Assembly: GCF_001570365.1 (NCBI RefSeq)
Contig: NZ_BBYK01000083.1
Span: 1-46,297 of the forward strand
DNA length: 46,297 bases
Direction of reading: 5' to 3'
Source: Microtetraspora fusca
GTDB taxonomy: Bacteria > Actinomycetota > Actinomycetes > Streptosporangiales > Streptosporangiaceae
Under the pieces are notes generated by a model. The model made no database searches. It saw nothing but the letters and a program-made list of their open reading frames with translations, and had not been told where the DNA came from. The first letter of the stretch is position 1. Each line of letters begins with the position of its first letter. Positions 1-46,297 of this stretch are shown one piece after another. A program made the translations under genes and the position numbers.

Positions 1-15
1 AGGGGTCCAAACCCT
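1..15 (+). other. Truncated copy of a conserved 3'-UTR hairpin (loop GTCCAAA)
   Basis: An AGGG/CCCT stem (1-4 with 12-15) closes the 7-base loop GTCCAAA. The same loop in a longer stem lies after the stop codons of the protease-like genes ending at 2171 and 3949. Its position directly before a terminator implies that the window opens in the 3' UTR of another family member lying to the left. The left part of the stem is cut by the window edge. Confidence 0.6.
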
Positions 16-35
16 GATCCATACCTGCTTCATCG

Positions 36-63
36 AAGGGCCCGGCTCTCCAGCCGGGCCCTT
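36..63 (+). terminator. Intrinsic terminator of the gene left of the window
   Basis: A perfect 12-bp GC-rich stem (36-47 with 52-63), loop CTCC, is followed by a T-rich stretch (TTCGTTTT). The core is nearly identical to the terminator at 4021-4052 after the second protease-like gene, which supports a lost upstream paralog. Confidence 0.85.
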
Positions 64-619
64 TCGTTTTGGCCTGAAGCCATAGAGGCACTGCTCGCCC
101 CCGGCCCGCCAACAAGCGGCGGCTGAGCACTGCGGCTCGTCCGTCTCACCACGCTCCCCCGAAACCCCACGGCCACGGCCCCCTTCACGATCACCGTGGT
201 CGTCGCGGCCTCTGTCCGCCGAGGAGCGTCCCCGTCGTTCCCTGTACGCCCCGATGGTTCTCCTCGACAGGAGCAGCGGCTCCGCCGGGGACGGTGACTC
301 AGAACCGGAAGCCGCGGCATTCCGGACAGCGTGGACGAGGGGCGCTGTCCCCCGTAAGCCGGATCGATCGTTGCCGTGACAGCCTGCCCGCTGGCGATTC
401 GCCGCCAGAGACACCTTCTTTCCCCATTTTCGGACGGCGTCAAATAGGCGACCTTCCGCGACCGCTGATCACGATCAGAGCACCGGCGACACCACGACAG
501 AGCGGGGCGACGGCGGATGACCCCGTTCGACTGAGGCTCCGGCGACGCATCTCCGGAGGCGCCGCGTTTGCGGGGGCGCGTTAGACGCGAGACAAGCCGC
601 TTCGGTGCCATGTCGGAAA
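64..619. other. Intergenic region with no supported gene
   Basis: About 550 bases between the first terminator and the first regulatory site. Open frames exist on both strands, but they are Arg/Pro/Ser-rich with no recognisable domain, as expected by chance at this GC. The right end (about 580-640) resembles about 2388-2450 ahead of the second gene, so this spacer was probably duplicated with the gene. Confidence 0.6.
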
Positions 620-635
620 TGTGTTTTACGTCACA
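620..635. promoter_or_regulatory. Crp/GlxR-like operator upstream of first protease-like gene
   Basis: The 16-mer TGTGTTTTACGTCACA differs by one base from TGTGA-N6-TCACA, the dyad bound by cAMP-receptor-type regulators (Crp in Streptomyces, GlxR in Corynebacterium). It ends 197 bp before the -10 hexamer at 833-838. Matching sites stand at similar distances before two sister genes (2429-2444 and 9547-9562). No regulator gene is in the window, so which protein binds is inference. Confidence 0.5.
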
Positions 636-832
636 CAGCCATTTTTCAGGGTCTTTCGGATGTAACGACTTCGCCGCGACGCTCTCGCCCAGGATCGCGG
701 CGTTGATCTGCGGAGATGGAGGGCGCCCGGCCCTCTAGATCAGATTCGAACGTAAGGTCACGGAAAGATCTCTCCGCTCCCTGTGGCGGTCCGGCTCCAC
801 CTGACGGCTTTCCTCGCGAAAGATCGCGCCGG

Positions 833-905
833 TATGTTTCCGGTCATCCCTTTACTGACGCATGGGGCGCAGGATGCGTTCCACGACAGCGCAAGGAGTT
901 CCCTC
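833..905 (+). promoter_or_regulatory. Promoter -10 and structured leader of first protease-like gene
   Basis: TATGTT at 833-838 fits an actinobacterial -10 (TANNNT) and places the start near C845, the first base of the conserved CATCCCTTTACTGACG. The 61-nt leader can form an apical stem 863-870/876-883 (two G-U pairs), a lower helix CTGACG/CGACAG (855-860 with 884-889, one A-A mismatch), and a basal CCTT/AAGG pairing (849-852 with 893-896) covering the Shine-Dalgarno AAGGAG (893-898). The -35 is not conserved. Structure is by eye. Confidence 0.6.
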
Positions 906-2171
906 ATGAAGCGCACTCTCGCCTTCGGTGGCCTCGTCGCCACCGCCGGCCTCCTGGCCGCCGGCCTGGCCGCCCCGGCCCAGGCCGCCGGCGACGTGGC
1001 CAGCACCCCGCTGGCCGCCAACAAGATCGCCGCCCAGAACGTCGCGGCGTTCTGGACCGCGGAGAACGCGGCCAACCTGATCCAGGCCACGCCGTACAAC
1101 GTCGAGACCCAGGTCTCGGCCAAGCACGTCTCGACTGGTGGTCCGGCTGCTGACAGCAAGCCTGGCGTCGTCCCGGCCATTGGCGACGAGAAGAAGACCG
1201 CCACGAAGTCGAAGAACGTCAACCTCCCGAAGACCACCGGCAAGGTGTTCTTCCTCGGTGCCGACGGCAACCCGCACTGGTGCACCGCGACCTCGGTGCA
1301 GTCCTCGTACAAGAACCTGGTCGCGACCGCCGGTAGCTGCGTCTACGACACCAAGAGCAACAAGGCCACCCTGGACCACTGGATCTTCGTGCCTGGCTAC
1401 TACCAGGGCAAGACCCCGTGGGGCATCTACGTGGGTAAGCAGGCCTTCACCCACTACGACTTCGACGTCTACGAGGACGGCGACCGCGACTACGCCTTCG
1501 TGACCGTCTACAACGGTCTGAAGTTCCCCGCCGGCGGCTTCAAGGACTTCAAGGGCATGTCCCGCGAGGAGCGGAAGCAGTACGTGGGCTTCCAGCAGGT
1601 CGACAAGGCCACGTACGACGCCTACGTCGCTGCCGACACCGCCAACGACAAGAAGCCCGGCAAGGGCAAGCACGGCAAGCACGGCCGGGGCTACTACGAG
1701 GACAAGGACGAGCAGGGCAACCCGACCTACTTCGTCTACAAGTGGACCGACGCCGGCACCCTCGGCGGCAACGTCGGTGGCCAGGGCCTGGCCTACAACC
1801 AGAAGATCGGCAAGCCGGTCTTCGTGTTCGGCTACCCGAGCGGCTCCCACCCGGACGGCAACCAGGCCTTCTCCGGCAAGACCCTCAAGTGGAGCTACGG
1901 CAAGACCTTCGCCGCCACCGCCCCCTCCATCAAGGGCGAGGAGCTGCAGGGCGTCAAGTCCTCCTTCACCGGTGAGGGCTCGCTCGGCTCCGCGTGGCTG
2001 CTCAACTACAGCAACACCCGCCGCGTCGGTTACCTGAACGGTGTCACCATCGCGGTGGCCGACCGTGACGGCAACAAGCGGATCGACACCAGCCTCTCCC
2101 CGTACTTCGACGGCGAGACCTACGGCGTCTACAACGCGGCCAAGAACAACTGGTCCGGCTCGATCGCCTAG
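906..2171 (+). CDS. Secreted trypsin-fold pseudo-protease, paralog 1 of 6
   Basis: 421 residues. ATG 906 is chosen because AAGGAG lies 7 bp upstream and because a Sec signal peptide starts there (MKR, hydrophobic core, Ala-Gln-Ala cleavage near residue 27). The S1/V8-like trypsin fold shows as a Trp-Cys, then ATAG-x-C (likely disulfide next to the catalytic His), the DRDYAF strand with the usual catalytic Asp, and GYPSG. The histidine position is Ser144 (AGSC instead of AGHC). The nucleophile motif GxSGGP is replaced by G-S-L-G-S-A-W (358-364), Leu360 aligning with the serine. About 75 residues, Lys/Gly/Tyr-rich, are inserted after the Asp strand. It is probably catalytically dead; a role in binding is inference. 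The reading frame is intact and the scaffold well conserved, so it is not a decaying pseudogene. Confidence 0.85.
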   Translation: MKRTLAFGGLVATAGLLAAGLAAPAQAAGDVASTPLAANKIAAQNVAAFWTAENAANLIQATPYNVETQVSAKHVSTGGPAADSKPGVVPAIGDEKKTATKSKNVNLPKTTGKVFFLGADGNPHWCTATSVQSSYKNLVATAGSCVYDTKSNKATLDHWIFVPGYYQGKTPWGIYVGKQAFTHYDFDVYEDGDRDYAFVTVYNGLKFPAGGFKDFKGMSREERKQYVGFQQVDKATYDAYVAADTANDKKPGKGKHGKHGRGYYEDKDEQGNPTYFVYKWTDAGTLGGNVGGQGLAYNQKIGKPVFVFGYPSGSHPDGNQAFSGKTLKWSYGKTFAATAPSIKGEELQGVKSSFTGEGSLGSAWLLNYSNTRRVGYLNGVTIAVADRDGNKRIDTSLSPYFDGETYGVYNAAKNNWSGSIA

Positions 2172-2201
2172 TTCCCGGCCTGCGGGAACCAGGTGGTCAC
2201 G

Positions 2202-2226
2202 GGCCAGGGGTCCAAACCCTGGTCCA
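2202..2226 (+). other. Conserved 3'-UTR hairpin, loop GTCCAAA
   Basis: A 9-bp stem (2202-2210 with 2218-2226, one G-U) holds the loop GTCCAAA. The loop and inner GGG/CCC are identical to the copies at 1-15 and 3979-4007, whereas the outer stem differs but stays paired. A smaller 7-bp hairpin (2172-2190) follows the stop codon directly. An RNA processing or protein-binding element before the terminator is possible. Confidence 0.55.
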
Positions 2227-2241
2227 ACCGCCTGACTCACA

Positions 2242-2270
2242 CAGGGCTCGGCTTCCAGCCGGGCCCTGTG
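2242..2270 (+). terminator. Intrinsic terminator after paralog 1
   Basis: A 13-bp stem from ACAGGGC to GCCCTGT (2242-2254 with 2258-2270), TCC loop, with a weak T tract (GCCTTTCTCT) downstream. The core AGCCGGGCCCTGT is shared with the terminator at 4021-4052. Confidence 0.8.
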
Positions 2271-2340
2271 CCTTTCTCTGGAGACGTCTGGGTGGAACGG
2301 CGGGCGCGCCGCCTTCCCTCTCGATATGCTCCAGACAACC

Positions 2341-2372
2341 GAAGGCCCCGGGGCATCCACCCCGGGGCCTTC
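2341..2372. terminator. Second strong hairpin between paralogs 1 and 2
   Basis: A perfect 13-bp inverted repeat (2341-2353 with 2360-2372), 6-base loop, about 70 bp after the first terminator. Its short A/T flanks make it a plausible backup or bidirectional terminator. Confidence 0.6.
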
Positions 2373-2428
2373 GCCGTTCTTGGGCCCCTTAGACGTGACC
2401 ACACGTCGGTTCGGTGCCATCTCACCTA

Positions 2429-2444
2429 TGTGATTTAGCTCACA
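2429..2444. promoter_or_regulatory. Perfect Crp/GlxR-type operator upstream of paralog 2
   Basis: TGTGATTTAGCTCACA is an exact TGTGA-N6-TCACA dyad and also fits the GlxR pattern TGTGANNTANNTCACA. It ends 184 bp before the -10 of paralog 2. The surrounding 60 bases align with those around 620-635, so the site came with the duplicated promoter region. Confidence 0.6.
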
Positions 2445-2535
2445 CGATCCATGATCGCTGACTGCGGGGTCACACCGTCATCAAAGCGAGCACTTCACTC
2501 TTGATCTGCCCATATGTCATCCGGCGGGCAAATGA

Positions 2536-2552
2536 CTTCCTTCCGAAGGAAG
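2536..2552. promoter_or_regulatory. Perfect 17-bp palindrome, candidate operator
   Basis: CTTCCTTC-C-GAAGGAAG has 8-bp arms around one central base, 76 bp upstream of the -10 of paralog 2. No T run follows, so it is more like a protein-binding dyad than a terminator. No identical copy was seen upstream of the other paralogs. Confidence 0.4.
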
Positions 2553-2628
2553 GTAACGGAACGATCACGTCGAGAGGGCGGCGGAATGACCTGATTGAAG
2601 TCGCTTCCACGCCGGAAGATCGCGGCTG

Positions 2629-2701
2629 TATGTTTCCGCCATCCCTTTACTGACGCATGGGGCGCAAGAGGCGTCCCACGACAGCGCAAGGAGTTCCCCC
2701 C
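2629..2701 (+). promoter_or_regulatory. Promoter -10 and structured leader of paralog 2
   Basis: TATGTT at 2629-2634 with a start near 2640-2641 on CATCCC. Apical stem 2658-2665/2671-2678 with loop AAGAG. Relative to paralog 1 one G-U becomes G-C. Lower helix CTGACG/CGACAG and basal CCTT/AAGG are unchanged. The sequence from -25 to the start codon is almost identical to that of paralog 1. Confidence 0.6.
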
Positions 2702-3949
2702 ATGAAGCGCGCTATCGCGTTCGGCGGTGTCATCGCCGCCACCGGTCTGCTGGCCGCCGGTCTGACCTCCCCCGCCCAGGCCGCCGGCGACGTCGCCAGC
2801 AAGCCGCTCGCCTCCACCGGCATCGCGGCGAAGAACATCGTGGCCTACTGGTACGCCGAGGACTCGGCGAACCTGAAGGGCGCCACGCCGTACAACGTCG
2901 AGACCAAGGCCGTCGCCAAGCACGTCTCCAAGGGCGGCCCGGCTCCCGACAGCAAGCCGGGCATCGTGCCGGCCATCGGCGACGAGAAGAAGGCCGCCGC
3001 CAAGTCGAAGAACGTCAACCTGCCGAAGACCACCGGCAAGGTGTTCTTCAAGGGTGGCGACGGCCAGCCGCACTGGTGCACGGCCACCTCGGTGCAGTCC
3101 GCGTACAAGAACCTGGTCGCGACCGCCGGTAGCTGCGTCTACGACACCGTGTCCAACAAGGCCACGATGGACTACTGGGTCTTCGTGCCGGGTTACTACC
3201 AGGGCAAGACCCCGTGGGGCATCTACGTCGGTAAGCAGGCCTTCACGCACTACGACTTCGACGTCTACGAGGACGCCGACCGTGACTACGCCTTCGTGAC
3301 CGTTTACAACGGCCTCAAGGCGCCGCACGACGGTGTGCCGCACGGCGACGACAAGCCGAAGAAGAACAACACCGGCGGTGAGGGCTGGGAGAACATCGGC
3401 GGCTGGCAGGAGGTCTCCAAGGAGGTCTTCGACCAGTACCGCGACTGGGACAGCTTCCACGGCGACACCCACGAGTACAGGGACCCCAAGGACGGCAAGG
3501 TCCACTACTTCATCTGGAAGTTCGAGGACGCGGGTGCCCTGGGCGCCAACGTCGGTGGACAGGGTCTGGCCTACAACCAGAAGGTCGGCAAGCCGGTCTT
3601 CGTCTTCGGCTACCCGAGCGGCTCGCACCCGGACGGCAACCACGCCTACTCCGGCCACACGCTCAAGTGGACCTACGGCAAGACCTTCGCCGTCCAGGTT
3701 CCGGCCATCAAGGGCGAGGAGCTCGTCGGCACCAAGTCGTCGTTCACCGGTGAGGGCGCCCTCGGCTCCGCGTGGCTGGTGAACTACAACAACGGTCGCC
3801 GCCTGGGCTACCTGAACGGTGTGACCATCGGCGTCTCCGACACCGACGGCAACAACCGTTACGACACCAGCTTCTCGCCGTACTTCGACGGTGAGCTGTA
3901 CGGCGTCTACTCCGCGGCCAAGAACAACTGGTCCGGCTCGATCGCCTAG
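2702..3949 (+). CDS. Secreted trypsin-fold pseudo-protease, paralog 2 of 6
   Basis: 415 residues from ATG 2702 (AAGGAG upstream). The signal peptide ends at an Ala-Gln-Ala-Ala site near residue 27. The scaffold is very close to paralog 1, with conserved VNLPKTTGKVFF, DRDYAF and GYPSGSHPDGN blocks. As in paralog 1 the catalytic His is Ser (Ser144). The nucleophile region reads G-A-L-G-S-A-W, so both His and Ser of the triad are lost while Asp stays. The insertion after the Asp strand (about 70 residues, rich in Asp, Lys and Trp) is largely unlike that of paralog 1, although both end in an aromatic YF-x-x-K segment. This conserved scaffold with a divergent insert suggests selection for binding rather than catalysis (inference). 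Confidence 0.85.
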   Translation: MKRAIAFGGVIAATGLLAAGLTSPAQAAGDVASKPLASTGIAAKNIVAYWYAEDSANLKGATPYNVETKAVAKHVSKGGPAPDSKPGIVPAIGDEKKAAAKSKNVNLPKTTGKVFFKGGDGQPHWCTATSVQSAYKNLVATAGSCVYDTVSNKATMDYWVFVPGYYQGKTPWGIYVGKQAFTHYDFDVYEDADRDYAFVTVYNGLKAPHDGVPHGDDKPKKNNTGGEGWENIGGWQEVSKEVFDQYRDWDSFHGDTHEYRDPKDGKVHYFIWKFEDAGALGANVGGQGLAYNQKVGKPVFVFGYPSGSHPDGNHAYSGHTLKWTYGKTFAVQVPAIKGEELVGTKSSFTGEGALGSAWLVNYNNGRRLGYLNGVTIGVSDTDGNNRYDTSFSPYFDGELYGVYSAAKNNWSGSIA

Positions 3950-3978
3950 TCTCCGCTCACGGAAACACAGCGATCCCA

Positions 3979-4007
3979 TGAGAGCAGGGGTCCAAACCCT
4001 GCTCTCA
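3979..4007 (+). other. Conserved 3'-UTR hairpin, loop GTCCAAA, longest copy
   Basis: A perfect 11-bp stem (3979-3989 with 3997-4007) around GTCCAAA. Only the inner CAGGG/CCCTG and the loop match the copy at 2202-2226. The outer GAGAG/CTCTC is different sequence but still paired, which favours a selected RNA hairpin. Confidence 0.6.
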
Positions 4008-4020
4008 CAATCGCATCACC

Positions 4021-4052
4021 CACAGGGCCCGGCTCTCCAGCCGGGCCCTGTG
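4021..4052 (+). terminator. Intrinsic terminator after paralog 2
   Basis: A perfect 14-bp stem (4021-4034 with 4039-4052), loop CTCC, followed by CCTTTTC. Nearly the same hairpin as 36-63. Confidence 0.88.
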
Positions 4053-4695
4053 CCTTTTCGGCGGCACCCCTGCCGGAAAGCACGAGAAGTGCCACAGGAA
4101 ACGCGGAAAGGACGTCACCGGCCTTTATCCCGGCCATCCCCTCGTGGAGGGTGCCGATATCCGTGTGAGCGAGACGTAGGGGTCTCAAGGGGCCGTTTGA
4201 GCTCCTCCGAGGAGGGCGTGGCCGAGGGCCGGAGGCGCTGGTCAACAGGGACGTCCCGGCGAAACCCGGATGCGGGATCGGAGAACGGCACCCGTTCCAC
4301 GTACCCACGTCATTTCCTCCGAGCATCGGCGAACCGGCGCCGGAAACCGCTACGTCGCCGACGATTCTTCGTGGCGAAACGTCTACCGGCTCAGCGAGGA
4401 AAGCCGTGGAACAACGGCCCTCGTTTCACCGCGCCACGCGGCTGCGGGCGGAAACTCTTCCACCGTCATCAACGGACGCGGCCCTTCCTGGAGCGGAAAC
4501 TCTTCCAGCCGCACGCGACCGCAATCGCCATCCGTCCTTATGTCCGTGGAAAGTTGTCAGTGGAAGGCCCCGTCGCCGACTTTCCGCCCGCGGAGACCGC
4601 CATTGCGGAGCCGTCCTCGGGGGGCCTCACCGCGTCCCGGCCCCTCGAACGGGTGGCCAGTAGTCGTTCCCAAGTCAGCTCCAAGTGCCCCCACA
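4053..4695. other. Intergenic region without supported gene
   Basis: About 640 bases. Open frames here are Arg/Ser/Pro-rich on both strands, without domains or good start sites. The only internal structure noted is the repeated GGAA-N4-TTCC dyad (4448-4462 and 4493-4507). There is no TGTGA-N6-TCACA site, unlike the upstream regions of paralogs 1, 2 and 6; TGTGAGCGAGACGTA near 4166 has only the left half. Confidence 0.5.
4448..4507. repeat. Two copies of a GGAA-N4-TTCC dyad 45 bp apart
   Basis: GCGGAAACTCTTCCA occurs at 4448-4462 and again, identical, at 4493-4507. Each holds the inverted repeat GGAA-N4-TTCC. The second ends about 190 bp before the -10 of paralog 3, the same distance at which three sister genes carry a Crp-type site. 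It may be an operator pair for a different regulator (inference). Confidence 0.4.
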
Positions 4696-4768
4696 TATGT
4701 TGCGTTACATCCCTTTCCTGACGGATGGGACGCAAGTGGCGTCCCACGACAGACCAAGGACAATTCAG
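4696..4768 (+). promoter_or_regulatory. Promoter -10 and structured leader of paralog 3
   Basis: TATGTT 4696-4701, start near C4708. Apical stem 4726-4733/4739-4746 is fully Watson-Crick: the fourth pair is A-T where paralogs 1 and 2 have G-T. Lower helix CTGACG/CGACAG is kept. The basal CCTT faces AAGG of the weak Shine-Dalgarno AAGGA (4756-4760). Confidence 0.6.
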
Positions 4769-6433
4769 ATGAAGCGCACTGTGGCATTCGGCGGCCTGGT
4801 CGCCGTCGGCGGCCTGCTCGCGGCCGGCCTCGCCGTCCCCGCCAACGCCCAGACCCCGAAGGACGAGGTCCCCACCGTCGTCCTGGCCAACACCAACCTG
4901 GCCGCCCGGCAGATCGCCGCCTTCTGGTACGGCGAGCGCCTGGCGAACCTGATCGCCGCCACGCCGTACAACGTGGAGACCAAGGTCGTCGTCAAGCACG
5001 TCTCCAAGGGCGGGCCCGCGGCCGACAGCAAGCCGGGCATCGTGCCGGCGATCGGCGACGAGAAGAAGGCCGTCGCCAAGTCGAAGAACGTCAACCTGCC
5101 CAAGACCACCGGCAAGGTGTTCTTCATCGGCGCGGACCACAGGCCGCACTGGTGCTCGGCCACCTCGGTCCAGGCCAACTACCGCAACCTGGTCGCCACC
5201 GCAGGCCACTGCGTGTACGACACCGAGTCCAACAAGGCCACCCTCGACAAGTGGGTGTTCATCCCGGGCTACTACCAGGGCAAGACCCCGTGGGGCATCT
5301 ACGTCGGCAAGCAGGCCTTCACCCACTACGACTACGACGTCTACGAGGACGGCGACCGCGACTACGCGTTCGTGACCGTCTACAACGGCGTCCTGCCGGT
5401 CGCGGCCGACAAGGAGCGCTACCAGAAGACGTGGAAGACCGAGGCTCTGGCCAAGGCCGACAAGGCCAGGATCGAGAACGACAAGACCACGGGGTACTCG
5501 GAGGTCGGGATCGAGGCCGTCCTCACCGGGGACGTCGTCGCGCCGGGGACCGCCGAGTCGCGGAAGGTCGAGAACATCGCGGTCACCGAGTTCAAGCGCC
5601 TCAACCCGGGCAAGGACCTGGGCGGCAACGGATCGTGGACCGACGGCACCGGTGCGTCGGCCCCCGTGGAGATCACCAAGGACGCCTACGGGCGCGATGT
5701 GGAGTCCTACGTCAGCGACGACGGAAAGACCTACTTCTTCCGCAAGGAGATCAAGGTAATCCCCGCCAGCGCCATGGCGCCCAAGGAGCCCGGCGAGGGC
5801 GGCGGCAACGGCGGCGGTGGCGGACGGCCCGGCGGCGGCAACGGCAACCCGGGCGGCGGTAACCCCGGTGGCGGCAACCCGGGTGGCGGCACGGGCGGCG
5901 GCACCGGTGGCGGCCAGTCCAAGGAGTACAAGTACTTCAAGCGGACCTTCTGGGCCAACTACGACCTGGACTACCAGGTCTCCGCGAAGTACCTCTCCGT
6001 CGGCCTGAAGGACGTCGGGCGGCTGGGTGACAACGTCGGCGGGCAGGGCCTGGCCTACAACCAGAAGCTCGGCGGGCCCGTGTACGTCTTCGGCTACCCG
6101 AGCGGCTCCCAGCCCGACGGCAACTACGCCTTCACCGGCAAGACCCTCAAGTGGACCTACGGCAAGACCTTCCCGGTCCAGGCCCCGGCCATCAAGGGCG
6201 AGGAGCTCGTCGGCACCAAGTCGTCCTTCACCGGCGAGGGCGCCATCGGCTCGTCCTGGCTGCTGAAGTACAACAACGGCCGCCGCCTCGGCTACCTCAA
6301 CGGTGTGACCATCGGCGTCTCCGACACCGACGGCAACAACCGCTACGACACCAGCATCTCGCCCTACTTCGACGGTGAGACCTACGGCGTCTACAAGTTC
6401 GCCGCCAACCTCTGGTCCGGCAAGATCGTCTGA
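4769..6433 (+). CDS. Secreted trypsin-fold protein with long Gly-rich insertion, paralog 3 of 6
   Basis: 554 residues, ATG 4769 with AAGGA 8 bp upstream. Signal peptide ends near Ala-Asn-Ala (about 27). It retains the catalytic His (AGHC, His147) and DRDYAF Asp, but the nucleophile motif is G-A-I-G-S-S-W (491-497), Ile493 facing the usual serine. The insertion after the Asp strand is about 200 residues: a Lys/Glu-rich part, an aromatic YVSDDGKTYFFRKE segment, then a flexible stretch of NPGGG and TGGG repeats (about 350-380) and a tyrosine-rich tail. Part of this matches the insertion of paralog 6. The Gly repeats look like a linker, so the insertion may be a separate surface domain. Catalysis is doubtful; a non-canonical serine in GSSW cannot be excluded. 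Confidence 0.85.
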   Translation: MKRTVAFGGLVAVGGLLAAGLAVPANAQTPKDEVPTVVLANTNLAARQIAAFWYGERLANLIAATPYNVETKVVVKHVSKGGPAADSKPGIVPAIGDEKKAVAKSKNVNLPKTTGKVFFIGADHRPHWCSATSVQANYRNLVATAGHCVYDTESNKATLDKWVFIPGYYQGKTPWGIYVGKQAFTHYDYDVYEDGDRDYAFVTVYNGVLPVAADKERYQKTWKTEALAKADKARIENDKTTGYSEVGIEAVLTGDVVAPGTAESRKVENIAVTEFKRLNPGKDLGGNGSWTDGTGASAPVEITKDAYGRDVESYVSDDGKTYFFRKEIKVIPASAMAPKEPGEGGGNGGGGGRPGGGNGNPGGGNPGGGNPGGGTGGGTGGGQSKEYKYFKRTFWANYDLDYQVSAKYLSVGLKDVGRLGDNVGGQGLAYNQKLGGPVYVFGYPSGSQPDGNYAFTGKTLKWTYGKTFPVQAPAIKGEELVGTKSSFTGEGAIGSSWLLKYNNGRRLGYLNGVTIGVSDTDGNNRYDTSISPYFDGETYGVYKFAANLWSGKIV

Positions 6434-6583
6434 CCCGGGTCCGGCGCAGGACGCCGATCTCCGAGGCCGGAGTCGACGCTGAGGTAAAGGGATGCCCCTC
6501 AGACAGGCAGGGGGAGTCCGGCCAGTCGACCGGGGCGTGACGCGCCCGTCACGATCTCGTACGGCACTCTCCCACTGCCTGAG

Positions 6584-6614
6584 CACAGGGCCTGGCGCGC
6601 AGCCAGGCCCTGTG
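6584..6614 (+). terminator. Intrinsic terminator after paralog 3
   Basis: A perfect 13-bp stem (6584-6596 with 6602-6614), loop GCGCA. There is no strong T run, but position and strength fit termination between two same-strand genes. Confidence 0.75.
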
Positions 6615-6636
6615 TCATGTCATGGCAAATGAACGG

Positions 6637-6702
6637 TAATCTTCCTCTTTACCGAGGTAACGGGCGCTGCCAGCGTCCACGCAGAGAGCGCAAGGAGCGT
6701 CC
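6637..6702 (+). promoter_or_regulatory. Diverged promoter and leader of paralog 4
   Basis: TAATCT at 6637-6642 is a possible -10, but its spacing to the leader differs from the sister genes. The apical hairpin survives as GGGCGCT/AGCGTCC (6662-6668 with 6672-6678). The 5' segment CTCTTT (6645-6650) can pair with the Shine-Dalgarno AAGGAG (6692-6697) over six positions with one G-U. Occlusion of the ribosome site is therefore kept by different bases. Confidence 0.4.
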
Positions 6703-7875
6703 GTGAAGCGCGTCGTCCTGGCCGCCACGCGTACGGCGGCCGTCGCCGGGATGCTCTGTGCCGCCACGCTCGCCATCTCCGGCCCGCCCGCACACGCGTA
6801 CGACATCGCCGCCACCCGCCCCCTCGCCACGGAGGCCCAGGTCCCCTCCGTGCTGGCGTACTGGCTCGGCGGCGACGGCCGCGCCCTCACCGCCGCCACG
6901 CCGTACGTGTTGCGACTGAAGGTGACCGCGCGCCAGACGGAGCGCGGCGCGACGGCGGACGGCAAGCGGGGCGGCGTACGGCCCGCCGACAGCAGCCCGG
7001 CGGAGGGGAAGGCCGGGCCCGGAAAGACCGCGGACGGAAAAACCGACGCGAAGCCGGAGGGCGGCAAACTCGCCCAGGACGCGACCGATCCGGACCGGAC
7101 GGCACAGGACGGGAACGGCACGGCCGGCTCCAAGAACGTCAACCTGCCCCGGACCACGGGCCGGGTCTTCTTCGTCGGATCCGACGACAAGCCCCACTGG
7201 TGCTCCGGCACCTCGGTCCAGGCCGCGCACCGCAATCTCGTCGCCACCGCCGGGCACTGCGTCTTCGACACCGAGACCGACAGCGCGCCGATGCGAAACT
7301 GGATCTTCATCCCCGGCTACCAGCCGGGCGCGGTTCCCTTCGGCGTCTACGCGGGCAAGCAGGCGTTCACCCACCACGACTTCGCGACGTACCGGGACCT
7401 CGACCGCGACTACGCCTTCGTCGCCGTCCACAACGGCCTCACGCCGCAGTCGTCGCGCACTCCGGGACGCGTCATCAAGCTGGCCGACGGCGGCCGACTG
7501 GGCGACGGCGTCGGGGGCCAGGGGCTCGCCTACAACCAGGAGCTCGGCCGCAGGACCGCCGTCTTCGCACATTCCATGCCACCGGTGCGCGGTGCGACGT
7601 TCCCGCTCCAGGATCCGTCCATCCGCGCGGACGCTCTGCTCGGCCTGAAGTCGTCCCGGACGGCCGACGGCTCGTCCTGGCTGATCGGCTACCGCAAGTC
7701 CGGGCGGCTGGGCTATCTGAACGGCGTCACCATCGCCATGTCCGGCGGCGCCGCCGTGTCGCCCTATTTCGACGGCGAGCTCTACAGCGTCTACGTCGCG
7801 GCCCGGAAGGTCCACTCCGGCACGGTGCCCGGCGGCGTCTTCCGCGACGGCGCAAACGAGATCAACATTCTGTAA
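6703..7875 (+). CDS. Secreted trypsin-fold protein, most diverged array member, paralog 4 of 6
   Basis: 390 residues from GTG 6703 (AAGGAG 5 bp upstream). Signal peptide ends near Ala-His-Ala (about 28). His185 (AGHC) and the DRDYAF Asp are present. The nucleophile region is shortened to A-D-G-S-S-W (321-326), so GxSGG is absent. The insertion after the Asp strand is missing. Instead there is a hydrophilic 50-residue insertion before the VNLPRTTG block, rich in Lys, Gly and Asp. The GYPSG loop is also replaced by an AHSMPP segment. It is the fastest-evolving member and is probably non-catalytic. Confidence 0.8.
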   Translation: MKRVVLAATRTAAVAGMLCAATLAISGPPAHAYDIAATRPLATEAQVPSVLAYWLGGDGRALTAATPYVLRLKVTARQTERGATADGKRGGVRPADSSPAEGKAGPGKTADGKTDAKPEGGKLAQDATDPDRTAQDGNGTAGSKNVNLPRTTGRVFFVGSDDKPHWCSGTSVQAAHRNLVATAGHCVFDTETDSAPMRNWIFIPGYQPGAVPFGVYAGKQAFTHHDFATYRDLDRDYAFVAVHNGLTPQSSRTPGRVIKLADGGRLGDGVGGQGLAYNQELGRRTAVFAHSMPPVRGATFPLQDPSIRADALLGLKSSRTADGSSWLIGYRKSGRLGYLNGVTIAMSGGAAVSPYFDGELYSVYVAARKVHSGTVPGGVFRDGANEINIL

Positions 7876-7924
7876 CAAACCGCTCCGCATATATCAGGAC
7901 ATGGGGGTTCCTGAAGGGGTGCTG

Positions 7925-7999
7925 TAGGTTTTTTACCATCCCTTTACTGACGATATGGGGCGCAGTAGCGGCCCTCATCAGCGCAAGGAGCGAACCCTC
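7925..7999 (+). promoter_or_regulatory. Promoter -10 and structured leader of paralog 5
   Basis: TAGGTT 7925-7930, start near C7937 on CATCCC. Apical stem 7957-7963/7968-7974 pairs at six of seven positions (one G-G). The lower helix is CTGA/TCAG: the A-A mismatch of the sister leaders is here an A-T pair, a compensating change. Basal CCTT can face AAGG of AAGGAG (7985-7990). Confidence 0.55.
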
Positions 8000-9100
8000 A
8001 TGCAGAAGCATCTGCTTCTTCCCCTGGGCGGCCTCGCCGCCACCGGCCTCCTGGCCGCCGCCCTGGTAACCCCCGCCACGGCCGCGTCCACCGTGTCGAA
8101 GGCCAAGCTCGCCTCCCCCGCGAACGCCGCGGACATCATCGACTTCTGGACCTCCGACAGCGGCGCCAACCTCAAGGCCGCCCAGGCGTACGGCGCCGAG
8201 CACAAGCGCGTGCCGAAGCACGTCTCCACCGGCGGACCCGCCGCCGACGGCAAGCCGGGCGTCGTGCCGGCGATCGGCTACGAGAAGGTGGCCGGCGGCA
8301 AGTCCAAGAACGTCAACCTGCCCAAGACCGTGGGCCGCGCGTTCTTCGTCATCGGCAACGACCTCTACGCCTGCTCCGCGTCGGCGATCCAGTCGCAGTA
8401 CCGCAACCTGGTCGCCACCGCCGGCCACTGCGTCTACGACCTCGACAGCAACCGGCAGACCGTGAGCAAGTGGGTCTTCGTCCCCGGCTACTACGACGGC
8501 AAGGCCCCGTGGGGTGTCTACGTCGGCAAGCAGGCGTTCACGCACTACGACTTCGACGTCTACGAGGACCTCGACCGCGACTACGCCTTCGTCACGGTCT
8601 ACAACGGCATCGGGTACGACGCCAAGAAGGAGGCGTTCGTCGACCTCGGCCCGCTCGGCTCCAACGCCGGCGGCCAGGGCTTCGCGTACAACCAGAAGGT
8701 CGGCCAGCCGGTCTTCGCCTTCGGCTACCCGGCCGCGCCGCACGACGACGGCAACTACGTCTTCACCGGCGAGAAGATGAAGTGGTGCTACGGCAAGCCC
8801 GTCTACCCGGTCGTCGAGAGCAGCGTGAAGGTCGAGGAGCAGATCGGCCTCAAGTGCTCGATGACCGGCGGTTCCTCCGGCGGCCCCTGGATCCTCAAGT
8901 ACAACAGCAACCGTCGCCTCGGCTACATCAACGGCGTGACCAGCCTCGGCGGTGACACCGACGGCAACCACCGCAGCGACATGATCACCTCGGCCTACTT
9001 CGACGGTGAGACCTACGGCGTGTACCGCACCGCCTACTCCCTCTGGTCCGGCTCGCTGGTCAAGAAGGACGGCTCGATCGGCATCACCGAGACGAAGTAA
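8000..9100 (+). CDS. Secreted trypsin-like serine protease with intact triad, paralog 5 of 6
   Basis: 366 residues, ATG 8000 with AAGGAG 9 bp upstream. Signal peptide with Ala-Thr-Ala cleavage near residue 28. This is the only array member with all hallmarks of an S1/V8-like endopeptidase: His143 in TAGHC, Asp194 in DRDYAF, and Ser293 in GSSGGP (291-296). It lacks the large insertion and has extra cysteines (YACSA, KWCYG, KCSMT) that could form a second disulfide. It is likely exported through Sec and active outside the cell; substrate unknown. An inhibitory propeptide is possible, since about 75 residues precede the VNLPKT block in all paralogs. It may process or compete with its pseudo-protease neighbours (inference). 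Confidence 0.88.
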   Translation: MQKHLLLPLGGLAATGLLAAALVTPATAASTVSKAKLASPANAADIIDFWTSDSGANLKAAQAYGAEHKRVPKHVSTGGPAADGKPGVVPAIGYEKVAGGKSKNVNLPKTVGRAFFVIGNDLYACSASAIQSQYRNLVATAGHCVYDLDSNRQTVSKWVFVPGYYDGKAPWGVYVGKQAFTHYDFDVYEDLDRDYAFVTVYNGIGYDAKKEAFVDLGPLGSNAGGQGFAYNQKVGQPVFAFGYPAAPHDDGNYVFTGEKMKWCYGKPVYPVVESSVKVEEQIGLKCSMTGGSSGGPWILKYNSNRRLGYINGVTSLGGDTDGNHRSDMITSAYFDGETYGVYRTAYSLWSGSLVKKDGSIGITETK

Positions 9101-9206
9101 CGCGGACGCCCTCCGCGCGCCTTCCTGAGGCGCCGTTCGGCGAAAGCGCAGCCGGAAGTGCCCGCGGCCTCCGACGCGCGTTTTCCCGAACGGCGCCTTT
9201 TCCCAT
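9101..9206. other. 3' flank of paralog 5
   Basis: GC-rich sequence with inverted segments around GGCGCCGTTCGGCG (about 9130) and CGAACGGCGCC (about 9187). GGCGCCGTTCG and its complement CGAACGGCGCC could pair across about 60 bases into a large hairpin. Confidence 0.35.
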
Positions 9207-9322
9207 GGCGTTCTCCGGTACGGCGTTCTTTCGAGGCGTTCTCCGGTACGGCGTCCTTCCTGAGGGGCGTTCTTCCAAGGCGCTCTCGGGTACGGCGTTC
9301 CTCTTGAGGGGCGTTCTTTCAC
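9207..9322. repeat. Degenerate GGCGTTCT...GGTACGGCGTT repeats
   Basis: Three to four imperfect units built from GGCGTTCTCCGGTACGGCGT with short variable T/C- and GAGG-rich joints, between the stop of paralog 5 and its terminator. Units are 28-45 bases and not in a useful coding frame. They look like local slippage duplication in a 3' UTR. Purpose unknown. Confidence 0.5.
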
Positions 9323-9346
9323 GAGGCCCGGCTCAGGCCGGGCCTC
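9323..9346 (+). terminator. Intrinsic terminator after the repeat tract
   Basis: A perfect 10-bp stem (9323-9332 with 9337-9346), loop TCAG, followed by TTCTC. The hairpin core GGCCCGGC/GCCGGGCC resembles the other array terminators. Confidence 0.8.
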
Positions 9347-9546
9347 TTCTCATGTCCGCGTTCCCGGTGACGGATCCCCAGGCGCCCCGGCCCCACACGA
9401 TGGGCCGACACGCTGACGGCAACCCGCCGCACTGGCCCCCAGGCCGGGTCAGCAAATCACGACAAATCCGACAATCGGGCACCCCTGAAGAGGCCACACC
9501 GGCGGCGCCCCCTCGGCTCGCGATCGCCTCACCCCTCTCGCCAAAC

Positions 9547-9562
9547 TGTGACTCTTGTCACA
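9547..9562. promoter_or_regulatory. Perfect Crp-type operator upstream of paralog 6
   Basis: TGTGACTCTTGTCACA is an exact TGTGA-N6-TCACA dyad. It ends 202 bp before the -10 of paralog 6, close to the distances seen for paralogs 1 and 2. The bases around it do not align with those sites, so conservation of the dyad itself is notable. Confidence 0.6.
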
Positions 9563-9764
9563 CCCAAAAAATGCAACCTTTTCCGGACTTCGTGAACCAC
9601 CCCCGCCCCGAATGCGGCCCCTATCTGCCCATCTGGGGAAATATCTCTTTTCGGTACCAACTCCCTGTGAGTCGAAAAATACCTGTTTGATAACGCTGAG
9701 ATCACAGGATGCTGTGAGCCGAAGAGGCGCCCAAACAGCCCTTTGGGGGTCGAGATCTTCGCTG
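9563..9764. other. AT-richer spacer upstream of paralog 6
   Basis: About 200 bases of lower GC than the window average with several A/T runs (AAAAAATG near 9566, GAAAAATACC near 9675). No gene or clear second promoter was recognised. It could bend or separate the operator from the promoter. Confidence 0.4.
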
Positions 9765-9839
9765 TAGGGTCCCGGTCATCCCTTTACTGACGGTTGGAAC
9801 GCAGAGGCGTTCCACGACAGCGCGAGGAGCGAACCCCCA
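9765..9839 (+). promoter_or_regulatory. Promoter -10 and structured leader of paralog 6
   Basis: TAGGGT 9765-9770, start near C9777 on CATCCC. Apical stem 9795-9802/9807-9814 is fully Watson-Crick with two A-T pairs where paralog 1 has two G-T pairs, the clearest covariation in the set. Lower helix CTGACG/CGACAG is kept. The Shine-Dalgarno is GAGGAG, and its GAGG can still pair with CCTT. Confidence 0.6.
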
Positions 9840-11369
9840 ATGAAGAAGCGCATGCTTCTCCCCCTCGGCGGCGTCGCCGCCGCCGGACTCCTGAGCTCCG
9901 CCATGGTCACCCCCGCCCACGCCGCCGGTGACGTCGCCGCCAAGCCCCTGGCGAGCCAGACGCTCGCCTGGGAGATCGCCGCCTTCTGGTACGGCGAGGA
10001 CAAGGCCAACCTGATCGGCGCCACGCCGTACAACGTGGAGACCAAGGTCGTCGCCAAGCACGTCTCGACCGGCGGCCCGTCCGCGGACACCAAGCCCGGA
10101 CTCGTGCCCGCGATCGGCGACGAGAAGAAGTCGACCGTCCGGTCCAAGAACGTCAACCTGCCCAAGACCACCGGCAAGGTGTTCTTCATCGGCGGCGACG
10201 GCGAGCCGCACTGGTGCACCGCGACCTCGGTGCAGTCCGGCTACCGCAACCTGGTCGCCACCGCCGGCCACTGCGTGTACGACACCGAGTCGAACAGCCA
10301 GACGCTCGACAAGTGGGTCTTCATCCCGGGTTACTACCAGAGCAAGACCCCGTGGGGCATCTACGTCGGCAAGCAGGCCTTCACGCACTACGACTACGAC
10401 GTCTACGAGGACGGCGACCGCGACTACGCCTTCGTCACCGTCTACAACGGTGTCCTCCCGGACAACTCCGGCGCCGAGGTCAGCGAGTCGGAGTACCGCA
10501 AGTACCCGCGCACCCCCGACCTGCGTCAGCCCGAGGTCCGGGTGTACGAGACCAAGGCCGAGGCGCTCGCCCACAAGGGCAAGGGCAAGGTCGAGGAGAT
10601 CGTCGACACCGACCACGTGGTGGCGCACGACACCCCGGGCTCGTCCGACTGGATCGGCATCACCCGTGCGGAGTACCTCCGCCTCACCGGGGGCGCGGAG
10701 GAGCAGATCGCCGGCAAGGTCGAGCGGAAGGACACCAAGCTGACCGCCGACGACCCGGCGGTGAAGGGCAAGACGCTCCCCTACGCCAGCTCGGACGGCA
10801 AGAAGTACTACTGGAAGAAGGAGATCAAGCCCGCCGAGGGTGAGACTCCGGCCGAGTACGAGTACTACGTCAGCGAGTTCTGCGCGAACTACGACCTGGA
10901 CTACAAGGTCACGCGGTACTTCGTGCGGACCTTCACCGACGTCGGCCGCCTCGGCGACAGGGTCGGCGGGCAGGGCCTGGCCTACAACCAGAAGATCGGC
11001 AAGCCGGTCCACGTCTTCGGCTACCCGAGCGGCTCCCACCCGGACGGCAACTACGCCTACACCGGCAAGACCCTCAAGTGGAGCTACGGCAAGACGTTCG
11101 CCGCCAAGGCTCCCGAGATCAAGGCCGAGGAGCTGGTCGGCGTCAAGTCCTCCTTCACCGGTGAGGGCTCGATCGGCTCGTCCTGGCTGCTCAACTACAA
11201 CAACGGCCGCCGCCTGGGCTACCTGAACGGCGTCACCATCGGGCTGGCCGACACCGACAAGAACGACCGCATCGACACCAGCGTCTCGCCGTACTTCGAC
11301 GGCGAGCTGTACGGCGTCTACAAGGCCGCGGCCAACCTCTGGTCCGGCAGCATCGTGCCGAAGTACTAG
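9840..11369 (+). CDS. Secreted trypsin-fold protein with long insertion, paralog 6 of 6
   Basis: 509 residues from ATG 9840. Signal peptide ends near Ala-His-Ala (about 27). His144 (AGHC) and the DRDYAF Asp are present. The nucleophile motif is G-S-I-G-S-S-W (443-449), so the canonical serine position is Ile445. The insertion after the Asp strand is about 170 residues, charged in its first half. Its second half (SSDGKKYYWKKEIKP, then ANYDLDYKV) matches part of the paralog 3 insertion, without the Gly repeats. Paralogs 3 and 6 thus form a subgroup with a shared, fast-changing extra domain. It is probably not a classical protease. Confidence 0.85.
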   Translation: MKKRMLLPLGGVAAAGLLSSAMVTPAHAAGDVAAKPLASQTLAWEIAAFWYGEDKANLIGATPYNVETKVVAKHVSTGGPSADTKPGLVPAIGDEKKSTVRSKNVNLPKTTGKVFFIGGDGEPHWCTATSVQSGYRNLVATAGHCVYDTESNSQTLDKWVFIPGYYQSKTPWGIYVGKQAFTHYDYDVYEDGDRDYAFVTVYNGVLPDNSGAEVSESEYRKYPRTPDLRQPEVRVYETKAEALAHKGKGKVEEIVDTDHVVAHDTPGSSDWIGITRAEYLRLTGGAEEQIAGKVERKDTKLTADDPAVKGKTLPYASSDGKKYYWKKEIKPAEGETPAEYEYYVSEFCANYDLDYKVTRYFVRTFTDVGRLGDRVGGQGLAYNQKIGKPVHVFGYPSGSHPDGNYAYTGKTLKWSYGKTFAAKAPEIKAEELVGVKSSFTGEGSIGSSWLLNYNNGRRLGYLNGVTIGLADTDKNDRIDTSVSPYFDGELYGVYKAAANLWSGSIVPKY

Positions 11370-11494
11370 ACCACCGGTTCCCCGGGCGGCGCGGTGCCCG
11401 CCGCCTGGCAACCCGTACGCGGCCGTCCGCGGCACCCGGACGGCCGCGTACACCGGACGGACCGGCGGGGCACGGCGAAGCGCCTCAAGAGAAC

Positions 11495-11530
11495 GAAAGG
11501 GGGCCCGGCCACACGGCCGGGCCCCCTTTC
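11495..11530. terminator. Bidirectional terminator between paralog 6 and malic enzyme gene
   Basis: A perfect 16-bp inverted repeat (11495-11510 with 11515-11530), loop ACAC, with A run on the left and T run on the right. It serves both convergent genes and closes the protease-like array. Confidence 0.88.
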
Positions 11531-11535
11531 CGATG

Positions 11536-12720
11536 TCAGCGGCGGGCGACGCCGTCCAGCCGGGCCTGCTCGGCCACGGCCGCGATCACGGCGGGCGCGA
11601 CGCGGGGGTCGAACGGCGACGGGATCACGTAGTCCTCGGACAGGTCGTCCCCGACCACGGCCGCCAGCGCGTTGGCGGCGGCCACCTTCATGTTCTCGGT
11701 GATGGTCCTGGCGCGAACGTCGAGGGCGCCGCGGAACACGCCCGGGAAGGCGAGCACGTTGTTGATCTGGTTCGGGAAGTCGGACCGGCCGGTCGCCACC
11801 ACGCGCGCGTGCCGCCGGGCCACCTCGGGGTGGACCTCCGGCGTCGGGTTCGACAGCGCGAAGACGATCGCGTCCGGGGCCATCGACATGATGGCCTCCT
11901 CGGTCACCGTCGAGCCCGACAGGCCGATGAACACGTCGGCGCCGCTGAGGGCCTCCTCGGTGGAGCCGGTGAAACCGGTCCTGTTGGTGTCCCTGGCCAG
12001 GGCCTCCTTGACGGGGTTGAGGCCGTCCCGCCCGGTGTAGATCACTCCCTTGGAGTCCGCCACGGCGACATCGCCGATGCCGGCGCCCAGCAGGATGCGC
12101 GTCACCGCCACGCCGGACGCGCCGGCGCCCGCGATGACCGCGCGCAGGTCGCCCAGAGAGCGTCCGGTCAGCCGGGCGGCGTTCTGCAGCGCCGCGAGGG
12201 CGACGATGGCCGTGCCGTGCTGGTCGTCGTGGAAGACCGGGATGTCGAGCAGCGAACGGAGCCGGTCCTCGACCTCGAAGCAGCGCGGGGCGCTGATGTC
12301 CTCCAGGTTGATGCCGCCGAACGAGGGCGCGAGCCGGACCACGGTCTCGACCAGCGCGTCCACGTCGGTGCAGTCGAGGCAGATCGGCACGGCGTCGACG
12401 CCCGCGAATTCCTTGAACAGCAGCGCCTTGCCCTCCATCACCGGCATCGCGGCGGCCGGGCCGATGTCGCCGAGGCCGAGGACCGCGGTGCCGTCGGAGA
12501 CCACCGCGACGACGTTCGACACCCAGGTGTAGTCGTTCACCAGCTCGGGAGTGTCGGCGATGGCGGTGCAGACCCGGGCGACGCCCGGCGTGTACGCCAG
12601 GGAGAGATCGTCGGCGTCACGGACCGGGATGGTGGAGCGGACCTCCAGCTTTCCACCGCGGTGCAGGGCGAATGCAGGATCGACGTCGAGAGCGTCGAGA
12701 GAAGCGGGAGTAACAGTCAC
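11536..12720 (-). CDS. Malic enzyme (oxaloacetate-decarboxylating malate dehydrogenase)
   Basis: 394 residues. Converts malate to pyruvate and CO2 while reducing NAD(P). Features of the short bacterial malic enzyme: YTPGVA near residue 43, GLGDIGP near 82, the EDI metal-site region (NLEDIS), FHDDQHGTA near 163, the Rossmann motif GAGASG near 194, and ALSNPTPE. Length fits the single-domain form without the phosphotransacetylase-like tail. GTG start with a GGGG stretch just upstream. It faces the protease array across a shared terminator and has its own promoter region at its right. NAD or NADP preference cannot be told from sequence. Confidence 0.93.
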   Translation of the reverse strand: MTVTPASLDALDVDPAFALHRGGKLEVRSTIPVRDADDLSLAYTPGVARVCTAIADTPELVNDYTWVSNVVAVVSDGTAVLGLGDIGPAAAMPVMEGKALLFKEFAGVDAVPICLDCTDVDALVETVVRLAPSFGGINLEDISAPRCFEVEDRLRSLLDIPVFHDDQHGTAIVALAALQNAARLTGRSLGDLRAVIAGAGASGVAVTRILLGAGIGDVAVADSKGVIYTGRDGLNPVKEALARDTNRTGFTGSTEEALSGADVFIGLSGSTVTEEAIMSMAPDAIVFALSNPTPEVHPEVARRHARVVATGRSDFPNQINNVLAFPGVFRGALDVRARTITENMKVAAANALAAVVGDDLSEDYVIPSPFDPRVAPAVIAAVAEQARLDGVARR

Positions 12721-12919
12721 AGCGACCCCAGTGTCACGAGGAGTTCCTTCGGTAGACGCCGCGCAAGAGCGGTCCGGCCCGGGCTTCGGTAGCCGCCCGG
12801 CGGCCGTCGCCGTTGACGGTCGTCTCTTTGGGGGGTACGGGGGTCACCCGTTGTTTGATTGTGCCACATGATGAGATGGCGGCCCCGGAGGCGCAGGGGT
12901 TAACAAAGTGTCAGTTTTA

Positions 12920-12953
12920 TTGCGTATGCAACCTAAGCCGCGGCATGTAATAC
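12920..12953 (+). promoter_or_regulatory. Inverted repeat and -10 before the CGNR gene
   Basis: TTGC-GTAT-GCAA (12920-12931) is a short dyad lying where a -35 would be, 16 bp before TAATAC (12948-12953). That -10 is only 3 bases before the ATG at 12957, so the transcript would start inside the proposed coding start. Either the gene is leaderless or it starts at GTG 12993. Confidence 0.4.
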
Positions 12954-12956
12954 TCG

Positions 12957-13547
12957 ATGTCCGGTCTGATCACTTACAACCGTGGGTCGCACGTGGACTT
13001 CACCTCATATGCCAAGCTCGCCGTACTCCTTGTCAACGAGCACGACCGGCTGAGATCCCTCGATTCCCTGCGTGAACTGCTCACCGAGACCGGCCGAAAA
13101 GAGGCCGCCGCTCGTGCCACCCGCCGAGATCTCGACGCCATCTGCGAGCTGCGTGAGGAGCTGACGGGCGTCTTCGAGTCCGCGGCGCGGGGAGACGGAG
13201 CCGACGCGGTCGAGCGGCTGAACGGCCTCCTCGTCCGCCATCCCGTGCACCCGCAGATCTCCGGCCACGACGGCCAGCCGTGGCACATGCACCTGACCGA
13301 GGGCGGACGAGTTGCCGACACCCTCGCCGTCGGGTCGGTCATGGGCCTGGCGACGGTCGTCACCAGCCTCGGCATGGACCGCCTCGGCATCTGCCAGGCG
13401 CCGCTCTGCCGCAACGCCTACCTCGACACCTCGTCGAACCGGTCGCGCCGCTACTGCTCGGAGCGCTGCGCCAACCGCGTCAACGTCGCGAACTACCGGG
13501 CGCGTAAGCGCGGCACGGCGAGGCGGAAGGCGACGCGCGGCCAGTAG
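12957..13547 (+). CDS. CGNR zinc-finger / ABATE-domain putative transcription regulator
   Basis: 196 residues. An N-terminal ABATE-like domain (MDFTSYAxLAVLLVNEHD type, about 14-130) is followed by a C-terminal zinc finger with Cys146, Cys151, Cys167 and Cys171. The signature is CANR rather than CGNR. Basic tail (RARKRGTARRK) suits DNA binding. This family is thought to contain stress-related regulators, function poorly known. The start is uncertain: ATG 12957 sits against a -10-like element, and GTG 12993 begins where the conserved domain starts. The 3' end overlaps the convergent sodX gene by 55 bp. Confidence 0.75.
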   Translation: MSGLITYNRGSHVDFTSYAKLAVLLVNEHDRLRSLDSLRELLTETGRKEAAARATRRDLDAICELREELTGVFESAARGDGADAVERLNGLLVRHPVHPQISGHDGQPWHMHLTEGGRVADTLAVGSVMGLATVVTSLGMDRLGICQAPLCRNAYLDTSSNRSRRYCSERCANRVNVANYRARKRGTARRKATRGQ

Positions 13548-13816
13548 CGCAGCACCACCCGGCCGACGATGTCGGACTCCGGCACCGCGCCGAAGTCCCA
13601 GCTGTCCCGCCGTCCCGGCGCGTTCTGGTTGTCGCTCTCGAGCCACCAGCCCTCCCCGGTACGGCGGAACGCGCGCTTGACGATCAGGCCGTGCGTCCGC
13701 CGCGCCACCACCAGGTCACCCTCCCTCACGGCGGCGCTGCGCCGTACGAGCAGGCAGTCTCCGGGGCGCAGGACGGGCAGCATCGAATCGCCGACGACGC
13801 GCACCGTGGTGAACAC
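13493..13816 (-). CDS. sodX: Nickel-type superoxide dismutase maturation protease (S26 signal-peptidase-like)
   Basis: 107 residues from GTG 13816, chosen because GGAGG lies 5 bp upstream and the family domain starts here. A longer form from ATG 13906 would overlap sodN. Ser11 in GDSML and Lys47 in IVKR are the expected S26 catalytic dyad. No transmembrane anchor is seen, as expected for the soluble SodX type. It trims the SodN leader so that histidine becomes residue 1 and can bind nickel. It diverges from sodN over an 80-bp promoter gap. The C-terminal 18 codons overlap the end of the convergent CGNR gene. Confidence 0.85.
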   Translation of the reverse strand: MFTTVRVVGDSMLPVLRPGDCLLVRRSAAVREGDLVVARRTHGLIVKRAFRRTGEGWWLESDNQNAPGRRDSWDFGAVPESDIVGRVVLRYWPRVAFRLAVPRLRAR

Positions 13817-13867
13817 ATCCCCCTCCACACCTAGATTTCCGAGACGAGTAAGGTCGGTCTTGGACAG

Positions 13868-13880
13868 TGCTGTCACAGCA
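13868..13880. promoter_or_regulatory. Dyad ahead of the sodN ribosome site
   Basis: TGCTGT-C-ACAGCA is a perfect 13-bp inverted repeat just 4 bp upstream of the sodN Shine-Dalgarno AAGGAAGG. It could be an operator or a short mRNA hairpin. Its relation to nickel regulators such as Nur is not shown by the sequence. Confidence 0.4.
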
Positions 13881-13896
13881 TTAAGGAAGGATTCCG

Positions 13897-14301
13897 ATGC
13901 TCGCACGACTGCTGCGGCCCAAGCACGAGGCGTCCGCCCACTGCGACCTGCCGTGCGGTGTTTACGACCCCGCCCAGGCCCGCATCGAGGCCGAGTCGGT
14001 CAAGGCCATCATGGCCAAGTACGCCGACAACGAGGACCCAGTGTTCCGTGCCCGCGCGCTCACCATCAAGGAGGAGCGCGCCGAGCTGGTCAAGCACCAC
14101 CTTTGGGTGCTGTGGACCGACTACTTCAAGCCGCCGCACCTTGAGCAGTACCCCCAGCTTCACCAGCTGTTCTGGGACGCTACCAAGCTCGCGGGCGCCG
14201 CCGGTGCGAAGGGCACCGTCGACGTGGCGAAGGCCGACGACCTCCTGGGCAAGATCGACGAGATCGCGAAGATCTTCTGGGAGACCAAGGCCGCTGCCTG
14301 A
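13897..14301 (+). CDS. sodN: Nickel superoxide dismutase
   Basis: 134 residues. Converts superoxide to O2 and H2O2 in the cytoplasm with one nickel per subunit, as a hexamer in Streptomyces. The nickel hook HCDLPCGVY begins at His15; removal of the 14-residue leader by SodX gives a 120-residue mature enzyme with His1, Cys2 and Cys6 as nickel ligands. Helical body with KEERAELVKHHLWVLWTDYFKP is typical. AAGGAAGG gives a strong ribosome site. The neighbour sodX on the other strand confirms the identity. Confidence 0.97.
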   Translation: MLARLLRPKHEASAHCDLPCGVYDPAQARIEAESVKAIMAKYADNEDPVFRARALTIKEERAELVKHHLWVLWTDYFKPPHLEQYPQLHQLFWDATKLAGAAGAKGTVDVAKADDLLGKIDEIAKIFWETKAAA

Positions 14302-14316
14302 GCTTGAGATCGTCCA

Positions 14317-14347
14317 GACCCCGCCCGGTCCACGACCGCGCGGGGTC
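14317..14347 (+). terminator. Terminator after sodN
   Basis: An outer 8-bp stem GACCCCGC/GCGGGGTC (14317-14324 with 14340-14347) continues into an inner CGGTC/GACCG stem, separated by one mismatch and closing on CAC. CGGTGTTTTCC follows. Confidence 0.8.
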
Positions 14348-14500
14348 CGGTGTTTTCCGGGCCGTCCGAACCGTGGAATTCCCCCGTGACGAGCTCCAAG
14401 ATCGCGACAATCGGCGCGTCCCAGCCGAGCAAACGCGGTCGAGTGGCGGTAGGTTGCAGTGAGCGGCAGTGCGCCGGCTCGATATGGGGCGAGGAGGAAC

Positions 14501-14926
14501 GTGACCGAGGAAACCGAGACGCCTGCGGTGGATCTGGCCGGGATCCGCGACGCTGTGAGTGTCCGGCTGCCCGCCGTGAGCGCCTATCTGTCAGTGCTGC
14601 GTACGGCTACCGCCGGGCTGGCCGCCCGGCTGGACTTCACCCTCGACCAGATCGAGGATCTCCGCATCGCGGTGGACGAGGCCTGCGCGATGCTCCTACG
14701 GCAGGCCGTACCCGGCACCGATCTGATCGCCGAGTTCGAGCTCACCGGAGAGGAGATGACGGTCCGGGTCGAGGTCAACACGGTCGGAGTGACCGCTCCC
14801 AAGCGCGACGACTTCGCCTGGATGGTGCTCACCGCGCTCGCCGACGACGTGGACGCCATCTCCGACTCCCCCGATCACATGGCGATCGTGCTGCGTAAGC
14901 GCCGAGGCGCAGCGAGGCCGGCGTGA
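14501..14926 (+). CDS. Anti-sigma regulatory factor (RsbW/SpoIIAB-type ATPase fold)
   Basis: 141 residues from GTG 14501 with AGGAGG directly upstream. A GHKL ATP-binding domain: N-box-like DLRIAVDEACAML near 55-70 and a short Asp-containing downstream part. The protein would bind the sigma factor encoded directly behind it, and would release it when an anti-anti-sigma factor is dephosphorylated (known for the family). It overlaps the sigma gene by GTGA, a sign of coupled translation. No anti-anti-sigma gene is adjacent. Confidence 0.82.
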   Translation: MTEETETPAVDLAGIRDAVSVRLPAVSAYLSVLRTATAGLAARLDFTLDQIEDLRIAVDEACAMLLRQAVPGTDLIAEFELTGEEMTVRVEVNTVGVTAPKRDDFAWMVLTALADDVDAISDSPDHMAIVLRKRRGAARPA

Positions 14927-15723
14927 CGGAAAGGACGCGTGCCATGGCCTCCGGCGACTCGGCGGTGCCCGACCGCGTGCGTGCCCGCGCGCTTTTCGGG
15001 GAGCTCGTCGAGCTGCCGGCCGACGACCCGAGGCGTCAGCGCATCCGCGACGAACTCGTCGAGCTCCACCTCCCGCTGGTGGAGTACCTCGCCCGCCGGT
15101 TCCGCAACAGGGGCGAGTGGCTCGACGACCTCACCCAGGTCGCCACGATCGGCCTGATCAAGTCGATCGACCGCTTCGACCTGGGCCGCGGCGTCGAGTT
15201 CTCCACCTACGCGACCCCCACGATCGTCGGGGAGATCAAGCGGCATTTCCGCGACAAGGGCTGGGCGGTCCGGGTGCCGCGCCGGCTTCAGGAGCTCAAG
15301 CTGTCGCTCACCAAGGCGATCAGCGAGCTTTCGCAGCGGGAGAGCCGAGCGCCCACGGTCGCCGAGTTGGCGGCCCACCTGCAGATGACCGAGGAAGAGG
15401 TCCTCGAGGGCCTGGAGTCGGCCAACGCCTACTCCACCGTCTCCCTCGACGCGCCCGACTCGGGCGACGACGACGCGCCCGCCGTGTCCGACTCGCTCGG
15501 CATCGTGGACGAGTCACTGGAAGGCGTCGAGTACCGCGAGTCCCTCAAGCCGCTGCTGGAGCGGCTGCCTCCTCGGGAGAAGCGCATCCTGCTGCTGCGG
15601 TTCTTCGGGAACATGACGCAGTCGCAGATCGCGACGGAACTCGGCATCTCGCAGATGCACGTGTCCCGTCTCCTCGCCCGGACCCTCGCCCAGCTTCGCG
15701 AGGGCCTGACCGCGGAGGACTAG
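14923..15723 (+). CDS. RNA polymerase sigma factor, SigB/SigF family
   Basis: 266 residues. Regions 2, 3 and 4 are present: LDDLTQVATIGLIKSIDRFD and FSTYATPTIVGEIKRHFRDKGW (region 2), the VPRRLQEL region 3, and LPPREKRILLLRFFGNMTQSQIA with the HTH IGISQMHVSRLLAR-type end (region 4). Group 3 sigma of stress and development type. GTG 14923 overlaps the stop of the anti-sigma gene, so both are one operon and likely partners. Target promoters are unknown. Confidence 0.92.
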   Translation: MTERTRAMASGDSAVPDRVRARALFGELVELPADDPRRQRIRDELVELHLPLVEYLARRFRNRGEWLDDLTQVATIGLIKSIDRFDLGRGVEFSTYATPTIVGEIKRHFRDKGWAVRVPRRLQELKLSLTKAISELSQRESRAPTVAELAAHLQMTEEEVLEGLESANAYSTVSLDAPDSGDDDAPAVSDSLGIVDESLEGVEYRESLKPLLERLPPREKRILLLRFFGNMTQSQIATELGISQMHVSRLLARTLAQLREGLTAED

Positions 15724-15743
15724 GTCCTCCCGGCCCGTCCGGC

Positions 15744-16157
15744 TCAGGACGGGTGCGGCCCGTCCTCGCCCATCAGCGCCTTCGTCGACGGCGGGGCGAG
15801 GAGCGTCACCAGGGCGATCGCGACGGCCAGCACCAGCGGCACTCCGTAGGCGTACTGCTGGGACTGGATCAACGTGATCGCCACGGGCAACGCGAAGATC
15901 TGGGCGATCACGCCCGGTCCCCTGCTCCAACGCAGCACCTGGAGAACCCCCCAGGCGACCCAGAGCAGGCCGAGGCCGACCAGGATCCCGAAGGCCGCGA
16001 CGAAGATGGAGGTCACCACGTCGCTCGGCTGTCCGATCAGCGTCTCGACGGCGACGTAACCGCCGAGGATCAGGGCGGCGAGGCCCTCCACGGCCACGGC
16101 GGCGGAGGCGACGGTCAGGGTCAGGGGTCGGCTGCTCACAGCGGCCAACACTAACAA
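15744..16157 (-). CDS. Small integral membrane protein, four helices
   Basis: 137 residues with four hydrophobic segments (about 15-37, 48-70, 83-95, 103-120) and a short charged C-terminal tail. Position next to the lipid-kinase gene matches the small membrane protein at the same place in mycobacteria (Rv3217c by my recollection). Function unknown. The start is uncertain: ATG 16157 or GTG 16139. It is convergent with the sigma-factor gene and divergent from the lipid kinase gene. Confidence 0.7.
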   Translation of the reverse strand: MLVLAAVSSRPLTLTVASAAVAVEGLAALILGGYVAVETLIGQPSDVVTSIFVAAFGILVGLGLLWVAWGVLQVLRWSRGPGVIAQIFALPVAITLIQSQQYAYGVPLVLAVAIALVTLLAPPSTKALMGEDGPHPS

Positions 16158-16198
16158 CCTGGGCGGTAGGGCACGGTTCGTGCTCTACCCTTCAGGGC

Positions 16199-17191
16199 AT
16201 GCGGGCTCTCCTTGTCGTCAACCCCAAGGCGACCTCGACCAACCATCGCACGCGTGACGTCCTGATGAGAGCGCTTGGCGCGGCCATGGATCTGACCGTC
16301 GAGGAGACCGGCTACCGGGGGCACGCGGCGATGATCGCCGCGACGGCGCACGCCAAGGGGTTCGACGCCGTCGCCGTGCTCGGTGGCGACGGCACCATCA
16401 ACGAGACGGTCAACGGCCTGCTGCGCGGGCAGCCCTCCGCGACGGCGGCGGAGCGGCCCACATTGATCGTGATCCCCGGAGGGAGCGCGAACGTGTTCGC
16501 GCGGGCGCTCGGGCTGCCCAACAACCCGGTCGAGGCGACCGGAGCGGCCCTCGAGGCGCTACGGGACGGCCGGCGGCGCACGATCGGGCTCGGCGAAGCC
16601 GTTTGGGACCACGATGTTTCACACGGCGACGCAGGGGCAGTGTCGCCGTCAGGCCCGCACGGGTCACGTTATTTCACATTCTGCGCTGGGCTCGGGTACG
16701 ACGCCGAGGTCGTCCGGGCCGTCGAGGGGTTGCGAAGCGCCGGCTGCAAGGCGACGCCCGCCCTGTACGTCAAGACGGCGGTCAACCACTACTTCCTGAC
16801 CGATCGCCGCCGTCCGGCCATGGTGCTGGAGCGTCCGCGGCAGGCGCCGCAGAGCCGGATCTTCATGGCGATCGTGTCCAACGCCTCGCCGTGGACCTAC
16901 GCCGGGTCCCGCCCGATCAACCCGACGCCGTGGGCCGGGTTCGAGACGGGGCTGGACCTGCTGGCGCTGCGGAAGATGAGGTTGAGCACGGTCCTCGGAC
17001 TGGTACGGCAGATCATCGGGGAGCGGTCGGGTCTGCCCATGGGTCGGCATCTGGTCCAGGCCCACGATGAGGAGGAGTTCACCCTTTCCGCCTCCCGTCC
17101 GGTCGCCTTCCAGTTGGACGGCGACTACCTGGGAGAACGCGAACGGGTGCTTTTCCGGTCTATCCCGGATGCATTACAAGTCCTCGTCTAG
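16199..17191 (+). CDS. Diacylglycerol-kinase-family lipid kinase
   Basis: 330 residues. DAGK catalytic domain at the N terminus: VNPKAT near residue 8, the nucleotide-binding GGDGTINETVNGLL near 62, and PGGSANVFARALG near 95. Likely phosphorylates a lipid alcohol such as diacylglycerol at the membrane face (family knowledge). The C-terminal beta domain includes the expected QLDGDYLG. Divergent from the membrane protein gene, with the start codon 41 bp away. Conserved next to whiB1 in mycobacteria. Confidence 0.9.
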   Translation: MRALLVVNPKATSTNHRTRDVLMRALGAAMDLTVEETGYRGHAAMIAATAHAKGFDAVAVLGGDGTINETVNGLLRGQPSATAAERPTLIVIPGGSANVFARALGLPNNPVEATGAALEALRDGRRRTIGLGEAVWDHDVSHGDAGAVSPSGPHGSRYFTFCAGLGYDAEVVRAVEGLRSAGCKATPALYVKTAVNHYFLTDRRRPAMVLERPRQAPQSRIFMAIVSNASPWTYAGSRPINPTPWAGFETGLDLLALRKMRLSTVLGLVRQIIGERSGLPMGRHLVQAHDEEEFTLSASRPVAFQLDGDYLGERERVLFRSIPDALQVLV

Positions 17192-17470
17192 CCCGTTACA
17201 TGCCGTCATAGTGTGACGAATCCGACAGCCATAACCGGCAAAACCTTCTCCCAAACCTCTTGTGCGGTCTTGGCGTCCCTGAAAAGCTGAATGCGACGTC
17301 GGAACGTAGGACCTTTCCGGGAGCCACCGCTCCCTGGAGGCCCCGGCGATCAACGGACCCAGCCCGGCACTACCCGTGTTCCGGGCGAAAGTTCACAGCA
17401 GTTAGTGAAAGACTTCACAAAGTTGACGGTCAGGAGCCGCGGAGGCTCCACTTACGAAGGAGTGGAACGC

Positions 17471-17725
17471 ATGGACTGGCGCCACCGCGCTGCCTGCCGT
17501 GACGTGGATCCCGAGCTTTTCTTCCCGATCGGCAACACCGGCCCCGCGCTCATGCAGATCGAAGAGGCGAAGCAGGTATGCCGGCAGTGCTCCGTCATGG
17601 AGCTGTGCCTCAAGTGGGCACTGGAGTCCGGTCAGGACGCCGGCGTCTGGGGCGGGATGAGCGAGGACGAGCGGCGCGCGCTCAAGCGCCGGACCGCCCG
17701 TGCCCGCGCCCGCGCGAACGTCTGA
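17471..17725 (+). CDS. whiB1: WhiB-family iron-sulfur regulator, WhiB1/WblE type
   Basis: 84 residues from ATG 17471 with AAGGAG 8 bp upstream. Cys9, Cys37, Cys40 and Cys46 ligate a 4Fe-4S cluster. GVWGG turn and the basic ERRALKRRTARARARA tail follow. MDWRH...ELFFPIGNTGPA matches WhiB1 of M. tuberculosis and WblE of Streptomyces. WhiB1 binds the primary sigma factor and is nitric-oxide sensitive (known). It has a long leader (up to 280 bp) without a gene, so upstream control is likely. Adjacent to the PdtaS homolog as in mycobacteria. Confidence 0.94.
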   Translation: MDWRHRAACRDVDPELFFPIGNTGPALMQIEEAKQVCRQCSVMELCLKWALESGQDAGVWGGMSEDERRALKRRTARARARANV

Positions 17726-17820
17726 ATTTCTCCCCAGAGATCCAGAACTGAGACATCTCGCATACCGCCAAATACAACAGCCCTCTTTTTTCGCTGTTGT
17801 TTCGGTCACATGAAAGGCGA

Positions 17821-17845
17821 GGGTCGCGTCCAAGGGACGCGGCCC
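17821..17845. terminator. Shared terminator between whiB and the histidine kinase
   Basis: An 11-bp stem (17821-17831 with 17835-17845, one G-U), loop AAG, sits exactly between the convergent whiB (ends 17725) and kinase (ends 17846) genes. Confidence 0.8.
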
Positions 17846-19309
17846 TTACCCCGTTTGTACGGGAATGCTGATCGTCACTTCGGTCCCGCCGCCCTCACGA
17901 GGCGCGATGGACAACCGTCCAGACAGCTCGCCGACCACGAGCGTGCGGACGATTTGTAGTCCGAGGCTGGTCGTCGCCTCCAGGTCGAAATCGGTGGGCA
18001 GGCCCTTTCCGTCGTCGGCCACCACCACCTCCAAGTGATTCGCGTCCCGCGACACGGTCACCTGGATGCTCCCGCTCGCGTGCTTGAAGCCGTGTTCCAC
18101 CGCGTTCTGCAGCAGCTCGGTGAGCACCATCGCGATCGGCGTCGCCACCGCCGCCGGCAGCACGCCGAAGCTGCCGATCCGCTTGGGCGTCACGTGCGCC
18201 ACCGAGACCTCGGCGGTCATGGCGACGACCCGGTCGGCGATGTCGTCGAACTCGACCATCTCCTCGGGCATCTGGGCCAGGATCTCGTGCACGATCGCGA
18301 TCGAACCGACCCGCCTGACCGCCTCCTCCAGCGCCTCGCGCCCCTCGGGGTTGCCGAGCCTGCGGGCCTGCAGCCGCAGCAGCGCCGCCACCGTCTGCAG
18401 GTTGTTCTTCACCCGGTGGTGGATCTCGCGGATCGTGGCGTCCTTGGTCAGCAGCTCGCGCTCGCGGCGGCGCAGCTCGGTCACATCGCGGATGAGCACC
18501 AGCGCCCCGATCCGGCCGCCGCCGACCACGAGCGGGATCGCCCGCAGCAGCACGACGATGCCGCCGCGCTCGACCTCGGTCTCCCTCGGGGCCCGGCCGC
18601 TCGCGACGTGCATCAGGTCCTCGTTGATCGGCTCGTCGGAATAGCAGAGATCCGCCGTGGTGCGGCCCAGTTCCGCGCCGACCAGGTCCGCCTGCAGTCC
18701 GAGCCGCCGGTACGCCGAGAGCGCGTTGGGCGACGCGTACGTCACCCGGCCCGCCCGGTCGAGCCGGAGCAGGCCGTCGCCGACCCGGGGCGAGCGGACG
18801 AGGGTCGGCTCCTCCTCGGGGAACGGGAACCTGCCCTCGGCCACCATCTGGGCCATGTCCGAGGCGCTCTGCAGATAGGTCAGCTCCAGCCGGGACGGCG
18901 TACGGGCCGAGGACAGGTTGGTGGAGCGCTGGATGACGCCGATGAACTCGCCGTCCAGGCCGCGCCGTACGGGGATGGTCTCCTCGCGGACCGGCACCCC
19001 GCTGGACCAGTCCGGGTCGCCCTCACGGCAGATCCGGTGCTCGTTCCAGGCGGTGTCGATCAGGGGGCGCTCCCCCTCGGCCACGACCGCGCCGACGACG
19101 TCGTCGTGATAGACGGTGGGCCCGGTGGTCGGCCGCATCTGCGCGACGGCCACCCAGCCGGCCCCCTCTTTGCGCGGGATCCACAGGATGAGGTCGGCGA
19201 ACGACAGGTCGGCCAACAACTGCCAGTCGGAGACGAGAGAGCGCATCCACTCGATGCCCGCGGCGTCGAGCGCGGTTTGGCGGGACACCATGTCGCTGAG
19301 AGTCGGCAC
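17846..19309 (-). CDS. pdtaS: PdtaS-like sensor histidine kinase (GAF-PAS-HisKA_2-HATPase)
   Basis: 487 residues from GTG 19309, the first start matching the family N terminus (PTLSDMVSRQT). Order: GAF-like sensor (about 1-140), PAS (about 190-290), HisKA_2 dimer domain with phospho-His in IREIHHRVKNNLQ, and HATPase_c with N box ELLQNAVEHGF and G box DDGKGLP. No transmembrane helix, so cytosolic. PdtaS signals to the ANTAR antiterminator PdtaR in mycobacteria; no pdtaR is in this window. Location beside whiB1 repeats the Rv3219-Rv3220c order. Confidence 0.9.
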   Translation of the reverse strand: MPTLSDMVSRQTALDAAGIEWMRSLVSDWQLLADLSFADLILWIPRKEGAGWVAVAQMRPTTGPTVYHDDVVGAVVAEGERPLIDTAWNEHRICREGDPDWSSGVPVREETIPVRRGLDGEFIGVIQRSTNLSSARTPSRLELTYLQSASDMAQMVAEGRFPFPEEEPTLVRSPRVGDGLLRLDRAGRVTYASPNALSAYRRLGLQADLVGAELGRTTADLCYSDEPINEDLMHVASGRAPRETEVERGGIVVLLRAIPLVVGGGRIGALVLIRDVTELRRRERELLTKDATIREIHHRVKNNLQTVAALLRLQARRLGNPEGREALEEAVRRVGSIAIVHEILAQMPEEMVEFDDIADRVVAMTAEVSVAHVTPKRIGSFGVLPAAVATPIAMVLTELLQNAVEHGFKHASGSIQVTVSRDANHLEVVVADDGKGLPTDFDLEATTSLGLQIVRTLVVGELSGRLSIAPREGGGTEVTISIPVQTG

Positions 19310-19376
19310 CTCTGCATCATGCGTCCCGAACCGGCCCGAAAGCGAATCCACCCGTCCGACCTGCAAAGATGCACCC

Positions 19377-20528
19377 ATGAGTAGGCCACTCGACAGACTG
19401 CGCGCGGCCGCCGCCGACCGCGAGGCGGCGGGCCTGCGGCGCGCCCTGCGCCCGCGCGGCCCCGACCACGACGGCCTGATCGACCTGGCCTCCAACGACT
19501 ATCTCGGCCTCTCCCGGGACGACCGCCTGGTCAAGGCGGCCGTACGCGCGACGGAGAAGTGGGGCACCGGCTCCACCGGCTCGCGGCTCGTGACGGGCTC
19601 CACGTGGCTGCACGCGGAGCTGGAGACCCGCCTCGCCGCCTTCGCCGGCGCTCCGCGCGCCCTCGTCTTCTCCTCGGGCTATCTGGCGAACCTGGCGGCC
19701 GTGACGGCGCTCGCCCGCGGCGGCCTGGTGGTGTCCGACGCGGGCAACCACGCCTCCATCGTGGACGCCTGCCGCCTGTCCCGGGCCCGGGTGGTGGTCA
19801 CCCCCCACGGGGACGTGGCGGCCGTGGAGGCGGCCCTGCGCGAGCGCGCCGAGGAGCACGCCGTCGTCGTCACCGACGCCGTCTTCTCCGTTGACGGCGA
19901 CCTCGCGCCGCTCCCCGCCCTGCACGCGGCGGCCGTACGGCACGGTGCCCTTCTCGTGGTGGACGAGGCGCACTCGCTCGGCGTGGTGGGCGAATCCGGC
20001 CGGGGCGCGGTATACGCGGCGGGCCTCGCGAGGGATGCTCGTATTGTGAGAACCGTCACGCTTTCCAAGTCGCTCGCGTCTCAGGGCGGGGCGGTGCTCG
20101 GCGCCCCCGAGGTGGTCGAGACGCTGATCGACACGGGGCGGTCGTTCATCTTCGACACCGGGCTCGCCCCCGCGTGCGTGGGCGCCGCGCTCCAGGCGGT
20201 CGAGATCCTGGCGAAGCAGCCTGAGCTGCCGGAACGCGCGTCGTCGATGGCGCGGACGCTCGCCGGGGCGGCGCGCGAGCTCGGCCTGGAGACCGCCGAT
20301 CCGGCCGCCGCCGTGGTCCCGATCGTGCTCGGCCGGCCGGATGACGCGGTCTCCGCGGCGACCCTGTGTGCGGAACTCGGCGTGCGCGTGGGATGCTTCC
20401 GCCCACCATCGGTGCCCCACGGGAGGTCGTCTTTGAGGTTGACCGCTCGGGCCAATCTGAGGTCCGATGACCTCGCGGTGATCAGGCGGGCGCTCACCGC
20501 CGTGGTCGAACGGAAGGTGGGCAAGTGA
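19377..20528 (+). CDS. bioF: 8-amino-7-oxononanoate synthase
   Basis: 383 residues. PLP enzyme joining pimeloyl-thioester and alanine in biotin synthesis. DLASNDYLGLS near the N terminus, DEAHSLGVVG, and the PLP lysine Lys231 in TLSKSLASQGGA. ATG 19377 diverges from the kinase gene. First gene of a bioF - regulator - bioD operon. No bioA or bioB in the window. Confidence 0.93.
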   Translation: MSRPLDRLRAAAADREAAGLRRALRPRGPDHDGLIDLASNDYLGLSRDDRLVKAAVRATEKWGTGSTGSRLVTGSTWLHAELETRLAAFAGAPRALVFSSGYLANLAAVTALARGGLVVSDAGNHASIVDACRLSRARVVVTPHGDVAAVEAALRERAEEHAVVVTDAVFSVDGDLAPLPALHAAAVRHGALLVVDEAHSLGVVGESGRGAVYAAGLARDARIVRTVTLSKSLASQGGAVLGAPEVVETLIDTGRSFIFDTGLAPACVGAALQAVEILAKQPELPERASSMARTLAGAARELGLETADPAAAVVPIVLGRPDDAVSAATLCAELGVRVGCFRPPSVPHGRSSLRLTARANLRSDDLAVIRRALTAVVERKVGK

Positions 20529-20565
20529 GCCGGCGAACCATCGATGACGTCGTGAGGGAGGCATC

Positions 20566-21300
20566 GTGACCGAGCTGACCGAGGACGCGCCGAGAGTCCC
20601 GAAGTACTACGACGTCAAGCGGAGCCTCCTGGAACTCACCAAGAGCCTGCCTCCGGGCAGCGCGCTGCCGCCCGAGCGCACGCTCGCCGTGCGGTTCGTG
20701 ACGTCGCGGACGACCGTGCGCCAGGCGCTGTCGGAGCTGGTGGTGGAGGGCCGCCTGCTGCGCATCCAGGGCAAGGGCACGTTCGTCGCCCAGCCCAAGG
20801 TCGCCCAGGTGCTCCAGCTCACGTCCTACACCGGGGACCTGCGCACCGTGGGCCTCGAACCGGACACCAAGATCCTGGACATCAGCTACATCACCGCCGA
20901 CGAGCAGCTCAGCCGGCGGCTGGCGATCAACCCTGGCGGCCGGGTGCTGCGCATCCACCGGCTGCGCCTCGCCAACGGCGAGCCGATGTCGATCGACACC
21001 ACGCACCTGTCCGCCCGCAGGTTCCCGCGGCTGCGGCGGGAGCTGGAGGCCCACTCGTCGCTGTACGAGACGCTGCACAACGCCTACAACGTGCGGCTGA
21101 CCGACGCCGAGGAGGTCATCGAGACCGTCCTCGCCACGCCGTACGACGCCCAGGTGCTCGGTGTGGACGTGGGGCTGCCCATGCTCCTGCTCACCCGGCA
21201 CGCCTTCGACGCGGACGGCCACCCGGTGGAGTACGCCCAGTCGCTCTACCGCGGCGACCGCTACAAGTTCGTCACACGTCTGCGCAGGCCCAGCCCCTAG
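20566..21300 (+). CDS. GntR-family regulator of the HutC/DasR type, inside the biotin operon
   Basis: 244 residues from GTG 20566. N-terminal winged helix (about 10-75, with [23 protein letters not shown] type HTH and IQGKGTFVA wing) and a UTRA ligand domain (about 90-240). From memory it closely resembles Streptomyces DasR through both domains (PKYY..K, LTSYTxD, [18 protein letters not shown] end), the GlcN-6-phosphate-responsive repressor of chitin and N-acetylglucosamine genes. The place between bioF and bioD (37 bp and 9 bp gaps) is unusual. It may be the true DasR or a paralog controlling biotin genes. Confidence 0.85.
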
Positions 21301-21309
21301 GGTTGCCGA

Positions 21310-22032
21310 ATGAGCATCCTCATCGTCTCCGGCACCGACACCGGGGTGGGCAAGACGGTGGTCACCGCGGCGGTGGCCGCACTGGCGCGGGAGCGCGGAG
21401 CCGCGGTCGCGGTGGTGAAGCCGGCCCAGACCGGCGTGGCGCCGGACGAGCCGGGCGACCTCGACGAGGTCATCCGGCTCTCGGGGGTCACGACGACGTT
21501 CGAGTTCGCCCGCTTCCCCGCGGCGCTCTCCCCCGCCGCCGCGGCGCGCGAGGCGGGCCTGCCGCCGGTCTCCCTGACGGAGTCGGCCCGGCGGATCCGC
21601 GAGATCGCCGAGTCGCACCGGCTCGTGATCGTGGAGGGGGCGGGCGGCCTGCTCGTCCGCTTCGACGACGAGGGCTGGACGCTGGCGGATCTGGCGCACC
21701 TGCTGCACGCCCCGGTGCTCGTGGTCGCGCGGGCGGGGCTCGGCACGCTGAACCACACCGCCCTGACGCTGGAGGTGATGGCGGCCCGCGGCGTCGAGCC
21801 GGCCGGTGTGGTCGTGGGGAGCTGGCCCGCCGAGCCGGGGCTCGCGGAGCGCCACAACATCGGCGACCTGGAGATGCTCGCCGCGCGACCGCTGGCCGGC
21901 GCGCTGCCCGAAGGCGCGGGCATGCTTGACCGCGCCGCGTTCACCCGCGTGGCGAGGGCGGGGCTCGGCCCCACCCTCGGCGGCGCGTTCAACCCGGCCC
22001 GCTTCCGATCGACGCTCCGGCTCACCCCCTGA
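21310..22032 (+). CDS. bioD: Dethiobiotin synthetase
   Basis: 240 residues. ATP-dependent carboxylation of 7,8-diaminopelargonate to dethiobiotin. P-loop GTDTGVGKT (8-16), the K-PAQTG motif near 37, EGAGGLLVR near 113. Starts 9 bp after the GntR gene, so cotranscribed. Biotin made here would serve the carrier at 26294-26509. Confidence 0.93.
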   Translation: MSILIVSGTDTGVGKTVVTAAVAALARERGAAVAVVKPAQTGVAPDEPGDLDEVIRLSGVTTTFEFARFPAALSPAAAAREAGLPPVSLTESARRIREIAESHRLVIVEGAGGLLVRFDDEGWTLADLAHLLHAPVLVVARAGLGTLNHTALTLEVMAARGVEPAGVVVGSWPAEPGLAERHNIGDLEMLAARPLAGALPEGAGMLDRAAFTRVARAGLGPTLGGAFNPARFRSTLRLTP

Positions 22033-22178
22033 CGGAGGCCGTCCCTCGCATTCTGAGGCGGCCGGCAGAAGGGGGTTCCAGGCTCGTGGAGAGCGCTATT
22101 TCAGGTGTAGATCCGCCGCCCAGCGGGCAGGGGCGACTCATCTATCCCCCTATGTGACTGGCTGGTAGGTTTCCCGGC

Positions 22179-23828
22179 ATGGAGTCAGCAGCGAAGCACG
22201 CGGGCGACGTCGCGGTCGCCGTTTCCAAGGCCTACGGCGTCGAGACGATGTTCACGCTGTCCGGGGGGCACGTCTTCCCCCTGTACGACGGCGCGGTGCA
22301 CGAGGGCATGCGCATCCTGGACGTACGGCACGAGCAGAGCGCCGTCTTCGCGGCCGAGGCGACCGCCCGGCTCACCCGCGGCCCCGGCCTCGCCGTGCTG
22401 ACCGCGGGTCCCGGCATCACCAACGGCGTCTCCGGCGTGGCGACGGCCCACTTCAACGGCTCCCCCGTCGTCGTCTTGGGCGGCCGGGCGCCGCAGTCCC
22501 GCTGGGGCTCCGGGGCGCTCCAGGAGATGGACCACCCGCCGCTGTTCGACTCCATCTCCAAGCTCGCGTTCACCGGCTCCAGCGCCGAGACGATCGGCCA
22601 GGACGTCGAGATGGCCTTCCGGACGGCGCTCGCCCCGCACCGTGGCCCGGTCTTCCTCGACTTCTACATGGACCACCTGTTCGCGCCGTCGCCCGCGCGG
22701 GACACCGAGACGCTCTCCCCGTCGCCGCTGGAGCCGGACACCGACGCGCTCGCCGACATCGCCAAGCTGATCGCCGCCGCCGAGCGGCCGGTCCTGGTCC
22801 TCGGCTCCGACGTGTGGATGGACCGCGCCGAGGAGGCCGCGCGCGACTTCGCCGAGGAGTACCGCCTGCCGGTCATCCCGAACGGGCAGGGCCGGGGCAT
22901 CCTCCCCGCCGGGCACGAGCTGCTCGTCACCCGGGCCCGGGGGCTCGCCTTCGGCCAGGCCGACCTGGTCATCGTGGTCGGCACGCCGCTCGACTTCCGC
23001 CTCGGATACGGCTGGTTCGGCGGCAAGGACGGCGCTCCCCTGGCCAAGGTCGTCCACATCGCCGACGCGGCCTCCCAGCTCGCCACGCACGTCGGCCTGG
23101 CCGCGTCCGCCGCCGGAGACCTCTCCCTCACCTTCTGGGGCCTCGCCGCGGCCTGCTCGACCGCCGGTGTCGATCCGAAGGCGTACGCGCCGTGGGTGGC
23201 CACGCTGGCCGAGGCGTCCGCCGCGGCGATCGCCGGGGACGCCGAGCTGCTCGCCTCCGACGCCGACCCGATCCACCCCATGCGCATCTACGGCGAGCTC
23301 GGCAAGATCCTCGCGGACGACGCGGTGGTCATCGGCGACGGCGGCGACTTCGTGTCCTACGCCGGCAAGTACGTCGAGCCGCGCAACCCGGGCAACTGGC
23401 TCGACCCCGGCCCGTACGGATGCCTGGGCACGGGCCTCGGCTACTCGATCGCCGCCCGGCTCGCCCGCCCCTCCTCCCAGGTCGTGCTGCTCCTCGGCGA
23501 CGGCGCGGCCGGCTTCTCCCTGATGGACGTGGACACGCTCGTCCGGCACCGGCTGCCGGTCGTCATGATCTGCGGCAACAACGGCATGTGGGGTCTGGAG
23601 AAGCACCCCATGCAGCTCCTGTACGGCTACGACGTGGCCGCCGACCTCCAGCCGCAGTGCCGGTACGACCAGGTCGTGACCGCGCTCGGCGGCGGCGGGG
23701 AGCTGGTGACGTCGCCCTCGGAGATCGGGCCGGCGCTGCGACGCGCCTTCGACTCCGGCGTGCCGTACCTGGTGAACATCGCCACCGACCCCGCGGTCGC
23801 CTACCCGCGCAACACGACCGGGATCTAG
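22179..23828 (+). CDS. Thiamine-diphosphate enzyme, acetolactate-synthase-like
   Basis: 549 residues. Three-domain ThDP enzyme: catalytic Glu in VRHEQSAVFAAEA near residue 50, central domain near 190-330, and the ThDP-Mg motif starting GDGAAGF near 445 and ending ICGNNGMWG. Usually annotated acetolactate synthase, but the sequence (for example LDFYMDHLF, GNNGMWGLEKHPM) is as close to oxalyl-CoA decarboxylase or other IlvB-like paralogs. No small regulatory subunit or ilv gene is adjacent, so branched-chain synthesis is doubtful. Own promoter region of about 145 bp after bioD. Confidence 0.8.
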   Translation: MESAAKHAGDVAVAVSKAYGVETMFTLSGGHVFPLYDGAVHEGMRILDVRHEQSAVFAAEATARLTRGPGLAVLTAGPGITNGVSGVATAHFNGSPVVVLGGRAPQSRWGSGALQEMDHPPLFDSISKLAFTGSSAETIGQDVEMAFRTALAPHRGPVFLDFYMDHLFAPSPARDTETLSPSPLEPDTDALADIAKLIAAAERPVLVLGSDVWMDRAEEAARDFAEEYRLPVIPNGQGRGILPAGHELLVTRARGLAFGQADLVIVVGTPLDFRLGYGWFGGKDGAPLAKVVHIADAASQLATHVGLAASAAGDLSLTFWGLAAACSTAGVDPKAYAPWVATLAEASAAAIAGDAELLASDADPIHPMRIYGELGKILADDAVVIGDGGDFVSYAGKYVEPRNPGNWLDPGPYGCLGTGLGYSIAARLARPSSQVVLLLGDGAAGFSLMDVDTLVRHRLPVVMICGNNGMWGLEKHPMQLLYGYDVAADLQPQCRYDQVVTALGGGGELVTSPSEIGPALRRAFDSGVPYLVNIATDPAVAYPRNTTGI

Positions 23829-23832
23829 TGAT

Positions 23833-25593
23833 CTAGTGCGGCGACGGGCTGGCGTCCGGGGTGGCCGGGGGCGACAGGCTGGGTGAGGGGCTCGGGCTCG
23901 GCGCCGTACAGGCGATCTTGGTGACCGCGATCTTGAGCGTGGCGCCCTCGGGTGCCTCCTCCCCGCCCTTCGGGTCCTGGGCGGTGACCTTCGTGCACAT
24001 CCCGTCGCCTCCGGCGGAGCTCACCCTGACCTTGAACCCGAGGCTCCTCAGCTTGGCGGTCGCCTTCTCCTCGGTCAGCCCGATGACCGAGGGCACCTTC
24101 TCCATCGGCTCGTCACTCGGGCTGGGGCTCGGGCTGGGCGACGGGGTCGGCGTCGCCGACGGTGATGGCGAGGGGCTCGGCGACCGGGGGACAACGGCCG
24201 GCTGCGACGGCTGCGCGGTCGGCGTGGGCGTTTTGCTGCGCCGTGGCCTGGGCGTCGACGGGCCGATCGTCGGCGTGTCCGTCTCGTAGATCAGCGGGGA
24301 CGTGGAGGGACCCGCCTGCTCGTCGCCGGACGCGGCCAGGGCGTTGATGCCGAGCGCCGCCAGGCCGGCGAAGACGGCGAGCCCGGCCGCGCCCGCCGCG
24401 ATCGGGGCCTTCCGGCTCTTCCTACGGCGCGATCCCCTTGGCCCCGGCGTGGTCGCCGCGGTGGCCGTCTCCGGGGGGACCGGACGGTCCTCCCACGCCT
24501 CGGCGCCGTACGAGCGGTCCGCCTGGGTGGGGTAGTCGGACGACGCGTACCCGCCGGTCGCCGGGCCGTACCCGCCCGTGGCCGGGGAGTATCCCCCAGT
24601 GGCCGGGGAATAGCCGCCCGTGGCCGGGGAATAGCCGCCCGTGGCCGGGGAGTAGCCCCCGGTGGCCGGGGAATAGCCGCCCGGAGCCGGGCCACCGAGG
24701 TCGAGCCCCGCGGGCGCCGCGCCGGCGTCGTGCGGGAACTGCGGATGGGCGGGCTGCCGCGCATCGGGCAGCACCGATCTGCGCGCGGCGTCGCTCATCG
24801 CGGCCGCGTCCGGCCAGCGCCGGGCCGGATCCTTGAGCAGCGCCCGCTCCACCACCATGCGCACGGCCGGGGGCACGTCCCGTGGCAGCGGCGGCGGCTC
24901 GTCCCGGATGTGCTGCAGCGCGATCGCCACCGGCGACTCGCCGTCGAAGGGCCGCCGTCCCGCGAGGCACTCGTACGCCACGACCCCGAGGGCGTAGACG
25001 TCCACGGCGGGCGTGACGGGCTGGCCTTCGGCCTGCTCAGGCGCGCAGTACGCGGCGGTGCCGAGGACCATGCCCGCGTCGGTGAGGCGGCTCGCCGAGT
25101 CGGCCCGCGCGATGCCGAAGTCGGTGAGCACCAGCGTGCCGTCCGAGCGGACGAGCAGGTTGCCCGGCTTGACGTCCCGATGGACGATGCCACGCGCGTG
25201 TACGGCGTGCAGAGCGGCCGCCGCCTGGGCGATGAGCTCCATGGCCGGCTCGGGGCCGATCCGGCCGAGACGGGTCAGCAGCCGGTCGAGCGGCTCGCCG
25301 TCCACGAACTTCATCACGAGGTACGCCGTGGGCCCGTCCCCGGGGACGTCGGTCACGCCGTAGTCGTAGACGTCGACCACGCCGGGGTGGTTGACGGTCG
25401 CCATCGCCCGGGCCTCACCCTGGAAGCGGACGGCGAAGCCGGGGTCGTCGAGCCTTCCGGGGAGCAGCACCTTGACGGCGACGGTGCGCGCGAGAACCAT
25501 GTCCTCGCCGCGCCACACCTCGCCCATGCCGCCGGCGCCGAGCCGGGCGTCCAAGCGGTAGCGCCCCGCCAGCGTCATCCCCTGGGCCACCAT
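23833..25593 (-). CDS. Transmembrane Ser/Thr protein kinase with one PASTA domain
   Basis: 586 residues. Kinase domain 1-275: GAGGMGEV loop (19-26), Lys41, HRD with Asp140, DFG at 158-160, APEQ. Then a linker with six copies of GGY(S/G)PAT (305-346), a single membrane helix near 395-420, a Pro/Ser/Thr-rich external stretch, and one PASTA domain (about 490-555, VPSVIGLTEEKA start) ending in another Pro-Ser tail. PASTA domains sense cell-wall fragments in the PknB family; a single repeat and two cysteines are fewer PASTA repeats than PknB has. The stop lies 5 bp from that of the ThDP gene, convergent. Confidence 0.93.
   Translation of the reverse strand: MVAQGMTLAGRYRLDARLGAGGMGEVWRGEDMVLARTVAVKVLLPGRLDDPGFAVRFQGEARAMATVNHPGVVDVYDYGVTDVPGDGPTAYLVMKFVDGEPLDRLLTRLGRIGPEPAMELIAQAAAALHAVHARGIVHRDVKPGNLLVRSDGTLVLTDFGIARADSASRLTDAGMVLGTAAYCAPEQAEGQPVTPAVDVYALGVVAYECLAGRRPFDGESPVAIALQHIRDEPPPLPRDVPPAVRMVVERALLKDPARRWPDAAAMSDAARRSVLPDARQPAHPQFPHDAGAAPAGLDLGGPAPGGYSPATGGYSPATGGYSPATGGYSPATGGYSPATGGYGPATGGYASSDYPTQADRSYGAEAWEDRPVPPETATAATTPGPRGSRRRKSRKAPIAAGAAGLAVFAGLAALGINALAASGDEQAGPSTSPLIYETDTPTIGPSTPRPRRSKTPTPTAQPSQPAVVPRSPSPSPSPSATPTPSPSPSPSPSDEPMEKVPSVIGLTEEKATAKLRSLGFKVRVSSAGGDGMCTKVTAQDPKGGEEAPEGATLKIAVTKIACTAPSPSPSPSLSPPATPDASPSPH
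24556..24681 (-). repeat. Six 21-bp repeats encoding GGY(S/G)PAT
   Basis: In-frame tandem repeat inside the kinase linker: five GGYSPAT and one GGYGPAT. Units are almost identical at DNA level, so copy number probably varies between strains. Tyr/Pro/Gly repeats suggest a disordered spacer. Confidence 0.9.
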
Positions 25594-25795
25594 GTGCCCA
25601 ATACCCCCTCAAGTTCCCCGGAGTTGTCCAACCAAGCAGACCCGTGTCTCGGCAATGTCACACCCGGGTCACGGAAGCCCGCCTGTCGGGGGCCTACGCG
25701 CGGGTGATCCCGTGCTCAGAACAACGGGCGGACCACCCGCACCGGTTCACCTGGACGACCAGGCGCCTGCGGCGCCGCGAGGGTGGCGCGGCGCC
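25594..25795. other. Gap between kinase start and micro-ORF
   Basis: About 200 bases containing the kinase upstream region and no recognised gene. GCGCCTGCGGCGCC-type short dyads near 25763 and 25789 (GGCGCC/GCGCC) could form a terminator for the micro-ORF. Confidence 0.35.
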
Positions 25796-25867
25796 TCAGG
25801 GCACGGCGGCGACGCAGACCACGTAGTCTCCCTCGCCGGACGGTCCACCACAATGGTGGCAGAACAC
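25796..25867 (-). CDS. Candidate 23-residue cysteine micro-protein
   Basis: GTG 25867 has GGAGG 8 bp upstream; GTG 25873 is an alternative adding two residues. The product begins FCHHCGG and ends VVCVAAVP, a half zinc-ribbon-like C-x2-C-x11-C pattern. It is divergent from the thioesterase gene within a 314-bp gap otherwise lacking genes. It may be a real micro-protein, a leader peptide, or chance. Confidence 0.35.
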   Translation of the reverse strand: MFCHHCGGPSGEGDYVVCVAAVP

Positions 25868-25907
25868 GCTCACGGCCTCCGAGCGTACGACTACTAGGCT
25901 GGAAAAT

Positions 25908-26285
25908 ATGACGCTAGCTCCTGGTCTACGCGCCAATGTCCTCATCATGGTGGAGCGAGAGGACACCGCGATCAGGGTGGGCAGCGGGGACGTGCCCGTC
26001 CTGGGCACGCCGCGGCTGCTCTCCTTCGCCGAAGGGGTCACCGTCAAGGCCGTCCAGCGCTATCTGGAGCCGGGACAGACGTCGGTGGGCACGCGGGTCG
26101 AACTGGAACATCGCGCACCCAGCCCCGTCGGCATGCACGTCGAGATCTCCGCCGAGCTGACCGACGTGGACGGCAGGCGGCTCGGCTTCGCCATCACCGC
26201 CGTCGACAAGACCGGACGGCTGGTCGCCACCGGGAGGATCGAGCGGGTGGTGGTCGACCGGGAGCGGTTCCTCGGGTCGCTCTGA
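25908..26285 (+). CDS. Hotdog thioesterase of the FlK (fluoroacetyl-CoA thioesterase) type
   Basis: 125 residues. Short hotdog protein aligning by memory with FlK of Streptomyces cattleya: Thr34 (LGTP), Glu42 (FAEG) and His68 (ELEHRAP) sit where FlK has its Thr/Glu/His catalytic set, and YLEPGQTSVGT matches YLEPGEGSLGT. Probably hydrolyses a small acyl-CoA as housekeeping; there is no evidence for fluorometabolite substrate. ATG 25908 lies close to a TAGGCT -10-like element, so the mRNA may be nearly leaderless. Confidence 0.78.
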   Translation: MTLAPGLRANVLIMVEREDTAIRVGSGDVPVLGTPRLLSFAEGVTVKAVQRYLEPGQTSVGTRVELEHRAPSPVGMHVEISAELTDVDGRRLGFAITAVDKTGRLVATGRIERVVVDRERFLGSL

Positions 26286-26293
26286 CCTCGTGC

Positions 26294-26509
26294 CTACTCG
26301 ATGACGGCGATCAGGTCGCCCTCCTGGATGACGTCGCCCTCGGCGACCTTGAGCTGGGCGACGACGCCCGCGTCCTCGGCGATGACCGGGATCTCCATCT
26401 TCATCGACTCCAGGATGACGAGCGTCTCGCCCTCGGCCACCGTGTCGCCCTCGGCGACGACGATCTTCCAGACGTTCGCCACCATCTCGGCGCGTACTTC
26501 CGCCACCAC
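26294..26509 (-). CDS. Single-domain biotin carrier protein (TB7.3-like)
   Basis: 71 residues. Biotinyl domain with Lys37 in ESMKMEIP. Matches the 71-residue biotinylated protein TB7.3 (Rv3221c) of M. tuberculosis in size and gene position. GTG start with GAGGAG a few bases upstream; two consecutive GTG codons are possible. It lies 77 bp downstream of the biotin carboxylase gene on the same strand, so the two may form a carboxylase half-complex. Confidence 0.9.
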   Translation of the reverse strand: MVAEVRAEMVANVWKIVVAEGDTVAEGETLVILESMKMEIPVIAEDAGVVAQLKVAEGDVIQEGDLIAVIE

Positions 26510-26586
26510 AACTCCTCTTCAGTCATTCCACTCACCGGGCCGGCGTTCTCGCCGGACCGGCGTCCATCACGACCAGGCCCGCGGCG

Positions 26587-27918
26587 TCACGACCGCATGC
26601 GGGACACCAGCCCGGTGTCGTAGTCCCCACTCGCGAACTCGGGGTGGTCCAGGAGTTCGGCGCAGAAGGGCAGGTTGTTCTTCGGCCCCTCGACGCGGAA
26701 CGCCGCGACGGCCGCGCGGCCACGCTCAAGCGCCTCCGCGCGGGTGGCGCCGTGGACGCAGAGCTTGGCCATCAGCGGATCGTAGAACGGCGTGACAGTG
26801 TTTGCCGCGACATATCCGGAATCGACCCGAACTCCCTCGCCGGACGGCTCCTCCCAGACCGAGATCTTGCCAGGTCCGGGGAAGAACCGCTTCGGGTCCT
26901 CGGCGTAGATCCGGAACTCGATGGCGTGCCCGCGCGGGGCGACCTCGACGGGGTAGACCTCGCCGGCCGCGATGCGGAGCTGGTGCTCGACCAGATCGCT
27001 CCCGGTCACCAGCTCGGTGACGGGATGCTCCACCTGGAGCCGGGTGTTCATCTCCAGGAACACGAAGTCCTGCTTGTCCGCGTCGACCAGGCACTCGACC
27101 GTGCCGGCGCCGCGATAGCCGACCGCCTCGCCGACGCGCACCGCCGCCGCGAGCAACCGCTCGCGCAGCTCGGGCGTGATGCCCGGGGACGGGCTCTCCT
27201 CCACGACCTTCTGGTGGCGCCGCTGCACGGAGCAGTCGCGCTCGCCCAGCGCGACCACCGTGCCGTCGGCCAGGCCGAGGATCTGCACCTCGACGTGGCG
27301 GGCGCGTTCGATGTAGCGCTCGAGCAGGATCGCGGCACCGCCTCCGAACCGCGCGGCCGCCCTGGACGCCTGCTCGAACGCCTTGATCAGGGACTCGTCG
27401 TCGTAGGCGACACCCATGCCGATCCCGCCGCCGCCCCCCGCGGTCTTCACCATGAGGGGGTAGCCGATCTCCTCGGCCGCGCGCAGGGCGTCCTCCAGCG
27501 TGGTCACCGGCTCGCGGGTGCCCGCGGCCACCGGGACCCCGGCGTTCTCCATCAGGTTCCTGGCGTTGATCTTGTCGCCCATCTGGACGATCGTCTCGGG
27601 AGCCGGGCCGATCCAGACCATGCCCGCCTCGATGACGGCACGGGCGAAGTCGGCGTTCTCCGAGAGGAAGCCGTAACCGGGGTGGACGGCCGCCGCGCCG
27701 GACTTGCGGGCGGCGTCGAGCACCTTCTCCACGTCCAGGTAGCTCTGGGCGGGACTCGCCGGGCCGAGCAGCACGGCCTCGTCCGCCTCCTGCACGAAGG
27801 GGAGGTCTGCGTCGGCCTCGGAATAGACCGCGATCGCGCGCAGCCCCATCCGCCGGACCGTCCGGATGACCCGCCTGGCGATTTCGCCGCGGTTGGCGAC
27901 AAGAACTGACTCGAACAC
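26587..27918 (-). CDS. Biotin carboxylase subunit of an acyl-CoA carboxylase
   Basis: 443 residues from GTG 27918. ATP-dependent carboxylation of biotin on a carrier protein. FESVLVANRGEIA at the N terminus, KTAGGGGGIGM ATP-grasp loop, RRHQKVVEESPSP, EMNTRLQVEHPVTE. It is the stand-alone biotin carboxylase without a fused carrier; the carrier is the next gene. No carboxyltransferase beta subunit is in the window, so the acyl substrate is not known. A much longer open frame extends upstream but lacks any domain and is not used. Confidence 0.92.
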   Translation of the reverse strand: MFESVLVANRGEIARRVIRTVRRMGLRAIAVYSEADADLPFVQEADEAVLLGPASPAQSYLDVEKVLDAARKSGAAAVHPGYGFLSENADFARAVIEAGMVWIGPAPETIVQMGDKINARNLMENAGVPVAAGTREPVTTLEDALRAAEEIGYPLMVKTAGGGGGIGMGVAYDDESLIKAFEQASRAAARFGGGAAILLERYIERARHVEVQILGLADGTVVALGERDCSVQRRHQKVVEESPSPGITPELRERLLAAAVRVGEAVGYRGAGTVECLVDADKQDFVFLEMNTRLQVEHPVTELVTGSDLVEHQLRIAAGEVYPVEVAPRGHAIEFRIYAEDPKRFFPGPGKISVWEEPSGEGVRVDSGYVAANTVTPFYDPLMAKLCVHGATRAEALERGRAAVAAFRVEGPKNNLPFCAELLDHPEFASGDYDTGLVSRMRS

Positions 27919-28052
27919 GCAGCCAACCCTACGGCGGTGCCCCGCTGATCCCCTGCGCTTGATTCCGACTGAACGTGTCCGGGGAATCTGTAGGGTCGGC
28001 ACAAAAACAACGGTCATCGCCCCGGCTACGGGCCGATCCGGTGCGAATCGCG

Positions 28053-29318
28053 CTACAAGCGGGTCGCCACGGTGACCCGGTCGACCGCCCGGGCCATGGC
28101 CTCGACCACGGCCGGGTCGTACTCGGTGCCGACGCCGAACCTGAGCCGCTCCAGCGCCGCGGCCGCGCGGTCCCGGTCGGGCGAGCCCCCCATCAGGTCG
28201 TCGTACGCGTTGGCGGCCTTGATGACCCGGCTGGCCATGGGCGGGGAGTGGTCCACGGTTTCGCACTGGCGGCGGACGATCTCGGCCACGCCGTGCAGCA
28301 CGCCGGTCTTCCTGATCACCTCCGCGCCCAGCTCGGCGATCCGCTTCGCCTGCGCCGGATCGGTGAGGACGGTGGCCCCGCCCGGGATCGGGTCGCTGAG
28401 AGAGAGCTGCCCGATGTCGTGCATGAGCGCGGCGTACTCGAGTTCGAGCAGTTGCGGCTCCGGCATGCCGAGCTCCCTGCCGACGGCGACCGCCAGCATG
28501 CTGACCCTCCGGGAGTGCCCCGGCTCGACGTACCCTCCGACCTCGGTCACCCGGCTCAGCGCCCGGACCGTCTGCAGGTACGTCGCCCGGATGCCCGCGT
28601 ACTTGCGGAACGCCACCTGGGTCACCAGCAGCGGCGCGGCGAACACCAGGAGCGCCGTCATGTTCATGCTGTGCGCGGCGAGCGCGAGCAGCGTCCCCGA
28701 GGCGGCCACCGCCGCGCCCAGCGGCGCGGCCATCCGTAGCTCGTCGCGTACGGCGACGCCGAAGGCGGTCCTGACCTGCTCGGCCCGGAGCATGGCGGCG
28801 ATCACCACGTCGGCCGTCAGCATGAGTGCGACGAGGGCCGCCATCACGCCGAGCGCCGGCCACCAGTTGCCGTCGATCGCGATCGAGCGGAGCGAGCCGG
28901 TCAGCGGACGGTAGGCGAAGGCCAGCAGCGATCCGGTGAGCAGCCTCCGGGCGATCGCGTCCAACCGCGGCGGGCGACCCACGGCGAGGTGCGGCAGCGC
29001 CCCGGCGATCATCCCGACCGACATGACGGCGACGACCTGGAGCGCGGACTGGCGGGCCAGCTGGCCGCCCACATCGAGCAGGAGCGCGTAGCCGATCGCC
29101 GCGGCGGTGGAGATGGGCGCCACCTCGCGGTTGCCCGGCATGGTGAGCCGGGCCAGCTCGCCCACCGCGATCAGCGCGCCGAAGCCGATCGCGACCTGCG
29201 GATCGACCGGGCCGCCCGCCGCTGTGTGGGAGATCCCGGCCACCGTGAGCATCCCTGCGGCGCAGATCAACAGCAACTGGCCCGAATCGAGCCCGCGCAT
29301 CGCCCTGGCGGCGGTCAT
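28053..29318 (-). CDS. Membrane HD-domain protein, degenerate HD-GYP
   Basis: 421 residues. About seven hydrophobic segments in the first 230 residues (MASE-like sensor), then an HD domain: GHSRRVSML and MHDIGQLSL carry the metal-binding residues. The second half lacks the HHE...GYP motif, so c-di-GMP hydrolysis is doubtful. Starts 12 bp after the stop of the full HD-GYP gene with GAGGAC as ribosome site. The pair probably works together at the membrane. Confidence 0.82.
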   Translation of the reverse strand: MTAARAMRGLDSGQLLLICAAGMLTVAGISHTAAGGPVDPQVAIGFGALIAVGELARLTMPGNREVAPISTAAAIGYALLLDVGGQLARQSALQVVAVMSVGMIAGALPHLAVGRPPRLDAIARRLLTGSLLAFAYRPLTGSLRSIAIDGNWWPALGVMAALVALMLTADVVIAAMLRAEQVRTAFGVAVRDELRMAAPLGAAVAASGTLLALAAHSMNMTALLVFAAPLLVTQVAFRKYAGIRATYLQTVRALSRVTEVGGYVEPGHSRRVSMLAVAVGRELGMPEPQLLELEYAALMHDIGQLSLSDPIPGGATVLTDPAQAKRIAELGAEVIRKTGVLHGVAEIVRRQCETVDHSPPMASRVIKAANAYDDLMGGSPDRDRAAAALERLRFGVGTEYDPAVVEAMARAVDRVTVATRL

Positions 29319-29330
29319 GAGTCCTCGCCC

Positions 29331-30680
29331 TCAGCGTTCCGAGATGACCTGGATGGGCATGGTGGGGTCGTCATGGTCCTTGGCCGCGGCCACCGCGGGC
29401 TCCGGCGGCGCGGACACCGCGCGCGGCGGCTCCCAGCCGTGCCGGTCGAGCGCCTTGATGAAGGTGTTCACCATGACGGGGTCGAACTGGGTGCCCGCGC
29501 CCTTGCGCAGCTCGGCCACCGCCTCCTCGATCGACTTCGCCTTCCGGTACGCCCGGTCGGACGTCATCGAGTCGAAGGCGTCGGCCACCGCGATGATACG
29601 GGCGAACTCGGGGATCTCGTCTCCGGCGAGCCCCATGGGGTAGCCCTTGCCGTCCTGCCGTTCGTGGTGGTGCATGATCCCGGCGAACGCCTCGTCGAGG
29701 AAGTCGATGCCGTGCACGATCTCCAGCCCGCGCATGGGGTGGAGCTGGATGGCGGCGAACTCCTCCTCGGTCAGCTTGCCGTCCTTCTGCAGGACCTTGG
29801 TCGGCACGCCCAGCTTGCCGACGTCGTGCAGCATCCCGGCGTACCGGATGGCGCGCAGCCGTTCGGTGCCCATGCCGATCTCCTCGGCGATCATGGACGA
29901 GGCCCGCGAGACGCGGGTGCAGTGGCCCCGGGTGTAGTAGTCCTTCGTCTCGACCGCCTGGCACAGCGCGGCGATCGTCGCTTCGTAGGAGCGCTGCTGA
30001 GCGTGGTAGTGCCCGAACGCCCAGCGGGCCACGAACAGCGGGATCAGCACCAGCACCGCCGAGATCGACTGCACGGTCGCCCACAGCCCGGCGATCAGCA
30101 GGCCGAAGGTCGCGTAGCCGAGATAGGACCCCAGGATCTGCACCGTGCCGCGGAGCGGCACCTGGTCCTTCCCCACGCCCTCGGCCAGCAGCAGGATGAT
30201 CGCGGTCAACGCGAAGTTGATCAGTACGAACGCCGCCGTGGCCGCGCCGTACGGGACGATCACCCCGGGGAAGTCGTCCTCGCGCGGCAGGCCGACGGTG
30301 CCGCCGGCCAGCTCGAACGCCACACCCGCGGCGTATCCGCAGATCACGAACTGGGCGCCGTTGAAGAGGCGCTTCACCACCGGCAGGCCGGGCCGCACGC
30401 TGATGACCGCCATGAGCCCGACCAGCGCCGCTCCCTCGGGACCGACGAGCACGACGGCCGCCAGCGCCGCGGAGAAGCTCACCGAGATCGCGGCCTGTGG
30501 CACGTTGAGCACCGTGGGCACGGACTCGCACACCAGAAAGAGCAGCGCCAGCACGATGAGCGTCGGCAACTCGGCCTGGTCGAACCACCCGGGGGTGACG
30601 GCGCTCTCGACGACCAGCGCGACGGCGGCGGCGTTCAGTACGACGAAGTAGACCTTCGCCGGCCACGGCAGTTCCCGCAT
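29331..30680 (-). CDS. Membrane HD-GYP phosphodiesterase
   Basis: 449 residues. N-terminal membrane part with about seven helices, then a complete HD-GYP domain: GHCTRVSR, MLHDVGKLGVP, HHHERQDGKGYP near 350 and the conserved ADAFDSMTSDRAYR. Family members degrade cyclic di-GMP (or cGAMP). Residues needed for catalysis are all visible. Second gene of a three-gene unit: small membrane peptide, HD-GYP, HD. Confidence 0.9.
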   Translation of the reverse strand: MRELPWPAKVYFVVLNAAAVALVVESAVTPGWFDQAELPTLIVLALLFLVCESVPTVLNVPQAAISVSFSAALAAVVLVGPEGAALVGLMAVISVRPGLPVVKRLFNGAQFVICGYAAGVAFELAGGTVGLPREDDFPGVIVPYGAATAAFVLINFALTAIILLLAEGVGKDQVPLRGTVQILGSYLGYATFGLLIAGLWATVQSISAVLVLIPLFVARWAFGHYHAQQRSYEATIAALCQAVETKDYYTRGHCTRVSRASSMIAEEIGMGTERLRAIRYAGMLHDVGKLGVPTKVLQKDGKLTEEEFAAIQLHPMRGLEIVHGIDFLDEAFAGIMHHHERQDGKGYPMGLAGDEIPEFARIIAVADAFDSMTSDRAYRKAKSIEEAVAELRKGAGTQFDPVMVNTFIKALDRHGWEPPRAVSAPPEPAVAAAKDHDDPTMPIQVISER

Positions 30681-30696
30681 GCGGCCACCTCGCGGC

Positions 30697-30804
30697 TCAG
30701 GTCCAGGAGATCCCGGAGGTCATGCCGGTCTCGGCCACGAACACCACCATGGGCGTGAGCAGCATCAACGCCGCCAGCAACTTGGTGGCCACTCTGTTGA
30801 ACAT
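30697..30804 (-). CDS. 35-residue single-helix membrane peptide
   Basis: ATG 30804 with GGAGG 5 bp upstream. Sequence starts MFNRVATKLLAAL, one hydrophobic helix (about 8-25), then a polar tail. It ends 16 bp before the HD-GYP gene and reads in the same direction, so it is the first gene of that operon. It may regulate the membrane sensor of HD-GYP. Not recognised as a known family. Confidence 0.6.
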   Translation of the reverse strand: MFNRVATKLLAALMLLTPMVVFVAETGMTSGISWT

Positions 30805-31087
30805 CGCTGCCTCCACATCGAAATCCGCCCACAGGCTACAGAAGCCCGCGTGCCCGGTCAGATAGCTCGGCGAACCGCAGCCAAACCGTGACCAACCAAT
30901 CACGCTGTGCGCATTCGCCCTGGTTCGCCCGGTGGTTCGAGGCACGCCCGCGAGCCCGCGCTGCCCGCTGTCACGCATGGTGAGGCGGGAACGCCGGCTC
31001 TGGCCGTTCGGCTCTCGACCGTCCGGAACTCGGTGACGTGCCCGTCACGCCGGCCCGGCAAACCCCACCGGCCTCAGCGGCGACGGT

Positions 31088-32002
31088 TCAGGAGCGGGAC
31101 AGAGCCCAGGAGACGGTGGCCTTGAGGCCGGTGGCGAGATCGGTGCGCGGGCGCCAGCCCAGCCCCTCGCGGGCCGGCTCGGGGTCGACGGCCATGGCGG
31201 GCAGGTCGCCGAGGCGGGCCGGGGCCAGGCCGGGCTCGTCGGGGGCGCCGGCCGCGGCGGCGACGAGCATGTGCAGTTCTCGGTCGGTCGTCTGAACTCC
31301 GGTGCCGAGGTTGAACCTGCGCCCGTTCCCGGCGGAGCCGCACGCGCGGGCGAAGCCGTCCACGACGTCCTCGACGAAGATGTAGTCCCGTGTTTGGGAG
31401 CCGTCGCCGTACAGGACGGTGGGACGTCCGGCGAGGAGCGCGTCGGTGAAGATCGCGACCACCCCGGCCTCACCCTCGGGTGACTGGCGCGGGCCGTACA
31501 CGTTGGACAGGACGAGCGTGGTGTATTCCAGCCCGTGCAGCGCGCTGTAGGCCGACAGGTAGACCTCGCCGCTCAGCTTGGAGGCGGCGTACGGCGAGCG
31601 CGGGTCGGTCGGCGCGTCCCCGGGCACCGGGATGGCGGCGGGCCTGCCGTACACGGCCACCGAGGAGGCGTAGACGACCTTGCGGGCGCCGCTGCGGCGG
31701 GCGGCCTCCAGGACGTTGAGGGTGCCCTCGACGTTCACCCGGGCGTCGTGCAGCGGGTCGGCGACGCTCTTGCGGACGCTGATCTGGGCCGCCAGGTGGC
31801 AGACCACCTCCGGACGCCACGCCTCGGCCATCTCGACGAGGGCGGGGTCCCGCACGTCCATCGTGTGCAGGGCGGCGTCGGTGTTGCGGATGTTCCCGGA
31901 GGACAGGTCGTCCACCACCGCGACGTCGTGCCCGTCGGCCAACAAGCGGTCGACGAGGTTCGAGCCGATGAATCCCGCCCCGCCGGTGACCAGTATGCGC
32001 AT
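31088..32002 (-). CDS. NAD-dependent sugar-nucleotide epimerase/dehydratase
   Basis: 304 residues. Extended SDR fold: GGAGFIGS (7-14) for NAD binding and the catalytic Tyr138-x3-Lys142 (YAASK), with the SSVAVYG serine upstream. Most like UDP-glucose 4-epimerase (galE type). Length is slightly short. The upstream neighbour rsrA ends 32 bp before its start, so read-through from the sigR operon is possible. Confidence 0.85.
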   Translation of the reverse strand: MRILVTGGAGFIGSNLVDRLLADGHDVAVVDDLSSGNIRNTDAALHTMDVRDPALVEMAEAWRPEVVCHLAAQISVRKSVADPLHDARVNVEGTLNVLEAARRSGARKVVYASSVAVYGRPAAIPVPGDAPTDPRSPYAASKLSGEVYLSAYSALHGLEYTTLVLSNVYGPRQSPEGEAGVVAIFTDALLAGRPTVLYGDGSQTRDYIFVEDVVDGFARACGSAGNGRRFNLGTGVQTTDRELHMLVAAAAGAPDEPGLAPARLGDLPAMAVDPEPAREGLGWRPRTDLATGLKATVSWALSRS

Positions 32003-32034
32003 GCCCGCCCCTTCGTCAGGTGTACGGGCTGATC

Positions 32035-32301
32035 CTAATCGGCCAGCTCGGACCGTACCTGCGCGATGCGGGCGAGGACTTTGTCGCGCAGGTCCCCGGG
32101 CACGGGATCACACCCGCAGTGCTTGGCGACGAGCTGCTTGACGACGTTCTCCAGGCCGTACTCCTCCAGGCAGGGCCCGCACTCATCCAGATGCTGGCGG
32201 ATCTCGGCCCGTCTGCTGTCGTCCAGCTCGCCGTCGAGGTAACTGTAGACCCGGTCAAGGACCTCGCCACAGTCTGTGTCGTGGTGATCGCCGCAGCTCA
32301 T
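32035..32301 (-). CDS. rsrA: Zinc anti-sigma factor RsrA/RshA
   Basis: 88 residues. ZAS motif His37-x3-Cys41-x2-Cys44 with additional Cys3, Cys11, Cys62 and Cys64. In Streptomyces and Mycobacterium this protein holds SigR/SigH; disulfide formation on oxidation expels zinc and frees the sigma factor. ATG 32301 overlaps the sigR stop (ATGA), giving coupled translation. Gene position equals rshA (Rv3221A). Confidence 0.95.
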
Positions 32302-32990
32302 CGCCCCTCCTCGTCCCGCACCAGGCCGCGAGCGCGCGCGTAGTCCTCAAGCTGCGTCCGCAGTTGTCTCCGCCCGCGATGCAGCCGCGACATCACGGTC
32401 CCGATGGGGGTCCCCATGATGTCGGCGATCTCCTTGTACGGGAAGCCCTCGACGTCGGCGAGGTACACCGCGATGCGGAAATCCTCGGGGAGCGCGGCGA
32501 GGGCGTCCTTCACATCGCTGTCGGGCAGATGCTCCAGCGCCTCGACCTCGGCCGACTTCAGCCCGGTCGAGGTGTGCGACTCGGCCCGGGCGAGCTGCCA
32601 GTCCTCGATCTCCTCGGTCCCGGCCTGCTTGGGCTCCCGCTGCTTCTTCCGATAGCTGTTGATGAACGTGTTCGTCAGAATGCGGTAGAGCCAGGCCTTG
32701 AGGTTGGTGCCCTCCTGGAACTGGTGGAACGAGGCGAACGCCTTGGCGAAGGTCTCCTGAAGAAGGTCCTCGGCGTCTGCGGGATTCCGGGTCATCCGGA
32801 GCGCGGCGGAGTACAACTGGTCGAGATACGGCATGACGTCGCGCTCGAACCGCTCGCTGCGCTGCTCCAGAGTCTCCTCAGCTGTCTTGGAGACCGGACC
32901 CACCCCCTCTAGGACACCGTACCTAGCCGAGAATACCGGCAGCGTAGTGGCGTCTTCCTCCTGGGCTGCGGGCGTGAGCAACGCGTTCAT
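32298..32990 (-). CDS. sigR: ECF sigma factor SigR/SigH (thiol-oxidative stress)
   Basis: 230 residues from ATG 32990; a 201-residue form from GTG 32903 ([12 protein letters not shown]) is likely the basal product. Region 2 ([21 protein letters not shown]...[12 protein letters not shown]) and region 4 ([21 protein letters not shown]) are typical. Controls thioredoxin and mycothiol genes in relatives. In S. coelicolor an N-terminally extended, unstable SigR' comes from the autoregulated promoter; the 29 extra residues here ([12 protein letters not shown]...) behind a SigR-type promoter suggest the same design. Confidence 0.94.
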
Positions 32991-33000
32991 GCACAACTGC

Positions 33001-33027
33001 AACAGGGCGGGCGTAGAGTCTGTTCCC
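33001..33027 (-). promoter_or_regulatory. SigR-type autoregulatory promoter of sigR
   Basis: On the minus strand GGGAAC (33027-33022), then exactly 18 bases, then GTT (33003-33001). This fits the SigR/SigH consensus GGGAAT-N18-GTT except for the sixth base. The start point would be about 7-10 bases downstream, right at ATG 32990, so the long isoform would be leaderless. Confidence 0.72.
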
Positions 33028-33112
33028 GGTACGTTTTCGCGGTACGAACACCCCTGTTTGGGGAAGGACCTACGTACCGGCTGGTAGCCCGGAAACCGAT
33101 TTCCGCTATCTC

Positions 33113-33892
33113 ATGTCGCTTTCTGAGGTAGCCATAGTCCAGGAGCCGCTCGTGCTGCCCATTCCGGCCAACGAACTCAACGGCTCGGGAGCGCTCGGGC
33201 CGTACTGGACCTTCTATCACGCGGTCGTCGCCGAACAGCTCCGCCGATGGCTGCCCGAGCGCCCCTCCCTGCTGCTCGACCTGTCCGGCGGCCGCGGCCG
33301 CTGGACGGCTCAGGCCGCACGGGCGGGACACCGGGTCATCCAGGTGATGGACTTCCGGCGGCTGTCCGAGCCGTGGCTGCGCGACGCGTCCGGCCGCGTG
33401 CAGAAGGTCCGCGCCGACGATCTCGGCTTCCTCCCCGACGCCTGCGTGGACGCGGTGATCGCGGAGGAGCGCGCCCTCTCGGTCGAGATCATGGCCGAGT
33501 CCGTGATCGGGGATGTCGCCCGCGTGCTGAAGCCGGGCGGTCGGACGCTGGTCTGCGTCGACTCGCTGGTCCTCGGCATGGCGATCCTCGCCGAGCAGAA
33601 CTACTGGGCGCACCTGTGCCAGACCGGCGAGGTCATGCTCGTGCCCTGGCCCGACGGCAGCATCACCCGGTGCTTCACCAGCGTCCAGCTCCGCGAGCTG
33701 ATGACGGCCGCCGGGCTGGAGGTGGAGTGGGTGCGGCCGCGCACCGTGCTGTCGCCGTCCACGGTCGATCACGTGCTCGCCACCGGCGGTCACTCCCTGG
33801 CCCGGCTCGTACGTACCGAGCTGGCGACCCGGCCGGAGGAAGAGGACACGGTCGGCATCCACCTCGTGGCCAGCGCCCGCAAGAAGGGCTGA
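33113..33892 (+). CDS. Class I SAM-dependent methyltransferase-like protein
   Basis: 259 residues. Rossmann methyltransferase fold: LLLDLSGGRGRWTAQAARAG near 54-73 (motif I, a GGRGR variant of GxGxG), VIQVMDF acidic strand, DACVDAVIAEE and VLKPGGRTLV (motif post-I to III). Substrate unknown. Divergent from sigR with about 120 bp between; a hairpin CCCCTGTTTGGGG lies upstream of the start. No strong ribosome site was seen, so the start is less sure. Confidence 0.72.
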   Translation: MSLSEVAIVQEPLVLPIPANELNGSGALGPYWTFYHAVVAEQLRRWLPERPSLLLDLSGGRGRWTAQAARAGHRVIQVMDFRRLSEPWLRDASGRVQKVRADDLGFLPDACVDAVIAEERALSVEIMAESVIGDVARVLKPGGRTLVCVDSLVLGMAILAEQNYWAHLCQTGEVMLVPWPDGSITRCFTSVQLRELMTAAGLEVEWVRPRTVLSPSTVDHVLATGGHSLARLVRTELATRPEEEDTVGIHLVASARKKG

Positions 33893-33908
33893 CCCCCGTC
33901 CGGCGGGC

Positions 33909-33934
33909 CAGGCTGTAGGTCCAGGCTGTAGGTC
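33909..33934. repeat. Two tandem 13-bp units CAGGCTGTAGGTC
   Basis: Perfect duplication in the short gap between the convergent methyltransferase and DksA-like genes, with a partial third (CAGGTTC). Likely slippage; no terminator shape recognised. Confidence 0.6.
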
Positions 33935-33944
33935 CAGGTTCCGT

Positions 33945-34268
33945 TCAGCGGCGGCGCTCGCGCCTCGACTGGCACTGGACGCAGCGGGCCGCCTCCGGGC
34001 GAGCCTCCAGCCTGCCCTCCGGCACGAGGCCGCCGCAGTCCACGCACCTGCCGTACACGCCGTCGTCAAGCCGGCGCAGCGCGTCCAGTACGGCGAGGCG
34101 GTGCTGGAACTCGACGTCGATCACCGCCTGTGCGCGTTCGGCGTCGAGCGGGTCCGTCTCCTGGAGCGCGCCGATGGAGCGGTCGAGTTCGTCGAGCAGG
34201 GAGTGCAGCCGCATGCGGGCGGTCGCGGGATCCACGGTCCGCACCTCCGGGGGCAGGGGTGATTCCAT
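33945..34268 (-). CDS. DksA/TraR-family zinc-finger protein
   Basis: 107 residues. Coiled-coil N-terminal part (about 15-70) and a C4 zinc finger with Cys75, Cys78, Cys96 and Cys99 (CVDCGG...CVQC). Family members act in the RNA polymerase secondary channel. It is shorter than DksA and lacks the acidic DxxDxA tip of DksA, reading [10 protein letters not shown] instead, so polymerase effects are uncertain. Confidence 0.85.
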
Positions 34269-34274
34269 GGGTTT

Positions 34275-34307
34275 TGAGGAAAGGAGCCCCCGGCCTCCCT
34301 TTCCTCA
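34275..34307. terminator. Hairpin between the SRAP and DksA-like genes
   Basis: A perfect 10-bp inverted repeat TGAGGAAAGG/CCTTTCCTCA (34275-34284 with 34298-34307), 7 bp upstream of the DksA-like start on the minus strand. It lacks a T run in the minus direction. It may end the SRAP transcript or act as a leader structure of the next gene. Confidence 0.45.
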
Positions 34308-34344
34308 CCGGATGCCCGCTTGGTGCGGTCTTTACACTCCGCGT

Positions 34345-35100
34345 TCAGAAGAGCACGGCGCGGTCACCGTCATCCTTGAGCGGCTCGAGGAGGTCGGGAC
34401 CGTTGTTGCGGACGTTGTTGACCGCGGTCGAGACGGGATAGGCCTCCAGCCGCCCGGCGAGCGCGGGGACCAACAGCCGGCTCGCGTCGTTCACACGGGG
34501 GTCGAGCCATTCGGCCCACCTCTCCCGCTCGATCATCATCGGCATGCGCTCATGGATGTGGCCGACCCCGTCTTCGGCGTCGGTCGTGATCACGGTGCAG
34601 GTGCACAGCCATTTGAGCGGGTCGTCGTCCGGGCGCGAGGGGTCCTTCCAGAACTCGTACAGCCCCGCCATGGCCATGACGCCGCCGTCCTCCGGATGGA
34701 TAAAGTACGGCTGCTTCGCGGGCTTGGCCCCCTCGGGCGCCTTCATCCACTCGTAGAAGCCGTCCGCGGGGAGCAGGCAGCGGCGCGAGGCGAACGCCCT
34801 GCGGAAGGCCGGCTTCTCCGCGACGGTCTCCACCCTCGCGTTGATCATCCGGGATCCGATCGACGGGTCCTTGGCCCAGCTCGGCACGAGCCCCCAACGG
34901 ACCACCCTGAGCTGGCGCACCGGCCGCTCCGCGCCCTCTTCCCTGCCCTCTTCCTTGGGCACCCGGCTCATCACCGCGTAGACCTGCTTGGTAGGCGCGA
35001 CGTTGTAATCCGGGCCGATCTCCTCGCCCGTGTCGAGTTCGACCTCGAACTCCTGCAGGAGCTCGTGCCGCTTGCGCGTGGACGCGTACCTTCCGCACAT
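34345..35100 (-). CDS. SRAP (HMCES/YedK-type) abasic-site protein
   Basis: 251 residues. Starts MCGRY, with Cys2 as the residue that links covalently to abasic sites in single-stranded DNA. ATG 35100 is chosen because processing needs Cys2. Further family marks: [44 protein letters not shown] and HERMP (catalytic His). Matches Rv3226c by position, divergent from aroA. Confidence 0.93.
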
Positions 35101-35175
35101 ACCCCCCACCTTGCACCATCCAGGCCGTCGAACGGCACCCCGACGCGGCCCGGACCTGCCGGTAGGCTTTCAGCC

Positions 35176-36492
35176 ATGCCGACCCAGCCCCTGTGGCCTG
35201 CTCCCGTAGCGACCGGGCCGATCCACGCGACCGTCCGCCTGCCCGGCTCGAAGTCCGTGACCAACCGGGTGCTGCTCCTGGCCGCGCTGGCCGAGGCCCC
35301 CGGGTCCGTACGGCTCGCGCTGCGCAGCAGGGACGCCGACCTCATGGTCGCGGCACTGCGCTCACTCGGCGCGGAGATGACCGCGTCGAACGAGAACGTG
35401 TCGAGCGTGGACTGGGCGATCACCCCCGGCCCGATCAGGGGCGGCGCCTCGATCGACGTCGGCCTGGCGGGCACCGTCATGCGGTTCGTGCCGCCGGTCG
35501 CGGCGCTCGCGGACGGCGAGGTCTTCTTCGACGGCGATCCGCACGCCCGCAAGCGGCCGATGGGCCCGATCCTGGGCGCGCTGCGCGCCCTCGGCGCGAG
35601 CGTGAGCGCGGACGCGCTGCCGTTCACCGTACGCGGCCCGATCAGGGGCGGCGAGGTCGTGCTGGACGCCTCGGTCTCCTCGCAGATGGTGTCCGGCCTG
35701 CTGCTGGCCGCGCCGCGCTTCGAGAAGGGCCTCACCGTACGGCACAGCGGGCCCCCGGTCCCCTCGATGCCGCACATCGCGATGACCGTGCACCTGCTCC
35801 GCGAGGCGGGGGTCGAGGTCGACGACTCCGAGCCCGACGTGTGGCGGGTCGAGCCGGGCCCGATCGCGGCACGCGACGTCGTCGTCGAGCCCGACCTGTC
35901 GAACGCCGCGCCGTTCCTGGCGGCCGCGCTCGTCACCGGCGGAGCGGTCACCGTGCCGGACTGGCCCGAGGAGACCACGCAGGGCGGAGACCTGCTCCGC
36001 GAGCTGCTCGCCGAGATGGGCGCGGACGTCGCGCGCACGCCGGAAGGGCTGCGCGTGACCGGCACCGGCCGGGTGCGCGGCATCGAGGCCGACCTGCACG
36101 AGGTCAGCGAGCTGACGCCCACGATCGCCGCGCTCGCCGCGCTGGCCGACGGCCCGTCGCGGATCAGCGGCGTGGCGCACATCCGGGGGCACGAGACCGA
36201 CCGGATCGCCGCGCTCGCCACCGAGATCAACCGGCTCGGCGGCGACGCCCGCGAGACCGACGACGGCCTGGAGATCCGGCCGCGCCCGCTGTCGAGCGGG
36301 GTCTTCCACAGCTACGAGGACCACCGGATGGCCACGGCCGGCGCGGTGATCGGCCTGGCGGTGCCGGGGGTCGAGGTGGAGAACATCGCGACCACGGGCA
36401 AAACCCTGCCGGACTTCGCCCGTATGTGGACCGACATGCTGGCCGGCTCGGGGGACGTTACGGACAGGACGGACGCCATCGGCACGCGGTGA
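35176..36492 (+). CDS. aroA: 5-enolpyruvylshikimate-3-phosphate synthase
   Basis: 438 residues. Sixth step of the shikimate pathway. [18 protein letters not shown] (substrate lysine), [20 protein letters not shown]-like [31 protein letters not shown] near the end. Close packing with rsgA downstream (56 bp) suggests one transcript. Confidence 0.96.
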
Positions 36493-36547
36493 CCGGGGCG
36501 CGCCGTACCCGCGCGGGGAGCGCGGGCGCACGAGAGGGACGGACACT

Positions 36548-37525
36548 CTGAGAAAGCGGCACTACGACGAGGACGACGTCAGGATCCGGCCGGGCAAGGG
36601 GTCCCGGCCGCGGACCCGGCTGCGCCCTGCGCACGACAAGGCCGTCGAGGGGTTCGTCGTGGCCGTCGACCGCGGGCGCTACACCTGCCTGGTGGGTGAC
36701 GTCACCGTCGTCGCGATGAAGGCGCGCGAGCTGGGCAGGAAGGGCATCGTGGTCGGTGACCGCGTCGCCCTCGTCGGCGACGTGAGCGGCCGTCCGGACA
36801 CGCTCGCCCGGGTGGTCCGGGTGGAGGAGCGTCGCTCGATGCTCCGGCGCAGCGCCGACGACACCGACGACGTCGAGCGTCCCGTCGTGGCCAACGCCGA
36901 CCAGCTCGTCATCGTCACCGCGCTGGCCGATCCCCCGCCGCGCCCCCGCATGATCGACCGGCTGCTGGTCGCGGCGTACGACGCCGACATCGATCCGCTG
37001 CTCTGCCTGACGAAGGTGGACCTCGCGCCCGCCGACGAGTTGGTCGCGCATTACGACCCGCTCGGCGTGCCGTACGTCGTGGTGAGCAAGGGCGGGCCGC
37101 TGGACGAGCTGCGCGACCATCTGAGAGACCGGATCAGCGTGCTCGTGGGCCATTCGGGGGTCGGCAAGTCGACGCTGGTCAACGCGCTCGTCCCGACGGC
37201 CGAGCGGGCGGTCTCGCACGTCAACGTGGTGACCGGTCGCGGCCGGCACACCTCGACCTCGGCCGTGGCGCTGGAGCTGCCCGAGGGCGGCTGGATCATC
37301 GACACGCCCGGGGTACGCAGCTTCGGCCTGGCGCACGTGCATGTGGAGACCGTGCTGGCGTCCTTCCCCGACCTGAACGAGGCGACCGTCGAGTGCCCCA
37401 AGGGCTGCACGCACCTCGGCGACGGGTGCGCCCTCGACCGTTTCGTGGCCGAGGGGCACGCCGACCCCGCCCGCCTGGAGTCCCTGCGCCGGCTGCTCAC
37501 CAGCCGCGAGGGCGGCGACGACTGA
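36548..37525 (+). CDS. rsgA: Ribosome small-subunit GTPase RsgA, probable CTG start
   Basis: 325 residues if started at CTG 36548. Circularly permuted GTPase: TKVDLAP (G4), GHSGVGKSTLVNAL (P-loop, G1), DTPGVRSF (G3), then a zinc knuckle ECPKGCTHLGDGC. Helps 30S maturation. The N terminus RKRHYDEDDVRIRPGKGSRPRTR is strongly conserved in actinobacterial RsgA, yet in frame there is no ATG, GTG or TTG before it back to the aroA stop. CTG 36548, with GAGAGGG upstream, is the only suitable start. The next GTG (36659) would cut off this block. Confidence 0.88.
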   Translation: MRKRHYDEDDVRIRPGKGSRPRTRLRPAHDKAVEGFVVAVDRGRYTCLVGDVTVVAMKARELGRKGIVVGDRVALVGDVSGRPDTLARVVRVEERRSMLRRSADDTDDVERPVVANADQLVIVTALADPPPRPRMIDRLLVAAYDADIDPLLCLTKVDLAPADELVAHYDPLGVPYVVVSKGGPLDELRDHLRDRISVLVGHSGVGKSTLVNALVPTAERAVSHVNVVTGRGRHTSTSAVALELPEGGWIIDTPGVRSFGLAHVHVETVLASFPDLNEATVECPKGCTHLGDGCALDRFVAEGHADPARLESLRRLLTSREGGDD

Positions 37526-37528
37526 CGC

Positions 37529-37550
37529 TCTCCGGCATGAACGCCGGAGA
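37529..37550. terminator. Hairpin after rsgA
   Basis: An 8-bp perfect stem TCTCCGGC/GCCGGAGA with loop ATGAAC, 4 bp after the rsgA stop. No T run. Weak terminator candidate for the convergent pair. Confidence 0.5.
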
Positions 37551-37633
37551 TTCAGCCTGTGCCGCGACCCGCGACATCTCCACACAGGCTTCCACGCCTG
37601 CCCGCCCGTCCGGGCCGGTGTGAAACGTTCCCG

Positions 37634-38101
37634 TTACGCCGGAGAGTCACCCCCGGCCTGAACGCGCACATTGGGGCGCAGGGTCCAGGAGAAGGCCACC
37701 TCGGAGACGACGACGTCGTCGGCGTTCCTGATCTCCACCGCGACGGTGAACTCGGGCCGCTTCCCCTCGTCCAGCAGGGCCACGACCTCCGCGCGGTCGG
37801 CGCGCAGCGTCGCGGTGGCGGTCACCTCTCCCTTGGCCAGCTTGAAATAGCGGATCTCGGCCGAGGCGGTGAGGGGGACGGCCCGGGAGAGCTGGTCGCC
37901 GAAGGCCGACAGCATGGCCGCACCCGAGGCCGACTCCGCCAGCGAGAAGAGCGCGCCCGCGTGCGGCCCGCCGACGTGATTGTGCAGGTCGCCGCGGTCG
38001 GGCAGGCGGGCGATCGCCGTCCCCGTGCCGACCGAGTCGAAGGAGATGCCCAGCAACCGGGCGAAGGGCACGCTGTCGAGGAGGAAAGCACCGATGTCCA
38101 T
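37634..38101 (-). CDS. Hotdog-fold thioesterase-like protein (DUF4442/PaaI type)
   Basis: 155 residues. Single hotdog domain with DLHNHVGGPHAGALFSLAESASG, the helix and turn seen in PaaI-like and DUF4442 proteins. Probably an acyl-CoA thioesterase of unknown substrate. Divergent from hisN across about 80 bp. Confidence 0.8.
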   Translation of the reverse strand: MDIGAFLLDSVPFARLLGISFDSVGTGTAIARLPDRGDLHNHVGGPHAGALFSLAESASGAAMLSAFGDQLSRAVPLTASAEIRYFKLAKGEVTATATLRADRAEVVALLDEGKRPEFTVAVEIRNADDVVVSEVAFSWTLRPNVRVQAGGDSPA

Positions 38102-38183
38102 GACGGAATGTTACTCGGTAGTAAATTCCGGAGCGATGCCCGATCTGATGTGACCGGCGCGGGTCGCGATAGCGTTGATCCCT

Positions 38184-38969
38184 GTGACCGGCTACACCGA
38201 CGATCTGCGTCTCGCGCACGTGATGGCGGACGCCGCCGACGACATCACCATGCGCCGCTTCAAAGCGGTCGACCTCAAGGTCGACACCAAACCCGACCTC
38301 TCACCGGTCAGCGACGCCGACCGCGCGGTCGAGGAGGCCATTCGCGGCACCCTGCGCCGGGCCCGGCCGCGCGACGCCATCGTGGGCGAGGAGTTCGGCA
38401 AGACCGGGTACGGCATGCGCTCGTGGGTGATCGACCCCATCGACGGTACGAAGAACTACGTGCGCGGCGTCCCCGTCTGGGCCACTCTCATCGCGCTGAT
38501 GGAGGAGGGCAAGGTCGTCGTCGGCGTCGTCTCCGCCCCGGCGCTCGGCCGCCGCTGGTGGGCCGTCCGGGGCGGCGGCGCGTGGACCGGCCGCAACCTG
38601 ACCAAGGCCACCCGTTGCCAGGTCTCCGGCGTGGCCCGGCTCGCCGACGCGTCGTTCTCGTACTCCAGCCTGACCGGCTGGGAGGAGCAGGGGCGGCTCG
38701 ACAACGTGCTCGACCTCATGCGCGGTGTCTGGCGCACCCGGGCGTTCGGCGACTTCTGGTCGCACATGATGGTCGCCGAGGGCGCGGTCGACATCTCCGC
38801 AGAGCCCGAGCTGTCGCCCTGGGACATGGCCGCGCTCACCGTCATCGTGGAGGAGGCGGGGGGCACCTGCACCGCCGTGGGCGGCGGCGATCCGCTTGAG
38901 GGCGGCAGCATGGTCTGCACGAACGGCCCGCTGCACGACGAGGTGCTCAAGCGGCTGAACCGCGACTGA
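38184..38969 (+). CDS. hisN: Inositol-monophosphatase-family histidinol-phosphatase
   Basis: 261 residues from GTG 38184. Metal motifs of the family: GEEFG near 71 (Glu), DPIDGTKNY near 86, and PWDMAAL near 213. WVIDPIDGTKNYVRGVPVWATL is characteristic of actinobacterial HisN, which dephosphorylates histidinol phosphate. Other inositol phosphatases share these motifs, and no his genes are adjacent. The transcript may be leaderless. Confidence 0.82.
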   Translation: MTGYTDDLRLAHVMADAADDITMRRFKAVDLKVDTKPDLSPVSDADRAVEEAIRGTLRRARPRDAIVGEEFGKTGYGMRSWVIDPIDGTKNYVRGVPVWATLIALMEEGKVVVGVVSAPALGRRWWAVRGGGAWTGRNLTKATRCQVSGVARLADASFSYSSLTGWEEQGRLDNVLDLMRGVWRTRAFGDFWSHMMVAEGAVDISAEPELSPWDMAALTVIVEEAGGTCTAVGGGDPLEGGSMVCTNGPLHDEVLKRLNRD

Positions 38970-38994
38970 TCCCGCTAAGTCGTCGTTTCGCCGG

Positions 38995-39807
38995 TCACAG
39001 GGCGAGGGTCTGCGACACCGCCGACAGCAGGCTGCCGCGGTAGGCCTCGCCGTACAGGCAGACGTGGACGAGCAGCGGGTGAAGCTGGTGCATCGGCACG
39101 CGCTCGCGCCACCCGTCGGCCGGCGGCGCGGCCTCGCGGTACGCCGCGAGGATCGTGTTCAGATGCGGCGCGCCGAAGAGGGCGAGCATGGCGAGGTCCG
39201 TCTCCCGGTGCCCGCCGTGTGCGGCCGGATCGATGAGGACCGCCCGCTCCGCGCCGGACGCGCCGGACGACGCCGTCCAGAGCACGTTGCCGCTCCAGAG
39301 GTCGCCGTGGATGCGGCTGGGCGGCTCGGCCGGGCCGCACACCTCCGGGATGAGGTCGCACGCCTCCTCGATCAGCTTCACGTCCGCGTCCGTCAGCGCC
39401 CCGCCGTCCCGTGCCAGTCGTACGAACGGGAGGACACGGTGCCGCACGTAGAAGGACGGCCAGTCCGGCTCGGGCGTGTTGTCCATGGATAGCTCGGCGA
39501 TATAGCCGGGCCACGGCGCGCCGAAGCCGGGCGCGCCCGCGCGGTGCAGCGCCGCCAGCTCGCGGCCGAACCGCTCGGCCGCGGCGGCGGTCGCGTGCGC
39601 GGGCTCGATCCACTCCAGGGCCAGGGTTCCGTCGCCGGCCTCGATGACCTCGGGTACGGCGACCGCCCCCGCCTCGGCCAGCCAGCGCAGCCCGGCCGCC
39701 TCGGAGGTGAAGTCCGCGCCGCGCTTGACGAAGACCCGGCGGCCGTCGATCTCACCCTCGTGCAGCGTCCAGGCGTGGCTGGAGCCCAGATCCCTAGTGA
39801 TCCGCAA
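38995..39807 (-). CDS. Fructosamine-kinase-family protein
   Basis: 270 residues from TTG 39807, with GAGG 7 bp upstream. Aminoglycoside-phosphotransferase-like fold: SSHAWTL, RVFVKR (ATP lysine), RIHGDLWSGNVLW (catalytic loop) and IDPAAHGGHRETDLAML (metal). Family enzymes phosphorylate ketosamines for protein deglycation. Overlaps the phosphatase gene upstream by 14 bp, so the two are cotranscribed and a kinase/phosphatase pair in glycation repair is plausible. Confidence 0.87.
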   Translation of the reverse strand: MRITRDLGSSHAWTLHEGEIDGRRVFVKRGADFTSEAAGLRWLAEAGAVAVPEVIEAGDGTLALEWIEPAHATAAAAERFGRELAALHRAGAPGFGAPWPGYIAELSMDNTPEPDWPSFYVRHRVLPFVRLARDGGALTDADVKLIEEACDLIPEVCGPAEPPSRIHGDLWSGNVLWTASSGASGAERAVLIDPAAHGGHRETDLAMLALFGAPHLNTILAAYREAAPPADGWRERVPMHQLHPLLVHVCLYGEAYRGSLLSAVSQTLAL

Positions 39808-40252
39808 GGTGCCTCGCCAGCCCTTCCGAGGCGGCCTCCACCATCCTGAGCACGTCGAGGAAGCCCGAGCGGCCTCCGTAGTACGGATCGGGCACCTCCG
39901 CCCCCGGGGGCGAGGCGGGGTCGAAGGAACGGAACAGCCGCACATCCGCCTCCGGCGGGGCGATCCTGCGCACGGCGCTCAGGTTCTCCGCGTCCATGAC
40001 CAGAACGAGGTCGCGCTCGGCGAACCAGGCGGGGTCGAACCGCCTGGCCCGGTGTGTGGAGCCGTCATACCCGCCCTCGGCCAGCGTCGCCAGCGCCCGC
40101 TCGTCCATGGGCTGGCCGACATGCCAGCCACCGGTGCCCGCGCTGTCGACCTCGATGTCGAGGCCGTGTTCCTCCAGCGTGCGGCGGAGCACGAACTCCG
40201 CCATCGGCGAGCGGCAGATGTTGCCCATGCAGACCAGGCAGATGCGCTTCAT
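39794..40252 (-). CDS. Low-molecular-weight protein-tyrosine phosphatase
   Basis: 152 residues. Active site Cys8-x5-Arg14 in VCMGNICRSP, and the general acid in DPYYGG near 125. ATG 40252 places the motif at the usual distance. Cotranscribed with the fructosamine-kinase-like gene; the same pairing is common in bacteria. Confidence 0.92.
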   Translation of the reverse strand: MKRICLVCMGNICRSPMAEFVLRRTLEEHGLDIEVDSAGTGGWHVGQPMDERALATLAEGGYDGSTHRARRFDPAWFAERDLVLVMDAENLSAVRRIAPPEADVRLFRSFDPASPPGAEVPDPYYGGRSGFLDVLRMVEAASEGLARHLADH

Positions 40253-40312
40253 GTGCTCATGGTCCCAGTTCCTCGCGTCCCCAAGGGAATCGGCACAAGA
40301 GCGACTGTGGCC

Positions 40313-40334
40313 GTTCACTGCCCGTTCACCTTTA
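40313..40334 (+). promoter_or_regulatory. PHO box upstream of pstS
   Basis: Two adjacent 11-bp direct repeats, GTTCACTGCCC and GTTCACCTTTA, fit the Streptomyces PhoP consensus (GTTCACC repeats). TTAAGT about 10 bp downstream could be the -10. Indicates phosphate-starvation control by PhoP. Confidence 0.82.
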
Positions 40335-40404
40335 ACGGGGCATTAAGTCACCTTGACTCTTTACCGTCCTACTCGTTGAAAGAGCAACGTGGGAGGACAT
40401 AACC

Positions 40405-41511
40405 GTGAAGTATGCAGGCCGGCTCGCCGCGGCCGCCATCGCCGGCGTGCTTTCGCTCGCTGCGTGCGGCACCGATAACAACACCGGCGCCGACAGTGGT
40501 GCCACCGCCGCTGGTTCCCCCGCCGCCGCCGGCGGTCTGTCCGGAACCATCAACGCGGCCGGCTCCTCCGCACAGGGCCCCGCGATCGAGGAGTGGAAGA
40601 AGTCCTTCCAGTCCGCAAACCCGGGTGTGAGCCTCAACTACCAGGGCAGTGGCTCCGGCGCGGGCGTCCAGGCGTTCATCCAGGGCACCGTGGCCTTCGC
40701 GGGCTCCGACTCCGCTCTCAAGGACGACAAGGGTGAGCCGGAGCAGGCCGACGCCCGTTGCAAGACCGGCAAGGCGATCAACATTCCGATGGTCACCGGC
40801 CCGGTCGCGGTCGTCTACAACCTTCCGGGTGTCGACGGGCTGCAGCTCTCCCCGAAGACGATCGCCGGCATCTTCAACAGCCAGATCACCAAGTGGGACG
40901 ACCCGGCCATCAAGGCCGAGAACCCGGACGCCAAGCTTCCCTCGACCGCGATCCAGGCGTTCCACCGCTCGGACGAGTCGGGCACCAGCGACAACTTCAC
41001 CAAGTTCCTCAAGGCCACGGCGGACTGGCCGTACGAGCCGGCGAAGGCATGGCCGGCCGAGGCCAAGGGCCAGGGCTCCAAGGGCAGCGACGGTGTCGCC
41101 TCCTCGGTGAAGAGCACCGAGGGCGCGATCAGCTACGTCGACCTCGCGTACGCGGAGAACTCGCAGCTCCAGAAGGCCAAGGTCTCCAACGGCTCCGGTG
41201 AGTTCGTCGAGCTCACCCCGGAGAGCGCGGCCAAGACCGTCGAGTCGGCCGAGATCACCGGCACCGGCAACGACCTGAAGCTGTCGATCGACTACGCCAC
41301 CAAGGCCGCGGGCGCGTACCCGATCGTCCTGGTGACCTACGAGATCACCTGCGAGAAGGGCCTGTCGGCCGAGGACGCCAAGCTGGTCAAGTCCTTCCTG
41401 ACCTACACGTCCAGCGACGAGGGCCAGCAGGCGCTCACCGGCCTCGGCTACGCCCCGCTCCCCGCGAGCCTGCTCACGAAGGTCCGCACCGCCGTCGAGG
41501 CGATCTCCTAA
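40405..41511 (+). CDS. pstS: Phosphate-binding lipoprotein of the Pst transporter
   Basis: 368 residues from GTG 40405 with GGGAGGA 7 bp upstream. Signal peptide with lipobox LAAC, so anchored outside on the membrane. Phosphate contacts: AAGSSAQGP near the N terminus, SGSGAG, SDSALK, HRSDESGTSDNF. First gene of pstSCAB behind a PHO box. Confidence 0.95.
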   Translation: MKYAGRLAAAAIAGVLSLAACGTDNNTGADSGATAAGSPAAAGGLSGTINAAGSSAQGPAIEEWKKSFQSANPGVSLNYQGSGSGAGVQAFIQGTVAFAGSDSALKDDKGEPEQADARCKTGKAINIPMVTGPVAVVYNLPGVDGLQLSPKTIAGIFNSQITKWDDPAIKAENPDAKLPSTAIQAFHRSDESGTSDNFTKFLKATADWPYEPAKAWPAEAKGQGSKGSDGVASSVKSTEGAISYVDLAYAENSQLQKAKVSNGSGEFVELTPESAAKTVESAEITGTGNDLKLSIDYATKAAGAYPIVLVTYEITCEKGLSAEDAKLVKSFLTYTSSDEGQQALTGLGYAPLPASLLTKVRTAVEAIS

Positions 41512-41516
41512 CCCAG

Positions 41517-42494
41517 ATGGTCACGACATCACCTACACGTGAAGGCGGACCGGCCGTGCGCCGGTCCGCCTTCCGGCGCAGCCGTGGCGACGTGCCGTTC
41601 CGTGTCGCCTCGATCGGAGCGGGCATCGTCCTACTGGCGATCATGGCGGCCATCGGCGTCTTCCTGGTCGTCAAGGCCATCCCCGCGCTCCAGGCGAACA
41701 CCTCGAACTTCCTGACCGAGAAGATCTGGACCCCCAACGCGACGGAGCCGAAGTTCGGCATCGCCGCGCTCGCGTTCGGCACCGTGCTCGGCTCGTTCCT
41801 GGCGCTGATCATCGCGACGCCGGTCGCCATCGGCGTGGCGCTGTTCATCTCCCACTACGCGCCGCGCCGCCTGGCCGCCGTCCTCGGCTACGTCGTCGAC
41901 CTGCTGGCCGCGGTGCCCAGCGTCGTCTACGGCCTGTGGGGCGTCGCCTTCCTGGTGCCGTTCATGCGCGGCCCGTCGGAGTTCCTGAACACGTACTTCG
42001 CCTGGATCCCGCTGTTCGGCGGAGACCAGGTCGTCGGCAAGTCCATGCTGACCGCCTCGATCGTGCTGGCGATCATGATTCTGCCGATCATCGCGGCGAT
42101 CTCGCGCGAGGTGTTCCTCCAGGCGCCGAAGATGCAGGAGGAGGCCGCGCTCGCCCTCGGGGCCACCCGGTGGGAGATGATCCGGATGTCGGTGCTGCCC
42201 TTCGGCCGCCCCGGCATCATCAGCGCGGCGATGCTCGGCCTCGGACGGGCCATGGGCGAGACGATCGCGGTCGCGCTCATCCTCCCCGCGACCTTCGGGA
42301 TCTCGTTCCAGATCCTCGGTCCGAACGGCAACAGCATCGCCGCCAACATCGCCAACGGCTTCGGCGAGGCGACCACCATCGGCCGTGGCGCGCTGATCGC
42401 GTCCGGCCTTGTCCTCTTCCTGATCACGCTGGTGGTGAACATGGGCGCCCGCCTGATCATCGCCCGCCGGAAGGAGTTCGCGAGGGCCGCATGA
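41517..42494 (+). CDS. pstC: Phosphate ABC transporter permease PstC
   Basis: 325 residues with six membrane segments and the cytoplasmic EAA loop (EEAALALGATRWEMIRMSVLP). AVPSVVYGLWG and GRAMGETIAVALI are PstC motifs. Starts 5 bp after pstS and overlaps pstA by ATGA. Confidence 0.95.
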   Translation: MVTTSPTREGGPAVRRSAFRRSRGDVPFRVASIGAGIVLLAIMAAIGVFLVVKAIPALQANTSNFLTEKIWTPNATEPKFGIAALAFGTVLGSFLALIIATPVAIGVALFISHYAPRRLAAVLGYVVDLLAAVPSVVYGLWGVAFLVPFMRGPSEFLNTYFAWIPLFGGDQVVGKSMLTASIVLAIMILPIIAAISREVFLQAPKMQEEAALALGATRWEMIRMSVLPFGRPGIISAAMLGLGRAMGETIAVALILPATFGISFQILGPNGNSIAANIANGFGEATTIGRGALIASGLVLFLITLVVNMGARLIIARRKEFARAA

Positions 42495-43378
42495 CCACTG
42501 TGCAAACGGGCATTCAGCCCATCTCGACCAGCCGCCGGGTGAAGGACCGCGTCGTCCAGGCGCTGGTCTATCTCGCATTCGCCATCGCGGTCGTCCCCCT
42601 GCTGTCGGTGCTGTGGCTCGTCGTCAAGAACGGCCTGGCGCGCTTCGACCTGGAGTTCCTCACCCACTCCATGCGCAACATCGGAGCCAGGGACGCCGGC
42701 GGCGGCGCGTACCACGCGATCATCGGCACCCTGGAACAGGTCCTCCTCGCCTCGCTCATCGCGGTGCCGATCGGCCTGCTCACCGCCGTCTACCTGGTGG
42801 AGTACGGCGCCGGCGGACGGCTCGCCCGGTGGATCAGCTTCTTCGTGGACGTCATGACCGGCGTCCCATCAGTCGTTTCCGGCCTCTTCGTGCTGGCCTT
42901 CTGGGTCCTCGCCCTCGGCATGCCGTTCTCGGGCTTCGCCGGCGCGATGGCGCTGTCGATCCTGATGATGCCGGTCGTGGTCCGCTCCGCCGAGGAGATG
43001 CTGCGTCTCGTGCCGAACGACCTGCGCGAGGCGTCGTACGCGCTGGGCGTCCCGAAGTGGCGCACCATCGTCAAGGTTGTGCTGCCCACCGCGTTCACCG
43101 GCATCGTGACCGGCGTGATGCTCGCCGTCGCCCGCGTCGCCGGTGAGACCGCCCCGCTGCTGCTCACCGTCTTCTTCACCGACTCCATCAACAACGACCC
43201 GTTCAGCGGGCCGCAGATGGGCCTCCCCCTGTACGTCTTCGACCAGGCGGGACGGCCGACCGACACGGCGATCGACCGCGCGTGGACCGGGGCGCTGACC
43301 CTGATCCTGATCGTCATGCTGCTCAACCTGGTGGCGCGCCTCATCGCGTGGTGGCGCTCGCCCGCGAAGAGAGGTTAG
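42491..43378 (+). CDS. pstA: Phosphate ABC transporter permease PstA
   Basis: 295 residues, six membrane segments, EAA loop near residues 175-195 (REASYALGVPKWRTIVKVVLP). TGVPSVVSGLFV and ARVAGETAPLLL are typical. Pairs with PstC as the channel. Starts inside the pstC stop (ATGA) and ends 3 bp before pstB. Confidence 0.95.
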   Translation: MTTVQTGIQPISTSRRVKDRVVQALVYLAFAIAVVPLLSVLWLVVKNGLARFDLEFLTHSMRNIGARDAGGGAYHAIIGTLEQVLLASLIAVPIGLLTAVYLVEYGAGGRLARWISFFVDVMTGVPSVVSGLFVLAFWVLALGMPFSGFAGAMALSILMMPVVVRSAEEMLRLVPNDLREASYALGVPKWRTIVKVVLPTAFTGIVTGVMLAVARVAGETAPLLLTVFFTDSINNDPFSGPQMGLPLYVFDQAGRPTDTAIDRAWTGALTLILIVMLLNLVARLIAWWRSPAKRG

Positions 43379-43381
43379 GAC

Positions 43382-44158
43382 ATGGCCAAGCAGATCGAGG
43401 TCGCCGGACTCGACGCCTACTACGGGGCGCACAAGGCCATCGAGGACATCACGATGACCATCGAGCCGCGCACGGTGACGGCGTTCATCGGCCCGTCCGG
43501 GTGCGGCAAGTCCACCTTCCTGCGGACGCTCAACCGGATGCACGAGGTCGTCCCCGGCGCCCGCGTCGAGGGCAAGGTCCGCCTCGAGGATCAGGACCTT
43601 TACGGCCCCGACGTGGATCCCGTCTCCGTACGCCGGACCATCGGCATGGTGTTCCAGCGGCCCAACCCGTTCCCGACGATGTCCATCTACGACAACGTCG
43701 CCGCCGGCCTCCGGCTCAACGGGCGGTTCTCCAGGTCGGAGCTGGACGGCATCGTCGAGTCCTCCCTCAAGGGCGCCAACCTCTGGAACGAGGTCAAGGA
43801 CCGCCTGAACAAGCCCGGCTCGGGCCTCTCCGGCGGTCAGCAGCAGCGCCTGTGCATCGCCCGGGCCATCGCCGTACGCCCACAGGTCCTGCTCATGGAC
43901 GAGCCCTGCTCGGCCCTCGACCCGATCTCCACGCTCGCGATCGAAGACCTCATCTCGTCGCTCAAGCAGGACTACACGATCGTGATCGTGACGCACAACA
44001 TGCAGCAGGCCGCCCGCGTCAGCGACAAGACCGCGTTCTTCAACCTGGCGGGTCAGGGCCAGCCGGGCAAGCTCATCGAAATGGACGACACGTCCAGGAT
44101 CTTCACCAACCCCGGGCAGAAGGCGACCGAGGACTACATCACCGGCCGCTTCGGCTGA
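43382..44158 (+). CDS. pstB: Phosphate ABC transporter ATPase PstB
   Basis: 258 residues. Walker [10 protein letters not shown] near 40, Q loop, signature LSGGQQQR, Walker [35 protein letters not shown] is diagnostic for PstB. Last transporter gene of the operon. Confidence 0.96.
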
Positions 44159-44229
44159 CCCCGGCCCGGATCTGGGCGCGGTCTCGGCTTCTTCGTGAAA
44201 CGGAAACGCAAGGAAGTGGAGGAACCCGG

Positions 44230-44934
44230 GTGACGGTACCCGCAGTGGAGGGGGACACTCGGTCGGCACCCATACTCCTGGTGGCCGATCCGGACAGCGA
44301 CCTGATCCGGCAACTCACGGCCGCTCTGGAACCCGAAGGCGTCGAGGTCACCGGCGTGCCCGATGGCGCCCAGGCGCTGCTCCAGGCGGGCGCCCTCCAG
44401 CCCGACGCCGTCCTGATCAGCGCCTCGCTGCCCATCATCGGCCCGCTCGACTTCGTCCGCGCCGTACGGCTGGCGCGGGCCGTACCGGTCCTGCTCGGCA
44501 TCGATTTCGGCAGCGATGCCGAGCAGGCCGTACGCGCCCTCGCCGCGGGGGCTACGGCCTGCGTGGCCCGGCCGTACCGCGTCCCCGAGTTGCTCCCCCT
44601 CGTCCAGGCCGCCTTCCGGCGCCAGGAGATCGAGCGGACCGTACTGACGATCGGCAACGTCGAGTTGGACGTCACCGCCTACCAGGTCAAGGTCAACGGG
44701 AAGATCGTGCATCTCCCCCTCAGAGAGTTCGAGCTCCTGTACTACCTGATGCGCAACGCCGACCGTACGGTGACCCGCGACCAGATCATGCGGCACGTCT
44801 GGCACTCCCCCGACGCCATGTCCACGAACACCATCGCGGTCCACGTGAAGCGCCTCCGCGCCCGCCTCGGCGACGTGGACGACCAAATGATCCAAACCGT
44901 CCGCGGCGTCGGCTACCGCCTGGTTTCCAGCTGA
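44230..44934 (+). CDS. OmpR-type response regulator with degenerate receiver domain
   Basis: 234 residues from GTG 44230 with GGAGG 8 bp upstream. Receiver domain 12-125 and winged-helix DNA-binding domain 135-234 (PLREFELLYYLMRNADRTVTRDQIMRHVW, GVGYRL end). The phospho-acceptor Asp is Ser64 (LISASLP for LIDxxLP), the switch Thr is replaced by Gly, and the conserved Lys is Arg (ARPY). Acidic pocket reduced to ADPD. It cannot be phosphorylated in the usual way. No kinase gene adjoins. Placed 71 bp after pstB, it may add a phosphate-related, phosphorylation-independent control (inference). Confidence 0.85.
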   Translation: MTVPAVEGDTRSAPILLVADPDSDLIRQLTAALEPEGVEVTGVPDGAQALLQAGALQPDAVLISASLPIIGPLDFVRAVRLARAVPVLLGIDFGSDAEQAVRALAAGATACVARPYRVPELLPLVQAAFRRQEIERTVLTIGNVELDVTAYQVKVNGKIVHLPLREFELLYYLMRNADRTVTRDQIMRHVWHSPDAMSTNTIAVHVKRLRARLGDVDDQMIQTVRGVGYRLVSS

Positions 44935-45047
44935 GCTTCCTCTCGGACTCCAGGCTCGTGGGGCACGAGGGGCGATACGTGGGGCCCGCCGGCCCTGGGG
45001 TAAGGCGGTAGCCGTGGCCGACCGTCTCCGCTCAGGGATAAGCGCCG

Positions 45048-45725
45048 CTACCCGAGCGCGTGTCCGGCGGAACGGCCGAGCATGCGGCGCAGCCGTCCGG
45101 GGCGGCGAGGCGGGCGAATGACCACGCTGCCACCGACGATCTCTCCGGTCACGATGATCCGGTGGACGATCGGCGCGTCCGGCGGGGCGTCCTTGGCGGA
45201 CCGGTCGCGCACGGAGCCGCCATGCATACTCACCTCATTTCCGTCCACGGCATAGCCCGGCGGGACGACGATGCGCAGCGATCCTCCGCGCATGTGCACG
45301 TTCACCTCGGTCATCGCGCCCGCGACGGTCGCGCGGGTGAAGTCGAGGAGCACGGAGCCTCCGCGCACGTCCAGATCCAGCCTCTTCGGGACGATCCAGA
45401 CACCCTCATATCTGACGCTGCCGCCGACCCGCTTGACGTGCACGACATCTTTGGACTGCACCGGCGGAGCGGAGAGCGACTCGCCCAGCGCTGCCAGCGC
45501 GCCCGAACCGAGCCCGGGCAGATCCCCCAGCAGCGGCGCCAGGTCAGCGTAGGTTCGGGCGCCGAAGGCCGCCTCCAGCCGCTCGTCGAGCTCCTCCATG
45601 GTCAGCCGGCCATCCCCGGCGGCCACCCGCAACGCATCGGCGACCCGGTCGCGATCCTCGTGCGAGACCCGCATCTCCTTTGGGTCTCTCGGTTCCATGG
45701 GCGTCGGCAGGCTCATGATCCGCAC
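45048..45725 (-). CDS. DUF1707 domain protein with LiaF-like beta domain
   Basis: 225 residues if started at ATG 45725; ATG 45716 or ATG 45698 (MEPRDPKEMRVSHED) are equally possible. DUF1707 (MRVSHEDRDRVADALRVAAGDGRLTMEELDERL-type helices, about 19-70) then a repetitive beta region with four RGGS/GGSV motifs, like the C-terminal part of LiaF and cell-wall-active antibiotic response proteins. Role unknown; perhaps envelope stress. Confidence 0.75.
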   Translation of the reverse strand: MRIMSLPTPMEPRDPKEMRVSHEDRDRVADALRVAAGDGRLTMEELDERLEAAFGARTYADLAPLLGDLPGLGSGALAALGESLSAPPVQSKDVVHVKRVGGSVRYEGVWIVPKRLDLDVRGGSVLLDFTRATVAGAMTEVNVHMRGGSLRIVVPPGYAVDGNEVSMHGGSVRDRSAKDAPPDAPIVHRIIVTGEIVGGSVVIRPPRRPGRLRRMLGRSAGHALG

Positions 45726-45804
45726 GATATTGCATCCGCGGCCTATCGGTCACTCGCGAGTTACCGGGCACCCATTCGTTGGCCGAGCCTCCTAGCTAGC
45801 TGGT

Positions 45805-45908
45805 GCGCATGGCTGAGGCCCGTAGGCACTGCGCATGGCCAAGGCGCGTAGGCACTGCGCATGGCTGAGGCGCGTAGGCACTGCGCATGGCTGAGGTCCG
45901 TAGGCGCT
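45805..45908. repeat. Four tandem 26-bp repeats
   Basis: Units at 45805-45830, 45831-45856, 45857-45882 and 45883-45908, consensus GCGCATGGCTGAGGCGCGTAGGCACT cut here as GCGCATGGCTGAGG plus CGCGTAGGCACT. Units differ at one to three bases. 26 is not a multiple of three and the frames lack support, so it is a non-coding repeat. No spacers, so not CRISPR. Confidence 0.9.
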
Positions 45909-46009
45909 GCGGCGGGGGCTGCTCCGGCCGGCCGTGATAGTTGCGCTCTGGTGATGCCGCTCCCGCAGCCGTCGCAGGCGCGGTGGTACATGGCACGGTC
46001 CTACGCCGG

Positions 46010-46290
46010 CCTCCACAACCCCCGCCTCCGCGCCAACCTCCCCCGCCGCACCCCGGCCACCACCACGACCGACCCGAGAGCCACACACCAAAACCGGAGC
46101 CGCAGCAACACGACCAAGGGCAGAGACACTGCCAACCAGACCCAGCCACACCGAACCAACAAAACCAGCCCCAGGCAGCAAAAGCCAGACATAACCCCCG
46201 AAAACAAAAAGGGACCCCCCACAAACACCACACCACCACAAACACCACACCACCACCAGCCGGGCCAGCCAGAACACCACAACCCGCCAA
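46010..46290. other. AC-rich, T-poor strand-asymmetric tract
   Basis: About 280 bases in which the plus strand is almost only A, C and scattered G with very few T (for example ACACCACACCACCACAAACACC). The minus strand is therefore GT-rich. The Trp/Val/Gly-rich frames on the minus strand reflect this composition, not a gene. No function recognised; the tract runs to near the window edge. Confidence 0.75.
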
Positions 46291-46297
46291 CCCCGGG

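Follow-up and report, generated by a model that had tools for sequence, protein, structure and literature searches.

The leader of Bacillus subtilis aprE is a 5' stem-loop that stabilizes the mRNA of a secreted protease. In the FourU and ROSE thermometers, the Shine-Dalgarno (SD) sequence is paired with a U-rich strand. A review names stem-loops as protective for mRNA and gives a shorter half-life as the outcome of mutations in the aprE ribosome-binding site (PMC7509114). Here we describe a short leader that recurs in front of tandem genes for secreted trypsin-like proteins in Microtetraspora fusca.

The window, i.e., the whole stretch of 46,297 nucleotides that was analysed, carries six such genes on the forward strand, five of which open with a leader of 61-63 nt that consists of CATCCCTTTMCTGACG, a hairpin and the SD, in this order. 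The motif CATCCCTTTACTGACG (in one copy CATCCCTTTCCTGACG) is located at 845, 2640, 4708, 7937 and 9777, and its first base is 61, 62, 61, 63 and 63 nt from the start codon, respectively, in agreement with the preliminary description of a leader shared by five genes. Leader 1 (845-905) has its hairpin at 863-883, its lower helix at 855-860/884-889 and its SD at 893-898. It precedes gene 1 (906-2171, 421 aa), in whose product the His of TAGHC is changed to Ser. Leader 2 (2640-2701, SD 2688-2693) precedes gene 2 (2702-3949, 415 aa), a paralogue with 73% identity to gene 1 whose product has no Pfam match. Leader 3 (4708-4768, SD 4756-4760) precedes gene 3 (4769-6433, 554 aa). Leader 5 (7937-7999, SD 7985-7990), with the variant lower helix CATCAG, precedes gene 5 (8000-9100, 366 aa), a protease in which TAGHC and GGSSGGPW are retained, and leader 6 (9777-9839, SD 9824-9829) precedes gene 6 (9840-11369, 509 aa). 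The fold energies of the six single leaders are slightly better than those of shuffled sequences, with z-scores from -0.90 to -2.78, the latter for leader 3.

Candidate -10 hexamers are TATGTT for gene 1 (833-838, assigned from the TANNNT offset pattern in aligned upstream regions), gene 2 (2629-2634) and gene 3 (4696-4701), TAGGTT for gene 5 (7925-7930) and TAGGGT for gene 6 (9765-9770). Their distance to the leader had been described as constant. This holds for four of the five, with six bases between, but only five bases are present at 2640, so that the hexamer of gene 2 is one base nearer to its leader than the others. Among 149 upstream regions, TANNNT is found at -22 (94) or -21 (45) from the C of CTGACG, i.e., at two adjacent offsets in 139, and at any other offset in no more than five. 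Because the hexamer keeps this fixed distance, we infer that transcription begins at the first bases of the leader. All but one of the 149 assigned rows have a leader of 57-66 nt. In the aligned leaders, the CCCTTT tract is conserved at 1.35-1.88 bits per base and CTGACG at 1.86-2 bits, the latter partly by construction since the rows were anchored there. We suggest that the near-invariant CCCUUU tract and CUGACG/CGACAG may be recognized by a protein, the ribosome or another RNA. An AUG is present inside 114 of 134 distinct leaders, spread over all three frames (39/38/34, n = 111). Thus, the leader is not coding, and an upstream open reading frame was rejected.

The stem is kept as RNA under selection by base-pair-preserving changes across many genera. 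In the window, the paired bases named earlier at 866-867, 2661-2662, 4729-4730 and 9798-9799 are all correct. In leader 5 (at 7937), A-U replaces the A-A mismatch as proposed, but the neighbouring C-G becomes C-A, and the mismatch is shifted rather than healed. The tree tests were run by parsimony on a single FastTree tree of 139 rows, all distinct and each with a protein of 130 aa or more. In these 139 rows, a G-test with APC against a tree-based null gave no significant pair, the best structure pair having an E of about 6. We judge this test to be weak, since its null is inflated by single long branches, though weighing may differ on this point; counts of pair-preserving changes were therefore added. 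Over the six variable pairs, there are 12 double changes that keep the pair, compared with 1.1 expected (0/1000 simulations), 20 pair breaks on the protein tree compared with 35.1 expected, and 49 unpaired tip cells on the same tree compared with 116.8 expected. When wrong partners were assigned in 265 rearrangements, the mean was 1.2 pair-keeping double changes and the maximum was 4. Individually, pairs 24/42 and 29/38 are strong (0/1000), one further pair reaches 0.019 and three are not significant. Covariation of the stem is therefore significant by the counts of pair-preserving changes, but not by the tree-null G-test.

In the 9.02 Mb genome, the 16-mer motif with up to one mismatch occurs at 13 sites, while the reversed-pattern control gives 0. 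Since all 13 sites, sought on either strand of this genome, precede family genes, there is no separate site with a full complement, and a full-length antisense small RNA was rejected. Covariance model R1 gives 15 matches in the M. fusca genome (best E 4.5e-15) and is matched in 137 of the 341 Streptosporangiaceae genomes, in 25 of 68 genera. In one of these genomes, G334, no family gene follows the match, and we count this match as false. The protein family was found in 143 of 338 genomes, and the remaining 136 model-positive genomes are all within these 143, with the locations of both model and protein-family matches taken from among the matches listed. In an even sample of the class, the same 11 of 296 genomes carry leader and protein, and one more has a weak protein match alone. 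The alignments hold 33 of 35 leaders (A1, two duplicate leaders omitted) and the best 150 of 162 matches (A2). A family gene is downstream of 147 of the 150 aligned leaders, the other three reaching locus ends. Of seven further places, only the one in G334 lacks such a gene, and among the 162 pattern sites in named records that have room downstream, 161 are followed by one; an isolated site in Asaia is the exception. The 40 regions and the further places were hand-picked for genus spread. The leader precedes one gene family wherever this can be checked, two chance matches aside. Since leaders may be copied with their genes, broad presence by itself is no proof of function.

A search with Rfam 15 gave no match at the gathering threshold in the whole window, nor in 14 related loci of 146,611 bases. 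A lax search of positions 1-11500 gave seven sub-threshold matches, none of which is on the leaders of genes 1, 2, 3, 5 and 6. No description of the leader was found in literature searches directed at it or its gene family, most subscription journals being outside the coverage of this search. Judged from its preserved base pairs, the leader is a real RNA element that is apparently undescribed. The earlier proposal of an undescribed, family-wide cis-acting RNA is partly upheld in that the leader is structured, covarying, absent from Rfam and without a description that we could find, but its masking of the SD is uncorroborated by coevolution.

We suggest, with a probability of roughly 0.6, that this is a lineage-specific cis-acting leader RNA of the mRNA, which governs the access of ribosomes, the lifetime of the transcript, or both. 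A long imperfect hairpin would extend from about nucleotide 4 to the SD, through CCUU/AAGG, CUG/CAG, CG/CG and an apical stem of 8 bp. By default, this fold would partly cover both the ribosome site and the 5' end, and the leader would thereby tune the frequency of ribosome loading and the lifetime of the mRNA. Of the possible routes, ribosome access through partial covering of the SD is the one we rank first, at somewhat less than an even chance; 5' stabilization is ranked second, factor docking third, and the remainder is left to other explanations. In the minimum-energy fold, two SD bases are paired in 148 of 150 leaders. The predicted SD pairing is 0.87 in main-class leaders (59 of 60 sampled), and it is reduced to 0.79 when the first ten bases are shuffled and to 0.62 when they are deleted. 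The difference almost vanishes in 36 class representatives (0.71 for native and 0.69 for shuffled leaders). The representatives were grouped from 272 distinct leaders with lengths of 50-72 nt and a score >300, drawn from 436 family members of which 366 were assigned a leader. Two duplex tests of coevolution between the 5' tract and the SD oppose masking, since the matched duplex is weaker than the swapped one both in the 36 representatives (-4.31 versus -4.83 kcal/mol) and in 61 combinations (-4.18 versus -4.65 kcal/mol). Thus, the CCTT/AAGG masking proposed at the outset is predicted by folding, but coevolution does not support it and shuffling the tract lowers the pairing only from 0.87 to 0.79.

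Related family genes carry diverged leaders. Gene 4 (6703-7875, 390 aa) has such a region at 6643-6702, with CTCTTT at 6645-6650, the SD at 6692-6697 and an uncertain 5' end; this leader type recurs in the related loci L018, L031 and L034. The alternative CTCTTT/AAGGAG pairing suggested for it is complementary in sequence. However, if TAATCT (6637-6642) is the -10 hexamer, most of CTCTTT is upstream of the expected start, so that the RNA could not form this pairing. In Herbidospora, two or three genes seem to retain the tract without a hairpin, which indicates that the two parts are separable.

The leader could alternatively be a 5' stabilizer of the mRNA like those of Bacillus aprE and E. coli ompA, where hairpin and bound ribosome would block 5'-dependent decay and give long-lived mRNAs for abundant secreted proteins. 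Its hairpin near the predicted 5' end, before genes for secreted proteins, fits the position of this type, and the protective stem-loops and the half-life drop of aprE mutants in the review cited above point the same way. Such a role is conceivable by analogy but doubtful, since the strongly conserved CCCTTT tract would be needless for mere stabilization. Less probable again is a docking site, at which a dedicated RNA-binding protein or a small RNA, acting in trans on all members of the family, would find the conserved tract at the 5' end and the lower helix displayed by the stem. The conservation of the tract beyond pairing and the 15 matches in this genome favour such a site, but the conservation may reflect duplication along with the genes, and the sequence is changed in other subfamilies. 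A second covarying hairpin, with the loop GUCCAAA, is found behind some of the family genes, here at 2200-2227 (gene 1) and 3980-4007 (gene 2). It is conceivable, though unlikely, that one expanded family of secreted protease-like proteins in Streptosporangiaceae is served by a post-transcriptional system of its own, in which the leader and, for part of the genes, this T-loop-like 3' UTR hairpin are both compensatorily kept and both read by a lineage-specific factor.

A DNA operator, in which the palindrome would bind a repressor or activator immediately beyond the transcription start, would agree with the constant spacing between the -10 hexamer and the inverted repeat and with the 26 C-A cells in the loop-closing pair and lower helix. 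Against it, changes in the upper stem pass through G-U and seldom through A-C. In five of the six pairs (loop-closing pair left out), 69 change events (74 including U-A to U-G) pass through G-U and 8 touch A-C; in the upper stem, again with that pair set aside, there are 95 G-U and 6 A-C cells in 134 distinct rows. The G-U excess is smaller over all 13 pairs (98 G-U versus 35 A-C, of which 20 are loop-closing and 9 in the lower helix), and the loop-closing pair is unpaired in 28 of 134. The length of the apical loop also ranges from 4 to 6. We therefore reject an operator as very improbable. A thermometer in which heat melts CCUU/AAGG and exposes the ribosome site is rejected as equally improbable, because the SD, though partly paired in the predicted fold, has a nearly flat predicted response (across up to 25 leaders, pairing goes from 0.90 at 20 C to 0.79 at 55 C) and the thermometer families of Rfam have no match in the window or the 14 loci.

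The findings add an RNA element that is recognizable by a covariance model in well over 100 genomes and is tied to one gene family. A single genome has as many as 15 matches to the model. These bacteria, a family of soil actinomycetes, include the antibiotic producers Nonomuraea and Microbispora. The copies within genomes, the diverged classes and the apparent natural losses of the hairpin provide a ready test set for leader folds and secreted protein output.

Like the cis-regulatory leader motifs of Rfam, the element is a short structured 5' leader of one gene family that is seen by covariation; unlike them, it is represented by no family that reaches threshold in the window or the 14 loci. 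As in FourU and ROSE, a pyrimidine tract of the leader is complementary to the SD, but here the pairing is nearly flat with temperature in silico and is without coevolution. With the aprE leader, which is treated in the review cited above (PMC7509114), it shares a short leader, a stem-loop near the 5' end, a secreted serine protease and a ribosome site downstream. The likeness is one of layout, and in contrast to aprE the element here is common to a gene family and its stem covaries.

A cis-acting structured leader is the best-supported statement from this analysis, and its distribution follows that of the gene family. In the M. fusca genome, the 16-base leader start (at most one mismatch) occurs at 13 sites, all of which precede a family gene, one being cut by a contig end. 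R1, a covariance model built from 33 leaders (alignment A1), finds 15 copies there; across the taxonomic family it has a match in 137 of 341 genomes (25 of 68 genera). Genomes carrying the protein family (E up to 1e-20) number 143 of the 338 examined in this taxonomic family. When the two lists are compared, all 136 leader-match genomes other than G334 also contain the protein family; the G334 match is weak (E 0.009) and has no family gene downstream. Among the remaining seven protein-family genomes, five have weak matches near 1e-21, and G329 and G080 have no leader match. In an evenly drawn sample of the class, leader and protein both occur in the same 11 of 296 genomes, with one further genome having a weak protein match only. 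A family gene lies downstream of 147 of the 150 leaders in alignment A2, the other three reaching locus ends, and of six of seven isolated further matches, the seventh being G334. A pattern scan of named genomes gave at least 117 stretches; those listed comprise one from Asaia and 116 from Streptosporangiaceae (Nonomuraea 36, Microbispora 19, Microtetraspora 13, Acrocarpospora 13, Herbidospora 10, and others). Where at least 400 bases follow the site, a family ORF comes next at 161 of 162 distinct pattern sites; only the Asaia site, apparently a chance match, lacks one.

On the basis of three tests, the stem is most likely a real RNA structure. Of the cells in A2 (150 rows, 134 of them distinct), 96.5% are paired, no slid register exceeds 49%, and 46 are changed on both sides versus 16.1 in shuffles, though A2 was fitted to the covariance model, which biases this test toward pairing. 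When changes are traced on a FastTree tree built from the downstream proteins (139 rows, six variable pairs), with one column evolving independently as the null, there are 12 pair-keeping double changes versus 1.1 expected (0 of 1000), 20 pair breaks versus 35.1, and 49 unpaired tips versus 116.8. Most of this signal is carried by pairs 24/42 and 29/38, one pair stands at 0.019, and three of the six are not significant individually. Wrong partners give 1.2 double changes on average and 4 at most (265 rearrangements). The covariation proposed in the preliminary description is supported by counts of pair-preserving changes and by the wrong-partner control, but no pair was significant in a G-test that used APC and a tree-based null.

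In the third test, the upper-stem changes go through G-U and not A-C, on which ground we rejected a DNA palindrome, of which no G-U preference would be expected. With the loop-closing pair set aside, the upper stem has 95 G-U versus 6 A-C cells, and 69 or 74 change events through G-U versus 8 A-C. For all stem pairs together the count is 98 versus 35. This is because the loop-closing pair is poorly kept (unpaired in 28 of 134, 18 of these C-A) and 8 C-A cells fall in the lower helix, in CATCAG-type variants. CUGACG/CGACAG, with an A-A mismatch, is the common form of the lower helix; variants have a shifted mismatch (CAUCAG), a bulged base (CGUACAG) or a closed helix (TGGCG with CGCCA).

Across 149 upstream regions, TANNNT precedes CTGACG by 22 bases (94) or 21 bases (45), any other offset occurring at most 5 times. 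This fixed offset places the putative transcription start at the first bases of (C)ATCCCTTT. The bases, stem pairs and distances of the preliminary description are correct apart from two points: the -10 spacing, said to be uniform, is one base shorter at 2640, and the CTCTTT partner assigned to the diverged leader at 6637 is probably upstream of the transcription start.

The leader had also been proposed to hide the ribosome site. Predicted folds suggest that it does so partly: two SD bases are paired in the minimum-energy fold of 148 of 150 leaders. For the SD core, predicted pairing averages 0.87 (59 leaders), compared with 0.79 when the first ten bases are shuffled and 0.62 when they are deleted, and it goes from 0.90 at 20 C to 0.79 at 55 C. 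For 36 class representatives the values are 0.71 native and 0.69 shuffled. Against the proposal, the duplex between 5' tract and SD is not stronger within the same gene than in between-gene swaps, but weaker. The complementarity is therefore general rather than tuned gene by gene, a plausible reason being that most leaders have an AGGAG-like SD and a CU-rich tract.

CTGAC(G/A) is found in 279 of 349 distinct members with a score above 300. Among those without it, 36 keep a CCxTTT-like tract directly after the -10 hexamer; the patterns used detect neither element in 34 of the 349. A diverged class in Nonomuraea has UCCGUUUGCUGA and UCAGCGCAACCUGGAG, and in one from Acrocarpospora and Herbidospora, (A)UGAAGG over the SD is a possible partner of CCUUCA(U). 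At two Herbidospora loci, L202 (about 5428) and L206 (about 2824), the tract CC(C)TTTACC is followed directly by ACGCATGGAG, apparently without a hairpin, and L157 (reverse strand) is probably a third such gene. Since these leaders keep the tract and seem to lack the hairpin, the two may serve separate jobs.

A second element, a hairpin with the invariant core GGGGUCCAAACCC, lies behind some family genes, between the stop codon and a terminator-like hairpin. It occurs at 1-17, 2200-2227 and 3980-4007 of the window and three times in a row at the related locus L122 (359-465). Its loop, GUCCAAA, resembles a tRNA T-loop. In an alignment selected for 12 bases of the core, the outer stem covaries (39 both-side-changed cells versus 17.4 in shuffles). 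The core occurs four times without mismatch in the M. fusca genome. A model of the hairpin, run on 40 selected genomes (25 family carriers and 15 others), gives 28 strong matches (E under 1e-3) in 8 genomes, all carriers, and among the family genes listed at least 18 of the 28 have one ending no more than 40 bases before them. With weaker matches included (E up to 0.1), there are 14 genomes, one a non-carrier (G009).

The six tandem secreted-protein genes lie within the window's first 11.4 kb, with the leader at genes 1, 2, 3, 5 and 6 and a diverged leader at gene 4 (6703-7875). In a Pfam search of the six, Trypsin_2 is above the cut-off for gene 5 (8000-9100) only and below it for gene 1, and the other four have no match; with genes 1 and 5 as queries, the nearest solved structures are bacterial serine proteases. 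TAGSC replaces TAGHC in genes 1 (906-2171) and 2 (2702-3949); gene 5 retains TAGHC and GGSSGGPW. Simple patterns sort the 389 members that reach 330 aa into 185 with a GS(A/S)W-like motif at the place where 82 keep SGGP, those 82, and 122 unclassified. Judged by these motifs, many members look like pseudo-proteases. The related genome G001 has nine leaders within 16 kb. The window opens with a family-type 3' UTR hairpin (1-17) and contig C50 of the same genome (190987) ends within a family gene, so the two contigs may be neighbours, and the cluster may then have ten or more genes.

We suggest that the leader could set ribosome access, mRNA lifetime or factor binding. In agreement with the preliminary description, which suggested that the RNA was undescribed, no Rfam family matched at threshold, nothing relevant lay below it, and the literature searched for the leader gave no description of it. 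The aprE leader is a precedent for an effect of a 5' leader (PMC7509114). The leader appears to be a new case of a kind that is already known, the family-specific structured 5' leader.
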